Below are positions 1 through 64,000 of a DNA stretch of 64,000 bases, piece after piece. How positions within the stretch are numbered: the first letter of the stretch is position 1; each line of letters opens with the position of its first letter. The stretch spans positions 62,001 through 126,000 of the forward strand of contig CACJJR010000001.1 in NCBI GenBank assembly GCA_902593795.1, given 5' to 3'. This DNA comes from an uncultured Candidatus Actinomarina sp. (GTDB lineage Bacteria > Actinomycetota > Acidimicrobiia > Actinomarinales > Actinomarinaceae). Both the position numbers and the translations under genes were made by a program. The notes below the pieces were generated by a model. It was not told the DNA's origin, made no database searches, and saw nothing but the letters and a program-made list of their open reading frames with translations.

Positions 1-14
1 AGATAATTTATTTG

Positions 15-88
15 CACGCCTGGAGGGACTCGAACCCCCAACCCTCTGATCCGAAGTCAGATGCTCTATCCAGTTGAGCCACAGGCGC
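15..88 (-). tRNA. tRNA-Arg (anticodon TCG)
   Basis: Read on the minus strand, a full cloverleaf folds. The acceptor stem GCGCCTG pairs with CAGGCGT (a G-U pair at 1-72), the D stem is GCTC/GAGC, the anticodon stem TCTGA/TCAGA holds loop CTTCGGA with anticodon TCG, and the T arm is GGGGG-TTCGAGT-CCCTC. The discriminator base is G and CCA is not encoded. It decodes CGA/CGG arginine codons. The arginyl-tRNA synthetase gene lies 0.8 kb away. Confidence 0.96.
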
Positions 89-136
89 AAGATTTTCTTC
101 TAATCTAAACTTAATACTTATATAATAGTTAAAATA

Positions 137-871
137 ATGAAAACTACTAAGGTACTTCAGACATACATTAGCGAGACAGATATAAGTGAAGTCTCAGATA
201 AGTTGAATACTTCAACTGGAATTCAAGTAGCTATATGTAATGCAAACACTTTGGTTAGAAGCTCCAGAGACTCGGAAATTAGAAATTTAATCAATAACTT
301 TACAATCAAGACGCCTGACGGATTTCCAGTGGCAAAAGCTCTTTCCTTCCTAACTAAAGAAAAATTTTCAAGAGTTGATGGCTACAAAGTATTTCTACAA
401 ACAATTGAAGACGGTCTAGATAAAGCAAAAAAACATTATTTCTTTGGGAATAGTGAAGCAATAACTTCATTGATGATTGGTAAATTAAACAATCTCTATC
501 CAGAGATAAAAATAACTGGTTACCTTTGTCCAGAGTTTATAAGTAGTGATGAACTTGTTGCAAAATACAAAGATGAGATTGAGGCTATTGATGCAGATAT
601 TGTGTGGGTTTCACTTGGATTTCCAAAACAAGAAATATTCATCAATAATATATGCAATGAAGTTGAAACCTCTGCCAACTTTGTTGGAGTTGGAGCAGTC
701 TTTGAATGGGTTGCCGGCACAAAAAAGAAAGCGCCTGAGTGGTTAGCCAACCTAGGATTAGAGTGGTTGTTGAGATTAACCCAGGATCCAAGAAGACTGT
801 ATAAAAGATATTTAGTAGACAATACATTCTTTATACTTTACTTTTTGAGACAAGTGTTCTTTCGTAGATAA
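137..871 (+). CDS. WecG/TagA/CpsF-family glycosyltransferase
   Basis: A 244-aa protein, the usual length for this family. These enzymes transfer N-acetylmannosamine or a related sugar from a UDP donor onto a lipid-linked precursor of surface polysaccharide, at the inner face of the membrane. Visible hallmarks are an N-terminal NANT segment near residue 34, TPDG near residue 60, VSLGFPKQE near residue 157, GVGAVFEW near residue 185 and a basic C-terminal tail GLEWLLRL...PRR that peripherally anchors the enzyme. It stands alone between the tRNA and argS. The exact acceptor cannot be read from the sequence. Confidence 0.9.
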   Translation: MKTTKVLQTYISETDISEVSDKLNTSTGIQVAICNANTLVRSSRDSEIRNLINNFTIKTPDGFPVAKALSFLTKEKFSRVDGYKVFLQTIEDGLDKAKKHYFFGNSEAITSLMIGKLNNLYPEIKITGYLCPEFISSDELVAKYKDEIEAIDADIVWVSLGFPKQEIFINNICNEVETSANFVGVGAVFEWVAGTKKKAPEWLANLGLEWLLRLTQDPRRLYKRYLVDNTFFILYFLRQVFFRR

Positions 872-903
872 ACAGTAAAATAAAGATTAGAAAATTAAGC
901 TAA

Positions 904-2544
904 ATGAACAATGTTTTTAATAATTTAACTGACTCTCTATCCGCAGAGTTTAAAAATTTTGACTTAGATGAAGTCGTACATTTTAGTCTTTCAAAACTAA
1001 CTGATTACGACTTGCAAATTAATAATTTAGTTAAATACAATAAAGCAAGATACTTCAATGAATTACAAGAAAATATAATAAAAAAAATTAATTCATCAGA
1101 AATTTTTCAAACTGTTGATGAATCTAACCTAGGGTTTCTTAATTTAAGTCTTAATCATAATTTTCTTATGAAACAAATAACTAATACTCAAAATGATTTT
1201 AAACACAATAAAAGTCATAAAATAATTTTTGACTATGGTGGTCCCAACATAGGTAAGCCCCTACATGTAGGACATATGCGCACTCTAAATATAGGTCGAA
1301 GTTTATATAATATTCACTCATTTATTGGAAACGAAGTAATAAGTGATATTCACCTTGGAGATTGGGGGATGCCTATAGCTCAGATAATTACATACTTAGA
1401 AAGTAAAAATATAGATATAAAAATTTTAGATTCAAGTCAACTAGAAATAATTTATCCAAAAGCAAGTGAGATGTATAAAAATAATTTAGAATTCAGGGAT
1501 CGTGCACAAGTAATAAATAAACTTTTAAATAATAATGATAAAAATCTTTTACAAATATGGGAATCAATTAAGAAAATTTCTATTGCAAGCCTTGAGGAAA
1601 ATTTTAAAATACTGAATCATAATTTTGATTACTGGCTTGGTGAAAGTGATGTTAATGATTTAATACCAGGTATGATTGAAGATCTAATTAAAAATAATAA
1701 AGTTGTAGATGACGAAGGTGCGTTAATAAGTGTTGAAGATACAGACCCAAAAATTTTAATAACAAAATCAGACGGCTCATATTTATATATAACGACTGAT
1801 CTTGCAACTATTTTGTATAGGCAAAATAATATAGGTTATGATAAAACACTATATATTGTTGATAATCGTCAATCACTCCACTTTAAACAACTGTTTAGCT
1901 CACTAAAATTTTTTAACTTTAATGACTTAGATCATGAACATATAGCATATGGAACATTAAACGATAGTAAAGGGAATCCTTTTAAGACTAGGGATGGGGG
2001 GACAAAGCCTCTACGTGAACTATTTAATGAAACCTATATATATATCGAAAAAATAAACAATTCTTTAGACCATTCAACTATTTCTAAATTGACTAATTCT
2101 GTTTTAACATATAGCGACTTAATCACCAATAGAAAAACTGATTATAAATTTGATCTAGAAAAATTTACAAATGTTAATGGAAAAACAGGTATTTATGTAC
2201 AGTATTCACAGGTAAGAGCTAGAAAATTGTTGGGGAATAGTGAGAGTCAAAATAGTGAGGTGACTGAATTAATTTTAAATGACACGGACAAACAACTTCT
2301 TTCAAGACTATTCCTTTTTGGATACTTTTTGGAACAATCCGCATCTCTTAATGAACCTCACCATCTTGCCAACTATTTATATGAAATCTCAAATTTGTTT
2401 AATCAATTTTATGAAAATGAAAAAATATCAGACATAAACGATCCTCAACACGTTTCCTCAAAGCTGTTTATTACTAATTTATTTTTAACGACAAGCAATA
2501 GTGTTATGTCATGCCTGGGAATTACCCCTGTAGATAAAATGTAA
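904..2544 (+). CDS. argS: Arginyl-tRNA synthetase
   Basis: A 546-aa class I aminoacyl-tRNA synthetase that charges tRNA-Arg with arginine. The HIGH signature appears as HVGH (residues 121-124) after GGPNIGKPL, followed by the ArgS-typical stretch with LGDWG near residue 158. The second half has DLATILYR and a degenerate KMSK region FKTRDGG near residue 361, as is usual for ArgS. QYSQVRARK starts the C-terminal DALR anticodon-binding domain. The N-terminal add-on domain is short. Start ATG at 904 is 32 bp after the previous stop; the gene ends head-on against the next one with no spacer. Confidence 0.95.
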   Translation: MNNVFNNLTDSLSAEFKNFDLDEVVHFSLSKLTDYDLQINNLVKYNKARYFNELQENIIKKINSSEIFQTVDESNLGFLNLSLNHNFLMKQITNTQNDFKHNKSHKIIFDYGGPNIGKPLHVGHMRTLNIGRSLYNIHSFIGNEVISDIHLGDWGMPIAQIITYLESKNIDIKILDSSQLEIIYPKASEMYKNNLEFRDRAQVINKLLNNNDKNLLQIWESIKKISIASLEENFKILNHNFDYWLGESDVNDLIPGMIEDLIKNNKVVDDEGALISVEDTDPKILITKSDGSYLYITTDLATILYRQNNIGYDKTLYIVDNRQSLHFKQLFSSLKFFNFNDLDHEHIAYGTLNDSKGNPFKTRDGGTKPLRELFNETYIYIEKINNSLDHSTISKLTNSVLTYSDLITNRKTDYKFDLEKFTNVNGKTGIYVQYSQVRARKLLGNSESQNSEVTELILNDTDKQLLSRLFLFGYFLEQSASLNEPHHLANYLYEISNLFNQFYENEKISDINDPQHVSSKLFITNLFLTTSNSVMSCLGITPVDKM

Positions 2545-3087
2545 TTACAGAAATACTTGAGTAGAAAGTATCCAAATAATTAATATCAAACTATAAGAGT
2601 GTTTATTTACTAGATTTAAATTTTTTCCAAAATTATGAAAAATAAATAAGACCAATGGTACTGTAATAAATCCTGAAAATGATACTGCCCTAGCTACTGT
2701 TAGGTATTCATTAATAAATACATTTTGATTTCTAAGTAATATTTGTAAAGCTACCAAAAAGAACAGAGAAACGAATATTACAGAAATTATGTTTGTTAGT
2801 AAATTTTTAAATGATCTGTTCTCTATGAAGTATTCATTTAAAAATTCAACTGGAATAAATAAAATAAAAAGTGAAATAAAAAATGTAATTAGTGACCAAA
2901 AAAGGCCTTGACCACTCCAGCTTATAATCGCTTGAGAAACAAATCCAGAAGACTCTAGAAATAAATAAACAGAAAACCCTAATAAAGATGTTCCTAACAC
3001 AAAGCAATATAAGCCAATTACAGAGAAAACCTGACTTCGATTAAAAGATATATTGTTTTTACTCAGTTTACTAACTTCGTGTTGCAT
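2545..3087 (-). CDS. Hypothetical multi-pass membrane protein
   Basis: A 180-aa protein with four to five hydrophobic segments (roughly residues 20-45, 58-80, 95-118, 130-150 and 160-178) separated by short loops. I do not recognise a family. It is convergent with argS, the stop codons abutting, and divergent from the NFU-domain gene at 3130, so it probably has its own promoter. No catalytic motif is visible. Confidence 0.6.
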   Translation of the reverse strand: MQHEVSKLSKNNISFNRSQVFSVIGLYCFVLGTSLLGFSVYLFLESSGFVSQAIISWSGQGLFWSLITFFISLFILFIPVEFLNEYFIENRSFKNLLTNIISVIFVSLFFLVALQILLRNQNVFINEYLTVARAVSFSGFITVPLVLFIFHNFGKNLNLVNKHSYSLILIIWILSTQVFL

Positions 3088-3129
3088 AAAGACATATTAA
3101 CTGTTTTTGTATTAAAATATTATTTAAAT

Positions 3130-3372
3130 ATGGAATTAATAGACACACCTAACCCAAATGCTAAAAAAATTCTAGTAGATCATGAATATGAGATTGCGAT
3201 ATATATAAATAAAGAAAACACGGAAGATGTAGGGATAGGTAAGTTATTAATTGAAATTAATGGAATTGACTCTGTTTTTACAGGCCCTGGCTTCTTAACA
3301 ATAACCAAAGAAGGGGATGCAAGTTGGGACACTATTAATAACGATATATTAAATAAGTTTGATACAATATAG
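3130..3372 (+). CDS. NFU N-terminal domain protein (Fe-S cluster-related)
   Basis: An 80-aa protein starting at ATG 3130 (MELIDTPNPNAKK). An upstream in-frame start at 3079 would overlap the divergent gene and lie outside the domain, so I reject it. TPNPNA followed by GIDSVFTGPGFLTITK is the signature of the NFU N-terminal domain, the part of Nfu scaffold proteins that lacks the CxxC cluster site. Stand-alone copies occur in bacteria; the role is presumably in Fe-S protein maturation. It is followed after 2 bp by a probable exported protein and may be cotranscribed with it. Confidence 0.75.
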   Translation: MELIDTPNPNAKKILVDHEYEIAIYINKENTEDVGIGKLLIEINGIDSVFTGPGFLTITKEGDASWDTINNDILNKFDTI

Positions 3373-3374
3373 CT

Positions 3375-3986
3375 ATGGAAACCTTTAATTCAGACCCAAA
3401 ACCGGGAAGAATTGTACTGCCTCTGGTATTAATTGGGATGATTGCTACAACTTATACTTTCATTAATAGAGTAGCAACAAATAATGATCTAGAAATTGTT
3501 GCTGAAGAAACACCTGTTGAAACAATCTCAGATGAAACTGTTGTTGAAGATACTTCTACAACAACTACAACTACAACACTTCCTGACAACTATGTTGCAT
3601 ATCTTGAAGAAATTACTGCTGAAAAAATTCAGGCTACTGAATTAGGTAAAGATGTACTCGAAGCAAACGAAAACTGGGATAATCAATCTGTTTCATACCA
3701 AGAAGCTAAAGATGAATTTAGAGCTTTTATTGAAACAGCAGCAAACTTTGTAACTACAGTTTCTGAACCTGGTCCACCAAATGAATTTGCAAATTTAGTT
3801 ACAAGTCATGAGGAGCTTAAAACACTAGTCAATTTAATATCTGCAGATACTGTAGAGTTGCTTGCTGGTCTAGAATCTTCTGATACTGGTGAGCAAAGGG
3901 CAGCAGCTTTAGACTCTTTCAACAAAAATCTAGATCAATTTATTAAAAAGATTGAAGAAATAGTTGCTTCAGCAACTTCTAACTAG
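3375..3986 (+). CDS. Membrane-anchored hypothetical protein with Thr-rich linker
   Basis: A 203-aa protein with one N-terminal transmembrane segment (about residues 13-31), an acidic stretch, a run of threonines (near residue 60) typical of extracytoplasmic linkers, and a helical, Glu/Ala-rich C-terminal domain. The layout suggests an anchored extracellular or periplasmic helical protein. No family is recognised. It begins 2 bp after the NFU-domain gene and its 3' end overlaps the convergent glutamine synthetase gene by 8 bp. Confidence 0.6.
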   Translation: METFNSDPKPGRIVLPLVLIGMIATTYTFINRVATNNDLEIVAEETPVETISDETVVEDTSTTTTTTTLPDNYVAYLEEITAEKIQATELGKDVLEANENWDNQSVSYQEAKDEFRAFIETAANFVTTVSEPGPPNEFANLVTSHEELKTLVNLISADTVELLAGLESSDTGEQRAAALDSFNKNLDQFIKKIEEIVASATSN

Positions 3987-5007
3987 AAGCTCCAGAACAA
4001 ACAGTATCAATCATCAACATAGCAATCACGTAAGGATCACCATTTGCATTTGGTCGCCTGTCTTCTAAATATCCTTTTTTGTCAACTTCAACCTGCCATG
4101 GAATTCTGATAGAGGCACCTCTGTCACTAACTCCATAGGAAAATGTGTCGAAACTTTGAGTTTCATGATCTCCTGTTAATCTGTCTTCAATGTTTGCACC
4201 ATAATTTTTAACATGCAAATCTGCATTTTTACCTAGAGCTTCACACCCAGCAACAATTGCTTCATAGCCTCCGTCTTCTCGCATTTGTTTTGTTGAGAAG
4301 TTTGTATGCATACCTGCACCATTCCAATCTCCTTTTACAGGTTTTGGATCTAAGGTTGCAGAAATGTTCCAATCTTCAGCAATTCTATAGAGCAACCATC
4401 TTGCAACCCATACGTGGTCACCAATATCTGGTGCTCCAACTGGACCGATTTGAAATTCCCACTGACCTGGCATAACTTCTGCATTTGTACCAGATATACC
4501 TAATCCAGCCTCTATACACGCTGTTGCATGTGCCTCAGAGATGTCTCGTCCATATACTTCGTCTGCACCCACTCCACAGTAATAGCCTCCTTGTGGTGCT
4601 GGGTATCCTGATGGGGGAAAACCAAGAGGTTGTCCATATTTAAGAGAGTCGTAAGATTGCTCATAAAATGTATATTCTTGTTCCATACCAAACCATGGTT
4701 CAAACTCACTAAAATTTGAAGCTGATTCTACTAATGCTGCTCTTGTATTTGATGCGTGAGGTGTCATGTCTACATTCATAACTTCACACATTACCAATAT
4801 GTTATCTCCACCTCTAATTGGGTCTGGAAATTGAGCAACTGGTTTTAATACACAATCAGATTGGTCCCCTGTTGCTTGTTGTGTACTTGAACCATCAAAG
4901 CCCCAAATTGGTGGCTCCGTTCCTTGTTCCATTATTTTTGTTTTACTCCTTAATTTTGCGGTAGGAGTTAGACCGTCAATCCATATATATTCTGCTTTTA
5001 TCTTCAT
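3979..5007 (-). CDS. glnII: Glutamine synthetase, type II (eukaryote-like GSII)
   Basis: A 342-aa enzyme that makes glutamine from glutamate, ammonia and ATP. The length matches GSII (about 340-370 aa), not GSI (about 470 aa). Visible motifs are the beta-grasp start WIDG, WGFDGSST near residue 35, EQEYTF near residue 109, the NAEVMPGQWEFQ metal/glutamate-binding stretch near residue 175, GDWNGAGMHTN near residue 227 and a C-terminal RRPNANGDPY. It lies divergently from a GlnR-type regulator across a 63-bp gap carrying GlnR-like half-sites, so nitrogen control is likely. Confidence 0.95.
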   Translation of the reverse strand: MKIKAEYIWIDGLTPTAKLRSKTKIMEQGTEPPIWGFDGSSTQQATGDQSDCVLKPVAQFPDPIRGGDNILVMCEVMNVDMTPHASNTRAALVESASNFSEFEPWFGMEQEYTFYEQSYDSLKYGQPLGFPPSGYPAPQGGYYCGVGADEVYGRDISEAHATACIEAGLGISGTNAEVMPGQWEFQIGPVGAPDIGDHVWVARWLLYRIAEDWNISATLDPKPVKGDWNGAGMHTNFSTKQMREDGGYEAIVAGCEALGKNADLHVKNYGANIEDRLTGDHETQSFDTFSYGVSDRGASIRIPWQVEVDKKGYLEDRRPNANGDPYVIAMLMIDTVCSGASS

Positions 5008-5040
5008 GAAAATAATGTAATATATAACTCAGACAATGTT

Positions 5041-5067
5041 GTTACAGAATTATTAAATAATTGTTTC
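5041..5067. promoter_or_regulatory. Putative GlnR box between glnII and glnR
   Basis: On the plus strand GTTAC (5041-5045) and GTTTC (5063-5067) are separated by 17 bp. On the minus strand, that is toward glnII, they read GAAAC-17-GTAAC. The actinobacterial GlnR box alternates GTnAC and GAAAC half-sites with 6-bp spacers; 17 bp equals 6+5+6, so the two good half-sites sit exactly two steps apart with a degenerate one between (TTAAT). This is a pattern match by eye only. Confidence 0.4.
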
Positions 5068-5070
5068 GAG

Positions 5071-5700
5071 ATGATAGATACATATATAAACATAGACAAA
5101 GAGCACAAAGGCTTTGAAGAATTATTAAAGTCTTCTGGGGTTAAAAAGCTCTCAATAAAAAAAATTGAAAATCCTAAACAAATTCATCTTGTTGTAAGTT
5201 CTTTATCAAAATACGGTGAAACAAAAAAAAACTTGTCCGATCTCGAGTCTTCAAATAAACCTTTTCCTACGTTAATTATTGTTGACAGTGTTGACTTTGA
5301 ACAAACTGTTGAATTAATTCAGAACCCTCAAATTGAATTAGTCTCTAGCAATAGTAACTTAGAGGAGGTTAGCGCAAGAGTGCATGCCCTAGTTGGAGAT
5401 AGTGAGTCAGAGATGCTTGAATTTAAAGATCTTACTATTAACTTGAAAACTTATGAAGCAAAAGCTGGTGAAGTATTACTTGATCTTACATTTATGGAAT
5501 ATGAATTATTGAAATTTTTTATCGTAAATCAAGATAATGTTTGGTCAAGAGAGCAGCTTTTAGAAAAAGTATGGGGATATGATTATTTTGGTGGAGCTAG
5601 AACTGTCGACGTTCATGTAAGAAGGCTTCGAGCAAAACTAGGTGAAAATAGAAACGACTGGATTAAGACAGTTCATTCAGTGGGTTATAAATTTAACTAA
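5071..5700 (+). CDS. glnR: GlnR-like OmpR-family orphan regulator
   Basis: A 209-aa regulator. The C-terminal half is an OmpR/PhoB winged helix with LDLTFMEYELLKF near residue 137 and WGYDYFGGARTVDVHVRRL near residue 167, the latter nearly identical to actinobacterial GlnR. The N-terminal half is a degenerate receiver without a recognisable acidic pocket or phosphoacceptor Asp/Lys set, as in GlnR, which works without a cognate histidine kinase. Divergent placement from glnII supports control of nitrogen assimilation. It could instead be another orphan OmpR-type regulator, but the context argues for GlnR. Confidence 0.75.
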   Translation: MIDTYINIDKEHKGFEELLKSSGVKKLSIKKIENPKQIHLVVSSLSKYGETKKNLSDLESSNKPFPTLIIVDSVDFEQTVELIQNPQIELVSSNSNLEEVSARVHALVGDSESEMLEFKDLTINLKTYEAKAGEVLLDLTFMEYELLKFFIVNQDNVWSREQLLEKVWGYDYFGGARTVDVHVRRLRAKLGENRNDWIKTVHSVGYKFN

Positions 5701-6040
5701 AGCTATTTCCGCAGCCACAAGTTCTGGATACATTAGGATTGTCGATGGAGAATCCTGTTTCCATTAATCCTTCTTTGTAATCAAGAGTAGCCCCTTTAAT
5801 ATGTTCTAAGCTTTGTCCGTCTACAACAATATTTACGCCGGCATACTCTTCTATTATGTCACCATCAAATTTGTCAGTATCAAAGAACATTTCATAAGAG
5901 TAACCTGAACAACCTCCCGGTTTTACTCCCATCCTAAGAAAGCTATCTTCCGCAGTTTCCTCAGATTTAAGTTCTACAAGTTTTTTTACAGCACCATCAG
6001 TAGCTAATATAGCTCTTGATGATTTAATTTGTATATCCAT
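5693..6040 (-). CDS. HesB/IscA/ErpA-type Fe-S cluster carrier
   Basis: A 115-aa A-type carrier that delivers Fe-S clusters to target proteins. All three ligand cysteines are visible: GGCSGYSY near residue 43 and TCGCGNSF at the C-terminus. The length is normal for the family. It is convergent with glnR, overlapping it by 8 bp. Together with the NFU-domain protein (3130) and the Mrp ATPase (6118), it gives a small Fe-S maturation group. Whether it is ErpA or IscA cannot be told from the sequence alone. Confidence 0.9.
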   Translation of the reverse strand: MDIQIKSSRAILATDGAVKKLVELKSEETAEDSFLRMGVKPGGCSGYSYEMFFDTDKFDGDIIEEYAGVNIVVDGQSLEHIKGATLDYKEGLMETGFSIDNPNVSRTCGCGNSFS

Positions 6041-6117
6041 AGTGCAATTATAACAAGAAAATAGATATTCAATAAATTAATAATTACATCTTTCTTAAAT
6101 CAACTTAGAATATTCAT

Positions 6118-7245
6118 ATGGTACAAAGTGATATTTTACTTAAACATCTATCAACAGTATTCGATCCTGAACTAGGGGCTAATATCGTTGAGCTTGGAAT
6201 GGTAAAAGAAGTAGAGCACAAAGGCTCTAGTGTGTTTATTAAACTTGCATTAACTATCGCTGATTGTCCGATGAGAAACCAGATTGAAAAAGAAATACAA
6301 AGAAAGCTCACTTTACTTGAAAATGTAGAAAATGTAGAAATCAATGTTGTTGCGATGGATCAAAAAGACAGATCTACTGTAATGGAGAAGGCTAGAAAAA
6401 AAGCTAGAGAAAATGCTCAGCCTACAAAAATTGACCCAAGAACAAGAGTTATAGCTATAGGAAGCGGTAAAGGAGGTGTTGGAAAATCAACACTATCTAC
6501 AAATATCGCTCTTGGACTATCAAAAAAAGGATTTAAAACTGGCCTTTTAGATGCAGACATCTGGGGTTTTTCCATACCTAGACTTTTAGGGATTAGCGGA
6601 AGAATAGAAGCAAATGACGAAAAATTAATGATTCCTTATGATTATGACAACTTAAAAGTTATTTCTACTGGTCTAATAACTAGTGATGAGGACACTGCCC
6701 TTATGTGGCGTGGTTTAATGTTGAGTAAAGCTTTAGAACAATTTTTAACAAATGTAGATTGGGGAGATCTTGATTACCTTATAATTGATCTCCCGCCAGG
6801 AACTGGAGACATTCAAATGGCGCTGAGTAGGCTCCTTCCACAGGCAGAATTAATAGTTGTAACAACACCTCAACTAATGGCTCAAAAAGTTGCTACTAGA
6901 GTTGCTGATATGGCAAAGAGAAGTTTTATACCTCTTTTAGGAGTAATAGAAAATATGTCTCATTTTGAATCAAGTAATGGAGACAAATTCAATATATTTG
7001 GTAAAGGTGGTGGAGATGCTTTGGCAGATCAATTCGCAATACCTTTGCTTGGTAAGGTACCTATTAGTGAAGGCACAAATGATGTAGCAGATGATGGCAC
7101 ACCTCTCATAAATCAAGATAAAGACACACCAACAAAGTCTGCAATTGAAAAACTAATTACTGTAATTGCAGAAAAACTACCTCCCATAATAGATGAGACC
7201 TGTACAGGGCGGTTAGCAAAAGTATTTGAAGAACTATCTAAATAA
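6118..7245 (+). CDS. mrp: Mrp/NBP35-family P-loop ATPase with MIP18 domain
   Basis: A 375-aa protein. Residues 1-90 form a MIP18/DUF59 domain (LSTVFDPELG, IADCPM with Cys50). Residues 110-360 form a Mrp/ApbC ATPase with the deviant Walker A GKGGVGKST (117-125), DADIWGFS and DLPPGTGD. The family carries Fe-S clusters to apoproteins. Oddly, the C-terminal CPxC pair expected after ENMS is missing; that loop reads HFESSNGDK, so a canonical bridging cluster cannot form. The stop overlaps the selA start by one base, implying coupling. Confidence 0.9.
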   Translation: MVQSDILLKHLSTVFDPELGANIVELGMVKEVEHKGSSVFIKLALTIADCPMRNQIEKEIQRKLTLLENVENVEINVVAMDQKDRSTVMEKARKKARENAQPTKIDPRTRVIAIGSGKGGVGKSTLSTNIALGLSKKGFKTGLLDADIWGFSIPRLLGISGRIEANDEKLMIPYDYDNLKVISTGLITSDEDTALMWRGLMLSKALEQFLTNVDWGDLDYLIIDLPPGTGDIQMALSRLLPQAELIVVTTPQLMAQKVATRVADMAKRSFIPLLGVIENMSHFESSNGDKFNIFGKGGGDALADQFAIPLLGKVPISEGTNDVADDGTPLINQDKDTPTKSAIEKLITVIAEKLPPIIDETCTGRLAKVFEELSK

Positions 7246-8540
7246 TGGAGAATATTTCAGTTAATGAATTAGTAGAATCATCCAGCTCAGACCTCCCTAG
7301 AGAAATAAAACTTACATTCGCAAAAAATATTTTATCAACAAAAAAAGAGCCGGCTGAAGCAAAAAAAGAGTTTGGTGAATTAGTCAAAAAACTCAATATG
7401 AAAAAGCAACAAAATGTCATCAACGCAACTGGCACAGTTTTACATACAAATCTTGGAAGATCTCCTACAAATATTTCTTATTCTGGAACATATACAAATG
7501 TTGAATATGATTTAACAACATCTTCAAGGGGCAACCGTAATAGTTACTTAACAGAATCTATGAAAACTTTGCTAAATGCTGAAGATGTAGCATTTGTCAA
7601 TAATAATGCCTCTTCTCTGTACCTAACTTTGCTTTGCCTATCTAAAAAATATAGTAAAGATAGTGTCATAGTCTCGAGAGGAGAAATAATTGAAATTGGT
7701 GGTTCTTATCGACTTCCAGACATAATTTTTGAAACAGGAATGAAACTAGTTGAAGTTGGGACTACAAACAAAACTAGGATAGATGATTATAAAGACGCAT
7801 TAAAAAATAATCCTAACGCAATACTGTTAAAAGTTCATAGAAGTAATTTCTCGATAAGTGGGTTTACAGAAGAAGTAAATATAAAACAACTAAATATTTT
7901 AAAAAATGAATACGAAAGTCTTCTTATTCACGATCTAGGAAGTGGATTAGTAGCTGAAAACGCATTTCTTTCAAAACACAATCTAACAATGTTTCAAAAA
8001 GAACCAAGAGTTCAGCAATCATTAAAAGATGGTTCCGACATTGTTATGTTTTCAGGGGATAAATTATTTGGATCTTTGCAGTCTGGAATTATTGCCGGGA
8101 AAACAAAAATAGTTGAAGCTATTAAAAGTTTCAGTATTTTTAGAACATACAGGTGTTCACCAGTTGTCTTATATGAGCTTCAAGAAACTACAGATCTTTA
8201 TATTAAAAAATTAGAGGAGAAAATTCCTTTTTGGAATTTATTAACAAGAACATATGATGAATTAGAACTTAGAATTCATAAAATCATTAAAAATACTGCT
8301 TCTAAGCACAAAATTATAAAAGGCGAAAGTTTAATAGGTGGTGGTACACTTCCAAATATCACAATGGAGTCTCCTGTTTTAGTTCTAGATACAAGCAATA
8401 ATGAAGACATCCTTTATAAACTCCTAAACAATAAAACTCCAATTATTCCTAGAATTTCTGATGGAAATGTCAACCTTGACATTAGAAGTGTTTTTGAGTA
8501 TCAAGATAATGAAATTGCTGAATTTCTTAATCTAGTATGA
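7245..8540 (+). CDS. selA: L-seryl-tRNA(Sec) selenium transferase
   Basis: A 431-aa PLP enzyme that converts seryl-tRNA(Sec) to selenocysteinyl-tRNA(Sec) using selenophosphate. It has NATGTVLHTNLGR (60-72), SSRGNR, a helix with NNNASS (119-124), HDLGSGL near residue 230 and the PLP-lysine motif FSGDKLFG with Lys273. It is slightly shorter than the E. coli enzyme (about 463 aa). It overlaps mrp by one base and selB by four (ATGA), so the three are translated as one unit. No SelD or tRNA-Sec is in the window. Confidence 0.95.
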   Translation: MENISVNELVESSSSDLPREIKLTFAKNILSTKKEPAEAKKEFGELVKKLNMKKQQNVINATGTVLHTNLGRSPTNISYSGTYTNVEYDLTTSSRGNRNSYLTESMKTLLNAEDVAFVNNNASSLYLTLLCLSKKYSKDSVIVSRGEIIEIGGSYRLPDIIFETGMKLVEVGTTNKTRIDDYKDALKNNPNAILLKVHRSNFSISGFTEEVNIKQLNILKNEYESLLIHDLGSGLVAENAFLSKHNLTMFQKEPRVQQSLKDGSDIVMFSGDKLFGSLQSGIIAGKTKIVEAIKSFSIFRTYRCSPVVLYELQETTDLYIKKLEEKIPFWNLLTRTYDELELRIHKIIKNTASKHKIIKGESLIGGGTLPNITMESPVLVLDTSNNEDILYKLLNNKTPIIPRISDGNVNLDIRSVFEYQDNEIAEFLNLV

Positions 8541-10216
8541 CCGTTCTGGCAACAGCTGGCCATGTTGATCATGGTAAATCTACACTTGTAAGCTTTTTAA
8601 CCGGGCAAGAAACGGATCGTTTGAAAGAAGAAAAGCAGCGAGGGCTAACTATAAACCTTGGGTACACCTACTTCGAATATAAGAGCAAAATGTTTTCTAT
8701 TGTAGATGTACCTGGACATTCCGATTATTTTAAAAATACGGTAAATGGCTTTTCCAATGTAGATGGTGTTTTATTCTGTGTAGATACCACACAAGGTTGG
8801 TCTCAACAGTCAGAAGAGCATTTTTTATCATTGCAGAACCTTGGAATTAATAACTTACTTTTTTTCCTAACAAAAACAGACAAAGAAGAATCTGTGTTCA
8901 ATGTTAATGATTTAGAAAGTAGAATGAGCAACTTTAAGAATCTTCGATATGGTGTGATAGAGTTCAGTTCAGTTAACAGCGACAAATTAATAATAAAAAA
9001 AAGAATTTTTGACTTTTTTAATAAGGTTGAGGACATTAATAATCCTCCTTCAATGTGGGTTGATAGAGTTTTTACTATTGATGGAATTGGGAAAGTCGTA
9101 ACTGGAACAGCTAGTAAAAATATGAAATTAGATAACATATTCGTTGGCAATCAAGAATCTTCATTAGACATTCGCGAAATTCAAACTACCGGAAAGAAAA
9201 TAATTTCATCAAGCTCTTCATCTTCAAGACTGGCAATATCTATCAAGAAAAATAATGCTTATGAGATAAAAAAAGGGAGTTTATTAACAAATAAAAAAAT
9301 GGACTCTACAAATTTTATTTTTATAAAAAATGAAACTGAAGAAAAAAATCTGTTTATGAAAGGTACATTAAGGCTTTTTATAGGAACTCACAATCAAATT
9401 ATCAAAAAATATACAACTATAAAAATAAACAAAAATGTAATTGGAATAATTCACCTATCAGAAAGCCTATGCACTCCTAACTACCAAAAAGTTTTATTGC
9501 ACAACCTATCTAAAAATACATTTAATGGCGGAAGTGTGATATTTTCTACAAGCAACACTTTTCTAATATCAAAAATAATTAAAAATTTTAAGAAGCAAAA
9601 AAGTGTAGACTCTGAAACATTCTTTACAATGATGCCAGAATATTTTAAAAAAGATAAAATAGATTACAAAAAATTTGGAGACTTTTACATTTCTGATGAA
9701 AAGTTAAATGCTGTGGAAGAAAATTTAAAATCAAACATTGAAATAGTGAATAAATTTGGACTAAAAAAATATATATTTGAAAACTTTTTTATAGATGAAA
9801 AATCAATTGATGATTTAAGTAAACACTTTTTATCTTTAAAAATTAACCAAGATCAAGTCTCAAATAATTTGGTAACAAATATTGATACAGATATTTTTAA
9901 TAAAATAAATACTCTATTAGGTAAAGATTTGAATGTTGAGATTATTGAATTAAAAAATTATGATTCCGAAGCAGTTAAGTCACTTTTTATGAATGGCTAT
10001 CTATTTAGAGTATCAGAAAAATTAATTATTTCTAAAGATCAAAGAAGAGACTTAATTAAAATTATTGAATTACTGCCTAGGGAATTTTCAGTTAAAGAAT
10101 TCAAAGATCTTTCAAAACTATCAAGAAAGTATACAATTCCATTTTTAGAGTTTTTAGATAAACAATTTATTACAAAGAAAATAAATAATGAAGGTCTAAG
10201 AAGAAGAATTGACTAA
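8537..10216 (+). CDS. selB: Selenocysteine-specific elongation factor
   Basis: A 559-aa GTPase that brings Sec-tRNA to UGA codons marked by a SECIS hairpin. The G1 motif GHVDHGKS is at residues 8-15, the switch region QRGLTINLGY near residue 34, G3 DVPGH near residue 57 and G4 TKTD near residue 112. The C-terminal third is Lys/Asn-rich and should hold the winged-helix domains that bind SECIS, although it is divergent and about 50 aa shorter than E. coli SelB. The overlap with selA (ATGA) supports one transcript. The 3' end overlaps the convergent whiB gene by 4 bp. Confidence 0.93.
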   Translation: MTVLATAGHVDHGKSTLVSFLTGQETDRLKEEKQRGLTINLGYTYFEYKSKMFSIVDVPGHSDYFKNTVNGFSNVDGVLFCVDTTQGWSQQSEEHFLSLQNLGINNLLFFLTKTDKEESVFNVNDLESRMSNFKNLRYGVIEFSSVNSDKLIIKKRIFDFFNKVEDINNPPSMWVDRVFTIDGIGKVVTGTASKNMKLDNIFVGNQESSLDIREIQTTGKKIISSSSSSSRLAISIKKNNAYEIKKGSLLTNKKMDSTNFIFIKNETEEKNLFMKGTLRLFIGTHNQIIKKYTTIKINKNVIGIIHLSESLCTPNYQKVLLHNLSKNTFNGGSVIFSTSNTFLISKIIKNFKKQKSVDSETFFTMMPEYFKKDKIDYKKFGDFYISDEKLNAVEENLKSNIEIVNKFGLKKYIFENFFIDEKSIDDLSKHFLSLKINQDQVSNNLVTNIDTDIFNKINTLLGKDLNVEIIELKNYDSEAVKSLFMNGYLFRVSEKLIISKDQRRDLIKIIELLPREFSVKEFKDLSKLSRKYTIPFLEFLDKQFITKKINNEGLRRRID

Positions 10217-10467
10217 AAATAAACTGTCTCTCTTTTTCTTTCTACTTCATTCATACCGCCCCATACACCAAAAGGTTCAGATATTTCATTTGCCTCATCG
10301 AGACATTCAATTTTGACTGGACAACCGCTACATACAGCTTTTGCTTTTGATTCTCTTTTTTCACGATCTTCTTTTTTTTCAAAAGTTGCAGGCGGGAAGA
10401 ATAAATTGCTACTGTGTTGTCTGCAAAGAGCATCGTACTGCCATGTCGAAACTTTAATTTGAAGCAT
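10213..10467 (-). CDS. WhiB-family (Wbl) iron-sulfur regulator
   Basis: An 84-aa protein with the four Wbl cysteines in the pattern C-X30-CxxC-X5-C (Cys15, Cys46, Cys49, Cys55), which hold a 4Fe-4S cluster, followed by the GVWGG turn and a basic tail used for DNA or sigma-factor contact. The family is restricted to Actinobacteria and their phages, so this gene is the strongest taxonomic marker in the window. Which Wbl class it belongs to, and its target, cannot be decided here. Confidence 0.95.
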   Translation of the reverse strand: MLQIKVSTWQYDALCRQHSSNLFFPPATFEKKEDREKRESKAKAVCSGCPVKIECLDEANEISEPFGVWGGMNEVERKRETVYF

Positions 10468-10525
10468 ATTTAAACTTTAAACGTCACAAATCGTCTGTAA
10501 AAAGATTTTTTTCGCGAAGTATTAC

Positions 10526-11686
10526 TTAGATAATCAGTTTTCCATCTTCTTCAAGAAGTTGGTATTCATTTTTTAAGATATAGGAATTGCTTTTATTGGT
10601 TCCAACAACTAATTTTTTACCATTTAGTTTGACCAAAGCTTGGTTATTACTAATTATTTCAAGCAAAGTTACTTCTGAATTAACTAATGAAGACATGGCA
10701 CTAGTATCTGTGGTTAAACGAGAGCGGATAACTGTAGGAATTGCAATATAGTAGAAAAAAGCTATCGCTAGTGAGGACCCTACTAAAAGAAAATGATTAA
10801 TTTGAAGTAGGTAGTCTGAAAACATAATTAATGATGAACTATGCAAGATAATTAGTGCTGTTATTCCTAGCAGACCAAAAAATCCTCTTGAAAGAACTTT
10901 TATGAAAATTAAAAAAGAAGCTAAAAATATAATTAGACCTGAATAATTTAAACCATATTCATAAAACGTCATAGATGAAAAACTAATCAATAATGCCCCA
11001 ATAAATGCCATTAACCCTGGTCCAATTGCAAAAAGTTCTAATCCAATGAGTGCAAAGCCAAGAGCAAAAAATAAATAAGCAAAGACTGGGTTTGATATTG
11101 CTATGTAGAATCTTTCAAAAAGTGATGGCTTTATAAATCTAATTTGGTCAATTTCTTCAGAACTTAAATTAAAACTTAATGACATTGGTCTTAATCTTGA
11201 TGTTATATCTTGACTGCCAAGTCTTTCTACAAATGCTCCTATTGAACCAACAACTAAATAATCTTGATAGATTCCCTCTTCAGCGTCAATTAACACATCT
11301 GATCCTGAACAAGTATTAGATTCACAGATACTTCCAAAAGCCACATCACCTTCATCAGTTGTAACTACAGTTCCAGGAGATAGGCCTACGAAGTCAAAGT
11401 TTTTTAAGATACTCATCTTGACTTCTCTTTTATTTGGTCCAACCCAAATAGCTTTTGGAATATCAATACTGTTTAAAATAACCTCTAAATCTTCAACTGA
11501 ATTCAAATTAATATCTGAAGCATTGTATTGAACTATAAAAAGATCTTGCTGATCATCTTTGCTTTCCTCAACATATCGTTCAAGAGCATTGATATGGCCA
11601 CTAGAAAAAATACCCTCTATTTCAAAAATATTGACATTTGCAATATTTATGACAACTGAAAATAATATAGGTAATAGTTTTAACAT
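10526..11686 (-). CDS. NfeD-like membrane protein
   Basis: A 386-aa protein with an N-terminal signal segment, an extracytoplasmic domain (about 20-190) resembling the ClpP-like half of long NfeD proteins, four or five transmembrane helices (about 195-320; note GLELFAIGPGLMAFIGALL) and a C-terminal small beta-rich domain (about 335-386), the NfeD OB fold. The N-terminal half lacks an obvious Ser-Lys protease dyad, so it is probably inactive as a protease. Such proteins usually work with a stomatin-like partner, which is not adjacent here. Divergent from the receiver gene. Confidence 0.65.
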   Translation of the reverse strand: MLKLLPILFSVVINIANVNIFEIEGIFSSGHINALERYVEESKDDQQDLFIVQYNASDINLNSVEDLEVILNSIDIPKAIWVGPNKREVKMSILKNFDFVGLSPGTVVTTDEGDVAFGSICESNTCSGSDVLIDAEEGIYQDYLVVGSIGAFVERLGSQDITSRLRPMSLSFNLSSEEIDQIRFIKPSLFERFYIAISNPVFAYLFFALGFALIGLELFAIGPGLMAFIGALLISFSSMTFYEYGLNYSGLIIFLASFLIFIKVLSRGFFGLLGITALIILHSSSLIMFSDYLLQINHFLLVGSSLAIAFFYYIAIPTVIRSRLTTDTSAMSSLVNSEVTLLEIISNNQALVKLNGKKLVVGTNKSNSYILKNEYQLLEEDGKLII

Positions 11687-11728
11687 TTTTTTATACTTAA
11701 ATATATAGGATAGTAGTCTTTTAAAACT

Positions 11729-12052
11729 GTGAAAATTTGCTTAATAACCGATAACTCTTGGGTCAAGGATTCTTTAGTTAAGTTAATTGACTTTGAATGT
11801 AATTTTACTCATTTAGAAAACGCTGAAGATGTCAATATATCTTTTGATTTTATATTTGTAGATATGCAAGTTAATAATAATGGAGGCCCCTCAATGGTTA
11901 GAGAGCTAAAAAGAAGTGAGAAAGTAATAGATTCTTCAATAGTTCTACTAGTTGATAGAGAAGCTGATAGTTTTCAGGCTAAAAGAGTCGGTGCAGACAG
12001 CTATTTACTTAAACCACTAGAAAAAACTAAATTAAAAAACCTTTTTACTTAA
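11729..12052 (+). CDS. Stand-alone response-regulator receiver domain
   Basis: A 107-aa protein with a GTG start. It has the receiver fold order: LITDN at the first strand, FIFVDMQV near residue 42 with the likely phosphoacceptor Asp, a Val/Asp pair LLVDRE near residue 75, and GADSYLLKPL near residue 90 with the conserved Lys. There is no output domain. No histidine kinase is nearby. A 31-bp gap precedes the CorC-family gene, so the two may be cotranscribed. Confidence 0.75.
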   Translation: MKICLITDNSWVKDSLVKLIDFECNFTHLENAEDVNISFDFIFVDMQVNNNGGPSMVRELKRSEKVIDSSIVLLVDREADSFQAKRVGADSYLLKPLEKTKLKNLFT

Positions 12053-12083
12053 ACAAATAATATTCTAGAATCAATAATACATA

Positions 12084-13331
12084 TTGAGTACTAACTTTAT
12101 TATCGCACTTATAGCAATCTGCTTGTTTTTTTCTGCTTTGCTTTCAGGCTCAGAAACTGCAATAACCTATGTTCCTAGAGAAAAGATTCATCAACTTTCC
12201 GATTCAAAAAGAAATAACAAAATAAAAAAAGCTAAAGATGACCTAGAGCAAACAATAGGTGGAATTCTTGTTGCAAATAATTTTGTTAATATATTGATGG
12301 CTTCTCTTTCAACGATTCTGTTTGTTAATTTTCTTGATGGAGATGAAACAGCTGGATCTGCATTGTCAACAATTGTGATTACTTTACTTGTCTTGATTGC
12401 AGGAGAAATAACTCCAAAAACCATTGCCTCTAGAAATCCTATTGGATTTCTTTCAAGAACAGCTTTTATTATTGATTTTTTATCAAGAGTCTTTGCGCCT
12501 TTCACGAGCCTAATAACTAAGTCTATTGATAGAACCTCTCGAGATGGCGATATGGATGGAGATGGAGAAATAACTGAGGCTGATATTCAGGCATTAACTG
12601 CTCTAGGTGAAATGGAAGGGCAAATACTCCCTGCAGAAAGAGAGATCATTGACTCATTACTAGATTTTTCAGATCGTCCTATTAAAGAAATTATGACTCC
12701 TAGAGTTGATGTTTTGTTTTTATCTCTTCCTGTCGAGATGAGTGATATAAAAAAAATTGTTGATGAAAAAAGAATATCAAGAATGCCTGTATCAAAATCT
12801 GAATCTCTAGATGACACTTTTGGAATTGTTTATGTAAAAGATCTCTTTAATTTGAAATCAACTTCTGATTCAATCGAAGTAGAAAATTTAGTAAAAGATG
12901 TAATTTACTTACCTGAATACACAACTGTTCTTTCCGCTTTAAATATCTTGAGAGAAAATAAAGCAAGTTTTGCATGTGTAATTGACGAAAATGGTGGAAT
13001 AGAAGGTGTAATCACAATCAAAGATGTTCTTTCAGAATTTGTTGGTGACTTACCTGATGAACACGATCAAAGGTTTCTCGGTATAAGAAGATTAGGTCCT
13101 GGTCAGTGGAGGGTTGATGGAAAAACTGATATTGATGATTTTGAGGAGTTTTTTGGTTTAGAGCCAAATGAAAAAGATATTGCAACAGTCGGTGGATTAT
13201 TCCTTAGTCATTCCGAGCAGCTTCCAGCAGAAGGTGAAAAGATCACAATAGACGGCTTAGAAGTTACCGTAACCGAGTTGGATAACAGAAGAATAGAATC
13301 TTTTATAGTAAAGAAAATAGCAAAGAAATAA
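12084..13331 (+). CDS. CNNM/CorC-family transporter-like protein (HlyC/CorC)
   Basis: A 415-aa protein, TTG start. Residues 1-180 form the CNNM transmembrane domain (SGSETAI near residue 22, GEITPKT near residue 107). Residues 200-320 form a CBS pair (IKEIMTPRVDV; AFACVIDENGGIEGV). A C-terminal CorC/HlyC domain follows (about 335-412). The family exports Mg2+/Co2+ or regulates their transport across the cytoplasmic membrane. It is often annotated 'hemolysin', but there is no evidence for toxicity. A small membrane protein gene follows after 18 bp. Confidence 0.9.
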   Translation: MSTNFIIALIAICLFFSALLSGSETAITYVPREKIHQLSDSKRNNKIKKAKDDLEQTIGGILVANNFVNILMASLSTILFVNFLDGDETAGSALSTIVITLLVLIAGEITPKTIASRNPIGFLSRTAFIIDFLSRVFAPFTSLITKSIDRTSRDGDMDGDGEITEADIQALTALGEMEGQILPAEREIIDSLLDFSDRPIKEIMTPRVDVLFLSLPVEMSDIKKIVDEKRISRMPVSKSESLDDTFGIVYVKDLFNLKSTSDSIEVENLVKDVIYLPEYTTVLSALNILRENKASFACVIDENGGIEGVITIKDVLSEFVGDLPDEHDQRFLGIRRLGPGQWRVDGKTDIDDFEEFFGLEPNEKDIATVGGLFLSHSEQLPAEGEKITIDGLEVTVTELDNRRIESFIVKKIAKK

Positions 13332-13349
13332 TTCAACTAATATTATTAC

Positions 13350-13631
13350 ATGCAAGTAATTTATGCCTTAGTCCCGCTTCTTGGTGGATGGCTAGTTTAC
13401 GGATTAATTGCTTCCCTATTTTTAAAAAGAGCAAGTAGCAGAGATTACTTGCTGTTAATTTCATCTGGATTAGTTGGGGGTCTAGTAGGTGGATCTATTG
13501 GTAACAATATGGATATTCCACAAAATCTTTGGTGGATGAGAGAAGTAATAAAAATAGGTATAACTGTAGTCGCAATGTATACAATTCAAATCATTAGATT
13601 GCAGATTTACAACTTTCGAAACAATACCTAG
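13350..13631 (+). CDS. Small membrane protein, Gly-rich
   Basis: A 93-aa protein with three hydrophobic segments (about 5-25, 33-52 and 66-83). The middle one is glycine-rich (GLVGGLVGGSIGNN), resembling the GlsB/YeaQ/YmgE small membrane family, but the match is weak. It lies 18 bp after the CorC-family gene on the same strand and probably shares its transcript. It ends overlapping the convergent gene by 4 bp. Confidence 0.55.
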   Translation: MQVIYALVPLLGGWLVYGLIASLFLKRASSRDYLLLISSGLVGGLVGGSIGNNMDIPQNLWWMREVIKIGITVVAMYTIQIIRLQIYNFRNNT

Positions 13632-13912
13632 TTTTTAGGAACCCTTGCTGCTTTTAGCAAACTACCGTTTTCATCAATTAATCCACAGCGTTTTGACAAT
13701 AATTTAGTATTAAAAGCGAATAAATTTTTTCTCCATGTTGCAACATAACCATAGCCACCAACCTCATCAAGTCTCAACAAAGCGTCATCCAAAGAGGTGG
13801 CTGATTCAGCAATAACAACTGGTAATGTTTCATATTCTGCATCCCACTTTTCAGAATCGCTCACTTTGCTTGACTTCTTTAGAAGCTCAATAAAATCATT
13901 ACTCATTTTCAA
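13628..13912 (-). CDS. Hypothetical protein downstream of HPr
   Basis: A 94-aa soluble protein of unknown family, acidic in the N-terminal half and basic at the C-terminus (RCGLIDENGSLLKAARVPK). It overlaps the HPr gene by 14 bp on the same strand, so it is cotranscribed with the mannitol phosphotransferase group. Nothing in the sequence gives a function. Confidence 0.55.
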   Translation of the reverse strand: MKMSNDFIELLKKSSKVSDSEKWDAEYETLPVVIAESATSLDDALLRLDEVGGYGYVATWRKNLFAFNTKLLSKRCGLIDENGSLLKAARVPKN

Positions 13913-14183
13913 TCAGATCCTCAAACTTTGACATAAAATCTTCCTCTTCTTTTCCATCAAGTATAAGAGTAAAAGGTTTGTCTTTAGCAATTCCTAAACT
14001 TAATATTCCAATCATGCTTTTACCATCTTTTTCTACAAGTTTCTCTTCCCCAGTATCTTTATTAACTTTATTAAATTTAACAACTACCGTTCCTTCAAAT
14101 TCTTGTGCCAACTTTACAAATAAACTTGCTGGACGAGCATGTAAACCTACTTCATCTTTTACTGAGAGTGTTTTTTCTATCAT
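13899..14183 (-). CDS. ptsH: Phosphocarrier protein HPr
   Basis: A 94-aa protein that carries the phosphoryl group from enzyme I to the sugar-specific IIA. The active-site motif GLHARPAS puts the phosphoryl histidine at residue 15. Ser56 in GKSMIGIL corresponds to the regulatory serine of Gram-positive HPr. It is 6-9 residues longer than usual, because of an inserted charged loop (about residues 40-51). It follows the mannitol-1-P dehydrogenase gene directly, so HPr here is part of the mannitol operon instead of standing next to ptsI. Confidence 0.93.
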   Translation of the reverse strand: MIEKTLSVKDEVGLHARPASLFVKLAQEFEGTVVVKFNKVNKDTGEEKLVEKDGKSMIGILSLGIAKDKPFTLILDGKEEEDFMSKFEDLIENE

Positions 14184-15257
14184 TTAAATTCCTAATCCAT
14201 CAATGTATTTTTTACTATAACTATCAATATTCCAGAATTCAGTATAAAAAGAACTTTTGCCTTTAGACAATTGATTCGATTTAAATTCACTAAATCCTTC
14301 TACTTCCTCAAAGTTATTTTCAAAAATTATATTTAATATTGTTTTAAATGTTTCTATATCTTTATTTTCAGAAATTAGATAACTTAATGGTTTCTCAAAT
14401 CTTTCATTTATAGAAAATTTAATCTCGGGATTTCGCGCTACTCTTGCTACCTTATCATGAAGTTCAGGTAAAGAAAATCTGCTTAATATAATTTCCTTAA
14501 ATTTCTCTAGATTTTCATTATTTTTTGAATATAAATTGTAAGCTGTAGCAAGTGAATCAATAGATTGACTAGCAAAGTATCTTCCTAATTCGCTACTAAA
14601 TACTTCATGTATAAATGACAAGTTTTTAGATAGCCCAAAATATGCAAGTTTCAAATGCAAACCATTAAGTAACCATAGTTTCTTATAAAATTCGTTTTCA
14701 TAATTTCTGTAAGAAACTATATCTGATTCATTTAAAGGTTTTGAATTAACTTCCTCATCCAAAATAATAGATCCATATTCCTCTACCACAACATCTAAGG
14801 ATATAGTTTTTTGTGGCGGAACTATCTTATCAACAACAGCATCGATTAAAATCAGTTGGTCTCGATATCTTTTATTTGAATTATTAGTTGACGCACGATA
14901 CATATTCTCAAAAGCAATAAATACTTGTTTTTTGTCGGTATTAATTTTTGAAATATTCGTAAAGATATCACTTACAAACTTAGGACCTACTGAAGTTGTT
15001 ATTAAATCTGCTTCTGATATTTTCTCTTTTAGTTTTGAATTATCATTTAAATCTATTCCGTAAACATTTTCAACGATTTTATTTGTGCTATTTTCTAAGC
15101 TGAGAGATGTAATTTTGTATTGATTTAAGTTATTGATCTGTTGAATTAGTTCATTATTTATATCAACAAATGTAACTTCATATTCATTTTCTTGAAGAAC
15201 AGGTGCAATGAAACCTCGACCTATATTACCAGCTCCAAAGTGAACAGCTTTTTTCAT
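14184..15257 (-). CDS. mtlD: Mannitol-1-phosphate 5-dehydrogenase
   Basis: A 357-aa NAD-dependent long-chain polyol dehydrogenase that oxidises mannitol-1-phosphate to fructose-6-phosphate. The N-terminus HFGAGNIGRGFI (residues 6-17) is the MtlD nucleotide-binding signature. Other family blocks are VGPKFV near residue 105, a Lys-Asn-rich substrate loop and KLWLLNGLHLK near residue 193, the last being close to the usual NxxH catalytic block. It overlaps the IIA gene by 4 bp and leads into ptsH. Confidence 0.92.
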   Translation of the reverse strand: MKKAVHFGAGNIGRGFIAPVLQENEYEVTFVDINNELIQQINNLNQYKITSLSLENSTNKIVENVYGIDLNDNSKLKEKISEADLITTSVGPKFVSDIFTNISKINTDKKQVFIAFENMYRASTNNSNKRYRDQLILIDAVVDKIVPPQKTISLDVVVEEYGSIILDEEVNSKPLNESDIVSYRNYENEFYKKLWLLNGLHLKLAYFGLSKNLSFIHEVFSSELGRYFASQSIDSLATAYNLYSKNNENLEKFKEIILSRFSLPELHDKVARVARNPEIKFSINERFEKPLSYLISENKDIETFKTILNIIFENNFEEVEGFSEFKSNQLSKGKSSFYTEFWNIDSYSKKYIDGLGI

Positions 15258-15697
15258 ATATTTTCAGACAAAAGTTCATATATTTTATCCACAGATGTTT
15301 CACTCCATAGTTTCTTAGCTTCTTCTAGATCTTCAATCGAATCGGCTAAAGAAGCTAACACATTCATATGATCATCTGAATTTGCGGCTATTCCAACAAT
15401 AATATAAGCCTTCTCTTCATTCCAATCTACACCATTTGGTACCTGGATAACTGATATCCCTGTACTAATGACATATTTTGACCCCTCAGCCATTCCGTGT
15501 GGTATAGCAACACCATTGCCTATATATGTAGCAAAAGACTGAGTCTCAAGCTTTTCAAGCATTGAAGCTATGTACTCTTTTTCAACATAACCATTTTCAA
15601 GTAATATGTTCCCAGCAGCTATAGTTGCCTCTTTATTATCCAAAAATGCCTTGTCTGTAAGTATTGATTCCTTTATCAATACACTTTTTTGGCTCAT
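15254..15697 (-). CDS. mtlF: PTS mannitol-type IIA component
   Basis: A 147-aa IIA of the mannitol/fructose superfamily that takes phosphate from HPr. The active-site segment GNGVAIPHG contains the phosphoryl histidine at residue 67. It is a separate polypeptide, overlapping the IIB gene upstream and mtlD downstream by 4 bp each (ATGA-type), so the three are translationally coupled. In many bacteria IIA is fused to IICB; here all domains are split. Confidence 0.92.
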   Translation of the reverse strand: MSQKSVLIKESILTDKAFLDNKEATIAAGNILLENGYVEKEYIASMLEKLETQSFATYIGNGVAIPHGMAEGSKYVISTGISVIQVPNGVDWNEEKAYIIVGIAANSDDHMNVLASLADSIEDLEEAKKLWSETSVDKIYELLSENI

Positions 15698-16014
15698 GAA
15701 GAAGTTATCTCGTTATCCTCTGATAAATCCACAATCAACTTCTTTAAATTTGGATCATTCATAAACATAGTAAATTGAATTAAAACAGATCCTTCTGGTG
15801 CAGCGTTCTTAGCAGCTCCTGCTAATCCAGTATGACAGACTACAATATCTGAATCTTCTGGTATTTGTGTTGCTGGAGCATGAACTATCTCCACATCTAG
15901 GCCTGCTTTTTTTGCTTTCTTAATAAGACCATTTTTAACCATCAAGCTTGAACCAGCACCTGCTTCACAAGCAAGACATATTTTTTTTACATCCGAACCC
16001 TTAATTGAACTCAT
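15694..16014 (-). CDS. PTS mannitol-type IIB component
   Basis: A 106-aa IIB that passes phosphate from IIA to mannitol held by IIC. The P-loop-like ACEAGAGSS carries the phosphorylated Cys16. I start it at ATG 16014 (MSSIKGSD) because a GGAGG ribosome site lies just upstream; the longer reading frame to 16062 would run through a terminator-like hairpin. CHTGLAG near residue 64 and a C-terminal acidic helix complete the domain. Confidence 0.88.
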   Translation of the reverse strand: MSSIKGSDVKKICLACEAGAGSSLMVKNGLIKKAKKAGLDVEIVHAPATQIPEDSDIVVCHTGLAGAAKNAAPEGSVLIQFTMFMNDPNLKKLIVDLSEDNEITSS

Positions 16015-16024
16015 AATTTCCTCC

Positions 16025-16064
16025 AAAAAAAATTGACTTGGGAATTTTACTTCCCAAGTCAATT
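16025..16064 (-). terminator. Intercistronic hairpin plus T-run between IIC and IIB genes
   Basis: A perfect 14-bp inverted repeat (16031-16044 with 16051-16064, 6-nt loop) followed on the minus strand by a T-run of about eight, the form of a Rho-independent terminator. The IIB ribosome site GGAGG comes straight after the T-run. Because the operon continues, this probably acts as a partial terminator or mRNA-stabilising hairpin that raises IIC over the downstream genes. Confidence 0.8.
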
Positions 16065-16082
16065 ATAACTTAATAGTTTTAA

Positions 16083-17144
16083 TTAGACAGTTGGTATATT
16101 ACTCTCGATTGTAGTTTCTACACCTGCGTCTGTTTCTTTAATAGGACGTGCTCTTAGCAATATCACACCAACTACTGCCGATGCTGCTGTTGCTATAGCT
16201 ACCCCAGCTAATACTGGGAATGCCCCACCTCTTGGAAGCATAGCAATGTATGCAAAAATACTTCCTGGCGATGGAGGTCCTACTAAGCCTGCTCCAGTTG
16301 CTACGAACCAGAGGTCAGCTGAAATTCCACCAGCCCACATTGCAATGATCATAATTGGATGACCAAGGACATATGGGAAGTAGATTTCATGGATTCCTCC
16401 AAAGAAATGAATAATTATTGAGCCAGGAGCGGATTCTTTCCACATTCCAGTTCCAGCAAACCAATAAGCAAGAAGCAATCCAAGTCCAGGACCTGGGTTT
16501 GTTTCAAGCAAGAAATAAATTGATTGGCCAGCTTCTGCTGACTCTGCTGCACCTAGAGGTGTAAGCACACCCTGGTTAACAGCATTATTCAAGAACAATA
16601 CTTTTGCAACCTCAATAGGAATGTCTGCAAGTGGAACTAAACCACTATCAACAAGTGCTGCTGCACCATTTCCTAATGCTTCTGTGATTGCATCAAGTAC
16701 TGGACTGATAACATTGTAAGCTAAAACAGAAAGACCCCAACCTAAAATACCAAGTGAGAAGTTATCATATAACATCTCAAAGCCTTCAGGAATGCTGTCT
16801 TGTAATCTGTCGTCAACTTGTTTCATTACCCAAGCTGCTGCTGGTCCCATGACCATAGCGCCTAGGAACTGAGGTGAAGATGTAGCAACAATAATTGCTG
16901 TTGTTACAATTGCACCGATCACACCACCTCTATGACCATGAACCATCTTTCCACCTGTATAACCTAATAACAGTGGAAGAAGAGTCAAAATCATAGGTCC
17001 AACCATGGATGACAAATCTTCATTTGGCGTCCAACCAGTTGGAATGTAGAGTGCTGTAATCAAACCCCAAGCGATGAAAGCACCGATGTTAGGAATAACC
17101 ATTCCTGACATAGCACCGCCAACGCGTTGTATGGATTCTTTCAT
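16083..17144 (-). CDS. mtlA: PTS mannitol-specific IIC permease
   Basis: A 353-aa integral membrane component that binds and translocates mannitol during phosphorylation. It contains the mannitol IIC signature GGIHEIYFPYVL near residue 250, an NNAVNQGVLTPLG block near residue 192, and about eight hydrophobic segments. It consists of the IIC domain only; IIB and IIA are separate genes downstream. It is the first gene of the minus-strand mtl operon and has a 199-bp gap upstream. Confidence 0.93.
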   Translation of the reverse strand: MKESIQRVGGAMSGMVIPNIGAFIAWGLITALYIPTGWTPNEDLSSMVGPMILTLLPLLLGYTGGKMVHGHRGGVIGAIVTTAIIVATSSPQFLGAMVMGPAAAWVMKQVDDRLQDSIPEGFEMLYDNFSLGILGWGLSVLAYNVISPVLDAITEALGNGAAALVDSGLVPLADIPIEVAKVLFLNNAVNQGVLTPLGAAESAEAGQSIYFLLETNPGPGLGLLLAYWFAGTGMWKESAPGSIIIHFFGGIHEIYFPYVLGHPIMIIAMWAGGISADLWFVATGAGLVGPPSPGSIFAYIAMLPRGGAFPVLAGVAIATAASAVVGVILLRARPIKETDAGVETTIESNIPTV

Positions 17145-17343
17145 ATTTACAATCCCCCTAACGATTGATTTTTATACTGATTAATTTATAAAATAATCTC
17201 TCTAATTATAAGAATTTTTCTCTTGAGATTCAGCTAATTTACATGAAATTTTTACATTTTATGTAACTCAACATAAACAGCAAGGTCTCATTAACCCTCA
17301 TAGTTTGTATAATTGTGAAATATTTAATAAAAAGTGAGGAAAA
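17145..17343. promoter_or_regulatory. Divergent intergenic region of the mtl operon
   Basis: A 199-bp AT-rich gap between mtlA (minus) and the thioredoxin-like gene (plus). It contains an interrupted inverted repeat, TTACAT at 17239-17244 and ATGTAA at 17261-17266, with another TTACAT copy at 17252-17257; such spaced repeats could bind a sugar regulator. A purine-rich ribosome site (GTGAGGAAAA) precedes the plus-strand ATG at 17344. I see no tRNA or known riboswitch. The operator idea is weak. Confidence 0.3.
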
Positions 17344-17937
17344 ATGGACGTAGAGTCAACAATGTTGCCCTTAGGGACTAAATTACCAGAATTTAATTTA
17401 AGAGGAATTGACGAAAAATACTATAAAAATACTGATTTTTCAGAAAATAATGGTCTTTTGGTAATGTTTATTTGCAACCATTGTCCATTTGTTAAACATA
17501 TCAATGCTGAATTAGTTGATTTTACAAATGATTTGATGAACAAGAATATTGGAGTTATTGGTATTAACTCAAATGATAGTTCTCAAGAAAAATATGCTGA
17601 AGATAGTATCGATAAAATGAAGGAGTATGCATCTGAGCTAGGCTATCAATTCCCATATGTTGTGGATGAAGATCAAACTGTCGCTAAGAACTTTACAGCT
17701 CAATGTACACCTGACTTTTTTCTTTTCAACAATCAATCAGAGCTCATCTATAGAGGACAATTTGACTTTTCCAGACCTGGAAATGATAAGCCTGTTACAG
17801 GAGAGAGTCTTAATGAGGCAGTAGAACTATACCTGAATTCAAATGAAACAGTTGTTACACAATATCCAAGTATGGGTTGTAATATAAAGTGGAAAATTGA
17901 TGAAGAGCCTGAATATTTTTTAGAAATTCAAGGCTAG
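17344..17937 (+). CDS. Thioredoxin-fold redoxin (AhpC/TSA-like)
   Basis: A 197-aa cytosolic thioredoxin-fold protein. VMFICNHCPFVKHI holds a CxxC pair (Cys44, Cys47), and a cis-Pro segment CTPDFFLF lies near residue 119. Proteins with the CNHCPFV motif form a distinct redoxin family, often annotated 'thioredoxin family protein', thought to reduce disulfides or peroxides. No selenocysteine codon is present. It is convergent with the YjbQ-family gene, overlapping 4 bp. Confidence 0.88.
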   Translation: MDVESTMLPLGTKLPEFNLRGIDEKYYKNTDFSENNGLLVMFICNHCPFVKHINAELVDFTNDLMNKNIGVIGINSNDSSQEKYAEDSIDKMKEYASELGYQFPYVVDEDQTVAKNFTAQCTPDFFLFNNQSELIYRGQFDFSRPGNDKPVTGESLNEAVELYLNSNETVVTQYPSMGCNIKWKIDEEPEYFLEIQG

Positions 17938-18464
17938 TTTAAATCTTGTGTTTGAACAAACAATCTTCTAGATCGAGCACAATCTAGTTCGACAAAAAAT
18001 AGTCTTTGCCATCTTCCAATAATTAATTCAGAATTAATTATTGGCAATGTTACGCCAGAAGAACCTATTACTGTACCTCTTACATGAGACCTACCGTTTA
18101 CATTCTCATCTTCTTGCATGTTCTCGGTTCTCAAATCCCAATCATCATGCTCGTAATAAGAATCTGATGGTATAAGTTCTTCAATTCTTTTCTTAAAGTC
18201 ATTAATATAACCTGTTTCTGACTCATTAATAAGAACAGCTGTTGTAGTGTGTGGTGTAAACAAGGTCACAGAACCGTGCTTAATACCTGATTTAGTAACG
18301 ATACTTAGAACAGCTTCTGTAAAATCACAAAACTGATTTGTTTCTTCGGTATCAAAGTGAAGAGCAATTGTGGATGATTTATTACTTTCAGATTTAAAAA
18401 GCTCTACCTGCTCAAATTTTAATGTTTGAGCGCCTAGTCTTTGATTTTTATTTTTATTTTCCAT
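17934..18464 (-). CDS. YjbQ/UPF0047 family protein
   Basis: A 176-aa protein from ATG 18464 (an in-frame TTG at 18473 is possible). It has the UPF0047 core: TPHTTTAVLINE near residue 83, H-containing GRSHVRG near residue 127, GSSGVTLPI, IGRWQRLFFVELD and a final RSRRLFVQ. Members can replace thiamine-phosphate synthase weakly in E. coli, but the true role is unknown. The gene contains a perfect 29-bp palindrome (18016-18044). Confidence 0.85.
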   Translation of the reverse strand: MENKNKNQRLGAQTLKFEQVELFKSESNKSSTIALHFDTEETNQFCDFTEAVLSIVTKSGIKHGSVTLFTPHTTTAVLINESETGYINDFKKRIEELIPSDSYYEHDDWDLRTENMQEDENVNGRSHVRGTVIGSSGVTLPIINSELIIGRWQRLFFVELDCARSRRLFVQTQDLN

Positions 18465-18497
18465 CAGTTTCAAATCTTATAATAACTCTTTGTGAAA

Positions 18498-19727
18498 TTA
18501 ATAACTATCCAATATTTGATTTTGCTTTTTCCAATATTCACATAATACATTATCTTGTGCATCAATATCGCCAACCATCAAAGGCTCTCCTTTTTTTATT
18601 AATTTGTTCACAATATTATCCTCTGCAATTCCTAATGGAAGAAAGCCCCTAGAAGATATCGCTTTCTGAGCTTTACCATAAATATAATCTCCGCCAATTG
18701 AGCCTAAATTTGTACCTGGTTCAATATCTTGTTTAGCGTAAGCAACAACTTCAACGTTCCATGAAGTTGCACTTAGTTTTGAATATTTTTCTAACATAAT
18801 ATGCCTAATAGTCCTAGGAATTTCAAGGCTTGTTAAGTGATAGGGTCTAGCTAGGGTCCAAAAAGGGCCTTTGCCCATTTTTAAATACTCCATTTCGTAA
18901 TTCACATAATCATCTTCAGAATAAATTACAGCAAAAACCCCTGGTGCAATACCAAACGCAAAATCTACAACTTGTGAATTTTCCAGGAGACCACCATCTT
19001 TTTTTGGTATATAGTATTGATTTATGTTTTCATAGGTGGCTTCTATCCCGTGCATTCCATCAATATCTATTTTAAAATCAAGAAAATTAGCGAGTGCTGC
19101 CATCTCAACCATTGTTTTTGAACCGTCTACAAAACTCGTTAACATTTTTGGATTCATTTTTTTTGAAGTAGCTTCTTTTGCTAATAAATCTGGGGTGGCG
19201 TACCTATTGAATGGGTTATTTTTACCTTTACCAATCGAAACAACTTCAAATGAAAGTTCTGTAGCAAAGTTGTATAAATCAAGTACTGCTACTGGCTCAT
19301 CTCCATCAGCAACAGTAATTATGGCTTCATTTTTTTCAGCTTCTTTCCTTAAGGCTAAGCCGATTGTTGCTTCAGTTTCAACATTTAATAAAATTAAATT
19401 AATGCCTCTACTGAGAACATTTTTTGCAACTGCTGCTCCAGCGGCAGGTGTTCCTGTTGCCTCAACGACTATGTCTAACTCTATATCATCCAATGCTGAG
19501 ATATTATCAGAGCACACCAGTTCGTTATTTTTTGAATTTCTATATCTATCTGAAGCATTTTCAAGTTGATTTTGATTTCTGTCAACTATACAAACTAAAT
19601 CAACTCCATACATTTTTGAAATTTGGGCAACAATGCCTTGGCCCATTTGCCCTGCCCCAACAAGGCCCACTCTTACATTCTCTTTACGATCGTCTATATA
19701 GTTTTTAAATTTATCTAATTGGTTCAT
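18498..19727 (-). CDS. COG4091/SAF-domain oxidoreductase, candidate type II DXR (DRL)
   Basis: A 409-aa NAD(P)-dependent enzyme of the homoserine-dehydrogenase-like family. Residues 20-31 (VGLVGAGQMGQG) are the Rossmann loop, EATGTPAAGA near residue 92 follows, and DIEPGTNLGSIGGDYIYG near residue 342 begins a C-terminal SAF domain. Brucella DRL, which replaces DXR in the MEP isoprenoid pathway, belongs to this family. The ATGA overlap with an IspD-type cytidylyltransferase, the next MEP enzyme, makes DXR activity plausible. Alternatives are a sugar-acid or tetronate dehydrogenase, since most COG4091 members are uncharacterised. Confidence 0.6.
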   Translation of the reverse strand: MNQLDKFKNYIDDRKENVRVGLVGAGQMGQGIVAQISKMYGVDLVCIVDRNQNQLENASDRYRNSKNNELVCSDNISALDDIELDIVVEATGTPAAGAAVAKNVLSRGINLILLNVETEATIGLALRKEAEKNEAIITVADGDEPVAVLDLYNFATELSFEVVSIGKGKNNPFNRYATPDLLAKEATSKKMNPKMLTSFVDGSKTMVEMAALANFLDFKIDIDGMHGIEATYENINQYYIPKKDGGLLENSQVVDFAFGIAPGVFAVIYSEDDYVNYEMEYLKMGKGPFWTLARPYHLTSLEIPRTIRHIMLEKYSKLSATSWNVEVVAYAKQDIEPGTNLGSIGGDYIYGKAQKAISSRGFLPLGIAEDNIVNKLIKKGEPLMVGDIDAQDNVLCEYWKKQNQILDSY

Positions 19728-20398
19728 TGTGCTCTTGTAATGCCTTCAAGTGTATTTAAATCACTCATATAAGTTATTTTCAGATTATTTTTTTCACCTT
19801 TTATAACGTGTGTTTTAAGTTTGTTAAATTTATACATACTTTCAGTTGTATCAACCATATTAGTAATACCGTTTTCAGACAAATAGGAATAGCCCTCTAA
19901 TAATTCCTTATATTTATATATTTGAGGTGTCTGAATGTCTACAATTTTTTTTGTCAGCACCATTTCATTATTTGAGGTATCGTAAAATTTACTACTCTCT
20001 AAATATGGAGCTGCCGAACCATATTCTTTTGCAGTATTAACTAAATTTGTTAAAAGCTCTGTTGATAAAAAAGATCTTGCAGCATCGTGAATTGCTACGA
20101 TACAATCATCAGTTGCCTTTTGTTCTAAATATTGAATAGCGCAATACTCACTTTCTTGTCTCGATAACCCACCTTCAATAACAGTTATTTCATATTTTCC
20201 TTTAAAAAGATTTTCTAGTTTTGATTTATTTGACTCTGATGAGACAATCACAACTTCATCTATACTTTCGTTATTTAAAAATGTTTCTACGGGATAGAGA
20301 ATCAGCTCCTTATCGTTTACTTTATAAAACAATTTATTAACCCGAGCATCGAAACGTGTGCTTTCACCAGCTGCAAGTATTATTCCAAAAGTTTTCAA
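19724..20398 (-). CDS. ispD: IspD/TarI-type cytidylyltransferase
   Basis: A 224-aa nucleotidyltransferase. LAAGESTRF (residues 8-16) and a downstream Lys bind CTP; GGLSRQESEYCAI near residue 76, IHDAARSF near residue 105 and DTTESM near residue 185 are family positions. IspD makes CDP-methylerythritol from MEP in isoprenoid synthesis; close paralogues (TarI) make CDP-ribitol. No teichoic-acid gene is nearby, and the overlap with a possible DRL favours IspD. It sits 7 bp after ptsI on the same strand. Confidence 0.75.
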   Translation of the reverse strand: MKTFGIILAAGESTRFDARVNKLFYKVNDKELILYPVETFLNNESIDEVVIVSSESNKSKLENLFKGKYEITVIEGGLSRQESEYCAIQYLEQKATDDCIVAIHDAARSFLSTELLTNLVNTAKEYGSAAPYLESSKFYDTSNNEMVLTKKIVDIQTPQIYKYKELLEGYSYLSENGITNMVDTTESMYKFNKLKTHVIKGEKNNLKITYMSDLNTLEGITRAQ

Positions 20399-20405
20399 TA
20401 TAAAA

Positions 20406-22025
20406 CTATATTATGAACTTTCGTACACTTTGTGAATTTTTTTGAGATAGTATTTCATCAACATCTAATGTATTTAATGCATCATTAGCTTTTAAAAGCG
20501 AGGAGACAATGGCTGGAGCCTGTGATGGAGCTAAGCTATAAATTCTTAATCCAAGGAGATACAACATATATGCTCCCTCTGAATCTGACGCCATATCACC
20601 GCATACTGAAACCTCTATATTGTTGTCGTTGGCTGTTTTAATAATATTGTGAAGTAATTTCAAAAATGAGGGGTGTAATGCATCATGATATTTATTCAGT
20701 GAAGTTATTCCTCTGTCAGCTGCAAAAGAGTATTGGAGCAAATCGTTTGTTCCAATTGAGAAAAAATCTACTTCTTCAACAAATATCTCTGGGGCTATAG
20801 CGACAGAAGGTGTTTCCACCATAATTCCCATGCTTGGAACTTCTGCTCCAATTTTTTTAGCAATAGTAACTACAACATCTTTCGCTTCTAAATAATCTTC
20901 CAGGATCGATATCATCGGAAACATTATTTTGACTTTTTCTTTAATATTTGATTCTAAAATAGAACTTATTTGAGCTTCAAATAACTGTCGATTTTCAAGA
21001 GTTAGCCTAACTCCTCTTACACCTAAAAATGGGTTATCTTCTTTTGGTAAGTTAAGATAATCAACTTGTTTGTCTCCTCCAATATCTAGAGTTCTATAAA
21101 CAATTGTTTTTTCAAATTTTTCATTTAGAAGATTGTTAGCTTTGACAAGATTCGCCAATTTAGGCTCTTGTTTTTCTTCAATATATAGAAATTCAGAGCG
21201 AAAGAGTCCTACTGAATTTATTAATGGATCTTTGAAATTTTTTATTTCGTCAGTTGAACCAATATTTGCCCTGAGCTCAATCTCAAGCTTGTCCAGTGAT
21301 TCTTGTTTATAATTTTCTTGATAGCTGATTGCAGTAAGTTGATAATCTTCAACAATTTTAAGTGAGCTCTTGTCAGGATTGATCGTCAATTCACCAGAAG
21401 TTCCGTTTATAATAACTTCGTTTGTATTCTCAATATCAAAATCTTGGACACTAATATTTAAAATACATGGAATACCATAATTTTTAGCAACAATTACGGC
21501 ATGTGATGTTGGCCCACCTTCTTTTACAACAAATCCAGTTACTTGATTTAAGTTCATCGAAGATGTTTCATTAGGTGTTAATTCATTAGCAAAAATTACT
21601 TGTGGTGTTTCCATATCAATCTCTAAAGAGACATTTTGAATTGTGAATATTAATTCTTTACCTATTGCCTCTATGTCTTCAGATCTTTGTCGAAAATAAT
21701 CATCGTCCATTTGTTTGAATACTTTTGCTTGTTCTAGAAAAATATTATAAATTTCTTCTAAATGAGAGCTGTTTAAGTTTGATAGACTGTCTGCTAATTC
21801 TGGGTCATTAAGAATTAAGATATACGCTTCAATGACTTCTGCCTCAATCTCCCTAGATGATGAGTTGTACTTCTCAACAATACTTTGATACCTTGAGGTT
21901 AATTCTTCTATGCCTTCATCTAGAGATATTTTTGCTGGAACAGAAAAATCTAACGATCTCTCAATATTTACTGGTTTTCCAGTATTAACTCCTGGAGATA
22001 CACCTGTGCCTTGTAAAACTCTCAT
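20406..22025 (-). CDS. ptsI: PTS enzyme I (phosphoenolpyruvate-protein phosphotransferase)
   Basis: A 539-aa cytosolic enzyme that moves phosphate from PEP to HPr. GGPTSHAVIVAKNYGIP contains the phosphoryl His175. The C-terminal PEP-binding barrel shows FRSEFLY, RTLDIGGDK, NPFLGVRGVRL, GTNDLLQY and VCGDMASD, where the catalytic cysteine is expected. It is a little shorter than E. coli EI (575 aa). It is separated from ptsH/mtl by ispD, DRL and yjbQ on the same strand, so the phosphotransferase genes lie in two blocks. Confidence 0.95.
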   Translation of the reverse strand: MRVLQGTGVSPGVNTGKPVNIERSLDFSVPAKISLDEGIEELTSRYQSIVEKYNSSSREIEAEVIEAYILILNDPELADSLSNLNSSHLEEIYNIFLEQAKVFKQMDDDYFRQRSEDIEAIGKELIFTIQNVSLEIDMETPQVIFANELTPNETSSMNLNQVTGFVVKEGGPTSHAVIVAKNYGIPCILNISVQDFDIENTNEVIINGTSGELTINPDKSSLKIVEDYQLTAISYQENYKQESLDKLEIELRANIGSTDEIKNFKDPLINSVGLFRSEFLYIEEKQEPKLANLVKANNLLNEKFEKTIVYRTLDIGGDKQVDYLNLPKEDNPFLGVRGVRLTLENRQLFEAQISSILESNIKEKVKIMFPMISILEDYLEAKDVVVTIAKKIGAEVPSMGIMVETPSVAIAPEIFVEEVDFFSIGTNDLLQYSFAADRGITSLNKYHDALHPSFLKLLHNIIKTANDNNIEVSVCGDMASDSEGAYMLYLLGLRIYSLAPSQAPAIVSSLLKANDALNTLDVDEILSQKNSQSVRKFII

Positions 22026-22095
22026 AGACTAAAGTTAGTTAATTAATTATTTATTGCAATAGTTGTAATTTTATTAATTAATTAATGTTCAAAAT

Positions 22096-22506
22096 ATGGA
22101 ATATAATTTTTTACTGCTTGAGGGTCAAAACTTACTATATGATAATAAAGGTAAGCTGTGTTCTTTGAACAAAGAATCATTAGAAATACTTACCAAAGAG
22201 TATACTTTAATTTCTAATACCATTCCCCATGAGAATTCACTTGTGTCAGAAATTGTAGATTTAGTTAAAAATAATGAAACTATAGTTAGTTTCGAGAAAG
22301 TAACTAGTGCTCTCAAAGAAATTGATAATGATCGAATAGTTTCACATTTAAAACGTGAAGATTACAGAAAAATTTCTTATCCAATAATTACTAGAACTGA
22401 ACATATCAAAAAATACTTAATTAATTATTCTTTCTTATTCAGTGTTGATACATTTCTAAGTGCTTCTAGTTTTCAAGGGATTGAGCTTGATTCTTGGTAT
22501 CAATAA
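22096..22506 (+). CDS. Hypothetical protein
   Basis: A 136-aa soluble protein with no recognised motif. It is divergent from ptsI across a 70-bp AT-rich gap and its last 41 bp overlap the convergent EamA transporter gene. The composition (Lys, Glu, Ile, Ser rich) matches neighbouring real genes. The long convergent overlap is unusual for this window and could mean the C-terminal end evolved by stop-codon loss. Confidence 0.5.
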   Translation: MEYNFLLLEGQNLLYDNKGKLCSLNKESLEILTKEYTLISNTIPHENSLVSEIVDLVKNNETIVSFEKVTSALKEIDNDRIVSHLKREDYRKISYPIITRTEHIKKYLINYSFLFSVDTFLSASSFQGIELDSWYQ

Positions 22507-23320
22507 AAACCTGTGTAATACCAACTAACAAAACAATTCCAAATCCAAAGTATTGAGAAATCCTTAGTGATTCGTTTAAAATCATTGATCCAATAATAAC
22601 TCCAGTTACAGGTTCTAAATAAGTTATCGTTCCAATAGATATGGGGGAAATAAATTTTATTACGTACCAGTAAGTTGTTAAGCCAACTCCGGTGAGGAAA
22701 AAACCAAGAAAGATACTCACAAGTAAGTTTTCAAACATCCAAGAAATACCAGAATAAGTAAAAGGAGATAAAATAATTGCAGCAAAAAATACTTGAACAA
22801 ATGCAACATTTAGACCACCAAATTCTATTGACTTAGATGATCCGTATATTATTAGAATTGCTAATGAAAGAGCGCTTGTAAGACCATAAACTACTCCTGC
22901 AATAGAAGAAATTGTTGTGAAGTCCAAAAGTAGATACAATCCAAAAAATCCAACTAGAATGATCAAAATTTGAATAGGTTTGATACTTTTCCCACGCAAA
23001 AGTTCAATTATCAAAATAAATATTGGATAAGAAAAAACTAATCCGATCCCTACTGCAACAGTATTTAATTCAATTGATTTAAACATTGTTGACCAGTGAA
23101 TGGCCAAAAGAGGTCCTAAAAATATACCTGAATATAAAAGTTCTTTAGTTAATTCTCTTTTTCGTAATACAAAAATTAGCAAAAATAAAGCACCTAGAAA
23201 TGTGCGTATACCAACTAGAGTCATTGAACTAACGTCTGAAGTTCTTATTATTAAAGGAATTGAACCCCAACAAACTGCTAAAAAACTAATTAAAAGGTAG
23301 GCCCTAAGTTTTGTATTCAA
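22466..23320 (-). CDS. EamA/DMT-family transporter
   Basis: A 284-aa membrane protein with ten hydrophobic segments in two EamA repeats (about 5-137 and 143-275). Repeat hallmarks are SFLAVCWGSIPLIIR near the start, GIRTFLGAL, and TYLEPVTGVIIGSMILNESL near residue 235, where the conserved Pro and Glu sit. The family exports or imports metabolites such as amino acids and purines; the substrate is unknown here. It lies 2 bp after dnaB on the same strand. Confidence 0.9.
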   Translation of the reverse strand: MNTKLRAYLLISFLAVCWGSIPLIIRTSDVSSMTLVGIRTFLGALFLLIFVLRKRELTKELLYSGIFLGPLLAIHWSTMFKSIELNTVAVGIGLVFSYPIFILIIELLRGKSIKPIQILIILVGFFGLYLLLDFTTISSIAGVVYGLTSALSLAILIIYGSSKSIEFGGLNVAFVQVFFAAIILSPFTYSGISWMFENLLVSIFLGFFLTGVGLTTYWYVIKFISPISIGTITYLEPVTGVIIGSMILNESLRISQYFGFGIVLLVGITQVFIDTKNQAQSLEN

Positions 23321-23322
23321 GT

Positions 23323-24681
23323 TTACTGTTGGTCTTGTTTGGCGTAGTTACTAAATTGTGTGAACTCTTTACTAAAGAAAAGATCAACTTTCCCAGTTTG
23401 TCCAGATCTGTTTTTAACAATATTTACTTCTGCAACTCCAGGAGTTTCTGTGCCTGGATTGTAATAATCATCTCTGTAAAGCATCATGACTATATCTGCA
23501 TCCTGTTCAATTGCACCAGATTCTCTCAAATCTCCCAAACGAGGTCTTTTGTCTTCTCTTGCCTCTGCTGCTCTATTCAACTGTGAAAGTGCAAGTATTG
23601 GAACTTTGAGCTCTCGAGCTAGATTTTTAAGGTTTCTGCTTATTTCAGCAATCTCTTGTTGTCTGTTGTCCCCAGAAGAACTTTGCATAAGCTGTAAATA
23701 GTCAACAAGAATCAGATCTAAGCCTTTTGAAGATTTTAATCTTCTTGATTTAGCACGTATATCCGTAACAGTTATAACTGGCGCATCATCGAAGTACAAG
23801 GGGAGATTATTTACTTTTGATGCTGCTTCAACAACTCTGGACCATTTTTCAGGACCTAACTGACCTTTTCTAGCATCGCCAGAAGTTACTTTTGCTTCAG
23901 AAAATAATACTCTTTGAACTAACTCCTCTTTTGTCATTTCAAGTGAGAAGAACGCTGCTATTTTTCCATCTTTAGCTACGTTAGTTGCAATATTTAAAGC
24001 TAAAGAAGATTTACCCATGCTTGGTCTTGATGCAATAACAGCTAAGTTACCTTCTTGAAGTCCTGAAAGATAATAATCTAAATCTGAGAAATACGTAGGT
24101 AGTCCTGACAAACCAGTTCCTCTGTTTTCAATTTCTTCAATTCTCTCAATTGCAGATTCGAGAACATCATTAACTCCAACTAATCCATCACCAATTGCAT
24201 CATCGGAGGCAGTAAATATTGTTTGTTCTGCTTCATCTAAGACACTATGTATTTCTTTATCCATAGCCATAGCTAATAATTCAATTCTTCCGCTTGCCTT
24301 TAATAGCTTTCTTCTATGTGAGTGCTCTAAGACTATTTCTATATATCTTTCAAAGTTTGCAGAGCTTGGAACATTCTCCACAAGCCTCGCAATATATGAT
24401 GCATTAACTGATGAATTTTTTGCATCTTTAAAAATTAGTTCTGAGACAGTTACTGTATCAATTGGATTCCCTGTATCAAACAAACCCTTCATTGCTTCGT
24501 AAACACTTTGATTTGAAGGACTGTAGAAATCTGGTGGCTTAACTTCTTCCATCAGCCTTGTGACAGCATCTCTTGAGAGCAATGCGCTCCCTAAAAGTGC
24601 TTCTTCTGCTTCTAAACTATGTGGAGGAACTTTACCTAAAGACTGATTGTCTCTAGATGATAGTGCCTCTGGACCAACCAT
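23323..24681 (-). CDS. dnaB: Replicative DNA helicase DnaB
   Basis: A 452-aa hexameric helicase that unwinds DNA at the replication fork. The N-terminal domain begins PPHSLEAEEALLGSAL, and the RecA-like domain has Walker A SRPSMGKSS near residue 217, ILVDYLQLM near residue 320, LSQLNRAAE near residue 360 and DLRESGAIEQDADIVMMLYR. There is no intein. It shares a base with the rplI stop and ends the rpsF-ssb-rpsR-rplI-dnaB operon, a gene order common in bacteria. Confidence 0.97.
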   Translation of the reverse strand: MVGPEALSSRDNQSLGKVPPHSLEAEEALLGSALLSRDAVTRLMEEVKPPDFYSPSNQSVYEAMKGLFDTGNPIDTVTVSELIFKDAKNSSVNASYIARLVENVPSSANFERYIEIVLEHSHRRKLLKASGRIELLAMAMDKEIHSVLDEAEQTIFTASDDAIGDGLVGVNDVLESAIERIEEIENRGTGLSGLPTYFSDLDYYLSGLQEGNLAVIASRPSMGKSSLALNIATNVAKDGKIAAFFSLEMTKEELVQRVLFSEAKVTSGDARKGQLGPEKWSRVVEAASKVNNLPLYFDDAPVITVTDIRAKSRRLKSSKGLDLILVDYLQLMQSSSGDNRQQEIAEISRNLKNLARELKVPILALSQLNRAAEAREDKRPRLGDLRESGAIEQDADIVMMLYRDDYYNPGTETPGVAEVNIVKNRSGQTGKVDLFFSKEFTQFSNYAKQDQQ

Positions 24682-25133
24682 TATTTTGTTTCTGGAACTA
24701 CTTCTAGAGTGATATCAAAATTTGTATCGGGCCCTAAAACCACTTTTATTGTATGTAAGCCTATTTCTTTTACTTGATTTTCAACACTGATTTGTTCTTC
24801 TTCAAGCTTAAAACCAGAAAATGTTTCAACGGCTTCTACAATTTGTAAATTACTAATTGAAGCATAAAGCGTTCCCTCATCAGTAGTAGTTTGAGAAATA
24901 ACGATATGTGCATCAGCAAGAGCTGTGATTATAGATTCTGCAAGTTCATTATTTACTTGAGCCTGCTGTTGTCTTTTTTCTTGTAATTTTTGGGCAAACT
25001 CTAAATTATTTGAAGTAGCTACTATTGCTAATTTTTTGGGCAGGAGATAGTTTCTTGCATAACCTTTAGCAACTTCAACTACGTCACCTTTACGACCTAA
25101 GGACTTAACATCTGAATTTAAGATTAATTTCAT
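24681..25133 (-). CDS. rplI: 50S ribosomal protein L9
   Basis: A 150-aa protein. The N-terminal domain binds 23S rRNA and shows [17 protein letters not shown] and [17 protein letters not shown] connecting helix (about 40-75) and the C-terminal domain follow, with the usual length. It overlaps rpsR by 4 bp and dnaB by one base, so translation of the ribosomal genes and the helicase is coupled. Confidence 0.98.
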
Positions 25134-25411
25134 CGTCTATTGTAACTTTGCTTGTATGTGCTTGTAGTTACATAAGGTAAAAGAGCTAGCTCTCTAGCTA
25201 CTTTGATTAGCCTGGCAACCTTTGCTTGTTCCTGCTTAGTAATACCAGTTATCAAGCTTGATCGTATTTTTCCTCTATCAGAAATAAACTTTTCTAATAG
25301 TTTGACATCTTTATACGTTGCATTTTCTATCTGTTTTTTTGTAATTCTTCTTGGTTTAGGAGCTTCATATTTTGAAGACCTTCTTCCAGTATTTCTTTTA
25401 GTATTTGCCAT
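25130..25411 (-). CDS. rpsR: 30S ribosomal protein S18
   Basis: A 93-aa protein with the S18 core: [20 protein letters not shown] and [34 protein letters not shown], split here by a short loop. It binds the 30S platform as a pair with S6. It lies 11 bp after ssb and overlaps rplI by 4 bp. Confidence 0.98.
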
Positions 25412-25422
25412 AATAAATCTCC

Positions 25423-25848
25423 TTAAAAGGGTGCTTCATCTTCTTCGTAATTTTCTCTAGCTACAGGTTCTTGACTAGATTGCATACCACCAGAAGCTCT
25501 TTCTATGCTTGCTTTAGCCCATCGTAAGCTTGGGGCAATTTCATCAATTGATATATCTACAACTGACCTGTTTTGTCCATCTTGTGTTTCCCATGATCTA
25601 TAGTTCAATTTTCCAACTACGATGACTCTCATTCCTTTTTGTAATGAGGCCGCAGCATTTTCAGCCATATCGTTCCATACTGTTCCCTGAAAATACATTG
25701 GATCTCCAGGTTCCCATGACCCATCAGAATTTCTCTTATTTTTATTTTGTGCAATTCTTATTTCTGCCAATGTCGCTCCACCATCAGTTACTCTGATTTC
25801 GGGATCAGCAGTTAAGTTTCCAACAATTGTTACTGTATTATCTACCAT
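25423..25848 (-). CDS. ssb: Single-stranded DNA-binding protein
   Basis: A 141-aa OB-fold protein that coats single-stranded [17 protein letters not shown] at the N-terminus, [24 protein letters not shown] near residue 58 and RSWETQDGQ are conserved. The acidic C-terminal tip EDEAPF (ending Asp/Glu-x-Pro-Phe) is the site that recruits repair and replication partners. It lies 12 bp after rpsF. Confidence 0.97.
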
Positions 25849-25860
25849 TTTTATCTACCT

Positions 25861-26148
25861 CTAGCTTTCCATCTTTAGGACTTTGTGTCTAATGACATCA
25901 TCAGAAATTTTTAGCACTCTATCTAATTCAGCTGGTACTTCTGAAGGCGCCTCAAAAGTCGTGATCGTATAAATACCATCTTTAAATGTATCAATTTCGT
26001 AGGCAAGTTTTCTTTTTTGCCATACGCCTTGTTCAGACACAGTTCCTCCACCATTAGAAATTACTTCTGATATGGATTTGTGTATAGATTCGACGGCTGT
26101 ATCGTCTGCTGTTGGTCTTACTATTGAGACTAAGTCATATTTATTCAT
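25861..26148 (-). CDS. rpsF: 30S ribosomal protein S6
   Basis: A 95-aa S6, with YDLVSIVRPTADD at the N-terminus, the conserved GVWQKRKLAYEID near residue 41 and DGIYTI. First gene of the rpsF-ssb-rpsR-rplI-dnaB operon, following panB on the same strand after 71 bp. A GAGAAAA ribosome site precedes its ATG, and a hairpin lies in its leader. Confidence 0.97.
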   Translation of the reverse strand: MNKYDLVSIVRPTADDTAVESIHKSISEVISNGGGTVSEQGVWQKRKLAYEIDTFKDGIYTITTFEAPSEVPAELDRVLKISDDVIRHKVLKMES

Positions 26149-26205
26149 TTTTCTCCTATGGACACTAATACGTGGCTTCTTTCGAAGCAGGTACCATTTA
26201 ATTTA
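26149..26205 (-). promoter_or_regulatory. Structured leader of rpsF, candidate S6:S18 autoregulatory RNA
   Basis: Upstream of rpsF on the minus strand a hairpin GCTTC-GAAA-GAAGC (26175-26188, GNRA tetraloop) is flanked by GGTACC on the 5' side and CACG on the 3' side. No T-run follows, so it is not a terminator for panB. Many bacteria carry an RNA element before rpsF that binds the S6:S18 pair; whether this hairpin matches that consensus needs a covariance search. The hairpin is seen; the function is inferred. Confidence 0.4.
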
Positions 26206-26219
26206 ATACTAGAAATGTA

Positions 26220-27083
26220 TTATGACAGAATTTTTTTAATTTCTTTTTTCCACTCTTTTAAAAAGTCACTTATATTGCTCCCGATGTCATATGAGTGGTT
26301 TTCTGTAGGAAATTTTCTTAACTCAATATCTGATTTGTAGCTTTTTAAAGCCTGGAGGGTTGTTTCATATTGCTGATCATATCTTTTGACAAATTTTGCA
26401 TCTATATATTCTTTAGATTTCATTCCTAATAAATCATGTAATACGAGTACCTGACCGTCTGTTAGGTTTCCTGCGCCTATTCCAATAGTTGGAATGTTTA
26501 TATTTTCAGAAATAGACTGGCCAACAATTGTTGGAACGCCTTCTAATACCATAGAAAAACAACCTATCTCCTCAAGAAGTAAAGCGTCTTCAAATAGTTC
26601 TCGTGCCAAGTCTAAAGTTTTTCCCTGAACTTTATATCCACCCATTAAATTTTTTGATTGCGGTGTTAAACCAAGATGCCCCATGACTGGTATTTCTGCA
26701 TCTAATAAAGCTTCTATAGTTTCTTTTCTTTTTCTACCGCCTTCAATCTTTACAGCATCAGCCTTACCTTCTTGTATAAATCTGCCAGCATTTTTTATAG
26801 TTTCTTCTTTACTTATGTGATATGACATATATGGCATATCTGCAACAACGAGTGCTGAAGGTTTCGCGTTTGTTACAGCTTTAACATGGTGTAGCATTTC
26901 ATCTACTGTTATTGATAAGGTGTCATCATGTCCGAGAACAACTTGTGCTAATGAATCTCCAACTAAAATAATATCAATTTCTGCTTCAGAGACTGCTTTT
27001 GCGGATGGATAATCATAGGCTGTCATCATTGACACAACACGATTATTTTTTAAATTTCTTATATAAGGTACAGTTTTTTTCAT
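26220..27083 (-). CDS. panB: 3-methyl-2-oxobutanoate hydroxymethyltransferase
   Basis: A 287-aa enzyme of pantothenate (vitamin B5, hence CoA) synthesis that adds a hydroxymethyl group from methylene-THF to ketoisovalerate. Family blocks are MMTAYDYPSAK near residue 19, VGDSLAQVVLGHDDT near residue 41 (metal-binding Asp), VKIEGG near residue 112, GHLGLTPQ near residue 134 and GIGAGNLTDGQVLV near residue 202. The length is standard. No other pan gene is nearby. Confidence 0.96.
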   Translation of the reverse strand: MKKTVPYIRNLKNNRVVSMMTAYDYPSAKAVSEAEIDIILVGDSLAQVVLGHDDTLSITVDEMLHHVKAVTNAKPSALVVADMPYMSYHISKEETIKNAGRFIQEGKADAVKIEGGRKRKETIEALLDAEIPVMGHLGLTPQSKNLMGGYKVQGKTLDLARELFEDALLLEEIGCFSMVLEGVPTIVGQSISENINIPTIGIGAGNLTDGQVLVLHDLLGMKSKEYIDAKFVKRYDQQYETTLQALKSYKSDIELRKFPTENHSYDIGSNISDFLKEWKKEIKKILS

Positions 27084-27215
27084 TTCCTCTCTCCGCTATA
27101 AAAGTCGAAGGATTAATTTAATTATAAAACTTTTAAAAAAGTAGGTAAAGCATTTTATTTTTAGATAATTTTATTTAAATATTTATATATGCTGAAATGT
27201 ATTTTGTAGGTAATA

Positions 27216-27872
27216 ATGAAAAATAGCTCGAAAAATATTTCTAATACTTGGCTCAGTGCTTTAGTGCTAGTTGTTGGTTTGTATCTTGCCTGTACTTTAA
27301 TTGCAAATATTGCTTCACTAAGAATAGTTATTTTTGCTGGTTTTTCTATTGATGCTGGTACATTGATTTATCCACTAACTTTCACTTTACGTGATTTAAT
27401 TCATAAAATAGGTGGAACTCAAACTGCTAAAGCAACAATTTATACTGGAGCCGGTGTAAATGTAATGATGGTTTTATATTTTTGGTGGGTTTCAAGTGCG
27501 CCCGCAGACATGGAAGTAGGGCCTCAATCTGAGTGGTCAACTGTTCTCGGGCCACAATGGAGAATTGTTACAGCCTCTATAATTGCCATGCTTATTGCAG
27601 AACTAATTGATACATATGTTTATCAAAAATGGGTAATTAGATACGGATATAAATTTCAATGGGGAAGAGTTCTTTCATCCAATACTATTTCATCTCCTAT
27701 TGATTCTTTAGTTTTTTCATTTGTTGCTTTCTATGGCTTAATTCCAATTGGAGTTGTTTGGTCAATATTTTTATCAATGGTTGGTATTAAACTAATTAGT
27801 TCACTGGTGAGTATTCCATTAATTTACAGTATTAAACCTAAGCTTGAATGGACACTAGAGGGTCAAACCTAA
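27216..27872 (+). CDS. yhhQ: YhhQ/VUT-family queuosine-precursor transporter
   Basis: A 218-aa membrane protein with six hydrophobic segments. ANIASLRIVIFAG (about 29-41), the acidic-polar DAGTLIYPLTFTLRDLIHK (about 46-64) and a second-half AELIDTYVYQKW near residue 128 fit the DUF165/YhhQ family, which takes up queuine, preQ1 or preQ0. It lies 2-4 kb from a DUF2419/Qng1 gene and a nucleoside hydrolase, both linked to queuosine salvage, which supports that substrate. The 132-bp upstream gap shows no clear preQ1 riboswitch. Confidence 0.8.
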   Translation: MKNSSKNISNTWLSALVLVVGLYLACTLIANIASLRIVIFAGFSIDAGTLIYPLTFTLRDLIHKIGGTQTAKATIYTGAGVNVMMVLYFWWVSSAPADMEVGPQSEWSTVLGPQWRIVTASIIAMLIAELIDTYVYQKWVIRYGYKFQWGRVLSSNTISSPIDSLVFSFVAFYGLIPIGVVWSIFLSMVGIKLISSLVSIPLIYSIKPKLEWTLEGQT

Positions 27873-27936
27873 AAATATAGAATATAACTGAAAATTTAAA
27901 TTTATTACTTTTTTCTATCTGGTTTAATATTTGAAT

Positions 27937-28539
27937 ATGAAATCAGTAAAAGTTCTATTATTACTATTATTTATTTCATGTGCAGCAATAGAAAGTGTAG
28001 AAGTAATGAACGATAAGTATGAAAAAGCATATTTTGGAGGTGGGTGTTTTTGGTGTATGGAACCTCCTTTTGAAGACTTAGAAGGGGTAATAGAGGCAAC
28101 ATCTGGATACATGGGTGGCTCAGTAGAAAATCCTACCTATGAAGAAGTTACAACGGGTGAAACTGGCCATGCTGAAGTTGTTGAAATATTGTTTGATCCA
28201 GAAGTTATTACATATGAAGAGTTGCTAGAAGTGTTTTGGCGCAATATTGACCCAACCGCTTTAAATTACCAGTTTGCTGATGTTGGATCACAATATCGAA
28301 CTGAGATTTTTACAGTTGGTGACAATCAAAAAACACTTGCTGAAAAGTCTAAGGAAGATTTAGATAGCTCAGGAAAGTTTAACAAGCCAATTGTTACTGC
28401 AATATCAGAAGCACCTGCGTTTTATATAGCTGAGGAATACCATCAAGATTTCTATAAGAAACAAAGCATGAGATACAAAATGTATGCTCAAGCAAGTGGA
28501 AGAAAAGGTTTTCTGGAAGAAACTTGGAAAGAAGACTAG
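27937..28539 (+). CDS. msrA: Peptide methionine sulfoxide reductase MsrA, lipoprotein form
   Basis: A 200-aa protein from ATG 27937 (an earlier TTG at 27931 is less likely). Residues 1-16 form a lipoprotein signal ending in LLFISC, so the enzyme should be exported and lipid-anchored, unlike ordinary cytosolic MsrA. AYFGGGCFWC contains the catalytic cysteine. GYMGGS, TGHAEVV and EEYHQDF follow as usual. It repairs S-methionine sulfoxide in proteins. No resolving-Cys tail is obvious. The 3' end overlaps the convergent nucleoside hydrolase gene by 4 bp. Confidence 0.92.
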   Translation: MKSVKVLLLLLFISCAAIESVEVMNDKYEKAYFGGGCFWCMEPPFEDLEGVIEATSGYMGGSVENPTYEEVTTGETGHAEVVEILFDPEVITYEELLEVFWRNIDPTALNYQFADVGSQYRTEIFTVGDNQKTLAEKSKEDLDSSGKFNKPIVTAISEAPAFYIAEEYHQDFYKKQSMRYKMYAQASGRKGFLEETWKED

Positions 28540-29504
28540 TTTTTTAAAGTTTTATATAATGTTTCTTTCCACTGGTTGTTATCAATCTCCCAAATAACAT
28601 TTATGTTTTTAGTAGTGTGAGACCAGTGCTCATCAATATGGGGTTCACTTTCCCCTACATTTAATTCATCAACAATTGTCATACCTCTCGCCGGGCCATC
28701 TAAAACTATTTTGACATGATGGCGGTCACTTTTTAAAACAACATCATCATTTAGTGCTACTGCCATAGCAACAGGGTCTGGAAGTCCTAATCCAGGGTCA
28801 CCCAGCCAGTTTTGACTTGAATCAAGAGCGTGCTTGTTACAATCTATTGTAAAATCTCCCTTCCTGGTCTTTAAACTATATACATAATCCATTTCATCCT
28901 CAGTCAGGTTTGCTCCTCCCCGACATAACTCCCATCCAACCATTGTTATCTCATGATGATTAGATTTAAAAACAATATCAGCAGCCTCCGGATCACACCA
29001 AATATTGTATTCAGCAGCTGGCGTCACATTGCCTACTGTCGTTGAAGCTCCTCCCATTATCACTATATTCTTTAGTTTTAGAAATAAATCTGGATACTCT
29101 TTTGTAAATTTTCCTATATTAGTTAATGGGCCTAATGTCACGAGAGTAATTTCGTTTGGGTATTTTTCGATTAAAGATTTTAAGACTTCTATGTAATCAG
29201 ATTTATCTTCGCTAAGTTTGGGTGGAGGATAATTCATATTCCCCATTCCATCTGGTCCATGAAACCAATCTGCATGTTCTTTTTTCTTAACTATAGGCTT
29301 ATCTGATCCTACATAAACTGGTACTTCCTTTTCACAAAGCTCAATTGTATATCTTGCATTTATACTTCCTTGCTCAACAGGCATGTTTCCAGAAACTATG
29401 CTCACTCCTAAAACTTCTACATCTGGGTACTCAAGTGCCATCAGTAATGCAACTGCATCATCTGAAGCAGTGTCTGTGTCTATAAAAAATTTTCTCTTTG
29501 TCAT
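28536..29504 (-). CDS. Inosine/uridine-preferring nucleoside hydrolase (IUNH family)
   Basis: A 322-aa ribohydrolase that splits nucleosides to base and ribose. The Ca-binding DTDTASDDAVAL (residues 9-20) is the family hallmark. TLGPLTNI near residue 119, MGGAS near residue 150, AEYNIWCDPEAA near residue 163 and a C-terminal DPVAMAVAL are the other active-site blocks. Last gene of an apparent minus-strand operon after the DUF2419 and lipoprotein genes. QueK, a queuosine hydrolase of Clostridioides, belongs to this family, so queuosine is a candidate substrate alongside ordinary nucleosides. Confidence 0.92.
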   Translation of the reverse strand: MTKRKFFIDTDTASDDAVALLMALEYPDVEVLGVSIVSGNMPVEQGSINARYTIELCEKEVPVYVGSDKPIVKKKEHADWFHGPDGMGNMNYPPPKLSEDKSDYIEVLKSLIEKYPNEITLVTLGPLTNIGKFTKEYPDLFLKLKNIVIMGGASTTVGNVTPAAEYNIWCDPEAADIVFKSNHHEITMVGWELCRGGANLTEDEMDYVYSLKTRKGDFTIDCNKHALDSSQNWLGDPGLGLPDPVAMAVALNDDVVLKSDRHHVKIVLDGPARGMTIVDELNVGESEPHIDEHWSHTTKNINVIWEIDNNQWKETLYKTLKN

Positions 29505-29525
29505 TTAATTAGAATATCAAAAAAT

Positions 29526-30104
29526 TTACAAACTATCACAGTGCCGTCGCAATACATTTTTAGGATAACTATCACTAACCACAAAATCTGGATCAGGATA
29601 TAAAGTATTCTGCGACTTCTCTGACATTAGCTGGAGATATTCCTCTGAATCTCTCCAGTATTTGATACTAAATTGTTGATTTTCTTCCCACCAATCAACT
29701 TCTTCTTGAATAGTCCATTGATTATTTACGGAAATTAAATGTTTTTCAAGTGCAAGATTTGCTTCTCTTGAGTCTAGAAAATTATTATAGAAACCATCTA
29801 TTAAACCTGACAAGTGGTCATTGTTAATTTCATAAATTGAGATAATTTTTTCAAGACCATCAATTCCAATTTTGTTAATCCTCAATGCTTCATTTACATA
29901 ATCTAGTTTTGTTGCATCAATGCCAGAATAAGTCCTGTATATTTCACTCTCATAAGCTTCAATCTGTATTGTGTCAAAAACCTCCTCAATGTTGTCTGCC
30001 AGCATAATGCAGTTGCTAATTTTTTCGGGAGTTGAGACTTCTGATGTACATGTATTAAATACTAAAAAAAATATTGCAAGCTTCATGAAGTCTAGATTTT
30101 TCAT
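29526..30104 (-). CDS. Hypothetical lipoprotein in the queuosine-salvage operon
   Basis: A 192-aa protein with a signal-like N-terminus (MKLAIFFLVF from an inner ATG at 30086) followed by NTC, a weak lipobox. The rest is acidic and helical, with no known domain. It starts one base after the DUF2419 stop and ends 21 bp before the nucleoside hydrolase, so it belongs to that operon. It could be an extracytoplasmic protein linked to nucleoside uptake, but nothing in the sequence shows this. Confidence 0.55.
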   Translation of the reverse strand: MKNLDFMKLAIFFLVFNTCTSEVSTPEKISNCIMLADNIEEVFDTIQIEAYESEIYRTYSGIDATKLDYVNEALRINKIGIDGLEKIISIYEINNDHLSGLIDGFYNNFLDSREANLALEKHLISVNNQWTIQEEVDWWEENQQFSIKYWRDSEEYLQLMSEKSQNTLYPDPDFVVSDSYPKNVLRRHCDSL

Positions 30105-30105
30105 C

Positions 30106-31086
30106 TTAATACATTGTTGTATAGGTTAAGTGGTGAGGGTGGTGCGTAGCATGATAGTTTTTCCATAATCTGTAATCAAGTTGTGGAATTATTATTGATT
30201 TATCTTCAGGCCTTCTTTCATTAACCTTCTCTGTCAAAATTGCTGTTGCATAAATAGATGCAGACCTTATCTCGATTTCCTCTTCAGAATCTCTTTCTAT
30301 CATTTCTCCATCTCTTATTTTTTTATCCAACTCAGGTGTGTAAGTCGTTATTTTCATAACATTCAATGCAACAGGCACAATGTAATCTGCAAAAGCTGTC
30401 ATTGAATGCATATCCTCTATTTTGAAATAGTTTGAGCCTGATAGTTCACCATGTATTCCCCAAAATGCTAATTGAGCTAATTTGTAAAACTTTACTGTAT
30501 TCCCCTTGTATTCTGATGAGTCATTAAATCTGGGAAACTCATCTACTAATCTCTCTATTAAACCTTCACCATTTGCATAAAGTTTTTTTGGACCATTGTT
30601 AATGAAATTAAGCCAATCGCCTTCATAATCGTCAACTAGCTTTTGACCTACATCATTTAAAATCTCTACACGTTCTTTAAGCATGGGCATTTCAATATTC
30701 CCAGCAAAAATATTTTCTAATTGTTCTAGTGTGAGTGTGGCCATAACTTTTCCATCAAACAAATTATTTCCTGAATCTACTGCTTCATTAACTTGGAAAT
30801 ACATCGCTTCACTGTCTGAAAGTAGTTCACTACCTCGTTTAACTTCATACTTAATAGATGTTTGAAAGTCTGTGAATGCAAAATTTAAAGTATTCATAAA
30901 CAGCGTTGCTCTTATAAAATCTTCGGGATTTTTTCTTACCTGATTGTTTTGTTGAATTGAAAATTCTTCATAAGCTAACCAATCTGCAGTATTTTCAATT
31001 GAGTCAAGGTCTATTGATAGGTGTTCAAGCTGGTGAATAGCTTTTGATACAGAACTTAAGACTTCTGAGTCCCAATTAATTTTCAC
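30106..31086 (-). CDS. qng1: DUF2419 queuosine salvage protein (Qng1-like)
   Basis: A 326-aa protein matching the DUF2419 family: NTLNFAFTDF near residue 70, FPRFNDSSEYKGNTVKFYKLAQL near residue 187, MTAFADYIVPVALN near residue 230 and SEEEIEIRSASIYA near residue 270. Qng1 enzymes, first known from eukaryotes and also found in bacteria, hydrolyse queuosine 5'-phosphate to queuine, which TGT then inserts in tRNA. It leads an operon with a lipoprotein and a nucleoside hydrolase. A YhhQ-type transporter is 2.2 kb away. Confidence 0.8.
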   Translation of the reverse strand: MKINWDSEVLSSVSKAIHQLEHLSIDLDSIENTADWLAYEEFSIQQNNQVRKNPEDFIRATLFMNTLNFAFTDFQTSIKYEVKRGSELLSDSEAMYFQVNEAVDSGNNLFDGKVMATLTLEQLENIFAGNIEMPMLKERVEILNDVGQKLVDDYEGDWLNFINNGPKKLYANGEGLIERLVDEFPRFNDSSEYKGNTVKFYKLAQLAFWGIHGELSGSNYFKIEDMHSMTAFADYIVPVALNVMKITTYTPELDKKIRDGEMIERDSEEEIEIRSASIYATAILTEKVNERRPEDKSIIIPQLDYRLWKNYHATHHPHHLTYTTMY

Positions 31087-31134
31087 ACTAAGAATCTTAG
31101 TAGATATTAATGAAAAAAATTTTATACTTATTTT

Positions 31135-32001
31135 ATGAGTTCAAAAATCTGTGTAATAGGAAGTTCAAATATTGATCAAATAGCATACACCCAAAATATT
31201 CCTTCTGATGGTGAAACACTATTTGGAGATTCATTTCAAATGGGTTTTGGAGGAAAGGGAGCTAACCAGGCTGTTATGGCCGGACTACTTGGAGCTGATG
31301 TATACATGATTACATGTTTGGGAGATGATGTTTATAAAGAAATGACAGTGACTAACTACGAAGCAAATAATGTAAATACTGATCATATACAAATGGTTAA
31401 AGGTGCAAGTGGTGTTGCGCCAATTTGGGTTGACTCAACTGGACAAAATAGAATCATTGTTATTCCTGGTGCAAATAATGAAATAGATGCGCAAAAAGCA
31501 ATATCTTCAATGGAAGAAATTGGAAATATTTCAGTTTTAGTTGGGCAGTGTGAAATTCCTATGGAGGTAAATCATGAGGTCTTCCAATTTGCAAAGAGTA
31601 ACTCTATCACAACAATTTTTAACCCTGCTCCTGCAAGAAGCCTTGATAGAGAATTTTTGGAGCATATAAGCTGGTTAATCCCAAATGAAAATGAATTTGA
31701 GTTAATCAGTGGTATGCAACCTAATGAAGAAAATTTTATAAAATTTAACAAAGAAATACCTTGTAATTTAATAGTTACTTTAGGTGAAAAAGGAGCAGTT
31801 TTTGTTGACGAAAATGAAACTCTTTACTTTGATGCACCAACTGTAGATGCAGTAGATACTACTGGAGCTGGTGATTCGTTTATTGGAACGTTTGCATATG
31901 AACTATCAGAATCAAACTCTCCAGAAGTATGTATAAAAAAGGCTGTAGATAGAGCTAGTCAGTCAGTTACAAAAAAAGGGACTCAATCTTCTTATAGTTG
32001 A
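31135..32001 (+). CDS. rbsK: Ribokinase (PfkB family)
   Basis: A 288-aa sugar kinase that phosphorylates ribose with ATP. GSSNIDQIAY near residue 8, GGKGANQAVMA (residues 39-49), NPAPA near residue 162 and the anion-hole motif DTTGAGDSFIG near residue 241 (catalytic Asp) are all present. It is divergent from the DUF2419 operon across 48 bp and would recycle ribose released by the nucleoside hydrolase. Another PfkB substrate is possible. Confidence 0.88.
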   Translation: MSSKICVIGSSNIDQIAYTQNIPSDGETLFGDSFQMGFGGKGANQAVMAGLLGADVYMITCLGDDVYKEMTVTNYEANNVNTDHIQMVKGASGVAPIWVDSTGQNRIIVIPGANNEIDAQKAISSMEEIGNISVLVGQCEIPMEVNHEVFQFAKSNSITTIFNPAPARSLDREFLEHISWLIPNENEFELISGMQPNEENFIKFNKEIPCNLIVTLGEKGAVFVDENETLYFDAPTVDAVDTTGAGDSFIGTFAYELSESNSPEVCIKKAVDRASQSVTKKGTQSSYS

Positions 32002-32018
32002 TCTTGAAGACTTAACTT

Positions 32019-32789
32019 CTACTGATCGATAGTTAAACTAGATTCCAAAATAATATTTGTCGCATTACTTACAGCATCTAAATATGTATCTTTATCTAGA
32101 GCTTCTTTTCTAGATTGGTCACCATAAATCACAAGTAAAGCTCCTGTTCTTACTCTTCTATAGTTTCCAACAACAAATAAAGCAGAAACTTCCATTTCTG
32201 AACATAAAACACCACCGCGTACCCAAGCCTCCCATTTTTGATTTAAGTCATAGGAAACAGGCATTGAATCAGGATCATGTTGTCCGTAAAAAGAATCTTT
32301 TGTTTGCACAACGCCGATGTGATAGGTACTTCCCTTGTCTTTTGCCGCCTGTTCAAGTGCAAAGACCATATCAGATGATCCAACAGCAGGGTACTCAATT
32401 GGCATATACTCTAAAGATGTGCCCTCTTGTCTTACAGCACCATTAGCTATTACTAAATCTCCTACTCTTGTATGTTCCTGCATAGCTCCAGATGTTCCTA
32501 ACCTAATCATTGTTTTGACACCTATATTTGCTAACTCTTCCACACCTATTGCTGTTGAAGGGCAACCCATTCCTGTTGACATTACACTTACTGGTCGTCC
32601 TTTATATGTACCCGTATATGTTTTGTACTCTCTATTAAATGCAACTTCTTTTGCTTCATCAAAATGTCCAGCAATAAACTCAACTCTTCCTGGGTCTCCG
32701 GGCAAAATTACAAAATCAGCAACGTCACCTGGCTCTAACCCGATGTGGTATTGTTTTTGTCCGTCTAGCATTGATTTTTTTTCTGTCAT
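32019..32789 (-). CDS. udp: Uridine phosphorylase
   Basis: A 256-aa NP-I family phosphorylase that splits uridine with phosphate into uracil and ribose-1-phosphate. FVILPGDPGRVEFIA (residues 26-40) binds phosphate, VMSTGMGCPSTAIGVEEL near residue 69 and RLGTSGAMQ near residue 97 follow, and SEMEVSALFVV near residue 198 is the nucleoside-binding segment. The length is normal for Udp. It is convergent with rbsK, 17 bp apart. Confidence 0.93.
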   Translation of the reverse strand: MTEKKSMLDGQKQYHIGLEPGDVADFVILPGDPGRVEFIAGHFDEAKEVAFNREYKTYTGTYKGRPVSVMSTGMGCPSTAIGVEELANIGVKTMIRLGTSGAMQEHTRVGDLVIANGAVRQEGTSLEYMPIEYPAVGSSDMVFALEQAAKDKGSTYHIGVVQTKDSFYGQHDPDSMPVSYDLNQKWEAWVRGGVLCSEMEVSALFVVGNYRRVRTGALLVIYGDQSRKEALDKDTYLDAVSNATNIILESSLTIDQ

Positions 32790-32879
32790 GGTTGAGATGA
32801 TATCAAATCATCTATAAAAGGTCACTAAAATTTTTTATAAATTTGTAGAAATTGCTGTTAAAAGTGATAGTTTAATGAT

Positions 32880-34124
32880 ATGAATATTCCTGAACTTCAT
32901 CTACCTACGGAAAACAAAGAGTTTATAAAAAATCCTTATGTAAAAATGGCAGAATTTAGAGAAAGTACGCCTGTATTCTGGGATGAAATCAATGATCTTT
33001 TCTTTTTTACTAGGTATAAGGATGTTCGCAGTATCCAGTCAACAAAATCATTCGGTACAACTTTTAATCATATAGATGGATTTGAAGAAACTATTAACAA
33101 TCAAGTTATACCAATTACATCAACTGCTTATAAAAGGTCTGATCAATTTGGAACATATGAAAATTTTTGGAAATCTGAAGAGTTTTCACTTTTAAATTTA
33201 GAAGGTCAACTTCACAAAGAACTACGGGGGTTGGTTGCTAAAGCATTCTTACCAAGGTCTGTTCAACAATTATTGCCTTTTATGGAAGAAACCTCTAACA
33301 AACTTTTTAACAATCTTAAGGGAACAGAATTTGATATGTTAAAAGATTATGCACAACCATATTCTGTAAGTATTATTGGAAAACTTTTAGGCGTTCCTGA
33401 AAGTGATCATTTAGAATTTCTTGATTGGTCCCATAAAATTGTCAAAATGTATGACTTTGAAGTTAGTGATGAGAATGCTAACAACGCCGAAGAGGCAGCA
33501 AAACAATTTATAGAATATACTCAAAATTTATTAGATAAAAGAAGAAAAGACCCACAAGATGACATGATTACAAGATTGTCACAAGTTTCTGAAGACAACA
33601 ACTTTCTAACTGATGATCAAATTATTTGTACTGTTATTTTATTACTTAATGCTGGTCATGAAGCTACCGTAAATACATTAGGAAATGGCCTACATGCACT
33701 TCTGACCTTAAATAAATCATTTGAAGAAATAAAGAATGAGACTGAAGATATAAATGATGTTGTCGAAGAATTAATCAGATACGATAGTCCGTTACAATTT
33801 TTTCAAAGATATGCATTAGAAGATACTGAAATCGGCGGCCATAATATCAGTAAGGGCTCAAAAGTAGCAATTTTACTTGGATCTGCAAATAGAGATCCTC
33901 GTGTGTTTGAACAACCTGATCAAATAAATTTTAGACGTGAAATGAAAGATCACAGTAGCTGGGGTGGTGGTATACATTTTTGTATTGGAACACATTTAGC
34001 AAAATTAGAATTAGGTGTTTCTTTTAATCACATACTTCAAGAACAGTTCAGCTTAATTGAAGAGCCATCAAGAACTGGAGCCTTTGGTATCAGAGGTTTT
34101 AAAAATCTACTAGTTTCAGCTTAA
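32880..34124 (+). CDS. Cytochrome P450
   Basis: A 414-aa soluble bacterial P450. The oxygen-binding I-helix motif GHEATVN (near residue 259), the ExxR pair EELIRY near residue 300 and the heme loop with HFCIGTHLAKLELG, heme-ligand Cys368, are all present. Bacterial P450s need a ferredoxin and reductase, none of which is adjacent. The substrate is unknown. It is convergent with the deoxyribosyltransferase gene, overlapping 9 bp. Confidence 0.96.
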   Translation: MNIPELHLPTENKEFIKNPYVKMAEFRESTPVFWDEINDLFFFTRYKDVRSIQSTKSFGTTFNHIDGFEETINNQVIPITSTAYKRSDQFGTYENFWKSEEFSLLNLEGQLHKELRGLVAKAFLPRSVQQLLPFMEETSNKLFNNLKGTEFDMLKDYAQPYSVSIIGKLLGVPESDHLEFLDWSHKIVKMYDFEVSDENANNAEEAAKQFIEYTQNLLDKRRKDPQDDMITRLSQVSEDNNFLTDDQIICTVILLLNAGHEATVNTLGNGLHALLTLNKSFEEIKNETEDINDVVEELIRYDSPLQFFQRYALEDTEIGGHNISKGSKVAILLGSANRDPRVFEQPDQINFRREMKDHSSWGGGIHFCIGTHLAKLELGVSFNHILQEQFSLIEEPSRTGAFGIRGFKNLLVSA

Positions 34125-34538
34125 TTTTTTAATTTCAGGGATAATTTCATCTATATTGTTAACAGTTACAGTCAACATTCCCTCAACAAATAAATTTCTA
34201 TATCTTCGTTCATTTGCATTTATAGCGATCACCGGTTTTTGTTGTCCATAAGTATGTCCAATCTCTGCTGCAGTGCCAGAATCTATATCTTGACCAGTTA
34301 TTAAGGCTACAGTTAAGTCCGCTGCGTCCAGTGCGTCAAAATCATTTTTGAAAATTTTATCTTTTGTTTCTTGTGACATGTCTGTACCTTTAAGCTCTGA
34401 CTCATCAATTCCTGTTTGATCTCTATGAGGTAAGAAACAATCGTAGCCATTTCCTTCTAACTCTTTGGCGATATCTTCCAAATACATTTGTTCGTGCTTG
34501 TTAAAGAGTGGACCAGCAATATAAATTTTTTTAATCAT
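34116..34538 (-). CDS. Nucleoside 2-deoxyribosyltransferase family protein
   Basis: A 140-aa protein. IYIAGPLFNKHEQ (residues 5-17) is the typical nucleoside-binding loop, DFDALDAADLTVALITGQDIDSGTAAEIGHTYG near residue 65 contains the catalytic-Glu position in TAAEIG, and a C-terminal ANERRYRNLFVEG follows. Members move deoxyribose between bases or hydrolyse deoxynucleoside monophosphates. It fits the nucleoside-salvage theme of 28-35 kb. Confidence 0.85.
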   Translation of the reverse strand: MIKKIYIAGPLFNKHEQMYLEDIAKELEGNGYDCFLPHRDQTGIDESELKGTDMSQETKDKIFKNDFDALDAADLTVALITGQDIDSGTAAEIGHTYGQQKPVIAINANERRYRNLFVEGMLTVTVNNIDEIIPEIKKLS

Positions 34539-34597
34539 AAAACTAAATTAGCAAGAATATTTAACCAATGTATGAACAAATCATTTAAACTCCATGT

Positions 34598-35764
34598 ATG
34601 GGGAAATCTAAAAACTACGGCATGAACACAAAAGCACTTCATGCAAATAAACGATTTGAACCAATTAGTGGAGACATTATGCCACCACTTCATTTATCAA
34701 CAACCTACAAAAATGAAGTTCCTGGAGAATCAGATTATTTTTATGGAAGAATTAACAATCCAACTAGAGAGTTGTTTGAAAGAACGCTAGCTTCCCTTGA
34801 AGGTATAGAAAATTATGAAGAACAACATGCTTTTGCAATGGCTTCTGGAATGTCAGCAGTATCTATAATCGCTGAACTTGCAAAACCGGGAGACAATGTA
34901 GTAATAACAAAAGATGTATACGGTGGAACCACTAACTATTTTTCTAAAATAATAAGAGAACGTGGAGTCGAAGTAAATTTTTGTGACTTCTCGGACCATG
35001 AAGCACTAAATGCTTTATTAAATGAAAAAACAAAACTTGCTTGGATAGAATCACCTTCAAATCCATCTATGAAATTATATGACTTGCAAAAAATTTCTGA
35101 AATAGTCCATCAATATCAAACATTACTGGTTGCAGATAGTACGTTTTCTACACCTTTTATAACAAGGCCTTTTGAGCATGGCGTAGATATCATTATGCAT
35201 TCAACTACAAAGTATATTGGAGGACATAGCGATACGCTTGGTGGTGCAGTCTTATGTAAAGATGCTGAACTTCATGAAACATTAATGCTTTATCAGAGAC
35301 AAGGTGGTGCAATTATGTCTCCATTTGACTCATACTTAGTTCAAAGAGGTCTCTACACACTTGGTCCAAGGATAAAACTACACTCTGAAAATGCTCATAA
35401 GTTGGCTGAATATTTAGAAAATTCTGAGCACATAAAAGAGGTTAGATATCCTGGTTTGGAAGATTATGAGAATCATGAAATTGCAGTTAAGCAAATGGAT
35501 TATTTTGGTGGAATGATGAGCTTTTACTTAGAGGAAAATATTAACCAAGAAAAATTTTGGCAGTCATTAGATTTATACAAACTTGCAGTTAGCTTGGGGG
35601 GTGTAGAAACTTTAATCGAGCTTCCGTATTTAATGACTCATGACAAGGCTCAAGGTACTGAAGCAAGTGCACCTGTTGATTTAATTAGAATATCCGTTGG
35701 ACTAGAAAATGTTGAAGACTTAATTGAAGACATGGAGTCTGCATTAAATGAAGCAAAGAAGTAA
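34598..35764 (+). CDS. Cys/Met metabolism PLP enzyme (cystathionine synthase/lyase type)
   Basis: A 388-aa PLP-dependent transsulfuration enzyme. TKALHA, YGRINNPTRELFE near residue 48, the PLP-binding ASGMSA near residue 78, VADSTFSTP near residue 178 and MHSTTKYIGGHSD near residue 200 with the Schiff-base lysine are present. Members include cystathionine gamma-synthase, beta/gamma-lyases and methionine gamma-lyase; these cannot be separated by eye. The start could also be ATG 34622 (MNTKALH). It overlaps the next gene by 17 bp. Confidence 0.92.
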   Translation: MGKSKNYGMNTKALHANKRFEPISGDIMPPLHLSTTYKNEVPGESDYFYGRINNPTRELFERTLASLEGIENYEEQHAFAMASGMSAVSIIAELAKPGDNVVITKDVYGGTTNYFSKIIRERGVEVNFCDFSDHEALNALLNEKTKLAWIESPSNPSMKLYDLQKISEIVHQYQTLLVADSTFSTPFITRPFEHGVDIIMHSTTKYIGGHSDTLGGAVLCKDAELHETLMLYQRQGGAIMSPFDSYLVQRGLYTLGPRIKLHSENAHKLAEYLENSEHIKEVRYPGLEDYENHEIAVKQMDYFGGMMSFYLEENINQEKFWQSLDLYKLAVSLGGVETLIELPYLMTHDKAQGTEASAPVDLIRISVGLENVEDLIEDMESALNEAKK

Positions 35765-36722
35765 ACTACAAACCAATTATTTTTCGTACGCTTTATATTC
35801 TGTATTTTTTACTGCTCTATTATTCGTAACTTTTGGATATAACGGCTGGGGTCCAGCGGCTCAAAATGAACAAGCTATAGGTGAAATCTCTAGATGGTGC
35901 GAAAGGGTTAGTAGTGGTTTTTTTAGAGAGCCAGTAAATACCTTAGGAAATTTAGGTTTTGTAGTTGCTGGTTTGTTTATGTTTTACAAAATAACACAAG
36001 ATGCAACAAATAACAGAGATCCTTTATTCGGATCTTTCAAAATAGCTTTACTTTATGCCTCCGCATCTACTTTTCTTGGTCCTGGTTCAATGGCAATGCA
36101 CGGAACACACACTGCTTTTGGAGCTTGGTTAGACAATGTGTCAATGATTTCATACATTTTAATTTTCTGGTTGTACAATTTAAAAATTCTCAAAAATTTA
36201 TCAAATAGAACATTCTTTATTAGCTACTCAGTATTGCTGTCTTACTATGCATATAGTTATTGGTTTTTAGATTCAGGACTTGGAGTCGGTGTTGATTTAT
36301 TTGAACTAAGTATTGGTTTGTGGATTTCAACTGAGATACTAATTAAACTTCCCAATCTACTTGGAAGAGTTGTAGCTTTAGTAACAGTTTTAATAGTGAT
36401 GCAACTGTTTGGATTAGATGTTGTTAATTTAATACTTAACATTCAAGATAGTTGGAAATCATTCCTTAATTTAATTCCAATATTTATTCCAAATATAAAT
36501 TCAAATGTTCAAAGAACCTATAGGCCTTGGGCATTTATTGGCTATATTTCTTTTTATAGTGCTTTTTGGATTCGTGAAATTGGAATGCCTAGCCACCCTT
36601 GGTGTAATCCAGATTCCTTACTTCAAGCACATATGATATGGCATTTATTGTGTGCTGTTTCAACTATTAGTTTCTTTAACTTTCTACAAAAAGAGCAATC
36701 AAATGAAAGGTCTGAACTTTAG
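35748..36722 (+). CDS. CREST/ceramidase-like membrane hydrolase
   Basis: A 324-aa membrane protein with about seven or eight hydrophobic segments. It shows the scattered metal-site residues of the alkaline ceramidase/CREST superfamily: WCER...REPVNTLGNLGF (about 47-68), S-x3-H and D in GSMAMHGTHTAFGAWLDNVSM (about 116-136), and HMIWH near the C-terminus (about 298). Such enzymes are zinc-dependent amide hydrolases in the membrane. The bacterial substrate is unknown; the bacterium need not make sphingolipids. It starts inside the 3' end of the PLP-enzyme gene. Confidence 0.7.
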   Translation: MKQRSKLQTNYFSYALYSVFFTALLFVTFGYNGWGPAAQNEQAIGEISRWCERVSSGFFREPVNTLGNLGFVVAGLFMFYKITQDATNNRDPLFGSFKIALLYASASTFLGPGSMAMHGTHTAFGAWLDNVSMISYILIFWLYNLKILKNLSNRTFFISYSVLLSYYAYSYWFLDSGLGVGVDLFELSIGLWISTEILIKLPNLLGRVVALVTVLIVMQLFGLDVVNLILNIQDSWKSFLNLIPIFIPNINSNVQRTYRPWAFIGYISFYSAFWIREIGMPSHPWCNPDSLLQAHMIWHLLCAVSTISFFNFLQKEQSNERSEL

Positions 36723-36723
36723 T

Positions 36724-37890
36724 ATGAAAAAAATAATTATTTTATTAACAATCATTTTTATTTCCTGTGGGTCTGATGGAGAAAGCTCTAATTCTTCCCC
36801 AAGGGAAGAAGTAAGTAATGATAAATTAGAAACTCTAGACTGGCCTTTGGATTATCCTATTTTTGAAATTTACGAATGTTTAGAAAACAAAGGACTTAGC
36901 GACCTTCCTTCTCCTGAGGTAACAGATTCAGAAATACTAATAAGGTTTGATGAAGGATATGATGAAGATTTTCATAATGAATTTAATATTTTAATTGATG
37001 AATGCGAAGTAAAAATTAATGAAGATGATGAAAATGATAATAGAGAGGAAGCGGCTGAAGTAAAAGAGGAACCGGCTGAAGTAAAAGAGGAACCGGCTGA
37101 AGTAAAAGAGGAAGCGGCTTCGGAACCTACTATATCTATAGGAGAAATAGTTAAAGATGATTCTTATCTTGATTATCACAGATATATTGATGTTGCAGGT
37201 CTACGAATGTTTGTCCTTCCGGAAGTTGGAGAAGAGTTTATATATAAAGTTGGTGAAATATATTACCTTATGCTCCAAAAAGGTGAACATATTGATCAAG
37301 ATATAAGAAGTAGTTATCTGAAAACAGTTAAAAATGATTTTGTTTTTCAAAAAATAGGATATGAAGGTCCAGAACGCTATGGATTAGATTCTGATCCTCC
37401 AGGTATAGATTGTTGTCCTGGAAAAGGTTATGAAGATAATCAGACAGACTTTATTTGGGAATATCCTAGTGCAAGTGGGGATGATCAAATTGGAGAAGTT
37501 GTTGAACATTTGTTGCATACTGTTACGGGGGTAGCTTTTGCTTTAGAGTTTACAGAGTGGAATTGGGAAAATCCAAACTCTGAAATTGTCCTAGCTATGA
37601 ATGAAGCGATTGAAAAAAATATTTTTGACATCTCAAGTTATGAAGAAATAAAAAACTCTGGGAATATTGAGGATTTCAATAGAATTACCTCTATAGAGTT
37701 TGCATTTTGGGGGATAGTAACTGAATGGGGATATGGTGACATATATGACCTACCGCATGATGAGTTCACTATTAGTACTCCTAGTGAAGTAAAAGAGCAG
37801 CTTCCCTTATTTCATAAATTATTTGAAGATACTATTAAAACAATATTTACTCCCCCTAATAAAGACTATTTAAGAGAGTTGTTTAGATAA
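36724..37890 (+). CDS. Secreted lipoprotein, metallopeptidase-like without HExxH
   Basis: A 388-aa lipoprotein from ATG 36724; a longer frame from 36652 would not carry a signal. The lipobox is IFISC. An acidic linker with a repeated EPAEVKE unit follows (37048-37119). The C-terminal domain has VVEHLLHTVTG near residue 259; where the neighbouring paralogue-like lipoprotein has HELVH, this one reads EHLLH (residues 261-265). It is likely anchored outside the cell. It may be an inactive or altered metallopeptidase, or an unrelated fold. Followed after 6 bp by another lipoprotein gene. Confidence 0.65.
   Translation: MKKIIILLTIIFISCGSDGESSNSSPREEVSNDKLETLDWPLDYPIFEIYECLENKGLSDLPSPEVTDSEILIRFDEGYDEDFHNEFNILIDECEVKINEDDENDNREEAAEVKEEPAEVKEEPAEVKEEAASEPTISIGEIVKDDSYLDYHRYIDVAGLRMFVLPEVGEEFIYKVGEIYYLMLQKGEHIDQDIRSSYLKTVKNDFVFQKIGYEGPERYGLDSDPPGIDCCPGKGYEDNQTDFIWEYPSASGDDQIGEVVEHLLHTVTGVAFALEFTEWNWENPNSEIVLAMNEAIEKNIFDISSYEEIKNSGNIEDFNRITSIEFAFWGIVTEWGYGDIYDLPHDEFTISTPSEVKEQLPLFHKLFEDTIKTIFTPPNKDYLRELFR
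37048..37119 (+). repeat. Tandem 21-bp coding repeat
   Basis: Three copies of a 21-bp unit encoding E-P/A-A-E-V-K-E (37048-37068, 37069-37089, 37090-37110) plus a partial fourth. Copies two and three are identical in DNA, suggesting recent slippage expansion of an extracytoplasmic spacer. The in-frame unit keeps the reading frame whatever the copy number. Confidence 0.95.
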
Positions 37891-37896
37891 ATTTAT

Positions 37897-39378
37897 ATGA
37901 AAAAAACATTAATTTTATTACTTTTAGTATCTTTTTGTGGAGGTACAGACTTAAGCGAATTAGAAAAAGATATCGTACAAACAGAAGAAAGAATAGAAGA
38001 TCTAGAAAGTAAGGATGCACTTACTCTTGAGGAAGAACAAGAATTAGAAAACCTTAGAGAGCAATTTGAAGAACTTGAAGGTACAGAGGCTGTAGAAGAA
38101 ATAGTTGTTTTAGAAACTCAAAAAAAAGAGGAAAATAGTGGGATCAGTGAAGAAGATTTTGATGAATATTTAGCAGGACTAGAAGATTACGGTGCAGGAG
38201 GTTCATTTGTGCCAATTCCTTTAAAGCTTGATGACTTTAAACCCTTTACTGAGTCTGGAAACTGTTTAAGTGATGATGTAACAATCATTGAGCCAGAAGA
38301 ATTTATAACTCTACTTGTAGAAGCTTATTGGGGAACAAGGGAAGATATGACATATGGCTATATTTCTGAGAATGGGAATGTAACTCGTAATGGACCAGTT
38401 GCTACCTGGAATTATGAAAAATTAGTCGCTATCAATTCACAATATATTCTTGAAGAATTTGATGAATTTGTTATTAGAGGTTTATATAGAACGCCTGAGG
38501 AATATACAATTTATTGGAACGACTATGAAACACTCTTAAAATCCTTATGCAGTATTAAAAAAGATAACCGTGGTTATTTAGAAATGATAATGTCTACTCA
38601 AGAACTAATAAGTTGGGGGCAGCTAAAACATAGTTGGCATCTCAGTAACTGGGAAAGATTCGATTATATTACTACCGGAAGAAATATTATTAAACCAGTT
38701 ACGCCACATCCTGGTCTTGAGGTTTACACGAAATACATAGCAACTTCAGGTGTGATCATAACAGCCATAGATGATGTTCCAGATGAAGCAGTGTTACAGG
38801 CTTATGATTCAATAACTAGAATGCTTTCAAAAAGACCCGATTTCCATCAAATCCTATATGACGGATATGCAAGAATGATGTTGTTTTGGGAAGAAGGTAT
38901 TAATCATGGACTTCCTGAGTGGAAAGGTGAAGAGATATATGGTGGTTTTGCAGGAGGCTTTACAGGAGGATCAACAGCAAATGCAAGTTGGCAATGCTAT
39001 CCGGGCAATATTGACAGAGGCGGAGATCCAGTAATACATGAACTAGTTCATCAAATAAATCACCAAGTGTTTGAGGCAATAAATGAAGTATATTTTTATG
39101 AAAGAATATTCAATTACGCTATAGATGCTATAGAAAAAGGGATTTACTCTACAGACTATGAACAGCAGTTAGCTGAGGGTGTTGTACAAGACATGGCGCA
39201 ATTTATAGGAGAGTATTGGGCAACTACCAATGAAGGAATGGCTATGAACAAAGCTGGCTTTAAAAATTCTCATGACAAAATTGACTGGGTAAAAGAAAAT
39301 GACCCTAACATGTTTGCTTTGGCAGAAAGATATTTCCCAACAGAACCCTGGGATTATTGTTCTGACGTTGAATATTAG
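37897..39378 (+). CDS. Secreted lipoprotein with HExxH zinc-protease motif
   Basis: A 493-aa lipoprotein. The signal ends in LLLVSFC (lipobox Cys14). An acidic coiled coil (about 20-75) forms a spacer. The C-terminal half holds VIHELVHQINHQ with HELVH at residues 381-385, the zinc-binding helix of zincins; a Glu-rich helix (EGVVQDMAQF, near residue 428) may give the third ligand. No family name is recognised. It lies 6 bp after a related lipoprotein gene, so the pair are cotranscribed. A surface-anchored peptidase is the likely role. Confidence 0.7.
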   Translation: MKKTLILLLLVSFCGGTDLSELEKDIVQTEERIEDLESKDALTLEEEQELENLREQFEELEGTEAVEEIVVLETQKKEENSGISEEDFDEYLAGLEDYGAGGSFVPIPLKLDDFKPFTESGNCLSDDVTIIEPEEFITLLVEAYWGTREDMTYGYISENGNVTRNGPVATWNYEKLVAINSQYILEEFDEFVIRGLYRTPEEYTIYWNDYETLLKSLCSIKKDNRGYLEMIMSTQELISWGQLKHSWHLSNWERFDYITTGRNIIKPVTPHPGLEVYTKYIATSGVIITAIDDVPDEAVLQAYDSITRMLSKRPDFHQILYDGYARMMLFWEEGINHGLPEWKGEEIYGGFAGGFTGGSTANASWQCYPGNIDRGGDPVIHELVHQINHQVFEAINEVYFYERIFNYAIDAIEKGIYSTDYEQQLAEGVVQDMAQFIGEYWATTNEGMAMNKAGFKNSHDKIDWVKENDPNMFALAERYFPTEPWDYCSDVEY

Positions 39379-39385
39379 TTAAAGG

Positions 39386-39799
39386 CTATTTCCACTGGAT
39401 TTCTAATTCATCAATCCATTCATCAATTAAATTCATCGTCTCTGTATATATCTCTACAGCATGTTCTTCTGAATCATAATAATCTCTCTTTGGGTCAACA
39501 AAAGATTTGTGTATTCTATTTTTTGCATTAGGAAAAACTGGACATAGTTCGTTTGCTGAATCACAAACTGTTAAAGCATAATCAAATTCAGTATCAATGA
39601 GGTCATCTACTAATTTTGGATATTGACTACTTATATCAATTCCTTTTTCTTGCATCACTTTTACAGCATAAGGATTAACATTTGATTCAGGATGTGTTCC
39701 TGCTGAAAATACTTCAAAATCTGGGAATCTATTTTTGATTAAGCCTTCTGCCATTTGAGAACGACATGAGTTTCCTGTACAAACAACAATTATCTTCAT
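39386..39799 (-). CDS. arsC: Arsenate reductase / low-molecular-weight phosphatase family
   Basis: A 137-aa protein with the LMW-PTP P-loop CTGNSCRS (residues 7-14) and the later TVCDSANELCPVFP near residue 78, whose two cysteines match the redox relay of thioredoxin-coupled ArsC. DPKRDY supplies the general acid. It reduces arsenate to arsenite. No arsR or arsenite exporter is next to it. Cytosolic. Confidence 0.9.
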   Translation of the reverse strand: MKIIVVCTGNSCRSQMAEGLIKNRFPDFEVFSAGTHPESNVNPYAVKVMQEKGIDISSQYPKLVDDLIDTEFDYALTVCDSANELCPVFPNAKNRIHKSFVDPKRDYYDSEEHAVEIYTETMNLIDEWIDELEIQWK

Positions 39800-39833
39800 A
39801 GAACTATTTTAAATCATAAAGTATTCTTTAACT

Positions 39834-40130
39834 ATGAGTACAACAGAAAGTACCGAAAGAAAAGCTACCAAAACCATAGAAAAGATTGTGATGTCTTTTA
39901 TGTACCTTTTATTTGGTGCAATGTTCTTGGGAGTAGCACTTGGGGGTGAACCAGCTGGATTTTTTGTAGTAGTTCCTATTGCTGCATTAAGTATCGGTTT
40001 AACCAAGTGGGGCATAAAGTGGCAAAACGACAGATATGTCCGGTCTGCAAAAAATGTAGATGATATCGAAATTCTTTCTGAAGAAATAAAACAACTAAAA
40101 ATACGAATAGAAGAATTGGAGAATAAATGA
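39834..40130 (+). CDS. Small membrane protein with C-terminal coiled coil
   Basis: A 98-aa protein: two hydrophobic segments (about 18-37 and 42-60) and a charged coiled-coil tail (about 72-97, heptad Ile/Leu). Unknown family. It overlaps the DinB-like gene by 4 bp (ATGA), so the two are coupled. Confidence 0.55.
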   Translation: MSTTESTERKATKTIEKIVMSFMYLLFGAMFLGVALGGEPAGFFVVVPIAALSIGLTKWGIKWQNDRYVRSAKNVDDIEILSEEIKQLKIRIEELENK

Positions 40131-40612
40131 TTTCATTAAACCTTTTACTTGAGCATATGGCATGGGCAAATCAAGAAATTTATAAAGAAGTTAAGAAGCT
40201 GGATTCTAAAGTTCTTGACTATTTTGTGATTGATCCAGAATGGACTGTACGAACAATAATGATTCATATTGCAGGTGCATCACATTTATATGGTCAGCGA
40301 TTAAATGGTGAACCCTTTTCACGTTTTGAACTTAAAAGTAATGACGATTCAGAAATTATTGATGAATTACTAATAGAACTAAACAGGATTGATCAAGGTT
40401 TAATGAAAAATGTTGACAGAGAAGATGAAGAAGTAACCTATAAAACCTCAAAAGGTGAAGGCAAAAGCACAGTTTCTGAAATACTTTCCCAACTAATATT
40501 TCATGCAGGAGAGCATAGAGCTCAAATTGTTGCAGCCTTAGACAAGCACAACGAAAGATCTATTAATTTAGATAATTTTTCCGTGTGGAGTTATGTTAAT
40601 TCAACTAGCTAG
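40127..40612 (+). CDS. DinB/YfiT-family metal-dependent protein
   Basis: A 161-aa four-helix-bundle protein. Three conserved histidines that bind a divalent metal can be placed: His10 region (LLEHMAW), TIMIHIAGAS near residue 46 and IFHAGEHRAQI near residue 125. The family includes bacillithiol/mycothiol-dependent transferases and DNA-damage-induced proteins of unknown activity. It overlaps the upstream membrane protein gene and the convergent cutA gene. Confidence 0.85.
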   Translation: MISLNLLLEHMAWANQEIYKEVKKLDSKVLDYFVIDPEWTVRTIMIHIAGASHLYGQRLNGEPFSRFELKSNDDSEIIDELLIELNRIDQGLMKNVDREDEEVTYKTSKGEGKSTVSEILSQLIFHAGEHRAQIVAALDKHNERSINLDNFSVWSYVNSTS

Positions 40613-40910
40613 TTGAATCCAAAACCCACTTTTCATATTCAGGCAAAGTAAATACTGGTTCCAATACTGTGATTTTTGGAAGTTCATAAGAGTGTCTTTG
40701 TTTTACTATATCGATAACCTCTCTCATTAAAGAATCTGTTGTGTAAAAAGAAATTTCAAATTCAATATCTTCAACCAAGTCCTCTTTCCATTTAAAAGAT
40801 GATTGTATTTCATGAAAAGTTCCACAGGCTATCTTGTTTGTTTCAAGTAATAAATTAATTAAGTCTTTGGCCTTTTGCTCTTCATCTATGGTTGTTTGAA
40901 TTATTATCAT
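40605..40910 (-). CDS. cutA: CutA1 divalent-ion tolerance protein
   Basis: A 101-aa trimeric ferredoxin-like protein. IACGTF near residue 32 (metal-associated Cys), SSFKWKEDL near residue 42, SYELPKITVL near residue 74 and PEYEKWV at the end are the CutA1 blocks. Its link to copper tolerance is debated. Translationally coupled to the SDR gene by a 4-bp overlap. Confidence 0.93.
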   Translation of the reverse strand: MIIIQTTIDEEQKAKDLINLLLETNKIACGTFHEIQSSFKWKEDLVEDIEFEISFYTTDSLMREVIDIVKQRHSYELPKITVLEPVFTLPEYEKWVLDSTS

Positions 40911-41746
40911 ATATCTAAATTAAGTTCATTTGCTGTATAAGTCCAGAGTTGATTTCTTAACGCATCGTTGTAAACCATTTTGTTATGTCTCATAGTAGAC
41001 GGTGTTCCATAAACACCAAAAATTTTTGGTGCATACACTTGATTTGCCGTCACGTTTGTATCTTCAATTGCCTCAACAATTGGTGCAATACCTGTTTGAA
41101 TATCTGTTGAAAAATATGTATAAAAAGACTTTTTAATTTTCTTTACTTCATACGGTCTAGATTTTCTAGATTTTGTGACTCCCGGATGTGCTGCTGAGAC
41201 TGATATAGATGTTTTTTTTAGTTTATGCTCTAGCTCTAATGCAAACATAGATCTAAGAAGGTTTGTAAAATTGTATCTACTACTTGGAGAAAATGATTCT
41301 TTGGAGTGTAGTCCACTTATATTGAATGTTCTTGCTAAATACATTGAAAGACTGGTAACTTGAACAATTCTTCCAGAACTTCTGTGTAGATTTTCCAGTA
41401 ACATTAACGCTAATCTAAACGCACCAAAATAATTTACAGCAATCATTGATTCATAACCTTCTTCTGTTAATTCAAAATCTCTATAAATTAAACCGGCATT
41501 GTTATATAGGAGATCTATCTCAGAGAAGTCTGAGTTTATTCTATTTACAAATTGAGTAATGCTTGAGGATTTTGATAAATCTAATTCTAAAAAGGTTGCA
41601 TTACTGCCCAAGAAGTCTTCAGCCATTTTTCCTTTTATTTTATCTCTGCAAGCCAGAATGATTTGATAATCTTTTTCAATTAAATTCTTTGCAATGGCTA
41701 AGCCTATTCCTTTATTTGCTCCAGTAATAATTGCTGTTTTTGACAT
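40907..41746 (-). CDS. Short-chain dehydrogenase/reductase
   Basis: A 279-aa SDR. TGANKGIGLAIA (residues 8-19) binds NAD(P), NNAG near residue 87 follows, and the catalytic Ser, Tyr and Lys fall within TSLSMYLA and SSRYNFTNLL, where the usual YxxxK reads YNFTN, so the Lys is replaced and activity is uncertain. It resembles the retinol-dehydrogenase/protochlorophyllide-reductase-like subgroup. Coupled to cutA by overlap. Confidence 0.85.
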   Translation of the reverse strand: MSKTAIITGANKGIGLAIAKNLIEKDYQIILACRDKIKGKMAEDFLGSNATFLELDLSKSSSITQFVNRINSDFSEIDLLYNNAGLIYRDFELTEEGYESMIAVNYFGAFRLALMLLENLHRSSGRIVQVTSLSMYLARTFNISGLHSKESFSPSSRYNFTNLLRSMFALELEHKLKKTSISVSAAHPGVTKSRKSRPYEVKKIKKSFYTYFSTDIQTGIAPIVEAIEDTNVTANQVYAPKIFGVYGTPSTMRHNKMVYNDALRNQLWTYTANELNLDI

Positions 41747-41783
41747 TATTTTATTTAGTTTATTAATACGTATAATTAAAGAA

Positions 41784-42005
41784 ATGTATTATTTATTAAC
41801 TGGAATCATCGCAGTATCAATTCTTAGGTATTTCAATTTAATTCCAAAAATGACAAGTAGGTTTTGGAAATATGTTGACTATGTAATGGTTCTTGTTGCA
41901 TTTGTTTTGCTACTGTCTCGAATACCACCTTTTTTTGCAGGTATATTACTCACAGTTGTGATTGGATATGCTTGGCGAAAAGGTTATTTTGATAAGTTCC
42001 GTTAA
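41784..42005 (+). CDS. Small membrane protein
   Basis: A 73-aa protein from ATG 41784 (MYYLLTG). A longer frame from 41694 would run antisense through the start of the SDR gene and is rejected. Two hydrophobic segments (about 3-20 and 33-62) and a basic C-terminus suggest a two-pass inner-membrane protein. Unknown family. Ends overlapping the convergent lipoprotein gene by 4 bp. Confidence 0.5.
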   Translation: MYYLLTGIIAVSILRYFNLIPKMTSRFWKYVDYVMVLVAFVLLLSRIPPFFAGILLTVVIGYAWRKGYFDKFR

Positions 42006-43144
42006 GGAATAATCTCTAGCAATACATCAATTGGCTGAGCGACCCATGTATCAAACTCAGCAATCATCTCATCAGCTGATTTTCCAAAATTAGATTTGAA
42101 AGCTTCTTCAAATCCAAGATCTTCAATTTGTGTCCAAAAATCAATTCTGAAAGTTTCCTCGCTTGTGTTGTGAACTAAATAAGCGACAAACCATGTAAGA
42201 ATATCATAGGAATTAAATTCTTCGTCATAACCTAATTCTCTTAAACTTTTACCAGTATTGAAGTATGGCTTAATTGATTCTGCTTTATATTCCATTACTC
42301 GCTTTAAGTACCCCGCATCTACACCAGCTTCTTTGGAGTACCGATACTGTGCCATATATTCTGCTCCACCCTCCATCAAAAAAGGTACCTGTACTTCACC
42401 ACCATTAAAATATACATTTCTGTTACTTGTTCTCCAGTCACCATCTGTGTCCGGTAATTCGGGTATTGATAAGTTTCCATGCTGATAAACATGAAAGTAT
42501 TCATGCAATATTACTGGTTTATAATCTTCTTCTTCAGGACCTGGGTACTTAGACGACATGATGAGGGCATTAAAGTAATATCCTAAATGATCTCTAATAT
42601 AAGAACTAACTGCAGCTCCTCCATCATCTATATACCTATAAAAAGGTGACCAACCATCACCGCTTCCATAAGGATCACCATTAGCGCAATCCCATTCTTT
42701 ATTCCAATTTGGATCTTTTGTTGATCGAACTTCGCACCATTTTTCATCTAAAGCTATTACTTCATCTTTACCAGTACCGACAATCCATATTTCAAGTGGT
42801 CCATAGCTACCCCAATATCCAATTGCTTTGTTTACCCACTCAACAGTAAGATCAATGGTTGTTTGTGATACATCAGATGAAGCATAAACTTCTGGCTTGG
42901 CATCTGTAGCTCCCCATAATATTTTGCTTTCTGAAACAGATGTTGTAGTTGTTTCTTCATCAGCTAGAGTTGTTTCTTCATCTGAAGTTTCTTTTGACTC
43001 TACTTGCTCTTGGTCATTTTCATTTTGGACCTCGGGTGTAACCTCATTTGCGTCTACAGAAACATCTTCACTCGTTACTGAACCTGACTCTGCTGTACCA
43101 CCACAAAAAGATACTAGGAGTAATAAAAGTACTGTTTTCTTTAT
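42002..43144 (-). CDS. Secreted zinc-protease-like lipoprotein with ATA in place of its start codon
   Basis: The reading frame is open for 380 codons, but the codon aligning with the usual MKKT lipoprotein start is ATA (43144-43142); the first in-frame ATG is codon 196 (42559), which would lose the signal. The N-terminus after ATA reads KKTVLLLLLVSFCGGT, with lipobox SFC, close to the lipoprotein at 37897. An acidic Thr-rich linker follows, then ILHEYFHVYQHG (HEYFH 214-218) and FLMEGGAEYM (Glu258, probable third zinc ligand), a gluzincin-like layout. It is paralogous to the next gene upstream (43149-44339), 4 bp away. Confidence 0.7.
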   Translation of the reverse strand: MKKTVLLLLLVSFCGGTAESGSVTSEDVSVDANEVTPEVQNENDQEQVESKETSDEETTLADEETTTTSVSESKILWGATDAKPEVYASSDVSQTTIDLTVEWVNKAIGYWGSYGPLEIWIVGTGKDEVIALDEKWCEVRSTKDPNWNKEWDCANGDPYGSGDGWSPFYRYIDDGGAAVSSYIRDHLGYYFNALIMSSKYPGPEEEDYKPVILHEYFHVYQHGNLSIPELPDTDGDWRTSNRNVYFNGGEVQVPFLMEGGAEYMAQYRYSKEAGVDAGYLKRVMEYKAESIKPYFNTGKSLRELGYDEEFNSYDILTWFVAYLVHNTSEETFRIDFWTQIEDLGFEEAFKSNFGKSADEMIAEFDTWVAQPIDVLLEIIP

Positions 43145-43148
43145 GTTC

Positions 43149-44339
43149 TTAAGGATAATAAAGCCTCCCTGTTTGTTCTTCCACAGTTGGGATTACAATT
43201 TTTCTTTCCTCCTCTGAAAGATAGATCCATGAATCAAAATCAGCAAAAAATTCATCTCTTGTTATGCCAAATGTATTAGCAAAAACAAGTTCTGGATCAC
43301 TTAATTTTTTTAATTCTGGATAATAAACATTTTCAAAAACATAAGGATCATTTACTTTATGAGTCAGATAAGCAGCTGCCCAAGCTCCCCATCCATAAAC
43401 AGCCTGGCTACATGGGTCTCTATAGGTTATGTCTCTTATTGACATTCCTGGACACTGCTCCATAACTCTTTGCCCGTCAAAATATTGATTATTGAAATCT
43501 TGAAATATATCTCCTTGAATATTTTTAAGATTACCTATCTTAATCTGCTCTTGTAAAATCGTTATTTCTTTAAATACTGCCGTTCCTTCTTGAAGCCACG
43601 TACCTCCAACAAGATAGTCAATTGAATCAAAATCAAAATTACATGTTGATCGAACATCTTTATCAGAACAATTATAAAAATCCATATGAGCCATTTGAAA
43701 TACATGCCAATATTCATGGAATACCCCTCTAAATTCTATGTTGTATCCCTCACCATTTTCAACTTCGAACCCTATTGGCTTTGACCAAACAAGCAAATGG
43801 TACCTTTGTTCGAATTGTCCATTATGACCTTTATTGCCACTGGCTTGATATCCTCTTTGTTCGGTTTCTAGACCACTTCGAAGGTACTCTGAAAAATATC
43901 TTTCATCGATAAAATTCATACAATCATCAAAATCTCGAAAATTAAATTGGAGGTCATTTGGGTCAAAATTACCGGCCTCTTCTCGATTAGTACAAAAAAG
44001 ATTGGATAAATTGTCTTTTTCACTTTCATCAGTTCCTACAAAATATATTTCAACAGGATATTTTCCGAGTTTTTCTTGAATTATAGAGAAGGCATACTCT
44101 ACTCGACTATGAACTTCAGTTGGTATATCTCCCGCAAAATAGAGTTTTGCTGGGTAGTCAACCAGAGACATATGATTTATAACTTCACCTGTGTCTTCAG
44201 TTTGTGAAGTGGTCGATGTATCTTCGGTTTGTGAGGTAGTCTCTGTGTTTTCAGTTTGTGAAGTGTTTTCTGTTTGTGCTTGTTCTGCACCGCCACTACA
44301 CATCGTTAAAACTAAAAGTAAGATTATGCTTTTTTTCAT
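43149..44339 (-). CDS. Secreted lipoprotein with gluzincin-like HEYWH motif
   Basis: A 396-aa lipoprotein. The signal ends in VLTMC (Cys14), followed by a linker with repeats of SQTEDT/TENT (about 22-50). The catalytic domain has FHEYWHVFQMAH (HEYWH 208-212) and WLQEGTAVF (Glu251), the HExxH...E set of gluzincins. The C-terminal region (AAYLTHKVND...RDEFFADFDSW) matches the downstream paralogue. It is probably an anchored peptidase acting outside the cell. It leads a two-gene operon. Confidence 0.75.
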   Translation of the reverse strand: MKKSIILLLVLTMCSGGAEQAQTENTSQTENTETTSQTEDTSTTSQTEDTGEVINHMSLVDYPAKLYFAGDIPTEVHSRVEYAFSIIQEKLGKYPVEIYFVGTDESEKDNLSNLFCTNREEAGNFDPNDLQFNFRDFDDCMNFIDERYFSEYLRSGLETEQRGYQASGNKGHNGQFEQRYHLLVWSKPIGFEVENGEGYNIEFRGVFHEYWHVFQMAHMDFYNCSDKDVRSTCNFDFDSIDYLVGGTWLQEGTAVFKEITILQEQIKIGNLKNIQGDIFQDFNNQYFDGQRVMEQCPGMSIRDITYRDPCSQAVYGWGAWAAAYLTHKVNDPYVFENVYYPELKKLSDPELVFANTFGITRDEFFADFDSWIYLSEEERKIVIPTVEEQTGRLYYP

Positions 44340-44371
44340 TCGTAAAATTTATTGTTAAACAATAACCATCT

Positions 44372-44473
44372 TACTGAGAAAATAACAACAAATATTGAAA
44401 ACAACATTGTCATGTTAGGAAAAAGGTATAGAAGGGTTACAGATCCAATGATTGCAATTAAAATTACTAACAT
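44372..44473 (-). CDS. Possible tiny hydrophobic ORF between lipoprotein and acyltransferase genes
   Basis: A 33-codon frame, ATG 44473, begins one base after the acyltransferase stop and encodes an almost wholly hydrophobic peptide (one transmembrane helix). No good ribosome site is visible, so translation would depend on coupling. A one-base shift would extend it to about 44 residues, ending near the lipoprotein start, so a decayed small membrane gene is also possible. Confidence 0.25.
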
Positions 44474-44474
44474 C

Positions 44475-45140
44475 TTATTTTGAACCTGGCTTAAAAAATG
44501 TTTTGTTTTTACCTTGAACTAAATGATATCTATCCATTAATGCTTCTTTGTCTACCTCAACTGAGTCTGTAAGTTCTAAAACATCCATTAGCTCAAATCT
44601 TCGATTTTTATAATCTATCTTGGTTGGAACAATAGTTGCATCAAGTGCTTTTCCAATATAATGAAAACCACTTTTAATAGTTTGGTTTGTTTTCATCTCT
44701 CCTTCAACCGTTAAATATAAAATAAATTTCTCTTTTGTTTCTAATTGTTCAATCACTTGTTGTGTAACACCGGTTGACTTTGCTCTCCAGACAGGTATTC
44801 CTCCAAATTCAATAAGTCGTTTATTTTGAATTGTCCCGAAAGGATGCGGTATGCCTAATTTATCTGGGTTTTTTTTAAATGGAAGCGGTACAACAATTCG
44901 CGTAAACATTGAAACGGAACCAAGAAAGTAAAATTTTAAATCTACTGCTAAGCAAACAAAATACGCATAAATGGCATCGAAAGTAGATGAGTGTGGTGCT
45001 GATGCAATTATAATTCTTTTTTTATCAGGTAAATTACCAACTATATTCCAGTTAACAAGTTTTAAAAGAAACCTTCCAATTGGACCAAGTTTCTTTCTTT
45101 TTTTTACAGGATGATTATCTGTAATTTTTATATCTTTCAT
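44475..45140 (-). CDS. PlsC-like acyltransferase
   Basis: A 221-aa membrane-associated acyltransferase of the lysophosphatidate acyltransferase superfamily. The catalytic HxxxxD motif is within SAPHSSTFDAIY (near residue 49), GGIPVWRAK near residue 114 and VEGEMKTNQTIKSGFHYIGKA near residue 148 are the substrate-binding blocks. It transfers an acyl chain to a lipid or alcohol acceptor; some relatives act on other acceptors than lysophosphatidate. It lies 12 bp after the MFS gene on the same strand. Confidence 0.82.
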   Translation of the reverse strand: MKDIKITDNHPVKKRKKLGPIGRFLLKLVNWNIVGNLPDKKRIIIASAPHSSTFDAIYAYFVCLAVDLKFYFLGSVSMFTRIVVPLPFKKNPDKLGIPHPFGTIQNKRLIEFGGIPVWRAKSTGVTQQVIEQLETKEKFILYLTVEGEMKTNQTIKSGFHYIGKALDATIVPTKIDYKNRRFELMDVLELTDSVEVDKEALMDRYHLVQGKNKTFFKPGSK

Positions 45141-45152
45141 ATATTTAATTTA

Positions 45153-46430
45153 CTAGCTGTTTGTAATTTCAATCACCTGCTTAGAAAGGAATTTAAGATT
45201 TTTATTATTAAAATTTACAACCCAGAGAACTACATAAAATACCCCTACAAGAAAAAATAAAAATGCATACCCTCTTCCAGGACCAGTTCCTACAAGTGGA
45301 GATAAAATATCAACATTTTCTGGATAAAACGTAAACTCTAAATAATCTCCTAAAGGTCCGGCAATAACTACTCCTAAGGGGCGTAGCATTTGAGCAATCG
45401 TCCCTCTGAGTGCTAAAGCTCTACCTCTAATATCTTCAGTTGTAATAGCTAACCATGCTCCAGAAGAAACTGTGTATTGAACTGTTCCACTAACTCCCGC
45501 AATTACTCCGTGAATACATAAAAGAATGATGCTTGGTCTTATAGAACCTAAAATCAAACTTATACCACCTAACAGCCCCATATATATAGCAACCTTTAAA
45601 TTTCCCTGAAGCTTATCAGCTAATCGAAGAGAAATAATAGAGCCAAATAGAAAAGCCAGGCCAACACTTGACTCAACAATGCCTAATCCCCTTGCGTCGG
45701 TGAAACTAAGTATCATCGGTGGAAGTAATACCGAAGTAAATCCCCATAAAAAATTACCAATTGTGAGAATAGTTACTAAAGAGAGCAGGCCTTTTTGTTT
45801 TTTTAACCAGTTGTAAGCTTCAATTAAATCAAGATAAACATTTTTAAAACTTAATTTACCTTTAATCTCAACTTTCTTACTTTTAAAAAAAGTTATAGTC
45901 GCAATGCCAAAAAAACATGTAATAAGATCAACTAGGATAACCCCTGGCAATCCAAAAAATGAATAGATAAAGGCTCCACCTATCGGTCCAATTAATACAG
46001 AAATCGCCTCTGCACTTTCAAATAAAGCTGAGACTTTTGTTACTTCCTGTTTTTTTACAACATCGCCTAAAAAAGCACTCCATGTAGTCCAGTGGGCAAT
46101 TTCAAAGATACCAAAAGCTAAAGCAAATGGTATTAATAGTGTCAGTGTTAAAACATCGTTTAAAGCAAGATATCCAATAACGCACATCAGCACTGCAATG
46201 ATTAAATCAAAAATAATGATTAACGTTTTTCTAGGAAATCTGTCAGCAAGCACTCCACCAAATGGTCCGGTTACTACTCCAACAATTGCAACAATGAAGA
46301 GTATTGTTGATAGCGCACTGGCTTTTCCTGTAGTTTCATATATCCATACACCAATTGCAAAAAATGACATAGAGGAACCTGTCCATGAGACTGTTTGTCC
46401 AAACCATAGAAGATAAACTTTTTTACTCAT
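45153..46430 (-). CDS. Major facilitator superfamily exporter (MFS_3/EntS-like)
   Basis: A 425-aa membrane protein with twelve hydrophobic segments. The N-terminal WFGQTVSWTGSSM and the loop 2-3 motif GGVLADRFPRK near residue 58 are typical for MFS_3 (EntS/MefA type) drug or siderophore exporters. The substrate is unknown. Cotranscribed with the acyltransferase gene downstream; divergent from adenosine deaminase across 56 bp. Confidence 0.92.
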   Translation of the reverse strand: MSKKVYLLWFGQTVSWTGSSMSFFAIGVWIYETTGKASALSTILFIVAIVGVVTGPFGGVLADRFPRKTLIIIFDLIIAVLMCVIGYLALNDVLTLTLLIPFALAFGIFEIAHWTTWSAFLGDVVKKQEVTKVSALFESAEAISVLIGPIGGAFIYSFFGLPGVILVDLITCFFGIATITFFKSKKVEIKGKLSFKNVYLDLIEAYNWLKKQKGLLSLVTILTIGNFLWGFTSVLLPPMILSFTDARGLGIVESSVGLAFLFGSIISLRLADKLQGNLKVAIYMGLLGGISLILGSIRPSIILLCIHGVIAGVSGTVQYTVSSGAWLAITTEDIRGRALALRGTIAQMLRPLGVVIAGPLGDYLEFTFYPENVDILSPLVGTGPGRGYAFLFFLVGVFYVVLWVVNFNNKNLKFLSKQVIEITNS

Positions 46431-46486
46431 TCAAGAATATAATGATATCTAGAACTAATTATTAACTGCTAATTTAAAGGATATAG

Positions 46487-47509
46487 ATGCAAGATTGGAT
46501 AAAAACTGTACCAAAAGCTGTTCTTCATGACCACTTAGATGGAGGCTTAAGAGTAGAAACTTTAATTGAGCTTGCAAACCAACAAGGTTATAAAAGCCTG
46601 CCCTCAAACAATCATGATGAACTAAAGAAATGGATTCAACCAAAACCTAATAAATCTTTAGCAATCAATTTGGAAGCATGGGATCACACTATTGGTGTAA
46701 TGCAAGATTCTGACTCAATTTATAGAGTGACTATGGAGGCGTTAGAAGATTTGTCCAATGATGGAGTAGTTTATGCAGAACTTAGATTTGCACCGCTAGT
46801 TCATACTTTTAAAGAATTAAGTACCAGTGAAATAATTAAATCTGTTGTTAACGGGATAAAAGATGGCATGGAAAAATTTGATATCATTGCTGGAGTTATT
46901 CTTTGTGCAATGAGACAGGAAAAGAATTCTCTCGAAGTTGTAAATTTATGTATTGAGCACAGTGATGTTGTTGGTTTTGACCTTGCAGGACCCGAGGTTG
47001 GATTTTCAGTACTAAATCATGATAGGGCATGTGATTTAGCGCTTGAAAACAATGTTAATGTAACACTTCATGCTGACTGGGAAGTCCCCGAAGGAATTAA
47101 AGAGGTCGTTTTAGACTCGAAAGCAAAGCGAATTGGTCATGGTTCTCAAATTATAAATGATATTTCATTTGAAAATGAAAAGGTTACTTTTAATAATGAA
47201 GCTGCCAAATACGTATTTGATAACAACATTGCTTTAGAGTTATGTCCTACTTCTAACGTACAATGTGGAGCATTTGCTAATGTATCTGAACACTCCTTTG
47301 GAAAGCTTTACGAGGCAGGGTTCAATGTAACAATTAATACTGACAACAGATTGATGAGTGATATCTCAATGTCTGAAGAAGTAAATAATGTAGTTGAGTC
47401 ATTTGATTTAACTGAAAAAGATATTCTTAAGATTACCAAAAATACTATTGAAGCTGGTTTCGTAAAGCCTGATCTAAAAAATAAATTATTGGAAAAACTA
47501 ACTATTTAG
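46487..47509 (+). CDS. add: Adenosine deaminase family protein
   Basis: A 340-aa metal-dependent amidohydrolase that deaminates adenosine to inosine. KAVLHDHLDGGLR (His15, His17) and a late NTDN give the zinc site; GFDLAGPE near residue 165, GHGSQI near residue 218 and ELCPTSNVQ near residue 256 are present. One oddity: the normal TVHAGE, holding the catalytic Glu, reads TLHADWEVPE here, so the Glu is shifted by one residue. It may act on adenosine or on a modified purine. Fits the nucleoside-salvage theme. Confidence 0.85.
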   Translation: MQDWIKTVPKAVLHDHLDGGLRVETLIELANQQGYKSLPSNNHDELKKWIQPKPNKSLAINLEAWDHTIGVMQDSDSIYRVTMEALEDLSNDGVVYAELRFAPLVHTFKELSTSEIIKSVVNGIKDGMEKFDIIAGVILCAMRQEKNSLEVVNLCIEHSDVVGFDLAGPEVGFSVLNHDRACDLALENNVNVTLHADWEVPEGIKEVVLDSKAKRIGHGSQIINDISFENEKVTFNNEAAKYVFDNNIALELCPTSNVQCGAFANVSEHSFGKLYEAGFNVTINTDNRLMSDISMSEEVNNVVESFDLTEKDILKITKNTIEAGFVKPDLKNKLLEKLTI

Positions 47510-47593
47510 ATATTTTTTAAGGTCATGTTGAATAATAAACATATTCAACTTGTTTTTGTTATTAAATGTGCATAGATTGTAAATAGAGCAATT

Positions 47594-48559
47594 ATGTTAA
47601 GTGAAAAAGCAGAAAAAACAAAAAATATCTATAAAAGAATGAGTTTTTTCCTCTCATTAGGTGTTGCTGAACCAGGTAAAGTTTCAAAAGTTATGGCTGG
47701 TTTTGTGAGATATAACTTCAATAACATTGCAAAGTTTTTCAGTGTTGCAAAAGATGCAAAATACGAAGAAATTATATTAGGTGGAGTGCGTACGTGGAAA
47801 GTAACTACGCCAAATTCTGATCCAAAGAAAATTTTACTTTTTTTCCATGGTGGTGCATATATGGTTGGTTCTCCAAAAGCGTACTATCCAATGATGTCAT
47901 ATATGGCGGATATTACAGGATTCACTATTTTTGTCCCTGACTATAAACTTGCTCCAGAGAATCTATTTCCATCTCAACTTGAAGATGGTGTTGCAACTTA
48001 CAAAGCACTTATTGATGATTATGGATACTCCAATAATGAAATTGCAATAGGTGGTGATTCTGCTGGTGGAAATCTTTCCCTAGTTACTTTTTTAAAATTA
48101 AAAGAGCAAAATGAAGCATTACCAGCCGCTGTTGTTTGCATATCTCCTTGGGCAGATCCAGCTGCTACAGGAGAATCTTACAACGAAGAGATGGCTGATA
48201 AAGACCCTCTTATAGGACCTCTGTTCAAAAAAATATGGAACAAATTTAATATGAAAAGCGCAATTGGGTATTACGTAAAAAAAGAAGACGTTGATCCATC
48301 TAATCCTTTTATTTGTCCGATAAATGGTGATTTTTCTGGATGCCCGCCGGTAATGATTCAAGTGGGAGCTGATGAGCTTTTACTATCAGATTCTCGCTCA
48401 ATGAAAAAAGTATTTGAGAGAGATGGGGTTACACACGAATATAAAGAGTGGGAGAACCTTTGGCATGTATTTCAGTTAGATGGTGAGATGGAAGAGTCTA
48501 CAAAATCTTTTGAAATGTTTAGAGATTTCCTAAATTCTCATATAGAAACAAAAGTATAA
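47594..48559 (+). CDS. Alpha/beta hydrolase, hormone-sensitive-lipase type
   Basis: A 321-aa esterase/lipase. FFHGGAYMVGSP near residue 83 is the oxyanion HGG motif, GGDSAGGNLS near residue 154 is the nucleophile elbow, and the catalytic Asp and His are expected in GADELL near residue 258 and in WHVFQL near residue 290. Likely cytosolic. Followed 6 bp later by an epimerase-family gene, suggesting cotranscription. Confidence 0.92.
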   Translation: MLSEKAEKTKNIYKRMSFFLSLGVAEPGKVSKVMAGFVRYNFNNIAKFFSVAKDAKYEEIILGGVRTWKVTTPNSDPKKILLFFHGGAYMVGSPKAYYPMMSYMADITGFTIFVPDYKLAPENLFPSQLEDGVATYKALIDDYGYSNNEIAIGGDSAGGNLSLVTFLKLKEQNEALPAAVVCISPWADPAATGESYNEEMADKDPLIGPLFKKIWNKFNMKSAIGYYVKKEDVDPSNPFICPINGDFSGCPPVMIQVGADELLLSDSRSMKKVFERDGVTHEYKEWENLWHVFQLDGEMEESTKSFEMFRDFLNSHIETKV

Positions 48560-48565
48560 AAAACA

Positions 48566-49555
48566 ATGGCCCTCGCATTAATTACAGGTAGCTCAGGTCA
48601 TGTTGGCTCAAATCTAATAAGAGAGCTGACAAAACAAAATTATAACGTTAGGTGTATTGATTTTGATGGAGACCATAGAGCTTATGAAGGTTTTGATGTT
48701 GAAATTATTAAAGGTGATATAACAAATAAAAGTTCCCTTGATCCTATTTTTAAAAATGTAGATGTTGTATTTCATACAGCCGCATTAATAAATTTAGATA
48801 GGCGATATAGAGATCAAATACGGTCAGTAAATGTGGACGGAACTAGAAATGTTTGTGAAGCGTCATTAAGTGCTGGTGTAAAAAAACTAATACATTTTTC
48901 CTCCGTTGATGCTTTTTACAGATTTCCAATAGAAGAACCTCTGCTTGAAGATAGAAAACTTATTGATGATCCAAATGCTGTTCCATATGATTTATCCAAA
49001 GCAGATGGACAGAAGCTTGTTATGGAGTTTTGTGAGAAAGGTTTAGATGCGAGCATAATCCATCCAACATCAATTGTTGGTCCAAATGATTTTAAACCGG
49101 GTCTTCCTATGCAAGAGATGGTGAATCTTGCAAACGGTAAAAGGAAGTTGCTACCTAACTGGGGTTACAATTTTGTTGATGTCAGAGATCTATCTATCAC
49201 AGCTATCTCAGCCTCAAACAACGGTAGGACTGGTCAAAATTATATTGTTGGTGGTGAGTATCATATGTACTCTTACATTGCTGAGTTAATGAAAAAACAA
49301 CTAGAAAGAACTGTCTTGTTGGGAACAATTCCAAATTTTGTAGCTTATCTTGGACTACCGTACGAATATGTAAAATCTCTAGCAACCGGAAAACCAAGAG
49401 TTCTAACAGTAGACACATTGCACACTGGTAAAACTGGTAATAAAGTGGTCCCTAGCACGCTGGCTCGTGAAGAACTTGGCCATAATCCAAGACCTTTAGA
49501 AGAGACCATTCACGATATGGTTTCTTTTTTCCAAAAAAGAGGTCTGATTAACTAA
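48566..49555 (+). CDS. NAD(P)-dependent epimerase/dehydratase (3beta-HSD-like)
   Basis: A 329-aa extended SDR. ITGSSGHVGSNLIREL (residues 6-21) is the Rossmann loop, VFHTAALINL near residue 72 and the catalytic YDLSKADGQ near residue 145 (Tyr-x3-Lys) are visible. The pattern resembles dihydroflavonol-reductase or 3beta-hydroxysteroid dehydrogenase-like proteins; no substrate can be assigned. It may act with the esterase just upstream. Confidence 0.88.
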   Translation: MALALITGSSGHVGSNLIRELTKQNYNVRCIDFDGDHRAYEGFDVEIIKGDITNKSSLDPIFKNVDVVFHTAALINLDRRYRDQIRSVNVDGTRNVCEASLSAGVKKLIHFSSVDAFYRFPIEEPLLEDRKLIDDPNAVPYDLSKADGQKLVMEFCEKGLDASIIHPTSIVGPNDFKPGLPMQEMVNLANGKRKLLPNWGYNFVDVRDLSITAISASNNGRTGQNYIVGGEYHMYSYIAELMKKQLERTVLLGTIPNFVAYLGLPYEYVKSLATGKPRVLTVDTLHTGKTGNKVVPSTLAREELGHNPRPLEETIHDMVSFFQKRGLIN

Positions 49556-49572
49556 TTCAAGAGATATACAAT

Positions 49573-50409
49573 ATGGCTGTGAATAAAAACTCTGTAGTAA
49601 ATATTGCTGGTTACAAATTTGAACCATTAGATGATGCAATTGATTTAATTCCTATATACCAACAAAAGTGTGATGACCTATTGCTAAAAGGAACAATGTT
49701 GATCAGTAAAAACGGAATCAATTTCTCTGTTGCAGGAACTCAGCAAGCAACTGATTCTTTTATTGATTTTATAGAGAAAGACAATCGATTCTTAAGTATT
49801 CCACTAAAAGTAACTTACAGCGAGACTCAACCATTTAGGAGAATGAAAGTCAGATTAAAAAAAGAAATAATCTCTTTAGGTAGAAAAGACATCAACCCAA
49901 GAGAGATGACCGGTGAAAAAATATCTCCAGAAGCATTAAAGAACTTGCTAGACACAAAAGAAGAAGTTCTTGTATTAGATACCAGAAATGAATATGAAAC
50001 CAGAGTTGGTAAATTTGAAAATGCAATTGATCTTCAACTTGATACATTTAGAGATTTTCCAGAAGCAGTTGAATCACTTCCAGAGGAGTACAAAGATAAA
50101 CAAATTGTAATGTACTGCACAGGTGGAATTCGTTGTGAGAAAGCATCTGCAGTGATGATGAAAGCTGGTTTCGCAGATGTAAAACAATTAGATGGTGGTG
50201 TTATAGAATATTTCAAAGAAACTGGTGGTGCTTACTGGGAAGGTGATTGCTTTGTCTTTGATGAACGTGTTGCTTTAGATAAAGAACTTAACGAAACAGA
50301 ATATATTTACTGTTATATATGTAGAGAACCTTTGTCTGCAGAAGAGAAAGCTTCACCTGATTTTAAAATTAACGAACACTGTCCTTACTGTATAAACAGT
50401 AACTCTTAA
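49573..50409 (+). CDS. trhO: tRNA uridine(34) hydroxylase TrhO (rhodanese-like)
   Basis: A 278-aa protein. An N-terminal acylphosphatase-like domain (FEPLDDAIDLIPIYQQ) precedes a rhodanese domain with VLDTRNEYETRVGKFENA near residue 134 and the active-site loop CTGGIRCEKASA with catalytic Cys near residue 179. A C-terminal Cys-rich tail (CYIC, CPYC) is typical of TrhO/YceA. The enzyme makes 5-hydroxyuridine at the wobble base of some tRNAs, using oxygen. It overlaps the convergent small gene by 4 bp. Confidence 0.92.
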   Translation: MAVNKNSVVNIAGYKFEPLDDAIDLIPIYQQKCDDLLLKGTMLISKNGINFSVAGTQQATDSFIDFIEKDNRFLSIPLKVTYSETQPFRRMKVRLKKEIISLGRKDINPREMTGEKISPEALKNLLDTKEEVLVLDTRNEYETRVGKFENAIDLQLDTFRDFPEAVESLPEEYKDKQIVMYCTGGIRCEKASAVMMKAGFADVKQLDGGVIEYFKETGGAYWEGDCFVFDERVALDKELNETEYIYCYICREPLSAEEKASPDFKINEHCPYCINSNS

Positions 50410-50591
50410 TCGTCACCAGGGAAATTAGGATTTCCACCGTAAGGTTCTTCATATTTGTTTTCATACAAGTCTTCTAAAGTCTGATATATTCTTTTAGACG
50501 TAGCTAAGACTGTAACAATGCCTTTTTTAATAAGCCATTTGTATGGTGCTGAAAATAGTTTTTGCTCTAACTCCATTAATTTTTTAAACAT
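50406..50591 (-). CDS. Small hypothetical protein
   Basis: A 61-aa protein from ATG 50591 (MFKKLMELE); an upstream in-frame ATG at 50609 is possible. It is amphipathic and basic in the middle, with an acidic C-terminus ending PNFPGDD. No known family. It is convergent with trhO. Confidence 0.45.
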   Translation of the reverse strand: MFKKLMELEQKLFSAPYKWLIKKGIVTVLATSKRIYQTLEDLYENKYEEPYGGNPNFPGDD

Positions 50592-50724
50592 AACGGTATA
50601 AAAATACAATATTTTGAAATTTATCGGTAATTTTCATTATTAAATTTTCGTTAACAAATCTTTAACATTAAGAGTTTTGAAATAACTTATCATTTCACAA
50701 TAATTAAATAAACGAAAGGCAAAA

Positions 50725-51105
50725 ATGACTAATGAAAAAATTTACATAAAGATACTTTTTTATATATTTTATATATATCTTGCATTTTTCTTATTAGGAA
50801 TATGGTTGACTTTTTATACAACTGATCCGGGCATGGGGAACACGGGACTTTATTCAAATGAAAACGTATTTACTTTAATGTCTACTCCTCCATTGTTTAT
50901 TTCTGTAGCATCAATTGTTGTACTATTTTCAAAAAATGTAAATCTTATACAGATTATGGTGTTTTTTTACATTATCCTCTTAGCAAATAGAGTAATGGGG
51001 GTAACTTTATTTTCCGTAAATGAAGGCACTACATTTTCTTTTATATTAGAAGGTTTTAATTTTCTAGGAAATTTATTCTTTTATTTAAGACTTAGAAATA
51101 AGTAA
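50725..51105 (+). CDS. Four-helix membrane protein (DUF4345-like)
   Basis: A 126-aa protein with four hydrophobic segments (about 8-30, 52-70, 75-95 and 103-122) and a short extracytoplasmic loop with conserved-looking GLYSNENVF. The layout resembles DUF4345 proteins. A good ribosome site (GAAAGGC) lies 7 bp before the ATG. It is the last gene before the accessory boundary at 51.16 kb. Confidence 0.55.
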   Translation: MTNEKIYIKILFYIFYIYLAFFLLGIWLTFYTTDPGMGNTGLYSNENVFTLMSTPPLFISVASIVVLFSKNVNLIQIMVFFYIILLANRVMGVTLFSVNEGTTFSFILEGFNFLGNLFFYLRLRNK

Positions 51106-51163
51106 TTAAGTTTATTGTGCGTCTTTTTGATTTTTAACAGGGAAGATTTCTGAAAAACCCTTG

Positions 51164-51205
51164 TGGGCGCTACAGGATTTGAACCTGTGACTTCTTCGTT
51201 GTAAA
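51164..51205 (-). pseudogene. 3' half of tRNA-Val(TAC): probable island attachment site
   Basis: On the minus strand this reads anticodon loop TTTACAA, 3' anticodon-stem strand CGAAG, variable loop, a perfect T arm ACAGG-TTCAAAT-CCTGT, acceptor strand AGCGCCC and discriminator A. The 5' half (acceptor GGGCGCT, D arm) is missing; only GAGCGC-like D-stem resemblance remains to 51215. It cannot make a tRNA. A tRNA 3' half standing alone is the usual scar left by a tyrosine-recombinase element. With this orientation the inserted element extends to the right. Confidence 0.8.
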
Positions 51206-51295
51206 AAAAGCGCTCAGTTATAAGTCGTTTATAAATGTATCTTGAAAGCTTTGTCTATCTTTTGTATTGCAAAAAAATATAACGAAGTATATAAA

Positions 51296-51326
51296 AAAAG
51301 AGGGGTGACTTGACTACCCCTCTTTT
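51296..51326. terminator. Strong bidirectional terminator hairpin
   Basis: An 11-bp perfect inverted repeat, AAAAGAGGGGT (51296-51306) with ACCCCTCTTTT (51316-51326) and a 9-nt loop; A- and T-runs on both sides let it stop transcription in either direction. It isolates the DUF4345-like gene from the island. The rest of the 348-bp gap 51106-51453 holds only the tRNA-Val fragment and AT-rich sequence. Confidence 0.85.
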
Positions 51327-51453
51327 ACAAGCTTAAAAACCCTGTCCAGAATTTCTAAGCTAAGAGATTAGTTTAGGTAACTTGTCTACTTATTGGATTT
51401 TTAATCTTGACCAGTGTTATTTCACTATAAAAAGTTTTAATTAAATTAAAGAA

Positions 51454-51834
51454 CTATCCACTAAGTTTTTTATATTTCTCTTCTTGGAAGTCTAAGCTAT
51501 TCCAATGTTTTTCTATTATTTCGTCTAGCCCACAAAGATAAAACAAAGGAAACATTAAAGATTCAACTTCTTCAGGAGTACCGCCTTTAAACCTGTATTT
51601 ATAATATTCATATTCTAGAAAGTAATTTAATGTCAATCCGTCTTCAACATGTAAAAGCATTTCATCTTCTAAAATATTGCACTCTAACTTAAGCTGATCT
51701 GTCATTTGCCTATCTGAAAAATTTTCATATTCCGTATAGATATTCTTGTACATTATTGAAGTTTCGGCTTCATAAGTATCGTTATATGATGTACACGAAG
51801 TAAGCAGTATTATTAAAAAAATATACTTTCTCAT
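51454..51834 (-). CDS. Hypothetical lipoprotein at the island edge
   Basis: A 126-aa protein with an N-terminal signal and lipobox ILLTSC (Cys14). The mature part is acidic, Tyr/Glu-rich and probably helical. No family recognised. First gene after the tRNA-Val fragment. Confidence 0.55.
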   Translation of the reverse strand: MRKYIFLIILLTSCTSYNDTYEAETSIMYKNIYTEYENFSDRQMTDQLKLECNILEDEMLLHVEDGLTLNYFLEYEYYKYRFKGGTPEEVESLMFPLFYLCGLDEIIEKHWNSLDFQEEKYKKLSG

Positions 51835-51893
51835 AACCTGATTCTAACAATGAAAATCATATCTAATATTTTTTGAAACTGATTTACATTAAT

Positions 51894-52070
51894 TTAGATG
51901 TCTTTTCTATCTAGCTTCATTTCAAGACTAGCAATTAAACCTAATATTTGTGTTCTTCCGTCCCGTGCTGTTATTGTTGCTTCTCTAAACAACTTTGTTC
52001 CATCCTTAGTTTCTCTCTTTAATAGTTCTTGAATAAGCGTTAATGTTTCTATGTTTTTCAAATTTTCCAA
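51894..52070 (-). CDS. Small hypothetical protein (58 aa, TTG start)
   Basis: An open frame of 58 codons starting at TTG 52070 with a strong AAGGAGG site 10 bp upstream (inside the end of the preceding gene). The product is charged and helical at the N-terminus (NIETLTLIQELLKRE), then basic (ATITARDGRTQILGLIASLEMKLDRK). It lies 6 bp after the zinc-ribbon gene at 52077, so it is the third cistron of a small operon. Unknown function. Confidence 0.55.
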   Translation of the reverse strand: MENLKNIETLTLIQELLKRETKDGTKLFREATITARDGRTQILGLIASLEMKLDRKDI

Positions 52071-52076
52071 CTTACC

Positions 52077-52379
52077 TTATCCTCCTTTTGTTTCAATAAC
52101 ATAATTATTTTCTATAAACTGATAAGCATCTAAGCCATATTCATATCCAAAACAGTCCCAGCAATAAAAACCAGTTTCAGGCTCAGCATCTTTTGTCTTA
52201 CACCTTATGCATCCATAGTTATGTTTTGAATCTCTCAAATGACCTTCATCATAGATTTCATTATTACATTGTTTGCAAAAGCTTCTAATCCATGATTCTC
52301 TCCTTCGAGAAGTGTCAAACCAAAGTATTTCAATTAACTTTCTTTGATTTCTTATTTTTTTTATTAATTTAATAATCAT
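52077..52379 (-). CDS. Small zinc-ribbon protein with three CxxC pairs
   Basis: A 100-aa protein: a basic N-terminus (IKLIKKIRNQRK) followed by CKQC, CIRC and CWDC pairs (near residues 35, 57 and 73), enough to bind one or two zinc ions. It might bind nucleic acid. No family is recognised. It overlaps the gene upstream by 11 bp and precedes the 58-aa gene by 6 bp. Confidence 0.55.
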   Translation of the reverse strand: MIIKLIKKIRNQRKLIEILWFDTSRRRESWIRSFCKQCNNEIYDEGHLRDSKHNYGCIRCKTKDAEPETGFYCWDCFGYEYGLDAYQFIENNYVIETKGG

Positions 52380-52587
52380 TTTTATCTCGTTTAATTAGTT
52401 TTGGATCTCCATATATTCTGACAAGAGATATCAATATATTGAATATCTCTTCTTTTTGGTCATTGTCCATGTTTTTGGAATAATAAACAAGATCTAGAAC
52501 TGCTCTCAGCAATCTGTTAATTCTTGGATTGTTTATTTCCCACATAGGGGATTTTTGTATCTCTATTTCTAATAGTTCGTCATGCAT
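52369..52587 (-). CDS. Small helical hypothetical protein
   Basis: A 72-aa mostly helical protein, acidic N-terminus and basic C-terminus. First gene of the three-gene unit 52587-51894, with an AAAGGAG ribosome site upstream. The preceding 197-bp gap (52588-52784) is AT-rich and holds at most a 15-codon frame after the metzincin gene; I see nothing else in it. Confidence 0.5.
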   Translation of the reverse strand: MHDELLEIEIQKSPMWEINNPRINRLLRAVLDLVYYSKNMDNDQKEEIFNILISLVRIYGDPKLIKRDKNDY

Positions 52588-52784
52588 AAATGATTAACTC
52601 CTTTTATATTATCTATAAAACCGAGCTCAATAATTCATACAAAGTATTTTCAAATTATGATGATTGAGTTAAAAAAGACAGAATTATCTCTTTTTGGCTA
52701 CATTATTTAGACTCTAAAAAACTCAATTAGTTACTGGGTATTTTGAATTGTATGATACACATTGTGTAATTTATACATTTATTT

Positions 52785-54257
52785 TCAACCTCCCTGTAGT
52801 TCAATTAAATAATCATATTCTCCAGGCTTTTGATAACACGCTTCTTTAATATTGTCTTCATAATATGAAACACGTTCTTCTGAAAGGTCCAATTGATTTA
52901 TTACCTGACTTCTGTAAATATAAGCTGATTTGCTATTTGTATAGTTAATAGTTTTAAGTTCTGGGTGATATAAGATATGAAGTTGCATTAAATCTACATG
53001 ACTAAAATAAGGCACTTGTGGGCCAGAAAATTCATAAGTCATAACTGAGTCCCAACAAAGATTGTGAGATAAACCTAAAGCATGACCGAGTTCATGAATA
53101 AGAACATGCGATCGCTTATCTCCTCTTAGGCTTGCATCAACCCAAATAAAATCTTGCCATTTATATACTCCGATATATTCGTCTATACAACCAATATGTC
53201 TGCCGCGCTCATTGTCACAATCAGTAATATGGATTGGTAAGGTGACATGTTTTGTTTCACTTGAATATGAAATATCTAGTCCTGGAGCAACTATATGTAA
53301 GACTTGTAATGCATTTTTAATAAGTTCTAAATCAGACTTACGTACATCCCCATAAAGACCTACTACAGTTTTTTGATTTCTAATTCTTTTAAAGCTTATA
53401 TCGTGATCCACCCATTTATAGTCTCCATTTACATTCGGAGAATATTCTAAGTCTTTTCCTAGTAGTGCTAAAGATGCTTCGTTAGTCGTAAGGTTAAATC
53501 CAGATAGTCTAAGAATTTGATAGTCAATGAATTTTTCAATATAAGCGTCCTCTTCATTAGATTGAACTTTTATATTGTCGATATCATATGATGGAAGAAT
53601 ACCTTCAGCAAAAAATGGTTCTATGTTTTCAAAGTCTTTAAATTTCTCAACTGGAATGGTATAAACATTCTCTTCTTTACAATTAACTAAATCCGAACCA
53701 TTGGCACTTGTAGCTTCTAAATTTACATTTAGAGGATAAGGCTTCTCTAAAGATTCAAAATTTGATTTGTATAATGGGAGTGTAACCTTTGCAACTTCTT
53801 CTGTAAATGGTATTCGGGTTTTTGAAAAGTTATGATATTCAAAACCCTTGGTTGCTATGTTCCAATCATCTGCCACAGGAGAATGAGGTTCAATAGCCAG
53901 ATAAAGGTTTCTTATCTTGTAATCTCTGTAATCTAAATTATTAAAATCAATAACAAATTCAAGTGTCTCGAGATCTACCTCATAATCTATTTTCTCCCAA
54001 AATTCAGAGCTATCACATTCCATATCAAGGGTAACAACACCCATTTTTTTAGCAGTCTCACTTTTGATCATGAATTTTACGCCATTTTTTTCATGGATAA
54101 CGTATCCAGGTAACAAAACGGAGCTCTCCTGTGATTCCAATCTTTCAATTACGTTATTGATTGTTGTACTTACCTGATCAACTGCAAATAGTCCCCAGCT
54201 TCCAATCCACATTGTTGCAGCTAAATATACATACAGGGGCTTAAGCATTTTTTTCAA
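52785..54257 (-). CDS. Exported metzincin-type metalloprotease
   Basis: A 490-aa protein with an N-terminal signal-anchor (about 6-26), a beta-rich middle region (about 50-300) and a C-terminal catalytic domain. HELGHALGLSH (388-398) is the full HExxHxxGxxH zinc site of metzincins (matrixin-like), and SVMTYEF (about 404-410) supplies the Met-turn. YFSHVDLMQLHILYHP fits the closing helix. The protease should act outside the cytoplasm. It overlaps the SGNH hydrolase gene by 17 bp and ends the 57.7-52.8 kb operon. Confidence 0.8.
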   Translation of the reverse strand: MKKMLKPLYVYLAATMWIGSWGLFAVDQVSTTINNVIERLESQESSVLLPGYVIHEKNGVKFMIKSETAKKMGVVTLDMECDSSEFWEKIDYEVDLETLEFVIDFNNLDYRDYKIRNLYLAIEPHSPVADDWNIATKGFEYHNFSKTRIPFTEEVAKVTLPLYKSNFESLEKPYPLNVNLEATSANGSDLVNCKEENVYTIPVEKFKDFENIEPFFAEGILPSYDIDNIKVQSNEEDAYIEKFIDYQILRLSGFNLTTNEASLALLGKDLEYSPNVNGDYKWVDHDISFKRIRNQKTVVGLYGDVRKSDLELIKNALQVLHIVAPGLDISYSSETKHVTLPIHITDCDNERGRHIGCIDEYIGVYKWQDFIWVDASLRGDKRSHVLIHELGHALGLSHNLCWDSVMTYEFSGPQVPYFSHVDLMQLHILYHPELKTINYTNSKSAYIYRSQVINQLDLSEERVSYYEDNIKEACYQKPGEYDYLIELQGG

Positions 54258-54939
54258 ACCAATGATAAATTGCTTTTGCTAGTTTTCCTCCACCAATGTG
54301 TGATGGCTCAATTGGGTTTGCGTAATCTTCAGGTCTAACAAAAATATCTCTTAGTTCTAATACATCAGCACCGTATTTATTTGCAGTTCTATATACGATG
54401 TCATTGAAAATTGAGACCATTGTTTTTGATGAATTGTTCACATCACTGAACTCATCCGAATCAACCAAATCTCCTTCATATACAGTGCATAGAAGAAGAT
54501 TCGCCCTGTGGTTAGATAAGTTTGCAACAATGGTCTCATACTGCTTTTTAAATGGTTTAATTATTTCTAAATAAGTTTCCTCGAATACTTTATTTCTTGA
54601 TGGGTTAAGTTCTTTAACTCCCCATTTTCCAATCATGGCTCCTTTACCCATGACTTTTGATAGCTTGCTCGTAGTTTGTAAAAAAGAAATATTATATAAA
54701 AGATCGTTGCCACCGATAGATACAACAATATTTGTTGCGTCTGAAAATAAATTTGAATCTAGATGATTTCTTTCAAGATCGTACATTGTGTCACCATCAA
54801 CTGCGTGGTTTTCAATAGCTATGTTTGGATCTTCGGAAAATAGTCTTTTTAAATGTTCTGTCACATCTAGTTCATTACTCAAAACATAAGATTTATTATC
54901 TATGATCGAGTCACCAAGTAATATTATTTTTTTGGTCAT
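54241..54939 (-). CDS. SGNH/GDSL-family hydrolase
   Basis: A 232-aa protein from ATG 54939 (MTKKIILLGDS); a start at 54969 adds ten residues without a motif. Block I LGDSIID carries nucleophile Ser11, the oxyanion GGND is at residues 76-79 and the final PSHIGG near residue 218 gives the catalytic His. No signal peptide is visible, so it is cytosolic. SGNH enzymes remove acyl groups from lipids, sugars or proteins. Sandwiched between VWA and metzincin genes. Confidence 0.85.
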   Translation of the reverse strand: MTKKIILLGDSIIDNKSYVLSNELDVTEHLKRLFSEDPNIAIENHAVDGDTMYDLERNHLDSNLFSDATNIVVSIGGNDLLYNISFLQTTSKLSKVMGKGAMIGKWGVKELNPSRNKVFEETYLEIIKPFKKQYETIVANLSNHRANLLLCTVYEGDLVDSDEFSDVNNSSKTMVSIFNDIVYRTANKYGADVLELRDIFVRPEDYANPIEPSHIGGGKLAKAIYHWFEKNA

Positions 54940-55024
54940 TAAGCAGCCCATCCGGATATTCTTTTCCATTTTCTGAAATGCTTTTTAACTGTGTCTTGCC
55001 ATATTTCTTTAAGTCTTTTTATCA

Positions 55025-55690
55025 TTACTCTTCCTCTTCTCTTTTAAACATTTTTTTATTACTAAGCTTTCTTTCGTTTTCATAAAATCCAATCAGCTTT
55101 GAATTTGTGCCTTTTGAGAAATCATCAACAGTTCTTGAAACAGATTTAAATGCATCTATCGAATCTTCTTTTGCATAGTGAAGTGACTTTTCATACTGAA
55201 ATCCAAATCTTTCACTTTGGAGTATTGCATCATGATCCGCCCCTAAATATATGACTAACCATCCCTGTTCTGTTTTTTCTTCGATAAGAGCTTTAACTGC
55301 TTTTGAATCATATTCTCTTGAAGCATTCTCCAATCCATCAGTAACAATTACTAGGACTTTTTTTTCATTTTCTTTTATGCGGTAATTATCAAGTTCGTTG
55401 ATTGCTAAACCAATCGCATCTAGTAAAGGTGTGCTTCCTCTTGGTTGTAAAAAGTCATAATTTAATTTTTCTACTTTTGATACTGGTATGGAATTTATAG
55501 GCACATCTATGGATCTGTTATCAAACAAGCTTATTGTTAGAGCACCATCTACACTGTTTTTTCTTTGCTCCTCTAGAAAAGAATTGATTGAATCAATAGT
55601 AATCTCCCTACACGAAGCCATAGACCCTGATCGATCAAGAACCAATCTAATATTTAGAAACTCTTTTATATTTAAATTTTTTTTGCTCAT
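55025..55690 (-). CDS. VWA-domain protein with intact MIDAS
   Basis: A 221-aa cytosolic von Willebrand A domain. LVLDRSGSMAS (DxSxS, residues 17-25), RGSTPLLDAI (MIDAS Thr) and VIVTDGLEN (MIDAS Asp) form a complete metal site for binding a partner carboxylate. The C-terminal tail (about 185-221) is charged and probably disordered. Similar small VWA proteins occur in Ter-type and conflict loci. It overlaps the next gene upstream by one base. Confidence 0.85.
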   Translation of the reverse strand: MSKKNLNIKEFLNIRLVLDRSGSMASCREITIDSINSFLEEQRKNSVDGALTISLFDNRSIDVPINSIPVSKVEKLNYDFLQPRGSTPLLDAIGLAINELDNYRIKENEKKVLVIVTDGLENASREYDSKAVKALIEEKTEQGWLVIYLGADHDAILQSERFGFQYEKSLHYAKEDSIDAFKSVSRTVDDFSKGTNSKLIGFYENERKLSNKKMFKREEEE

Positions 55691-56223
55691 TAAAATGGTG
55701 GTTCCTCTCCTGGTTCTTCCATTCGATCAATCTGTTCTTGACGAATTGATCTAGCTGTTTCATTTAAAAACTTATCAACCTCTAAAGACAGAACGAATTC
55801 CAACTCATTTTCAGGATTTGTTTCATTTAAAATAGAGCTAGAGCTTAAATTATTTCTATAATCCATAATCCGAGAAACCATCTCAGCTTTTGGCTCAACT
55901 CTCCTTATAAAGTTTTTAAATTTTCCTAAATAGTCTCTTCCAGACAATCGGTACATATTTTTCTCAGCAACAATAACTTTTATCAGTGCGTCATTAAATT
56001 TATCAATCTGATCTTGGTTGTAGCCAAGAAGAGAGTAAGTAAAGCCTATTCTCCAAGCAAAAGGACTAGTCTCATAAAAGAGCATTTTGTCAATTAAAGA
56101 TGGTCTAATTGATTTTTTACGAAATACCTGTCTAGATCGCTTGATGACAACCCTTAAAAGAGCAAGTGAGAATATAAACATCCCAATTACACATACTGTT
56201 AAAACAATTTGTAATATATTCAT
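55690..56223 (-). CDS. Membrane-anchored hypothetical protein
   Basis: A 177-aa protein with one N-terminal transmembrane helix (about 5-27), a basic juxtamembrane stretch (KRSRQVFRKK) and a cytosolic helical domain with an acidic Pro-rich end (EEPGEEPPF). No family is recognised. It shares one base with each neighbour, tying it to the VWA protein; it could tether the VWA protein to the membrane. Confidence 0.55.
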   Translation of the reverse strand: MNILQIVLTVCVIGMFIFSLALLRVVIKRSRQVFRKKSIRPSLIDKMLFYETSPFAWRIGFTYSLLGYNQDQIDKFNDALIKVIVAEKNMYRLSGRDYLGKFKNFIRRVEPKAEMVSRIMDYRNNLSSSSILNETNPENELEFVLSLEVDKFLNETARSIRQEQIDRMEEPGEEPPF

Positions 56224-56705
56224 TACGCATTCTCCATTTCTATTTTTTGAACTTTTTCGTTTTTAAGTAAGTAAAATTCAACCTCTGGAGTTTTATTAGT
56301 AAGGAATTTGGTATCGCTATCAACTGTTGTGCCTGGCCAATTGATTAAGACTCCATACTTCGTTTTCCTTAGATCGCTATCTGTATTGAGCTGTGAAGAA
56401 AGTAGATATCTTGAGAGTTGTGTTCTCGCACTGTCATTGAGACATTGGAGGCTCTTAGTTTCAATAATAAAGTTTGGAAGTTTTTTATCATTAACAAAAA
56501 AATCTAACCTGGCAAGGCCTACTGAGTTCTTCTTGTAAAAAATTTCGAAACTCATTTCTTTCAAGTAATTTATTTCGTATTTTCTTAACTCAATAGCTAA
56601 AGCGTTTTGATAAACATCTTCAGCAAAACCAGCACCAAGCTCTTTGTGAATGCTGTTAACTATTTTTGTAATCAATTTAGCAAATAATTTAAATTTACTT
56701 TCCAT
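56223..56705 (-). CDS. GxxExxY-family (PD-(D/E)XK-like) protein
   Basis: A 160-aa protein with ELGAGFAEDVYQNAL near residue 22, the GxxExxY signature, followed by LARLDFFVNDK and IIETKSLQCL, which match the D...ExK core of the PD-(D/E)XK fold. These small proteins are common in mobile regions and are predicted nucleases or remnants. It overlaps the genes on both sides. Confidence 0.8.
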   Translation of the reverse strand: MESKFKLFAKLITKIVNSIHKELGAGFAEDVYQNALAIELRKYEINYLKEMSFEIFYKKNSVGLARLDFFVNDKKLPNFIIETKSLQCLNDSARTQLSRYLLSSQLNTDSDLRKTKYGVLINWPGTTVDSDTKFLTNKTPEVEFYLLKNEKVQKIEMENA

Positions 56706-57081
56706 ATCTTCTTCCCTTTCTGTTTCTTCTTATAAAATTGTTGTGTTTTTGAAACTGTGAATAGGCCACACTAACGTTCGGGAAAAGTTTTTCTCCACAC
56801 GGTGAACACCATATGCCATTGTGCTTTGACCAATATCCGTAAGTCTTAGGTCCTAATTCTTCTTTGCATCCGTTACAGTCTGATCCATACTGCAGTGTTA
56901 GAAAAAATAATTGATAACAAGCTGTGTGGCGCCAGAAATTATAATTATGATCAAAAAATGGAGAGATTAGCTCTCCTTTGTAATAATCTTTTCCACAGAC
57001 CTTACATGTACCATCGTATTTCGAATATATTGGACTATCTGGAACTAGTCTCTGATAGCTTTTTGCAAATGTTTTTAACAT
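56695..57081 (-). CDS. Zinc-finger protein, two CxxC clusters
   Basis: A 128-aa protein from ATG 57081, which overlaps the NYN stop as TAATG; a longer frame to 57111 would overlap more. The N-terminal finger is CKVC...FWRHTAC (a C2HC arrangement resembling PARP-like fingers) and the second is CNGC...CSPC. The C-terminus is very basic (RRNRKGRRYGK), suggesting nucleic-acid binding. It may direct the neighbouring nuclease-like proteins to RNA or DNA; this is an inference. Confidence 0.6.
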   Translation of the reverse strand: MLKTFAKSYQRLVPDSPIYSKYDGTCKVCGKDYYKGELISPFFDHNYNFWRHTACYQLFFLTLQYGSDCNGCKEELGPKTYGYWSKHNGIWCSPCGEKLFPNVSVAYSQFQKHNNFIRRNRKGRRYGK

Positions 57082-57641
57082 TAAACCAGTGCTCCTACTT
57101 TTGAGGTCCACTTAAAAATCTTGTTATTATTTTCTGATTTATTAAATTCGTATGTTGTTTTTTGACATGGAATTTTCTTTAGCTTGTCGCTAAGTCCGTG
57201 CTGTGTTGAAACTATTTCTATTGATTTTCCAAGCTTTAAAGCTTTGTTGCAAAGGTTTAAGAAATAATGGTCTCCTGATGCTATAACTATGTGGTCAAAA
57301 TCTTCAAGCAATTCAGCGGCTTTTTCATTTAGAATCTTGTCAGCACCATCTTTACCTGGACGTACAAAAATTTCTAAATTAGACCCGATAGCAAGGTTTG
57401 AGAATTTTGAAAATAAATCAGAACTGGTTATATCACTATTCCATTGATCGAGGTCTTGATCATAAGCCCATGCAGTTAATGTAGGTAAAAATAATTCAGG
57501 GTTTGAGGCAATTAATACATAATCATTGGTAGAAATTTCTACTAAAGACTGATAAATGTTCTTTGATTCGTTAAATAAACCAACATTATCAATAGGACCA
57601 CCTAATACATTCTCAACATCTATTACATGTAAAGTTTTCAT
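57081..57641 (-). CDS. NYN-domain ribonuclease-like protein
   Basis: A 186-aa PIN-like NYN protein. Acidic catalytic positions are visible in VIDVEN (Asp8), PGKDGADKILNE near residue 94 and IASGDHYFLNL near residue 120. NYN proteins cut RNA using metal ions. The start is preceded by GGGAGG inside the upstream 32-aa ORF. First large gene of the minus-strand operon. Confidence 0.82.
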   Translation of the reverse strand: MKTLHVIDVENVLGGPIDNVGLFNESKNIYQSLVEISTNDYVLIASNPELFLPTLTAWAYDQDLDQWNSDITSSDLFSKFSNLAIGSNLEIFVRPGKDGADKILNEKAAELLEDFDHIVIASGDHYFLNLCNKALKLGKSIEIVSTQHGLSDKLKKIPCQKTTYEFNKSENNNKIFKWTSKVGALV

Positions 57642-57644
57642 AAC

Positions 57645-57743
57645 TTACACCACCTCCCAGATAAACCCGACTGGTCTTCTATACCAGACTCCGATAAACT
57701 GTAGGGTGTTTTCGTTTACTCCTAGTTCGTAATCGTTATACAT
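57645..57743 (-). CDS. Leader peptide-sized ORF (32 aa) before the NYN gene
   Basis: An ATG at 57743 is preceded by a near-perfect AGGAGG site, spaced by AAA. The 32-codon frame ends 3 bp before the NYN start and its last codons contain the NYN ribosome site, so translation is coupled. The peptide is aromatic-rich with an acidic N-terminus and WYRRPVGFIWEVV at the end. It may be a regulatory leader, a small antitoxin-like protein or a membrane-active peptide. Confidence 0.55.
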   Translation of the reverse strand: MYNDYELGVNENTLQFIGVWYRRPVGFIWEVV

Positions 57744-57853
57744 TTTCCTCCTATACTTTATTAACTTTATAATGTATGTAATAAATATAACAGGTATGCA
57801 AAATACTGCAAGTATTCTTTATAATTTTTATAATGTATTAATTTGAAGGAGTT
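57744..57853 (-). promoter_or_regulatory. Promoter/operator region of the NYN-metzincin operon
   Basis: On the minus strand TTGCAG (57806-57811) and TATATT (57784-57789) are 16 bp apart and fit -35/-10 boxes. The -35 overlaps an inverted repeat AATACT-3-AGTATT (57802-57816). A direct repeat, TTTATAATGTAT, occurs on the plus strand at 57766-57777 and 57827-57838, one on each side. The arrangement suggests a bound regulator. All by eye. Confidence 0.4.
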
Positions 57854-58942
57854 TTAGTTGTTTTCTATTGTTCTCAAAACTTCTCTGCCAACAGCTTCTA
57901 CTACATGTGGCACAACTGCATTCCCTAATTGTCTGAATGCTTGAGAATCAGATACTACAAATATCTCATCTGTGTTGTCGTATCGGTTCTCAATTTGGTT
58001 AAATCCCATAAGTCTTAAGGCCTCTAGAGGTGTCAATCGTCGAGGGTTCTTATTCTTTTGTTCTATTAATATCTCTGCACCATCTTTAAAGTATCTTTTT
58101 GTCAATGTACGAGATGGTCCTTCTCTATCAACGATTGAATAGCCGAAGCCTTTTTTTTGACCTTTTGGCATATTTCTATTTCTCTCTCTTATAGTTTGAA
58201 GAGAGTTCCATGTACCATCTTTTAGTGTGTATTTTTCTTTTACTCTCTTCTGTAAAATACTTCCAATTTTTAGTTCTGTTATAGGTTCAGTTGGAAAACT
58301 GAAGAAATCAACTTTATTTGTATCAAACTGCTTCTTATCAAAACCAGCTATAAAAACTCTTCTTCTGTGTTGTGGCACCCAGTGGACTGCATCTATTACT
58401 TTAAAATGAATATCATATTGAGCTTTTTTCAATTCTTCTTGAATAACTTCCCAAGTATTTCCTTTATCGTGAGAAAGGAGCCCTCTGACGTTTTCAAGTA
58501 TGATAGCTTTTGGTCTTTTTCTTTTTATTATTTTTAACAATCCATTAAATACTTGCCCTTGGTCTCCACCCTCTTTTTGGTCTGTATATTGAAATCCAGA
58601 CTTCTTTTTTTGGTTCTCTGGTTTTGTTTTATCCCAGTGTTTATTGGAGACAACTCCTGCAACAGAAAATGGTTGGCAAGGAAACCCAGCAGTTAATATA
58701 TCATGGTCAGGAATATCGCTAGATTTATAATCAAATAGATTTCCTTCAGAATCTTCACTAAACCAGTGTTTATATGTCTGAATTGCATATTTGTCTATTT
58801 CTGAAGATAAAACTACTTTTCCACCTATAGCTTCAAGACCAAGCCTAAATCCTCCAATTCCTGAACAGAATTCAGTGACTGTAAAACTAGATTTTGGTTT
58901 ATATGTCTCTTTATCGAAAATGCTAGTTTGGGTATTACTCAT
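57854..58942 (-). CDS. DNA (cytosine-5-)-methyltransferase
   Basis: A 362-aa m5C methyltransferase. Motif I FCSGIGGFRLGLE (residues 25-37) binds AdoMet, motif IV GFPCQPFS contains catalytic Cys89, motif VI ENVRG is near residue 150, motif VIII QHRRRVF near residue 190, motif IX RRLTPLEALRLMGF near residue 303 and motif X QLGNAVVPHV near residue 338. The target-recognition region between VIII and IX is short. It is the last gene of the Z1 system block and presumably protects host DNA. Confidence 0.96.
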   Translation of the reverse strand: MSNTQTSIFDKETYKPKSSFTVTEFCSGIGGFRLGLEAIGGKVVLSSEIDKYAIQTYKHWFSEDSEGNLFDYKSSDIPDHDILTAGFPCQPFSVAGVVSNKHWDKTKPENQKKKSGFQYTDQKEGGDQGQVFNGLLKIIKRKRPKAIILENVRGLLSHDKGNTWEVIQEELKKAQYDIHFKVIDAVHWVPQHRRRVFIAGFDKKQFDTNKVDFFSFPTEPITELKIGSILQKRVKEKYTLKDGTWNSLQTIRERNRNMPKGQKKGFGYSIVDREGPSRTLTKRYFKDGAEILIEQKNKNPRRLTPLEALRLMGFNQIENRYDNTDEIFVVSDSQAFRQLGNAVVPHVVEAVGREVLRTIENN

Positions 58943-58970
58943 ATTAAATCCAGGTTAGCACTGAGCCTAA

Positions 58971-60452
58971 CTAACAACTAGGACATTTTCCATTAATGAG
59001 TTCTGTATCCATTACTGTGATGCCGCAATCATTGCAATTAGTCCATCCCGATCCTCTTTTGGAGCTTTGTGGGTCTTCAGTTTTTTTGGATAAATATTTT
59101 ATTGCATTGATTAAAGAAGAGCTTTTATATTGATCTACAACCTGAAAGCCCTGTACGATAAAATTTTCTTTGTAACCTAAGTTTAAATTTATAAATGATT
59201 GAGGTAAATCTACTGAAATAGGTTCATCCACTGTATATATGTACTTATACGCCTTACCATTATTGTTCTTTTCCCATAAGTAAGAGCCAAGTTTTTCATT
59301 GATAAATTTTTTAGTTAATGTACAAGCGGCAAATGCTTTTTTATTCGCAAAGAATAACACTAAAGCTCCTTCTTCTAATTTTTCCCATGTTTTCTTTGGA
59401 ACATTAACTATCCCCCAAAATCCGTGATACGGGCTTATTTCAAGTAGTTCCTTATGTTCATTTTTTGTTAAATATTTTTTCAAATCATTTATATCAAGTT
59501 GTCCAACTATGGAATAATTAAAATTTTCTTGTGCAGTTTTATTTGAACATGGTTGGAGTACAACTTGTTTGTAATTTTCTAGATCCAGTTCTTCATCTTC
59601 TTCTTGTAGCAATTCATTCTTTACAAGTAGATCCAAGTTTTGATAGGTTAGTAAAAGATTGTCTTTTAAGCTGCAATCATACCTACTAATCAAGAACCCA
59701 ATAACTTTATTCATAGTTTCAGTAAAGCTAGGCGTTTGCTCTACAGCCCAAGAATAAAGTTCATCGAACTCTTTAATACTAAAAATTCTGTCGTAAGCTT
59801 TTCTGTATGGAGATTCCATATATCTTAAATGATTACTACCTGAAAACTCACCGTGATTTAAGATTGAGTTTTGAAATGTATCATAATTGTCTCTAAGCCA
59901 AAAAGCAGCTTTCCAAATGTCTTTAAGCCAAACAGACCTTGCTTTTCCCGACGAATTGTATGTTTTTAACCTACCGTCGTCATAGACAGTTTTGTATTGT
60001 TGTTTAACATTATTTAGAAAATTTGTAAATCTATGTTCATCAAATAAAGTTTCAAAAACAGTACTTGGATTTTCTTCATCTAGCCAAACTGAAAAATCGT
60101 CTAAATCCATAGAAGCAAAATTTGGAGATGAGAAATTTGCCTCCTCTCCGGTTATATTCTTATATGCTACCGGCCCATCTTTGTCTATATTTCCTGTTGC
60201 TTTTTTTCCTATGTAGTTTTCATATAGCTTTAAACCTGTTTTGCTTAAAGGTCTCAAACCAGTCGAAATTTCAGGTGGATTAAAAGTAGACTCAATATTA
60301 ATTAAGTACAACCTTAATGATGAGAGGGAATGTCCCGTCTCTGTTTTTATAGTTAAAAGATACTCTACAGGAACTTCAGGAGTGTAGTTTGACTGTTTAA
60401 ACAGCCACAAAAGAGCGACTATTTCGTCATCAGAATATCTTATCCTACTCAT
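58971..60452 (-). CDS. PUA/EVE-like protein with C-terminal zinc ribbon, in a Z1 system
   Basis: A 493-aa protein. The N-terminus (RYSDDEIVALLWLF; GLRPLSKTGLKLYENY near residue 66) resembles the helical N-terminal domain seen on some HNH restriction enzymes. Residues about 345-445 (FWGIVNVPKKTWEKL, GALVLFFANKKAFAACTL) look like a PUA/EVE-type module, a fold that reads modified bases. CNDC and CPSC at the end form a zinc ribbon. No nuclease motif is clear in the middle. It overlaps the Z1 gene by 8 bp. It stands where AIPR or other effectors often sit in such loci. Confidence 0.6.
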   Translation of the reverse strand: MSRIRYSDDEIVALLWLFKQSNYTPEVPVEYLLTIKTETGHSLSSLRLYLINIESTFNPPEISTGLRPLSKTGLKLYENYIGKKATGNIDKDGPVAYKNITGEEANFSSPNFASMDLDDFSVWLDEENPSTVFETLFDEHRFTNFLNNVKQQYKTVYDDGRLKTYNSSGKARSVWLKDIWKAAFWLRDNYDTFQNSILNHGEFSGSNHLRYMESPYRKAYDRIFSIKEFDELYSWAVEQTPSFTETMNKVIGFLISRYDCSLKDNLLLTYQNLDLLVKNELLQEEDEELDLENYKQVVLQPCSNKTAQENFNYSIVGQLDINDLKKYLTKNEHKELLEISPYHGFWGIVNVPKKTWEKLEEGALVLFFANKKAFAACTLTKKFINEKLGSYLWEKNNNGKAYKYIYTVDEPISVDLPQSFINLNLGYKENFIVQGFQVVDQYKSSSLINAIKYLSKKTEDPQSSKRGSGWTNCNDCGITVMDTELINGKCPSC

Positions 60453-63426
60453 AAGAAATTTGATTTCTTGGAATTAGTTTAATTTCTTTTCTACAGGTAT
60501 TGTTTGGAAGTCTAATAATCCAACCAAAACTTGGTTCACCTTTTGGATCTTGCTTATTATCTATCAGGTATCCGTGTATTGTTGCTGTTCTTTTTTGCTG
60601 TTCAAGTTTCAAAGCTTTATTTCCTACTCCTCTTTCGGTGCTTAAAGAATTGTTCATTATATAATTTACAAACTTGGAATCCATTCCACTCTCTAAGGAT
60701 TTCCAACCTTGGGGCGTATTAGGGCTACGAGCTACTACAGTAAAATCATAGTTTTCATGATTGTGTCTTCGAAATTTATTTTCTAACTGTGATGCACCAT
60801 TATTTATAATCAATTTCCAGTTGTCAATCCCTGGTTCACATGTGTGACTTGGAACATAGTGGATGCTAGATGTTTTTGATTTAGGACATTTTAAATTACC
60901 CTCTAAAAACCACCTTAGGACTTTTGTTGGATTCTCTACACTCCACTTGAATTCAGAAAGATACTTATGAATAAGTTCATTTTCAACATCTGCTATCCAG
61001 AATTCTCTTATTGTTTTTCCAAGTTTAAATTCCTTTTTTTGTAAATCTATATTATCTATCAAGGAAATAAAATTTTTAAAGTTTTCTTTATCTTGTTTAG
61101 TGCCTTGGGAAGGAAATGATTGCGATTTATCAAATGGCTTACCTCCTCCAAAATTTTCTGAAACTAATCCTATATTCCTCATTTTTTGAGCTGCAGTTGG
61201 TGGGACTCTACCTTCCTGAATTACATATATTGCTAAATCTAAAGGAGATGTATTTCTCAAAAATCTTTGTTCTTTTGATTCTGGTAAATTACTTAATAAT
61301 TCTCTAAGTCCAAATTCAGTTTTACAAATATCTACAAAATCCTCATACAAATCTCTAGTGTTGTCACGTGCATCTCTTGCAAAAAATACTCTTACTAAAT
61401 CTTTGTAATTATTCCTATAGCCAAACCATCTAGCCATCTGCTCAAGAGTGTCTCCAGCTGTAACTACTCTTGTGAAATAAGATATTGTCAAATCAGGAAT
61501 AGTGTATCCTCTTGAAAGCATATTTCCACCGGTAAGTACCTTCCAAACTCCGGGTTCGCCGGGATTCTTGTTGAAAGAAGGGGTAGGGTTTGACTGATTT
61601 ATTAGAATGTAAATATTATCGCTATTTTCATCTGGTGGCTGCTCTATTAAATCTCTTGCTACATATATATATTTTTTTATCTCGTTAAAATCACTTGGCA
61701 ATTTTAATTCAGTATTATAGGGTTCAATAAGCTCATTCGTTTTTTTAAAATCTTCCTCGTATAACTTTTTTAATCGAACTAAACCAGCACCTGTGTAATC
61801 GCTATTGTCCCAAACTCCTTGAACTTTTTCAGCCATATCTTCTTGATCTTGATTTTTATGTGAAGTGTGAACCAACATTGTGTGGTGTGGAAATACATCG
61901 CCATAATTAACATTCATTTGTTTTTCTCGATAAAGTTTTATAGCACCTGACAAAAGAAAAGCATCCAAAGCATTTTGGATTGAATTTTCCTCATCAGATA
62001 CTAGGACATCTCTTACATATAATGAAAAATCTTCGTGTGGAAATTTTTCTTCAAGATTTGTTGATATGAAGTCTTTAGGGCCCATATAATCGTCAGGAGC
62101 ATCCAAAAGAGTAATAAAATCTTTTGGAAACAAGTCATCTTTATCGTCTGAAGTCACAAATACATTAGCGTAGGGCGTTGCTGTATAAGCAACATATTGT
62201 GCTCTAGGAAGAAGCTTAATTAAATTTCTAATTTCTAAATTTGTTGCTTGAAGGTCTTCTTCGTCCCTTAAACCGTCTTCATTAAATTCTGTATAAGGAG
62301 TCACCGATGCAGAATCTGCTTCATCATCAATAATTAAAACCGGCATATGTTTAAGTGAAGTTGTTCCTGCTTTCTTTAATAATTTAATTATTTTTTTTAT
62401 AGATCCAGTAGTTTTATTAATAGCAACAAAGTGTGCTGGAACATTTTTTAAATCTTCATAATTATTTTCACCTTGAAAAGAAAATGGAGAGAAAGGCATT
62501 CGGCCAGTTGGTAATCCATTATCTGTATAATCAGTGACTCTTTGTACTAAAACACCGTCTGTAGTTGAACTTGGACGAAAACCATGAGAAACAAAAGTAC
62601 TAGTAGGGTCCTCGTATGGAACTCTGAAAGTTGGATCATCAAAATAATCTTTATCCATGCTTTCATCAAAAGAAACGTTTGCCCAATCTACTATATCTGG
62701 ATGAATTATTTCTCTACCAAAAATATCTTGATCAAATCTTTTTTGTGTCTGGCGTCTTAATATAGTATTTCTTCCAGTGAGAATAATTATTACTTTATAA
62801 CCACAGTCAATTGCTTTTGAAACAAGTCCTTCCATATGTAGGGTTTTTCCACTTTGCACGTGTCCAATCACAAGACCCTTTGTTTGATAAGGCTTAGAAG
62901 TTACTGGAGGTTCTAAATAATCAAGGACTGCATTAGAAGATTCATCAAGCTCTTTAAGAATTTTATGTTTTTTCGGATTGTGTTTTAATTTTTTATCAAG
63001 AAGGTGTCTTTTAAGTGTGTTCCAATAATGAAAATTGGATTCAACATCTTTAAGCCACGGCTTTGATGGATTATCACTAAATACTTGTATATGCTCAGGT
63101 TCACCAAATTTAATTAACAAATTTAAAGTATCAATAACTTGTGGTGGGAGTTCTAATGTTTCATTTATTTTATTTCTTCTTTCTTCTGAATTTTTTGGGA
63201 AACCATCGAGCGATTCATTATCTTCCCAGAGAAAATCTGTATAAATCTTTCTAAATGACTGGAGAATATCTTGATTTTGATTTTCTATTTCTGTATATAA
63301 ATCACCTAAATTTAAATCAAAGTCTTTATCTATAATTTTGTGAGACTGGATAAGCAAAGAAAGTGAAACAAGTGGTCCTTGAGAAGGTTTTTTAATTATT
63401 TTGTCTAATTTTTCTTTTATATTCAT
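60445..63426 (-). CDS. Z1-domain helicase-like ATPase
   Basis: A 993-aa protein of the Z1 family (superfamily 2-like). Walker A GHVQSGKT is at residues 188-195, Walker B DDEAD at 367-371, TATPYAN at 415-421 and the Z1 signature GGNMLSRGYTIPDLTISYF with QMARWFGYR and DLVRVFFA in the 640-700 region. Z1 proteins occur with methyltransferases, GHKL ATPases and PD-(D/E)XK proteins in restriction-like conflict systems, as here. The start shares one base with the DUF4420 stop. Confidence 0.92.
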   Translation of the reverse strand: MNIKEKLDKIIKKPSQGPLVSLSLLIQSHKIIDKDFDLNLGDLYTEIENQNQDILQSFRKIYTDFLWEDNESLDGFPKNSEERRNKINETLELPPQVIDTLNLLIKFGEPEHIQVFSDNPSKPWLKDVESNFHYWNTLKRHLLDKKLKHNPKKHKILKELDESSNAVLDYLEPPVTSKPYQTKGLVIGHVQSGKTLHMEGLVSKAIDCGYKVIIILTGRNTILRRQTQKRFDQDIFGREIIHPDIVDWANVSFDESMDKDYFDDPTFRVPYEDPTSTFVSHGFRPSSTTDGVLVQRVTDYTDNGLPTGRMPFSPFSFQGENNYEDLKNVPAHFVAINKTTGSIKKIIKLLKKAGTTSLKHMPVLIIDDEADSASVTPYTEFNEDGLRDEEDLQATNLEIRNLIKLLPRAQYVAYTATPYANVFVTSDDKDDLFPKDFITLLDAPDDYMGPKDFISTNLEEKFPHEDFSLYVRDVLVSDEENSIQNALDAFLLSGAIKLYREKQMNVNYGDVFPHHTMLVHTSHKNQDQEDMAEKVQGVWDNSDYTGAGLVRLKKLYEEDFKKTNELIEPYNTELKLPSDFNEIKKYIYVARDLIEQPPDENSDNIYILINQSNPTPSFNKNPGEPGVWKVLTGGNMLSRGYTIPDLTISYFTRVVTAGDTLEQMARWFGYRNNYKDLVRVFFARDARDNTRDLYEDFVDICKTEFGLRELLSNLPESKEQRFLRNTSPLDLAIYVIQEGRVPPTAAQKMRNIGLVSENFGGGKPFDKSQSFPSQGTKQDKENFKNFISLIDNIDLQKKEFKLGKTIREFWIADVENELIHKYLSEFKWSVENPTKVLRWFLEGNLKCPKSKTSSIHYVPSHTCEPGIDNWKLIINNGASQLENKFRRHNHENYDFTVVARSPNTPQGWKSLESGMDSKFVNYIMNNSLSTERGVGNKALKLEQQKRTATIHGYLIDNKQDPKGEPSFGWIIRLPNNTCRKEIKLIPRNQISYE

Positions 63427-64000
63427 TAAGTTTTTTTAGTATTAATTACTTCTTGAAATTCTTGGGATCTACAAGGTACTCCTGTATTCAGACCACTTAA
63501 ATTTAATTTATATGAAATGTCTGAAATGTTATCAGAAAAATTTAAAGCTTCGTATTCCTCTTTTTTAAATTTTGGAAAATTTTGATCAACGTAGAAACTC
63601 AAAGGATCATTATTTGAAGAAAAGACGTATTCCTGAGTCATTGACTTAGCTTGACTAAAGTCATCAGATAAATAACCTTCAACTTTAACAATAAAAGCAT
63701 CCAAAACATCTTTTGAACTGATGCTGTTTTCAATTCCATCTATAAGTTTTGAAACACTCATTGAGCTAGCTAGATTTTGAACTGGTGAAACTTGGATTGA
63801 AATTAAAAATAAATCAGAATCATTACTAGGTTCTAGTTGTTCTATTGAAGAAATTACATGTTCTCTTTTTGTATTTTTTGTTGTTTTAATCTCAAACTCA
63901 TTATTTTCTAATCTAAAATCATGCCGGTCATGTTCTGGTCCTCTCCAGTCATATACTGACTCTTCACCATTTATTTTGACTAGATATTCTAAAAACCATA
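63426..64000 (-). CDS. PD-(D/E)XK nuclease of the DUF4420 type (5' end beyond window)
   Basis: The frame stays open from the stop at 63426 to the window edge, so at least 191 codons are present; an internal ATG at 63761 is not the start. The upstream part reads GPEHDRHDF then NEFEIKTTKN, the D...ExK catalytic core, followed by HVISSIEQLEPSNDSDLFLI, and the C-terminal part (GYLSDDF...FPKF, SDISYKLNLSGL) is typical for DUF4420. It is the likely endonuclease subunit of the Z1 system. Partial because of the window end. Confidence 0.85.
   Translation of the reverse strand, partial: WFLEYLVKINGEESVYDWRGPEHDRHDFRLENNEFEIKTTKNTKREHVISSIEQLEPSNDSDLFLISIQVSPVQNLASSMSVSKLIDGIENSISSKDVLDAFIVKVEGYLSDDFSQAKSMTQEYVFSSNNDPLSFYVDQNFPKFKKEEYEALNFSDNISDISYKLNLSGLNTGVPCRSQEFQEVINTKKT

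What the first reader, a model, noticed from the sequence alone, without database searches (positions are those of the whole stretch)
52785..57743. Undescribed operon: small peptide, NYN RNase, zinc finger, GxxExxY, membrane protein, VWA, SGNH hydrolase, exported metzincin
Most junctions in this eight-gene run overlap by 1-17 bp or are only a few bases apart, so the genes were kept together. Only the VWA-SGNH junction has a larger gap. The set mixes RNA cleavage, a metal-dependent adaptor (VWA), a membrane tether, an acyl hydrolase and a secreted protease. I know no named system with this combination. Its place in an island next to a Z1 system makes a defence or interbacterial role plausible. 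A cell-surface maturation role is the alternative.
Basis: inference. Interest (0 to 1): 0.72.

Follow-up and report, generated by a model that had tools for sequence, protein, structure and literature searches.

The report
NrtR-linked surface-protease cassette in defence island
In tiny ocean bacteria (Candidatus Actinomarina) the tail of the reported gene run, an SGNH hydrolase followed by an exported metalloprotease, recurs at several chromosomal hotspots beside an ADP-ribose-sensor-type regulator and antiphage genes, which suggests (but does not prove) that the protease is switched on when NAD+ is broken down during infection; the front half of the run was found in this one genome only.

Summary
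The gene run is real, and tighter than reported: with corrected starts, five junctions are TAATG overlaps, and the apparent VWA-SGNH gap holds a 28-aa ORF coupled on both sides. It is not one conserved eight-gene system. The head (32-aa ORF, NYN, zinc finger, GxxExxY, membrane protein) was found with these neighbours in no other genome searched. The tail is a real module: full-length metzincin relatives occur in 12 of 41 Actinomarina genomes (two more have longer versions) and in no other of 296 class genomes, with SGNH directly upstream in seven other loci. All ten NrtR-type Nudix-wHTH hits in the 41 genomes lie at metzincin loci. The cassettes sit at three or more hotspots among restriction-modification, TIR, DarT1-NADAR, DarG or ADP-ribosylglycohydrolase genes. 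Here the NrtR-like gene lies just outside the window, divergent from a MORC/TIR-DUF4420/Z1/methylase operon; its intergenic region shares with the NYN promoter region an 18-bp motif with no other exact site in the genome. Most likely mechanism: ADP-ribose released during infection derepresses the cassette, and the protease is exported. Linkage to the regulator is well supported; ligand, trigger and protease target are inferred.

The parts
57645..57743 (-). 32-aa ORF (pep32), first gene of the run, with a strong Shine-Dalgarno (AGGAGG)
57766..57783 (+). putative operator TTTATAATGTATGTAATA upstream of pep32; the only other exact site of the motif (TTTATAATGTATGTWATA) in the genome is in the NrtR-like Nudix/MORC-ATPase intergenic region (66352-66369, outside the window)
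   Evidence: 17 of 18 identical between the two intergenic regions; 0 of 400 shuffles reach 17
57081..57641 (-). NYN-domain (PIN-like) RNase; acidic motifs DxEN, GADKxL, SGDH kept
56695..57081 (-). Zinc-finger protein (CxxC...WxHxxC plus CxxC...CxxC), start corrected to the ATG in TAATG; no relative found beyond very weak segments
56223..56705 (-). GxxExxY protein (PDDEXK_3)
55690..56223 (-). membrane protein with one N-terminal hydrophobic segment, no known family, no relative in the other 295 class genomes
55025..55690 (-). VWA protein (DxSxS MIDAS motif); relatives 56% and 49% identical in G007 (beside SGNH) and G006 (same island as a metzincin, Nudix and TIR); family also in many phages and plasmids
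54939..55025 (-). 28-aa cationic ORF (pep28) that fills the supposed VWA-SGNH gap, TAATG on both sides
54241..54939 (-). SGNH/GDSL hydrolase without an evident signal peptide (GDSIIDN, SIGGND, EPSH kept in all relatives)
52785..54257 (-). exported metzincin: N-terminal hydrophobic segment, six invariant cysteines, HExGHALGLxHN plus Met-turn
52369..52587 (-). 72-aa protein recurring near other metzincin genes (72% identical in G012)
51894..52379 (-). two small proteins (100-aa Cys-rich and 58-aa) with relatives downstream of the long metzincin in G017; left end of the island
57854..58942 (-). C5 DNA methyltransferase, last gene of the upstream MORC/TIR-DUF4420/Z1 operon
58971..60452 (-). 493-aa protein of unknown family in the Z1 operon
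60445..63426 (-). Z1 domain helicase-like ATPase (partial similarity to MzaC)
63426..64000 (-). C-terminal part of a TIR-DUF4420 (PD-DExK) protein; the gene runs on to 64826 outside the window (L041)

Best explanation
The run is a composite operon in a mobile defence island. Its tail (VWA, SGNH, exported metzincin) is a local form of a recurring Actinomarina cassette whose usual form is: divergent NrtR-type Nudix-wHTH regulator, 77-aa Cys-rich protein, SGNH, metzincin. Its head (32-aa ORF, NYN RNase, zinc finger, GxxExxY, membrane protein) is a strain-specific insert under the same promoter. Proposed working: the NrtR-type repressor keeps the cassette off. When TIR NADases or DarT-type ADP-ribosyltransferases in the same islands act during infection, ADP-ribose or a relative binds the Nudix domain and the repressor leaves its operators. 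In this strain the RNase and accessory proteins act inside the cell, while the cysteine-rich metzincin is exported to cut surface or extracellular proteins (for example phage receptors on the envelope). Shown: operon structure, recurrence, exclusive NrtR-metzincin linkage, operator-like repeats, intact active-site motifs. Inferred: repression, ADP-ribose as ligand, infection as trigger, surface proteins as substrate.
For: SGNH directly upstream of the metzincin in 7 other loci. Metzincin in 14 of 41 genomes (12 full-length, two long versions) and in no genome of the class outside the genus. All 10 NrtR_WHD hits lie at metzincin loci, 0 in the 27 genomes without metzincin (Fisher 9e-7, lineages not fully independent). 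Same cassettes at three or more hotspots (trhO-lysA; rdgB/RNase PH region; kinase/PP2C region), so linkage is not inherited position. Regulator-operon intergenic regions carry TWGTR-N5-YACWA dyads about 31 bp apart (three in L051, L083, L088; two in L050), and two TACTY-N5-RAGTA dyads in L089; shuffles reach this in 0 to 2 of 500. In this genome the NrtR-like gene's promoter and the NYN operon's promoter region share an 18-bp motif with no other exact site in 1.07 Mb. NAD/ADP-ribose enzymes next to the regulator or in the same island: TIR in L085, L087, L089 and here; DarT1 plus NADAR in L050; DarG in L051; ADP-ribosylglycohydrolase in L083. Literature: NrtR is a repressor released by ADP-ribose, and an NAD-depleting toxin derepresses its regulon in Pseudomonas (PMC11535050); Nudix-HTH regulators with vWA proteins are predicted parts of ADP-ribose conflict systems (PMC9503650).
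Against: The window genome's own Nudix protein scores below Pfam's cut-off for the NrtR winged helix (E 5e-4, 0.001). No promoter or expression data exist. The shared motif was seen first and tested afterwards, and it differs from the dyads of the other cassettes. Four metzincin loci have no NrtR_WHD hit (L049, L086, L087, L092), and in L049, L084, L086, L088, L090, L091 and L092 no ADP-ribose enzyme was identified among the genes examined. NrtR relatives can sense sugars (BtAraR), so ADP-ribose is not assured. Island gene content alone does not prove a defence role.
Confidence: 0.42

Rival explanations
1. Hotspot hitch-hiking: defence islands collect unrelated genes, and the NYN head, VWA, SGNH and metzincin share an operon only because of insertion history, with no joint function.
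For: Head genes occur in this genome only; NYN relatives in the class have other neighbours, some next to type I restriction-modification genes; VWA relatives have many different neighbours in plasmids.
Against: Five TAATG couplings; SGNH-metzincin order kept in eight loci at different hotspots; exclusive NrtR-metzincin linkage.
Confidence: 0.25
2. Cell-surface maturation or nutrient cassette: the metzincin and SGNH remodel or digest envelope or external proteins and esters, and the NrtR-type regulator senses a sugar or the NAD state, with no link to infection.
For: Exported protease with invariant cysteines, weak similarity to the bacterial protease myroilysin; the NrtR family includes the arabinose regulator BtAraR (PMC4666351, abstract) and the cassette regulators also hit AraR_C weakly.
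Against: Placement in flexible islands beside restriction-modification, TIR and DarT1-NADAR genes; patchy presence in 14 of 41 genomes; SGNH and VWA lack evident signal peptides.
Confidence: 0.2
3. The head alone is a separate RNA-cleaving defence or toxin cassette (32-aa leader or antitoxin, NYN RNase, zinc-finger adaptor, GxxExxY nuclease-fold protein, membrane tether) that inserted into the SGNH-metzincin cassette.
For: Own promoter region after the methylase (110 bp gap); intact NYN acidic motifs; related NYN genes sit next to restriction-modification genes elsewhere in the class.
Against: No second copy of the head found; translational coupling runs through into VWA, pep28 and SGNH.
Confidence: 0.3

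Closest known systems
NrtR family of Nudix-wHTH transcription regulators
   Same: Nudix plus NrtR_WHD domains, divergent from the operon, operator-like dyads in the intergenic region
   Different: Known members control NAD or sugar metabolism genes; here the linked genes are SGNH and an exported metzincin within defence islands
Predicted Nudix- or WYL-regulated ADP-ribosylglycohydrolase conflict systems with vWA (PMC9503650)
   Same: Nudix-HTH sensor regulator, ADP-ribose enzymes nearby (ARG in L083, DarT1-NADAR in L050, DarG in L051, TIR in others), vWA protein in three loci
   Different: No ARG-phosphatase core here; instead SGNH plus exported metzincin, and the NYN head
MORC/paraMORC restriction-modification systems with an SFII helicase (PMC2292703) and MZA
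   Same: The upstream operon has a GHKL ATPase, Z1 helicase, RE-fold DUF4420 protein and C5 methylase; TIR association is also described
   Different: The run under study is downstream, with its own promoter region; MzaB and MzaC similarity is partial
Myroilysin and bacterial M12A/M10 metzincins
   Same: Zinc-binding motif region, weak profile match
   Different: About 360 residues of N-terminal sequence without any match, N-terminal hydrophobic segment, six invariant cysteines

Membership tests
NrtR-type regulator (cassettes in general) | Nudix domain plus NrtR winged helix above curated cut-offs | tested here: met
   nine genomes over the cut-off
NrtR-type regulator (window genome's Nudix, 66380-67555) | NrtR winged helix above the curated cut-off | tested here: inconclusive
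   19.5-20.6 bits against a cut-off of 27; aligns with the other cassette Nudix proteins
NrtR-type regulator | Release from DNA by ADP-ribose | not testable with these tools
   needs purified protein; operator-like dyads
Metzincin metalloprotease | HExxHxxGxxH and Met-turn | tested here: met
   the zinc motif is invariant in 12 of 12; the Met-turn methionine is kept in 11 of 12
SGNH hydrolase | GDS, GxND and acid-x-x-H blocks | tested here: met
   the catalytic acid position is Glu (EPSH)
NYN RNase | NYN domain with conserved acidic residues | tested here: met
   RNase activity not tested
MZA system | full-length Mza proteins above model cut-offs | tested here: not met
   MzaC 233 bits against 1500; MzaB 89 bits; only a GHKL ATPase and a Z1 protein match
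ARG-centred Nudix-regulated conflict system (PMC9503650) | ADP-ribosylglycohydrolase in the operon | tested here: inconclusive
   none seen among the island's larger genes, all but a few small ORFs scanned; present in L083

The most novel reading that the evidence does not exclude
An infection-inducible, two-compartment immune cassette: NAD+ breakdown by TIR or DarT enzymes yields ADP-ribose, which an NrtR-type repressor reads to switch on an exported metzincin with its SGNH and VWA partners, so that an intracellular alarm is turned into remodelling of the cell surface, with exchangeable intracellular effectors such as the NYN head.
Probability: 0.25. Interest if true: 0.85.

Novelty: new variant of a known kind. 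Interest (0 to 1): 0.57.

Why it matters
Most known antiphage effectors act inside the cell (general knowledge). A protease cassette exported under an ADP-ribose-sensing regulator would link NAD-based immunity to the cell surface in a highly streamlined marine bacterial group, in which the published genome survey (PMC7771536) reports only envelope-sugar, transport and restriction-modification islands. It also gives testable operators and a clear regulator-target pair.

Tried and rejected
Single-sequence and two-sequence AlphaFold models of the zinc finger and the metzincin were of very low confidence (pLDDT 37-38) and were not used for fold searches. Viral-contig scans with NYN, ZnF, the membrane protein and single-sequence metzincin found nothing; the metzincin profile found only catalytic-region matches there; SGNH relatives in viral contigs are mostly 28-31% identical and their neighbours were not examined. 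NYN in phages, and ZnF, metzincin and the membrane protein in plasmids, found nothing. VWA neighbourhoods in plasmids were read for shared partners and gave none. MZA membership was considered and rejected. The idea that the VWA-SGNH gap marks an operon break was rejected (28-aa ORF).
Full report
What was checked. The window is G000:C1:62001-126000 of a 1.07 Mb Candidatus Actinomarina-type genome (a same-genus relative is named). All eight reported genes are there on the minus strand and their domain calls hold. Three starts or gaps needed correction: ZnF at 57081, SGNH at 54939, and a 28-aa ORF in the VWA-SGNH gap. After that, NYN-ZnF, GxxExxY-TM, TM-VWA, VWA-pep28 and pep28-SGNH are all TAATG overlaps, and the other junctions overlap by 11 to 17 bp or lie 3 bp apart. 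A 110 bp gap separates the run from the methylase upstream, and a 197 bp gap separates it from the small genes downstream.

Where it sits. The nearest relative (G024, 93% identical at the neighbouring trhO gene) keeps the lipoprotein gene 51454-51834 (98%) and then goes straight to the lysA-like gene, so everything from about 51.9 to 69.3 kb is a flexible island. Reading past the window edge (L041), the island holds, in the same direction and upstream of the run, a GHKL/MORC-like ATPase (66315-64819), a TIR-DUF4420 protein (64826-63426; the TIR part is read from its N-terminal sequence and its BLAST grouping with the TIR proteins, the DUF4420 part, below cut-off), Z1 (63426-60445), a 493-aa protein and the C5 methylase. 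Divergent from that operon lies a Nudix protein with a weak NrtR winged helix (ORF from 66362, likely start 66380), followed by a TIR protein (67594-69003). The upstream operon is of the MORC restriction-modification kind described in PMC2292703.

What recurs. Full-length relatives of the metzincin, 29-66% identical, occur in 12 of 41 genomes of the genus including this one, and longer versions in two more; none was found in the other class genomes. SGNH lies directly upstream in L050, L051, L083, L084, L088, L090 and L091 (there before a long metzincin) besides the window; in L088 a short ORF lies between. In these seven loci the order is: divergent NrtR-type Nudix gene, 77-aa Cys-rich gene, in three loci a 469-487-aa gene, SGNH, metzincin. 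A second form (L085, L087, L089) has Nudix, TIR, a membrane protein and the metzincin. The cassettes lie at the trhO-lysA site (L049, L050, L051, L085, window), at a site beside rdgB and RNase PH genes (L086, L087, L088, L091, L092), and at a site beside kinase and PP2C genes (L089, also L093); these three site names are read from the protein sequences. So the linkage is not inherited position. The VWA gene has two relatives in the genus: in G007 it is adjacent to SGNH, and in G006 it lies about 5 kb from a metzincin in the same island. The head genes do not recur: ZnF and the membrane protein have no relative in the other class genomes, and ZnF has only two very weak segments in 397 phylum genomes; NYN has distant relatives (about 22-30%) with other neighbours.

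The regulator. A search for the NrtR winged helix in the 41 genomes gave ten matches, each at a metzincin locus, and none in the 27 genomes without metzincin (Fisher 9e-7; some loci are close relatives, so the effective number is smaller). Four metzincin loci have no such match. The intergenic regions between regulator and cassette carry three dyads TWGTR-N5-YACWA at 31-32 bp spacing in L051, L083 and L088 and two in L050, and two TACTY-N5-RAGTA dyads in L089. In the window genome the regulator's intergenic region and the region upstream of pep32 share TTTATAATGTATGTWATA, which has exactly two exact sites in the genome, with 17 of 18 bases alike against a shuffle maximum of 16 in 400 trials. 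The motif was found by eye first, so this is suggestive only. Most regulators of the seven-locus form have lost catalytic glutamates of the Nudix box (RIFVNETG or RKFVEETG), as expected of a sensor, while the window genome's protein keeps RELVEE.

The ADP-ribose theme. In L050 the regulator overlaps a DarT gene, followed by a DarT1-associated NADAR antitoxin; in L051 it overlaps a DarG-like macro gene; L083 has an ADP-ribosylglycohydrolase 0.9 kb after the metzincin; L085, L087, L089 and the window's island have TIR proteins. In L084, L088, L090 and L091 the genes tested next to the regulator were of other kinds (Schlafen AlbA_2, DUF488, helicases), and L049, L086 and L092 showed none among the genes examined. 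PMC9503650 predicts Nudix-HTH regulators and vWA proteins as parts of ADP-ribose conflict systems, and PMC11535050 shows an NAD-depleting toxin derepressing an NrtR regulon.

Mechanism. Shown: operon, recurrence, regulator linkage, operator-like repeats, intact catalytic motifs, features of export (hydrophobic N-terminus, six invariant cysteines). Inferred: the NrtR-type protein represses the cassette, ADP-ribose or a relative lifts it, infection is the usual source, and the exported metzincin acts on surface proteins. The role of SGNH is open; it has no evident signal peptide, so it probably acts inside the cell or at the inner face of the membrane.

Limits. No metagenome scan was available, the single GTDB scan went to the metzincin, and the head genes were therefore tested only in the class, a phylum sample (ZnF), phages (NYN), plasmids (ZnF and the membrane protein) and viral contigs. 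Structure models were too poor to use. Cassette genomes are of one genus and partly closely related.

Noticed in passing
L050:9634-11931: NrtR-type Nudix gene overlapping a DarT gene followed by a DarT1-associated NADAR antitoxin: a Nudix-linked DarT1-NADAR operon in Actinomarina.
   Followed up: partly
L051:8849-10491: NrtR-type Nudix gene overlapping a DarG-like macro-domain gene by 4 bp.
   Followed up: partly
L041:2380-5003 (66380-69003 in window numbering): NrtR-like Nudix and TIR gene at the right end of the island, divergent from the MORC/TIR-DUF4420/Z1/methylase operon.
   Followed up: yes
L091:7205-9643 and L092:1301-3886: Long (812 and 861 aa) metzincin versions; the L091 protein also has a DUF3298 match.
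   Followed up: no
L019, L021, L024: Small NYN proteins (RTLHLVDIENLMGGP type) directly upstream of HTH-like proteins and, in L019 and L024, genes that look like type I restriction-modification genes, in other genomes of the class.
   Followed up: partly
L093:8216-11110: SGNH and VWA genes side by side next to an integrase-like gene, without metzincin.
   Followed up: no
L050:7860-9323, L051:7172-8608, L090:3345-4754: 469-487-aa family between the 77-aa Cys-rich gene and SGNH; the L050 protein has no Pfam or PADLOC match.
   Followed up: no
window 55025-55690: The VWA family matches phrog_7371 and has relatives in 215 phage records, many of Streptomyces and Microbacterium phages.
   Followed up: no
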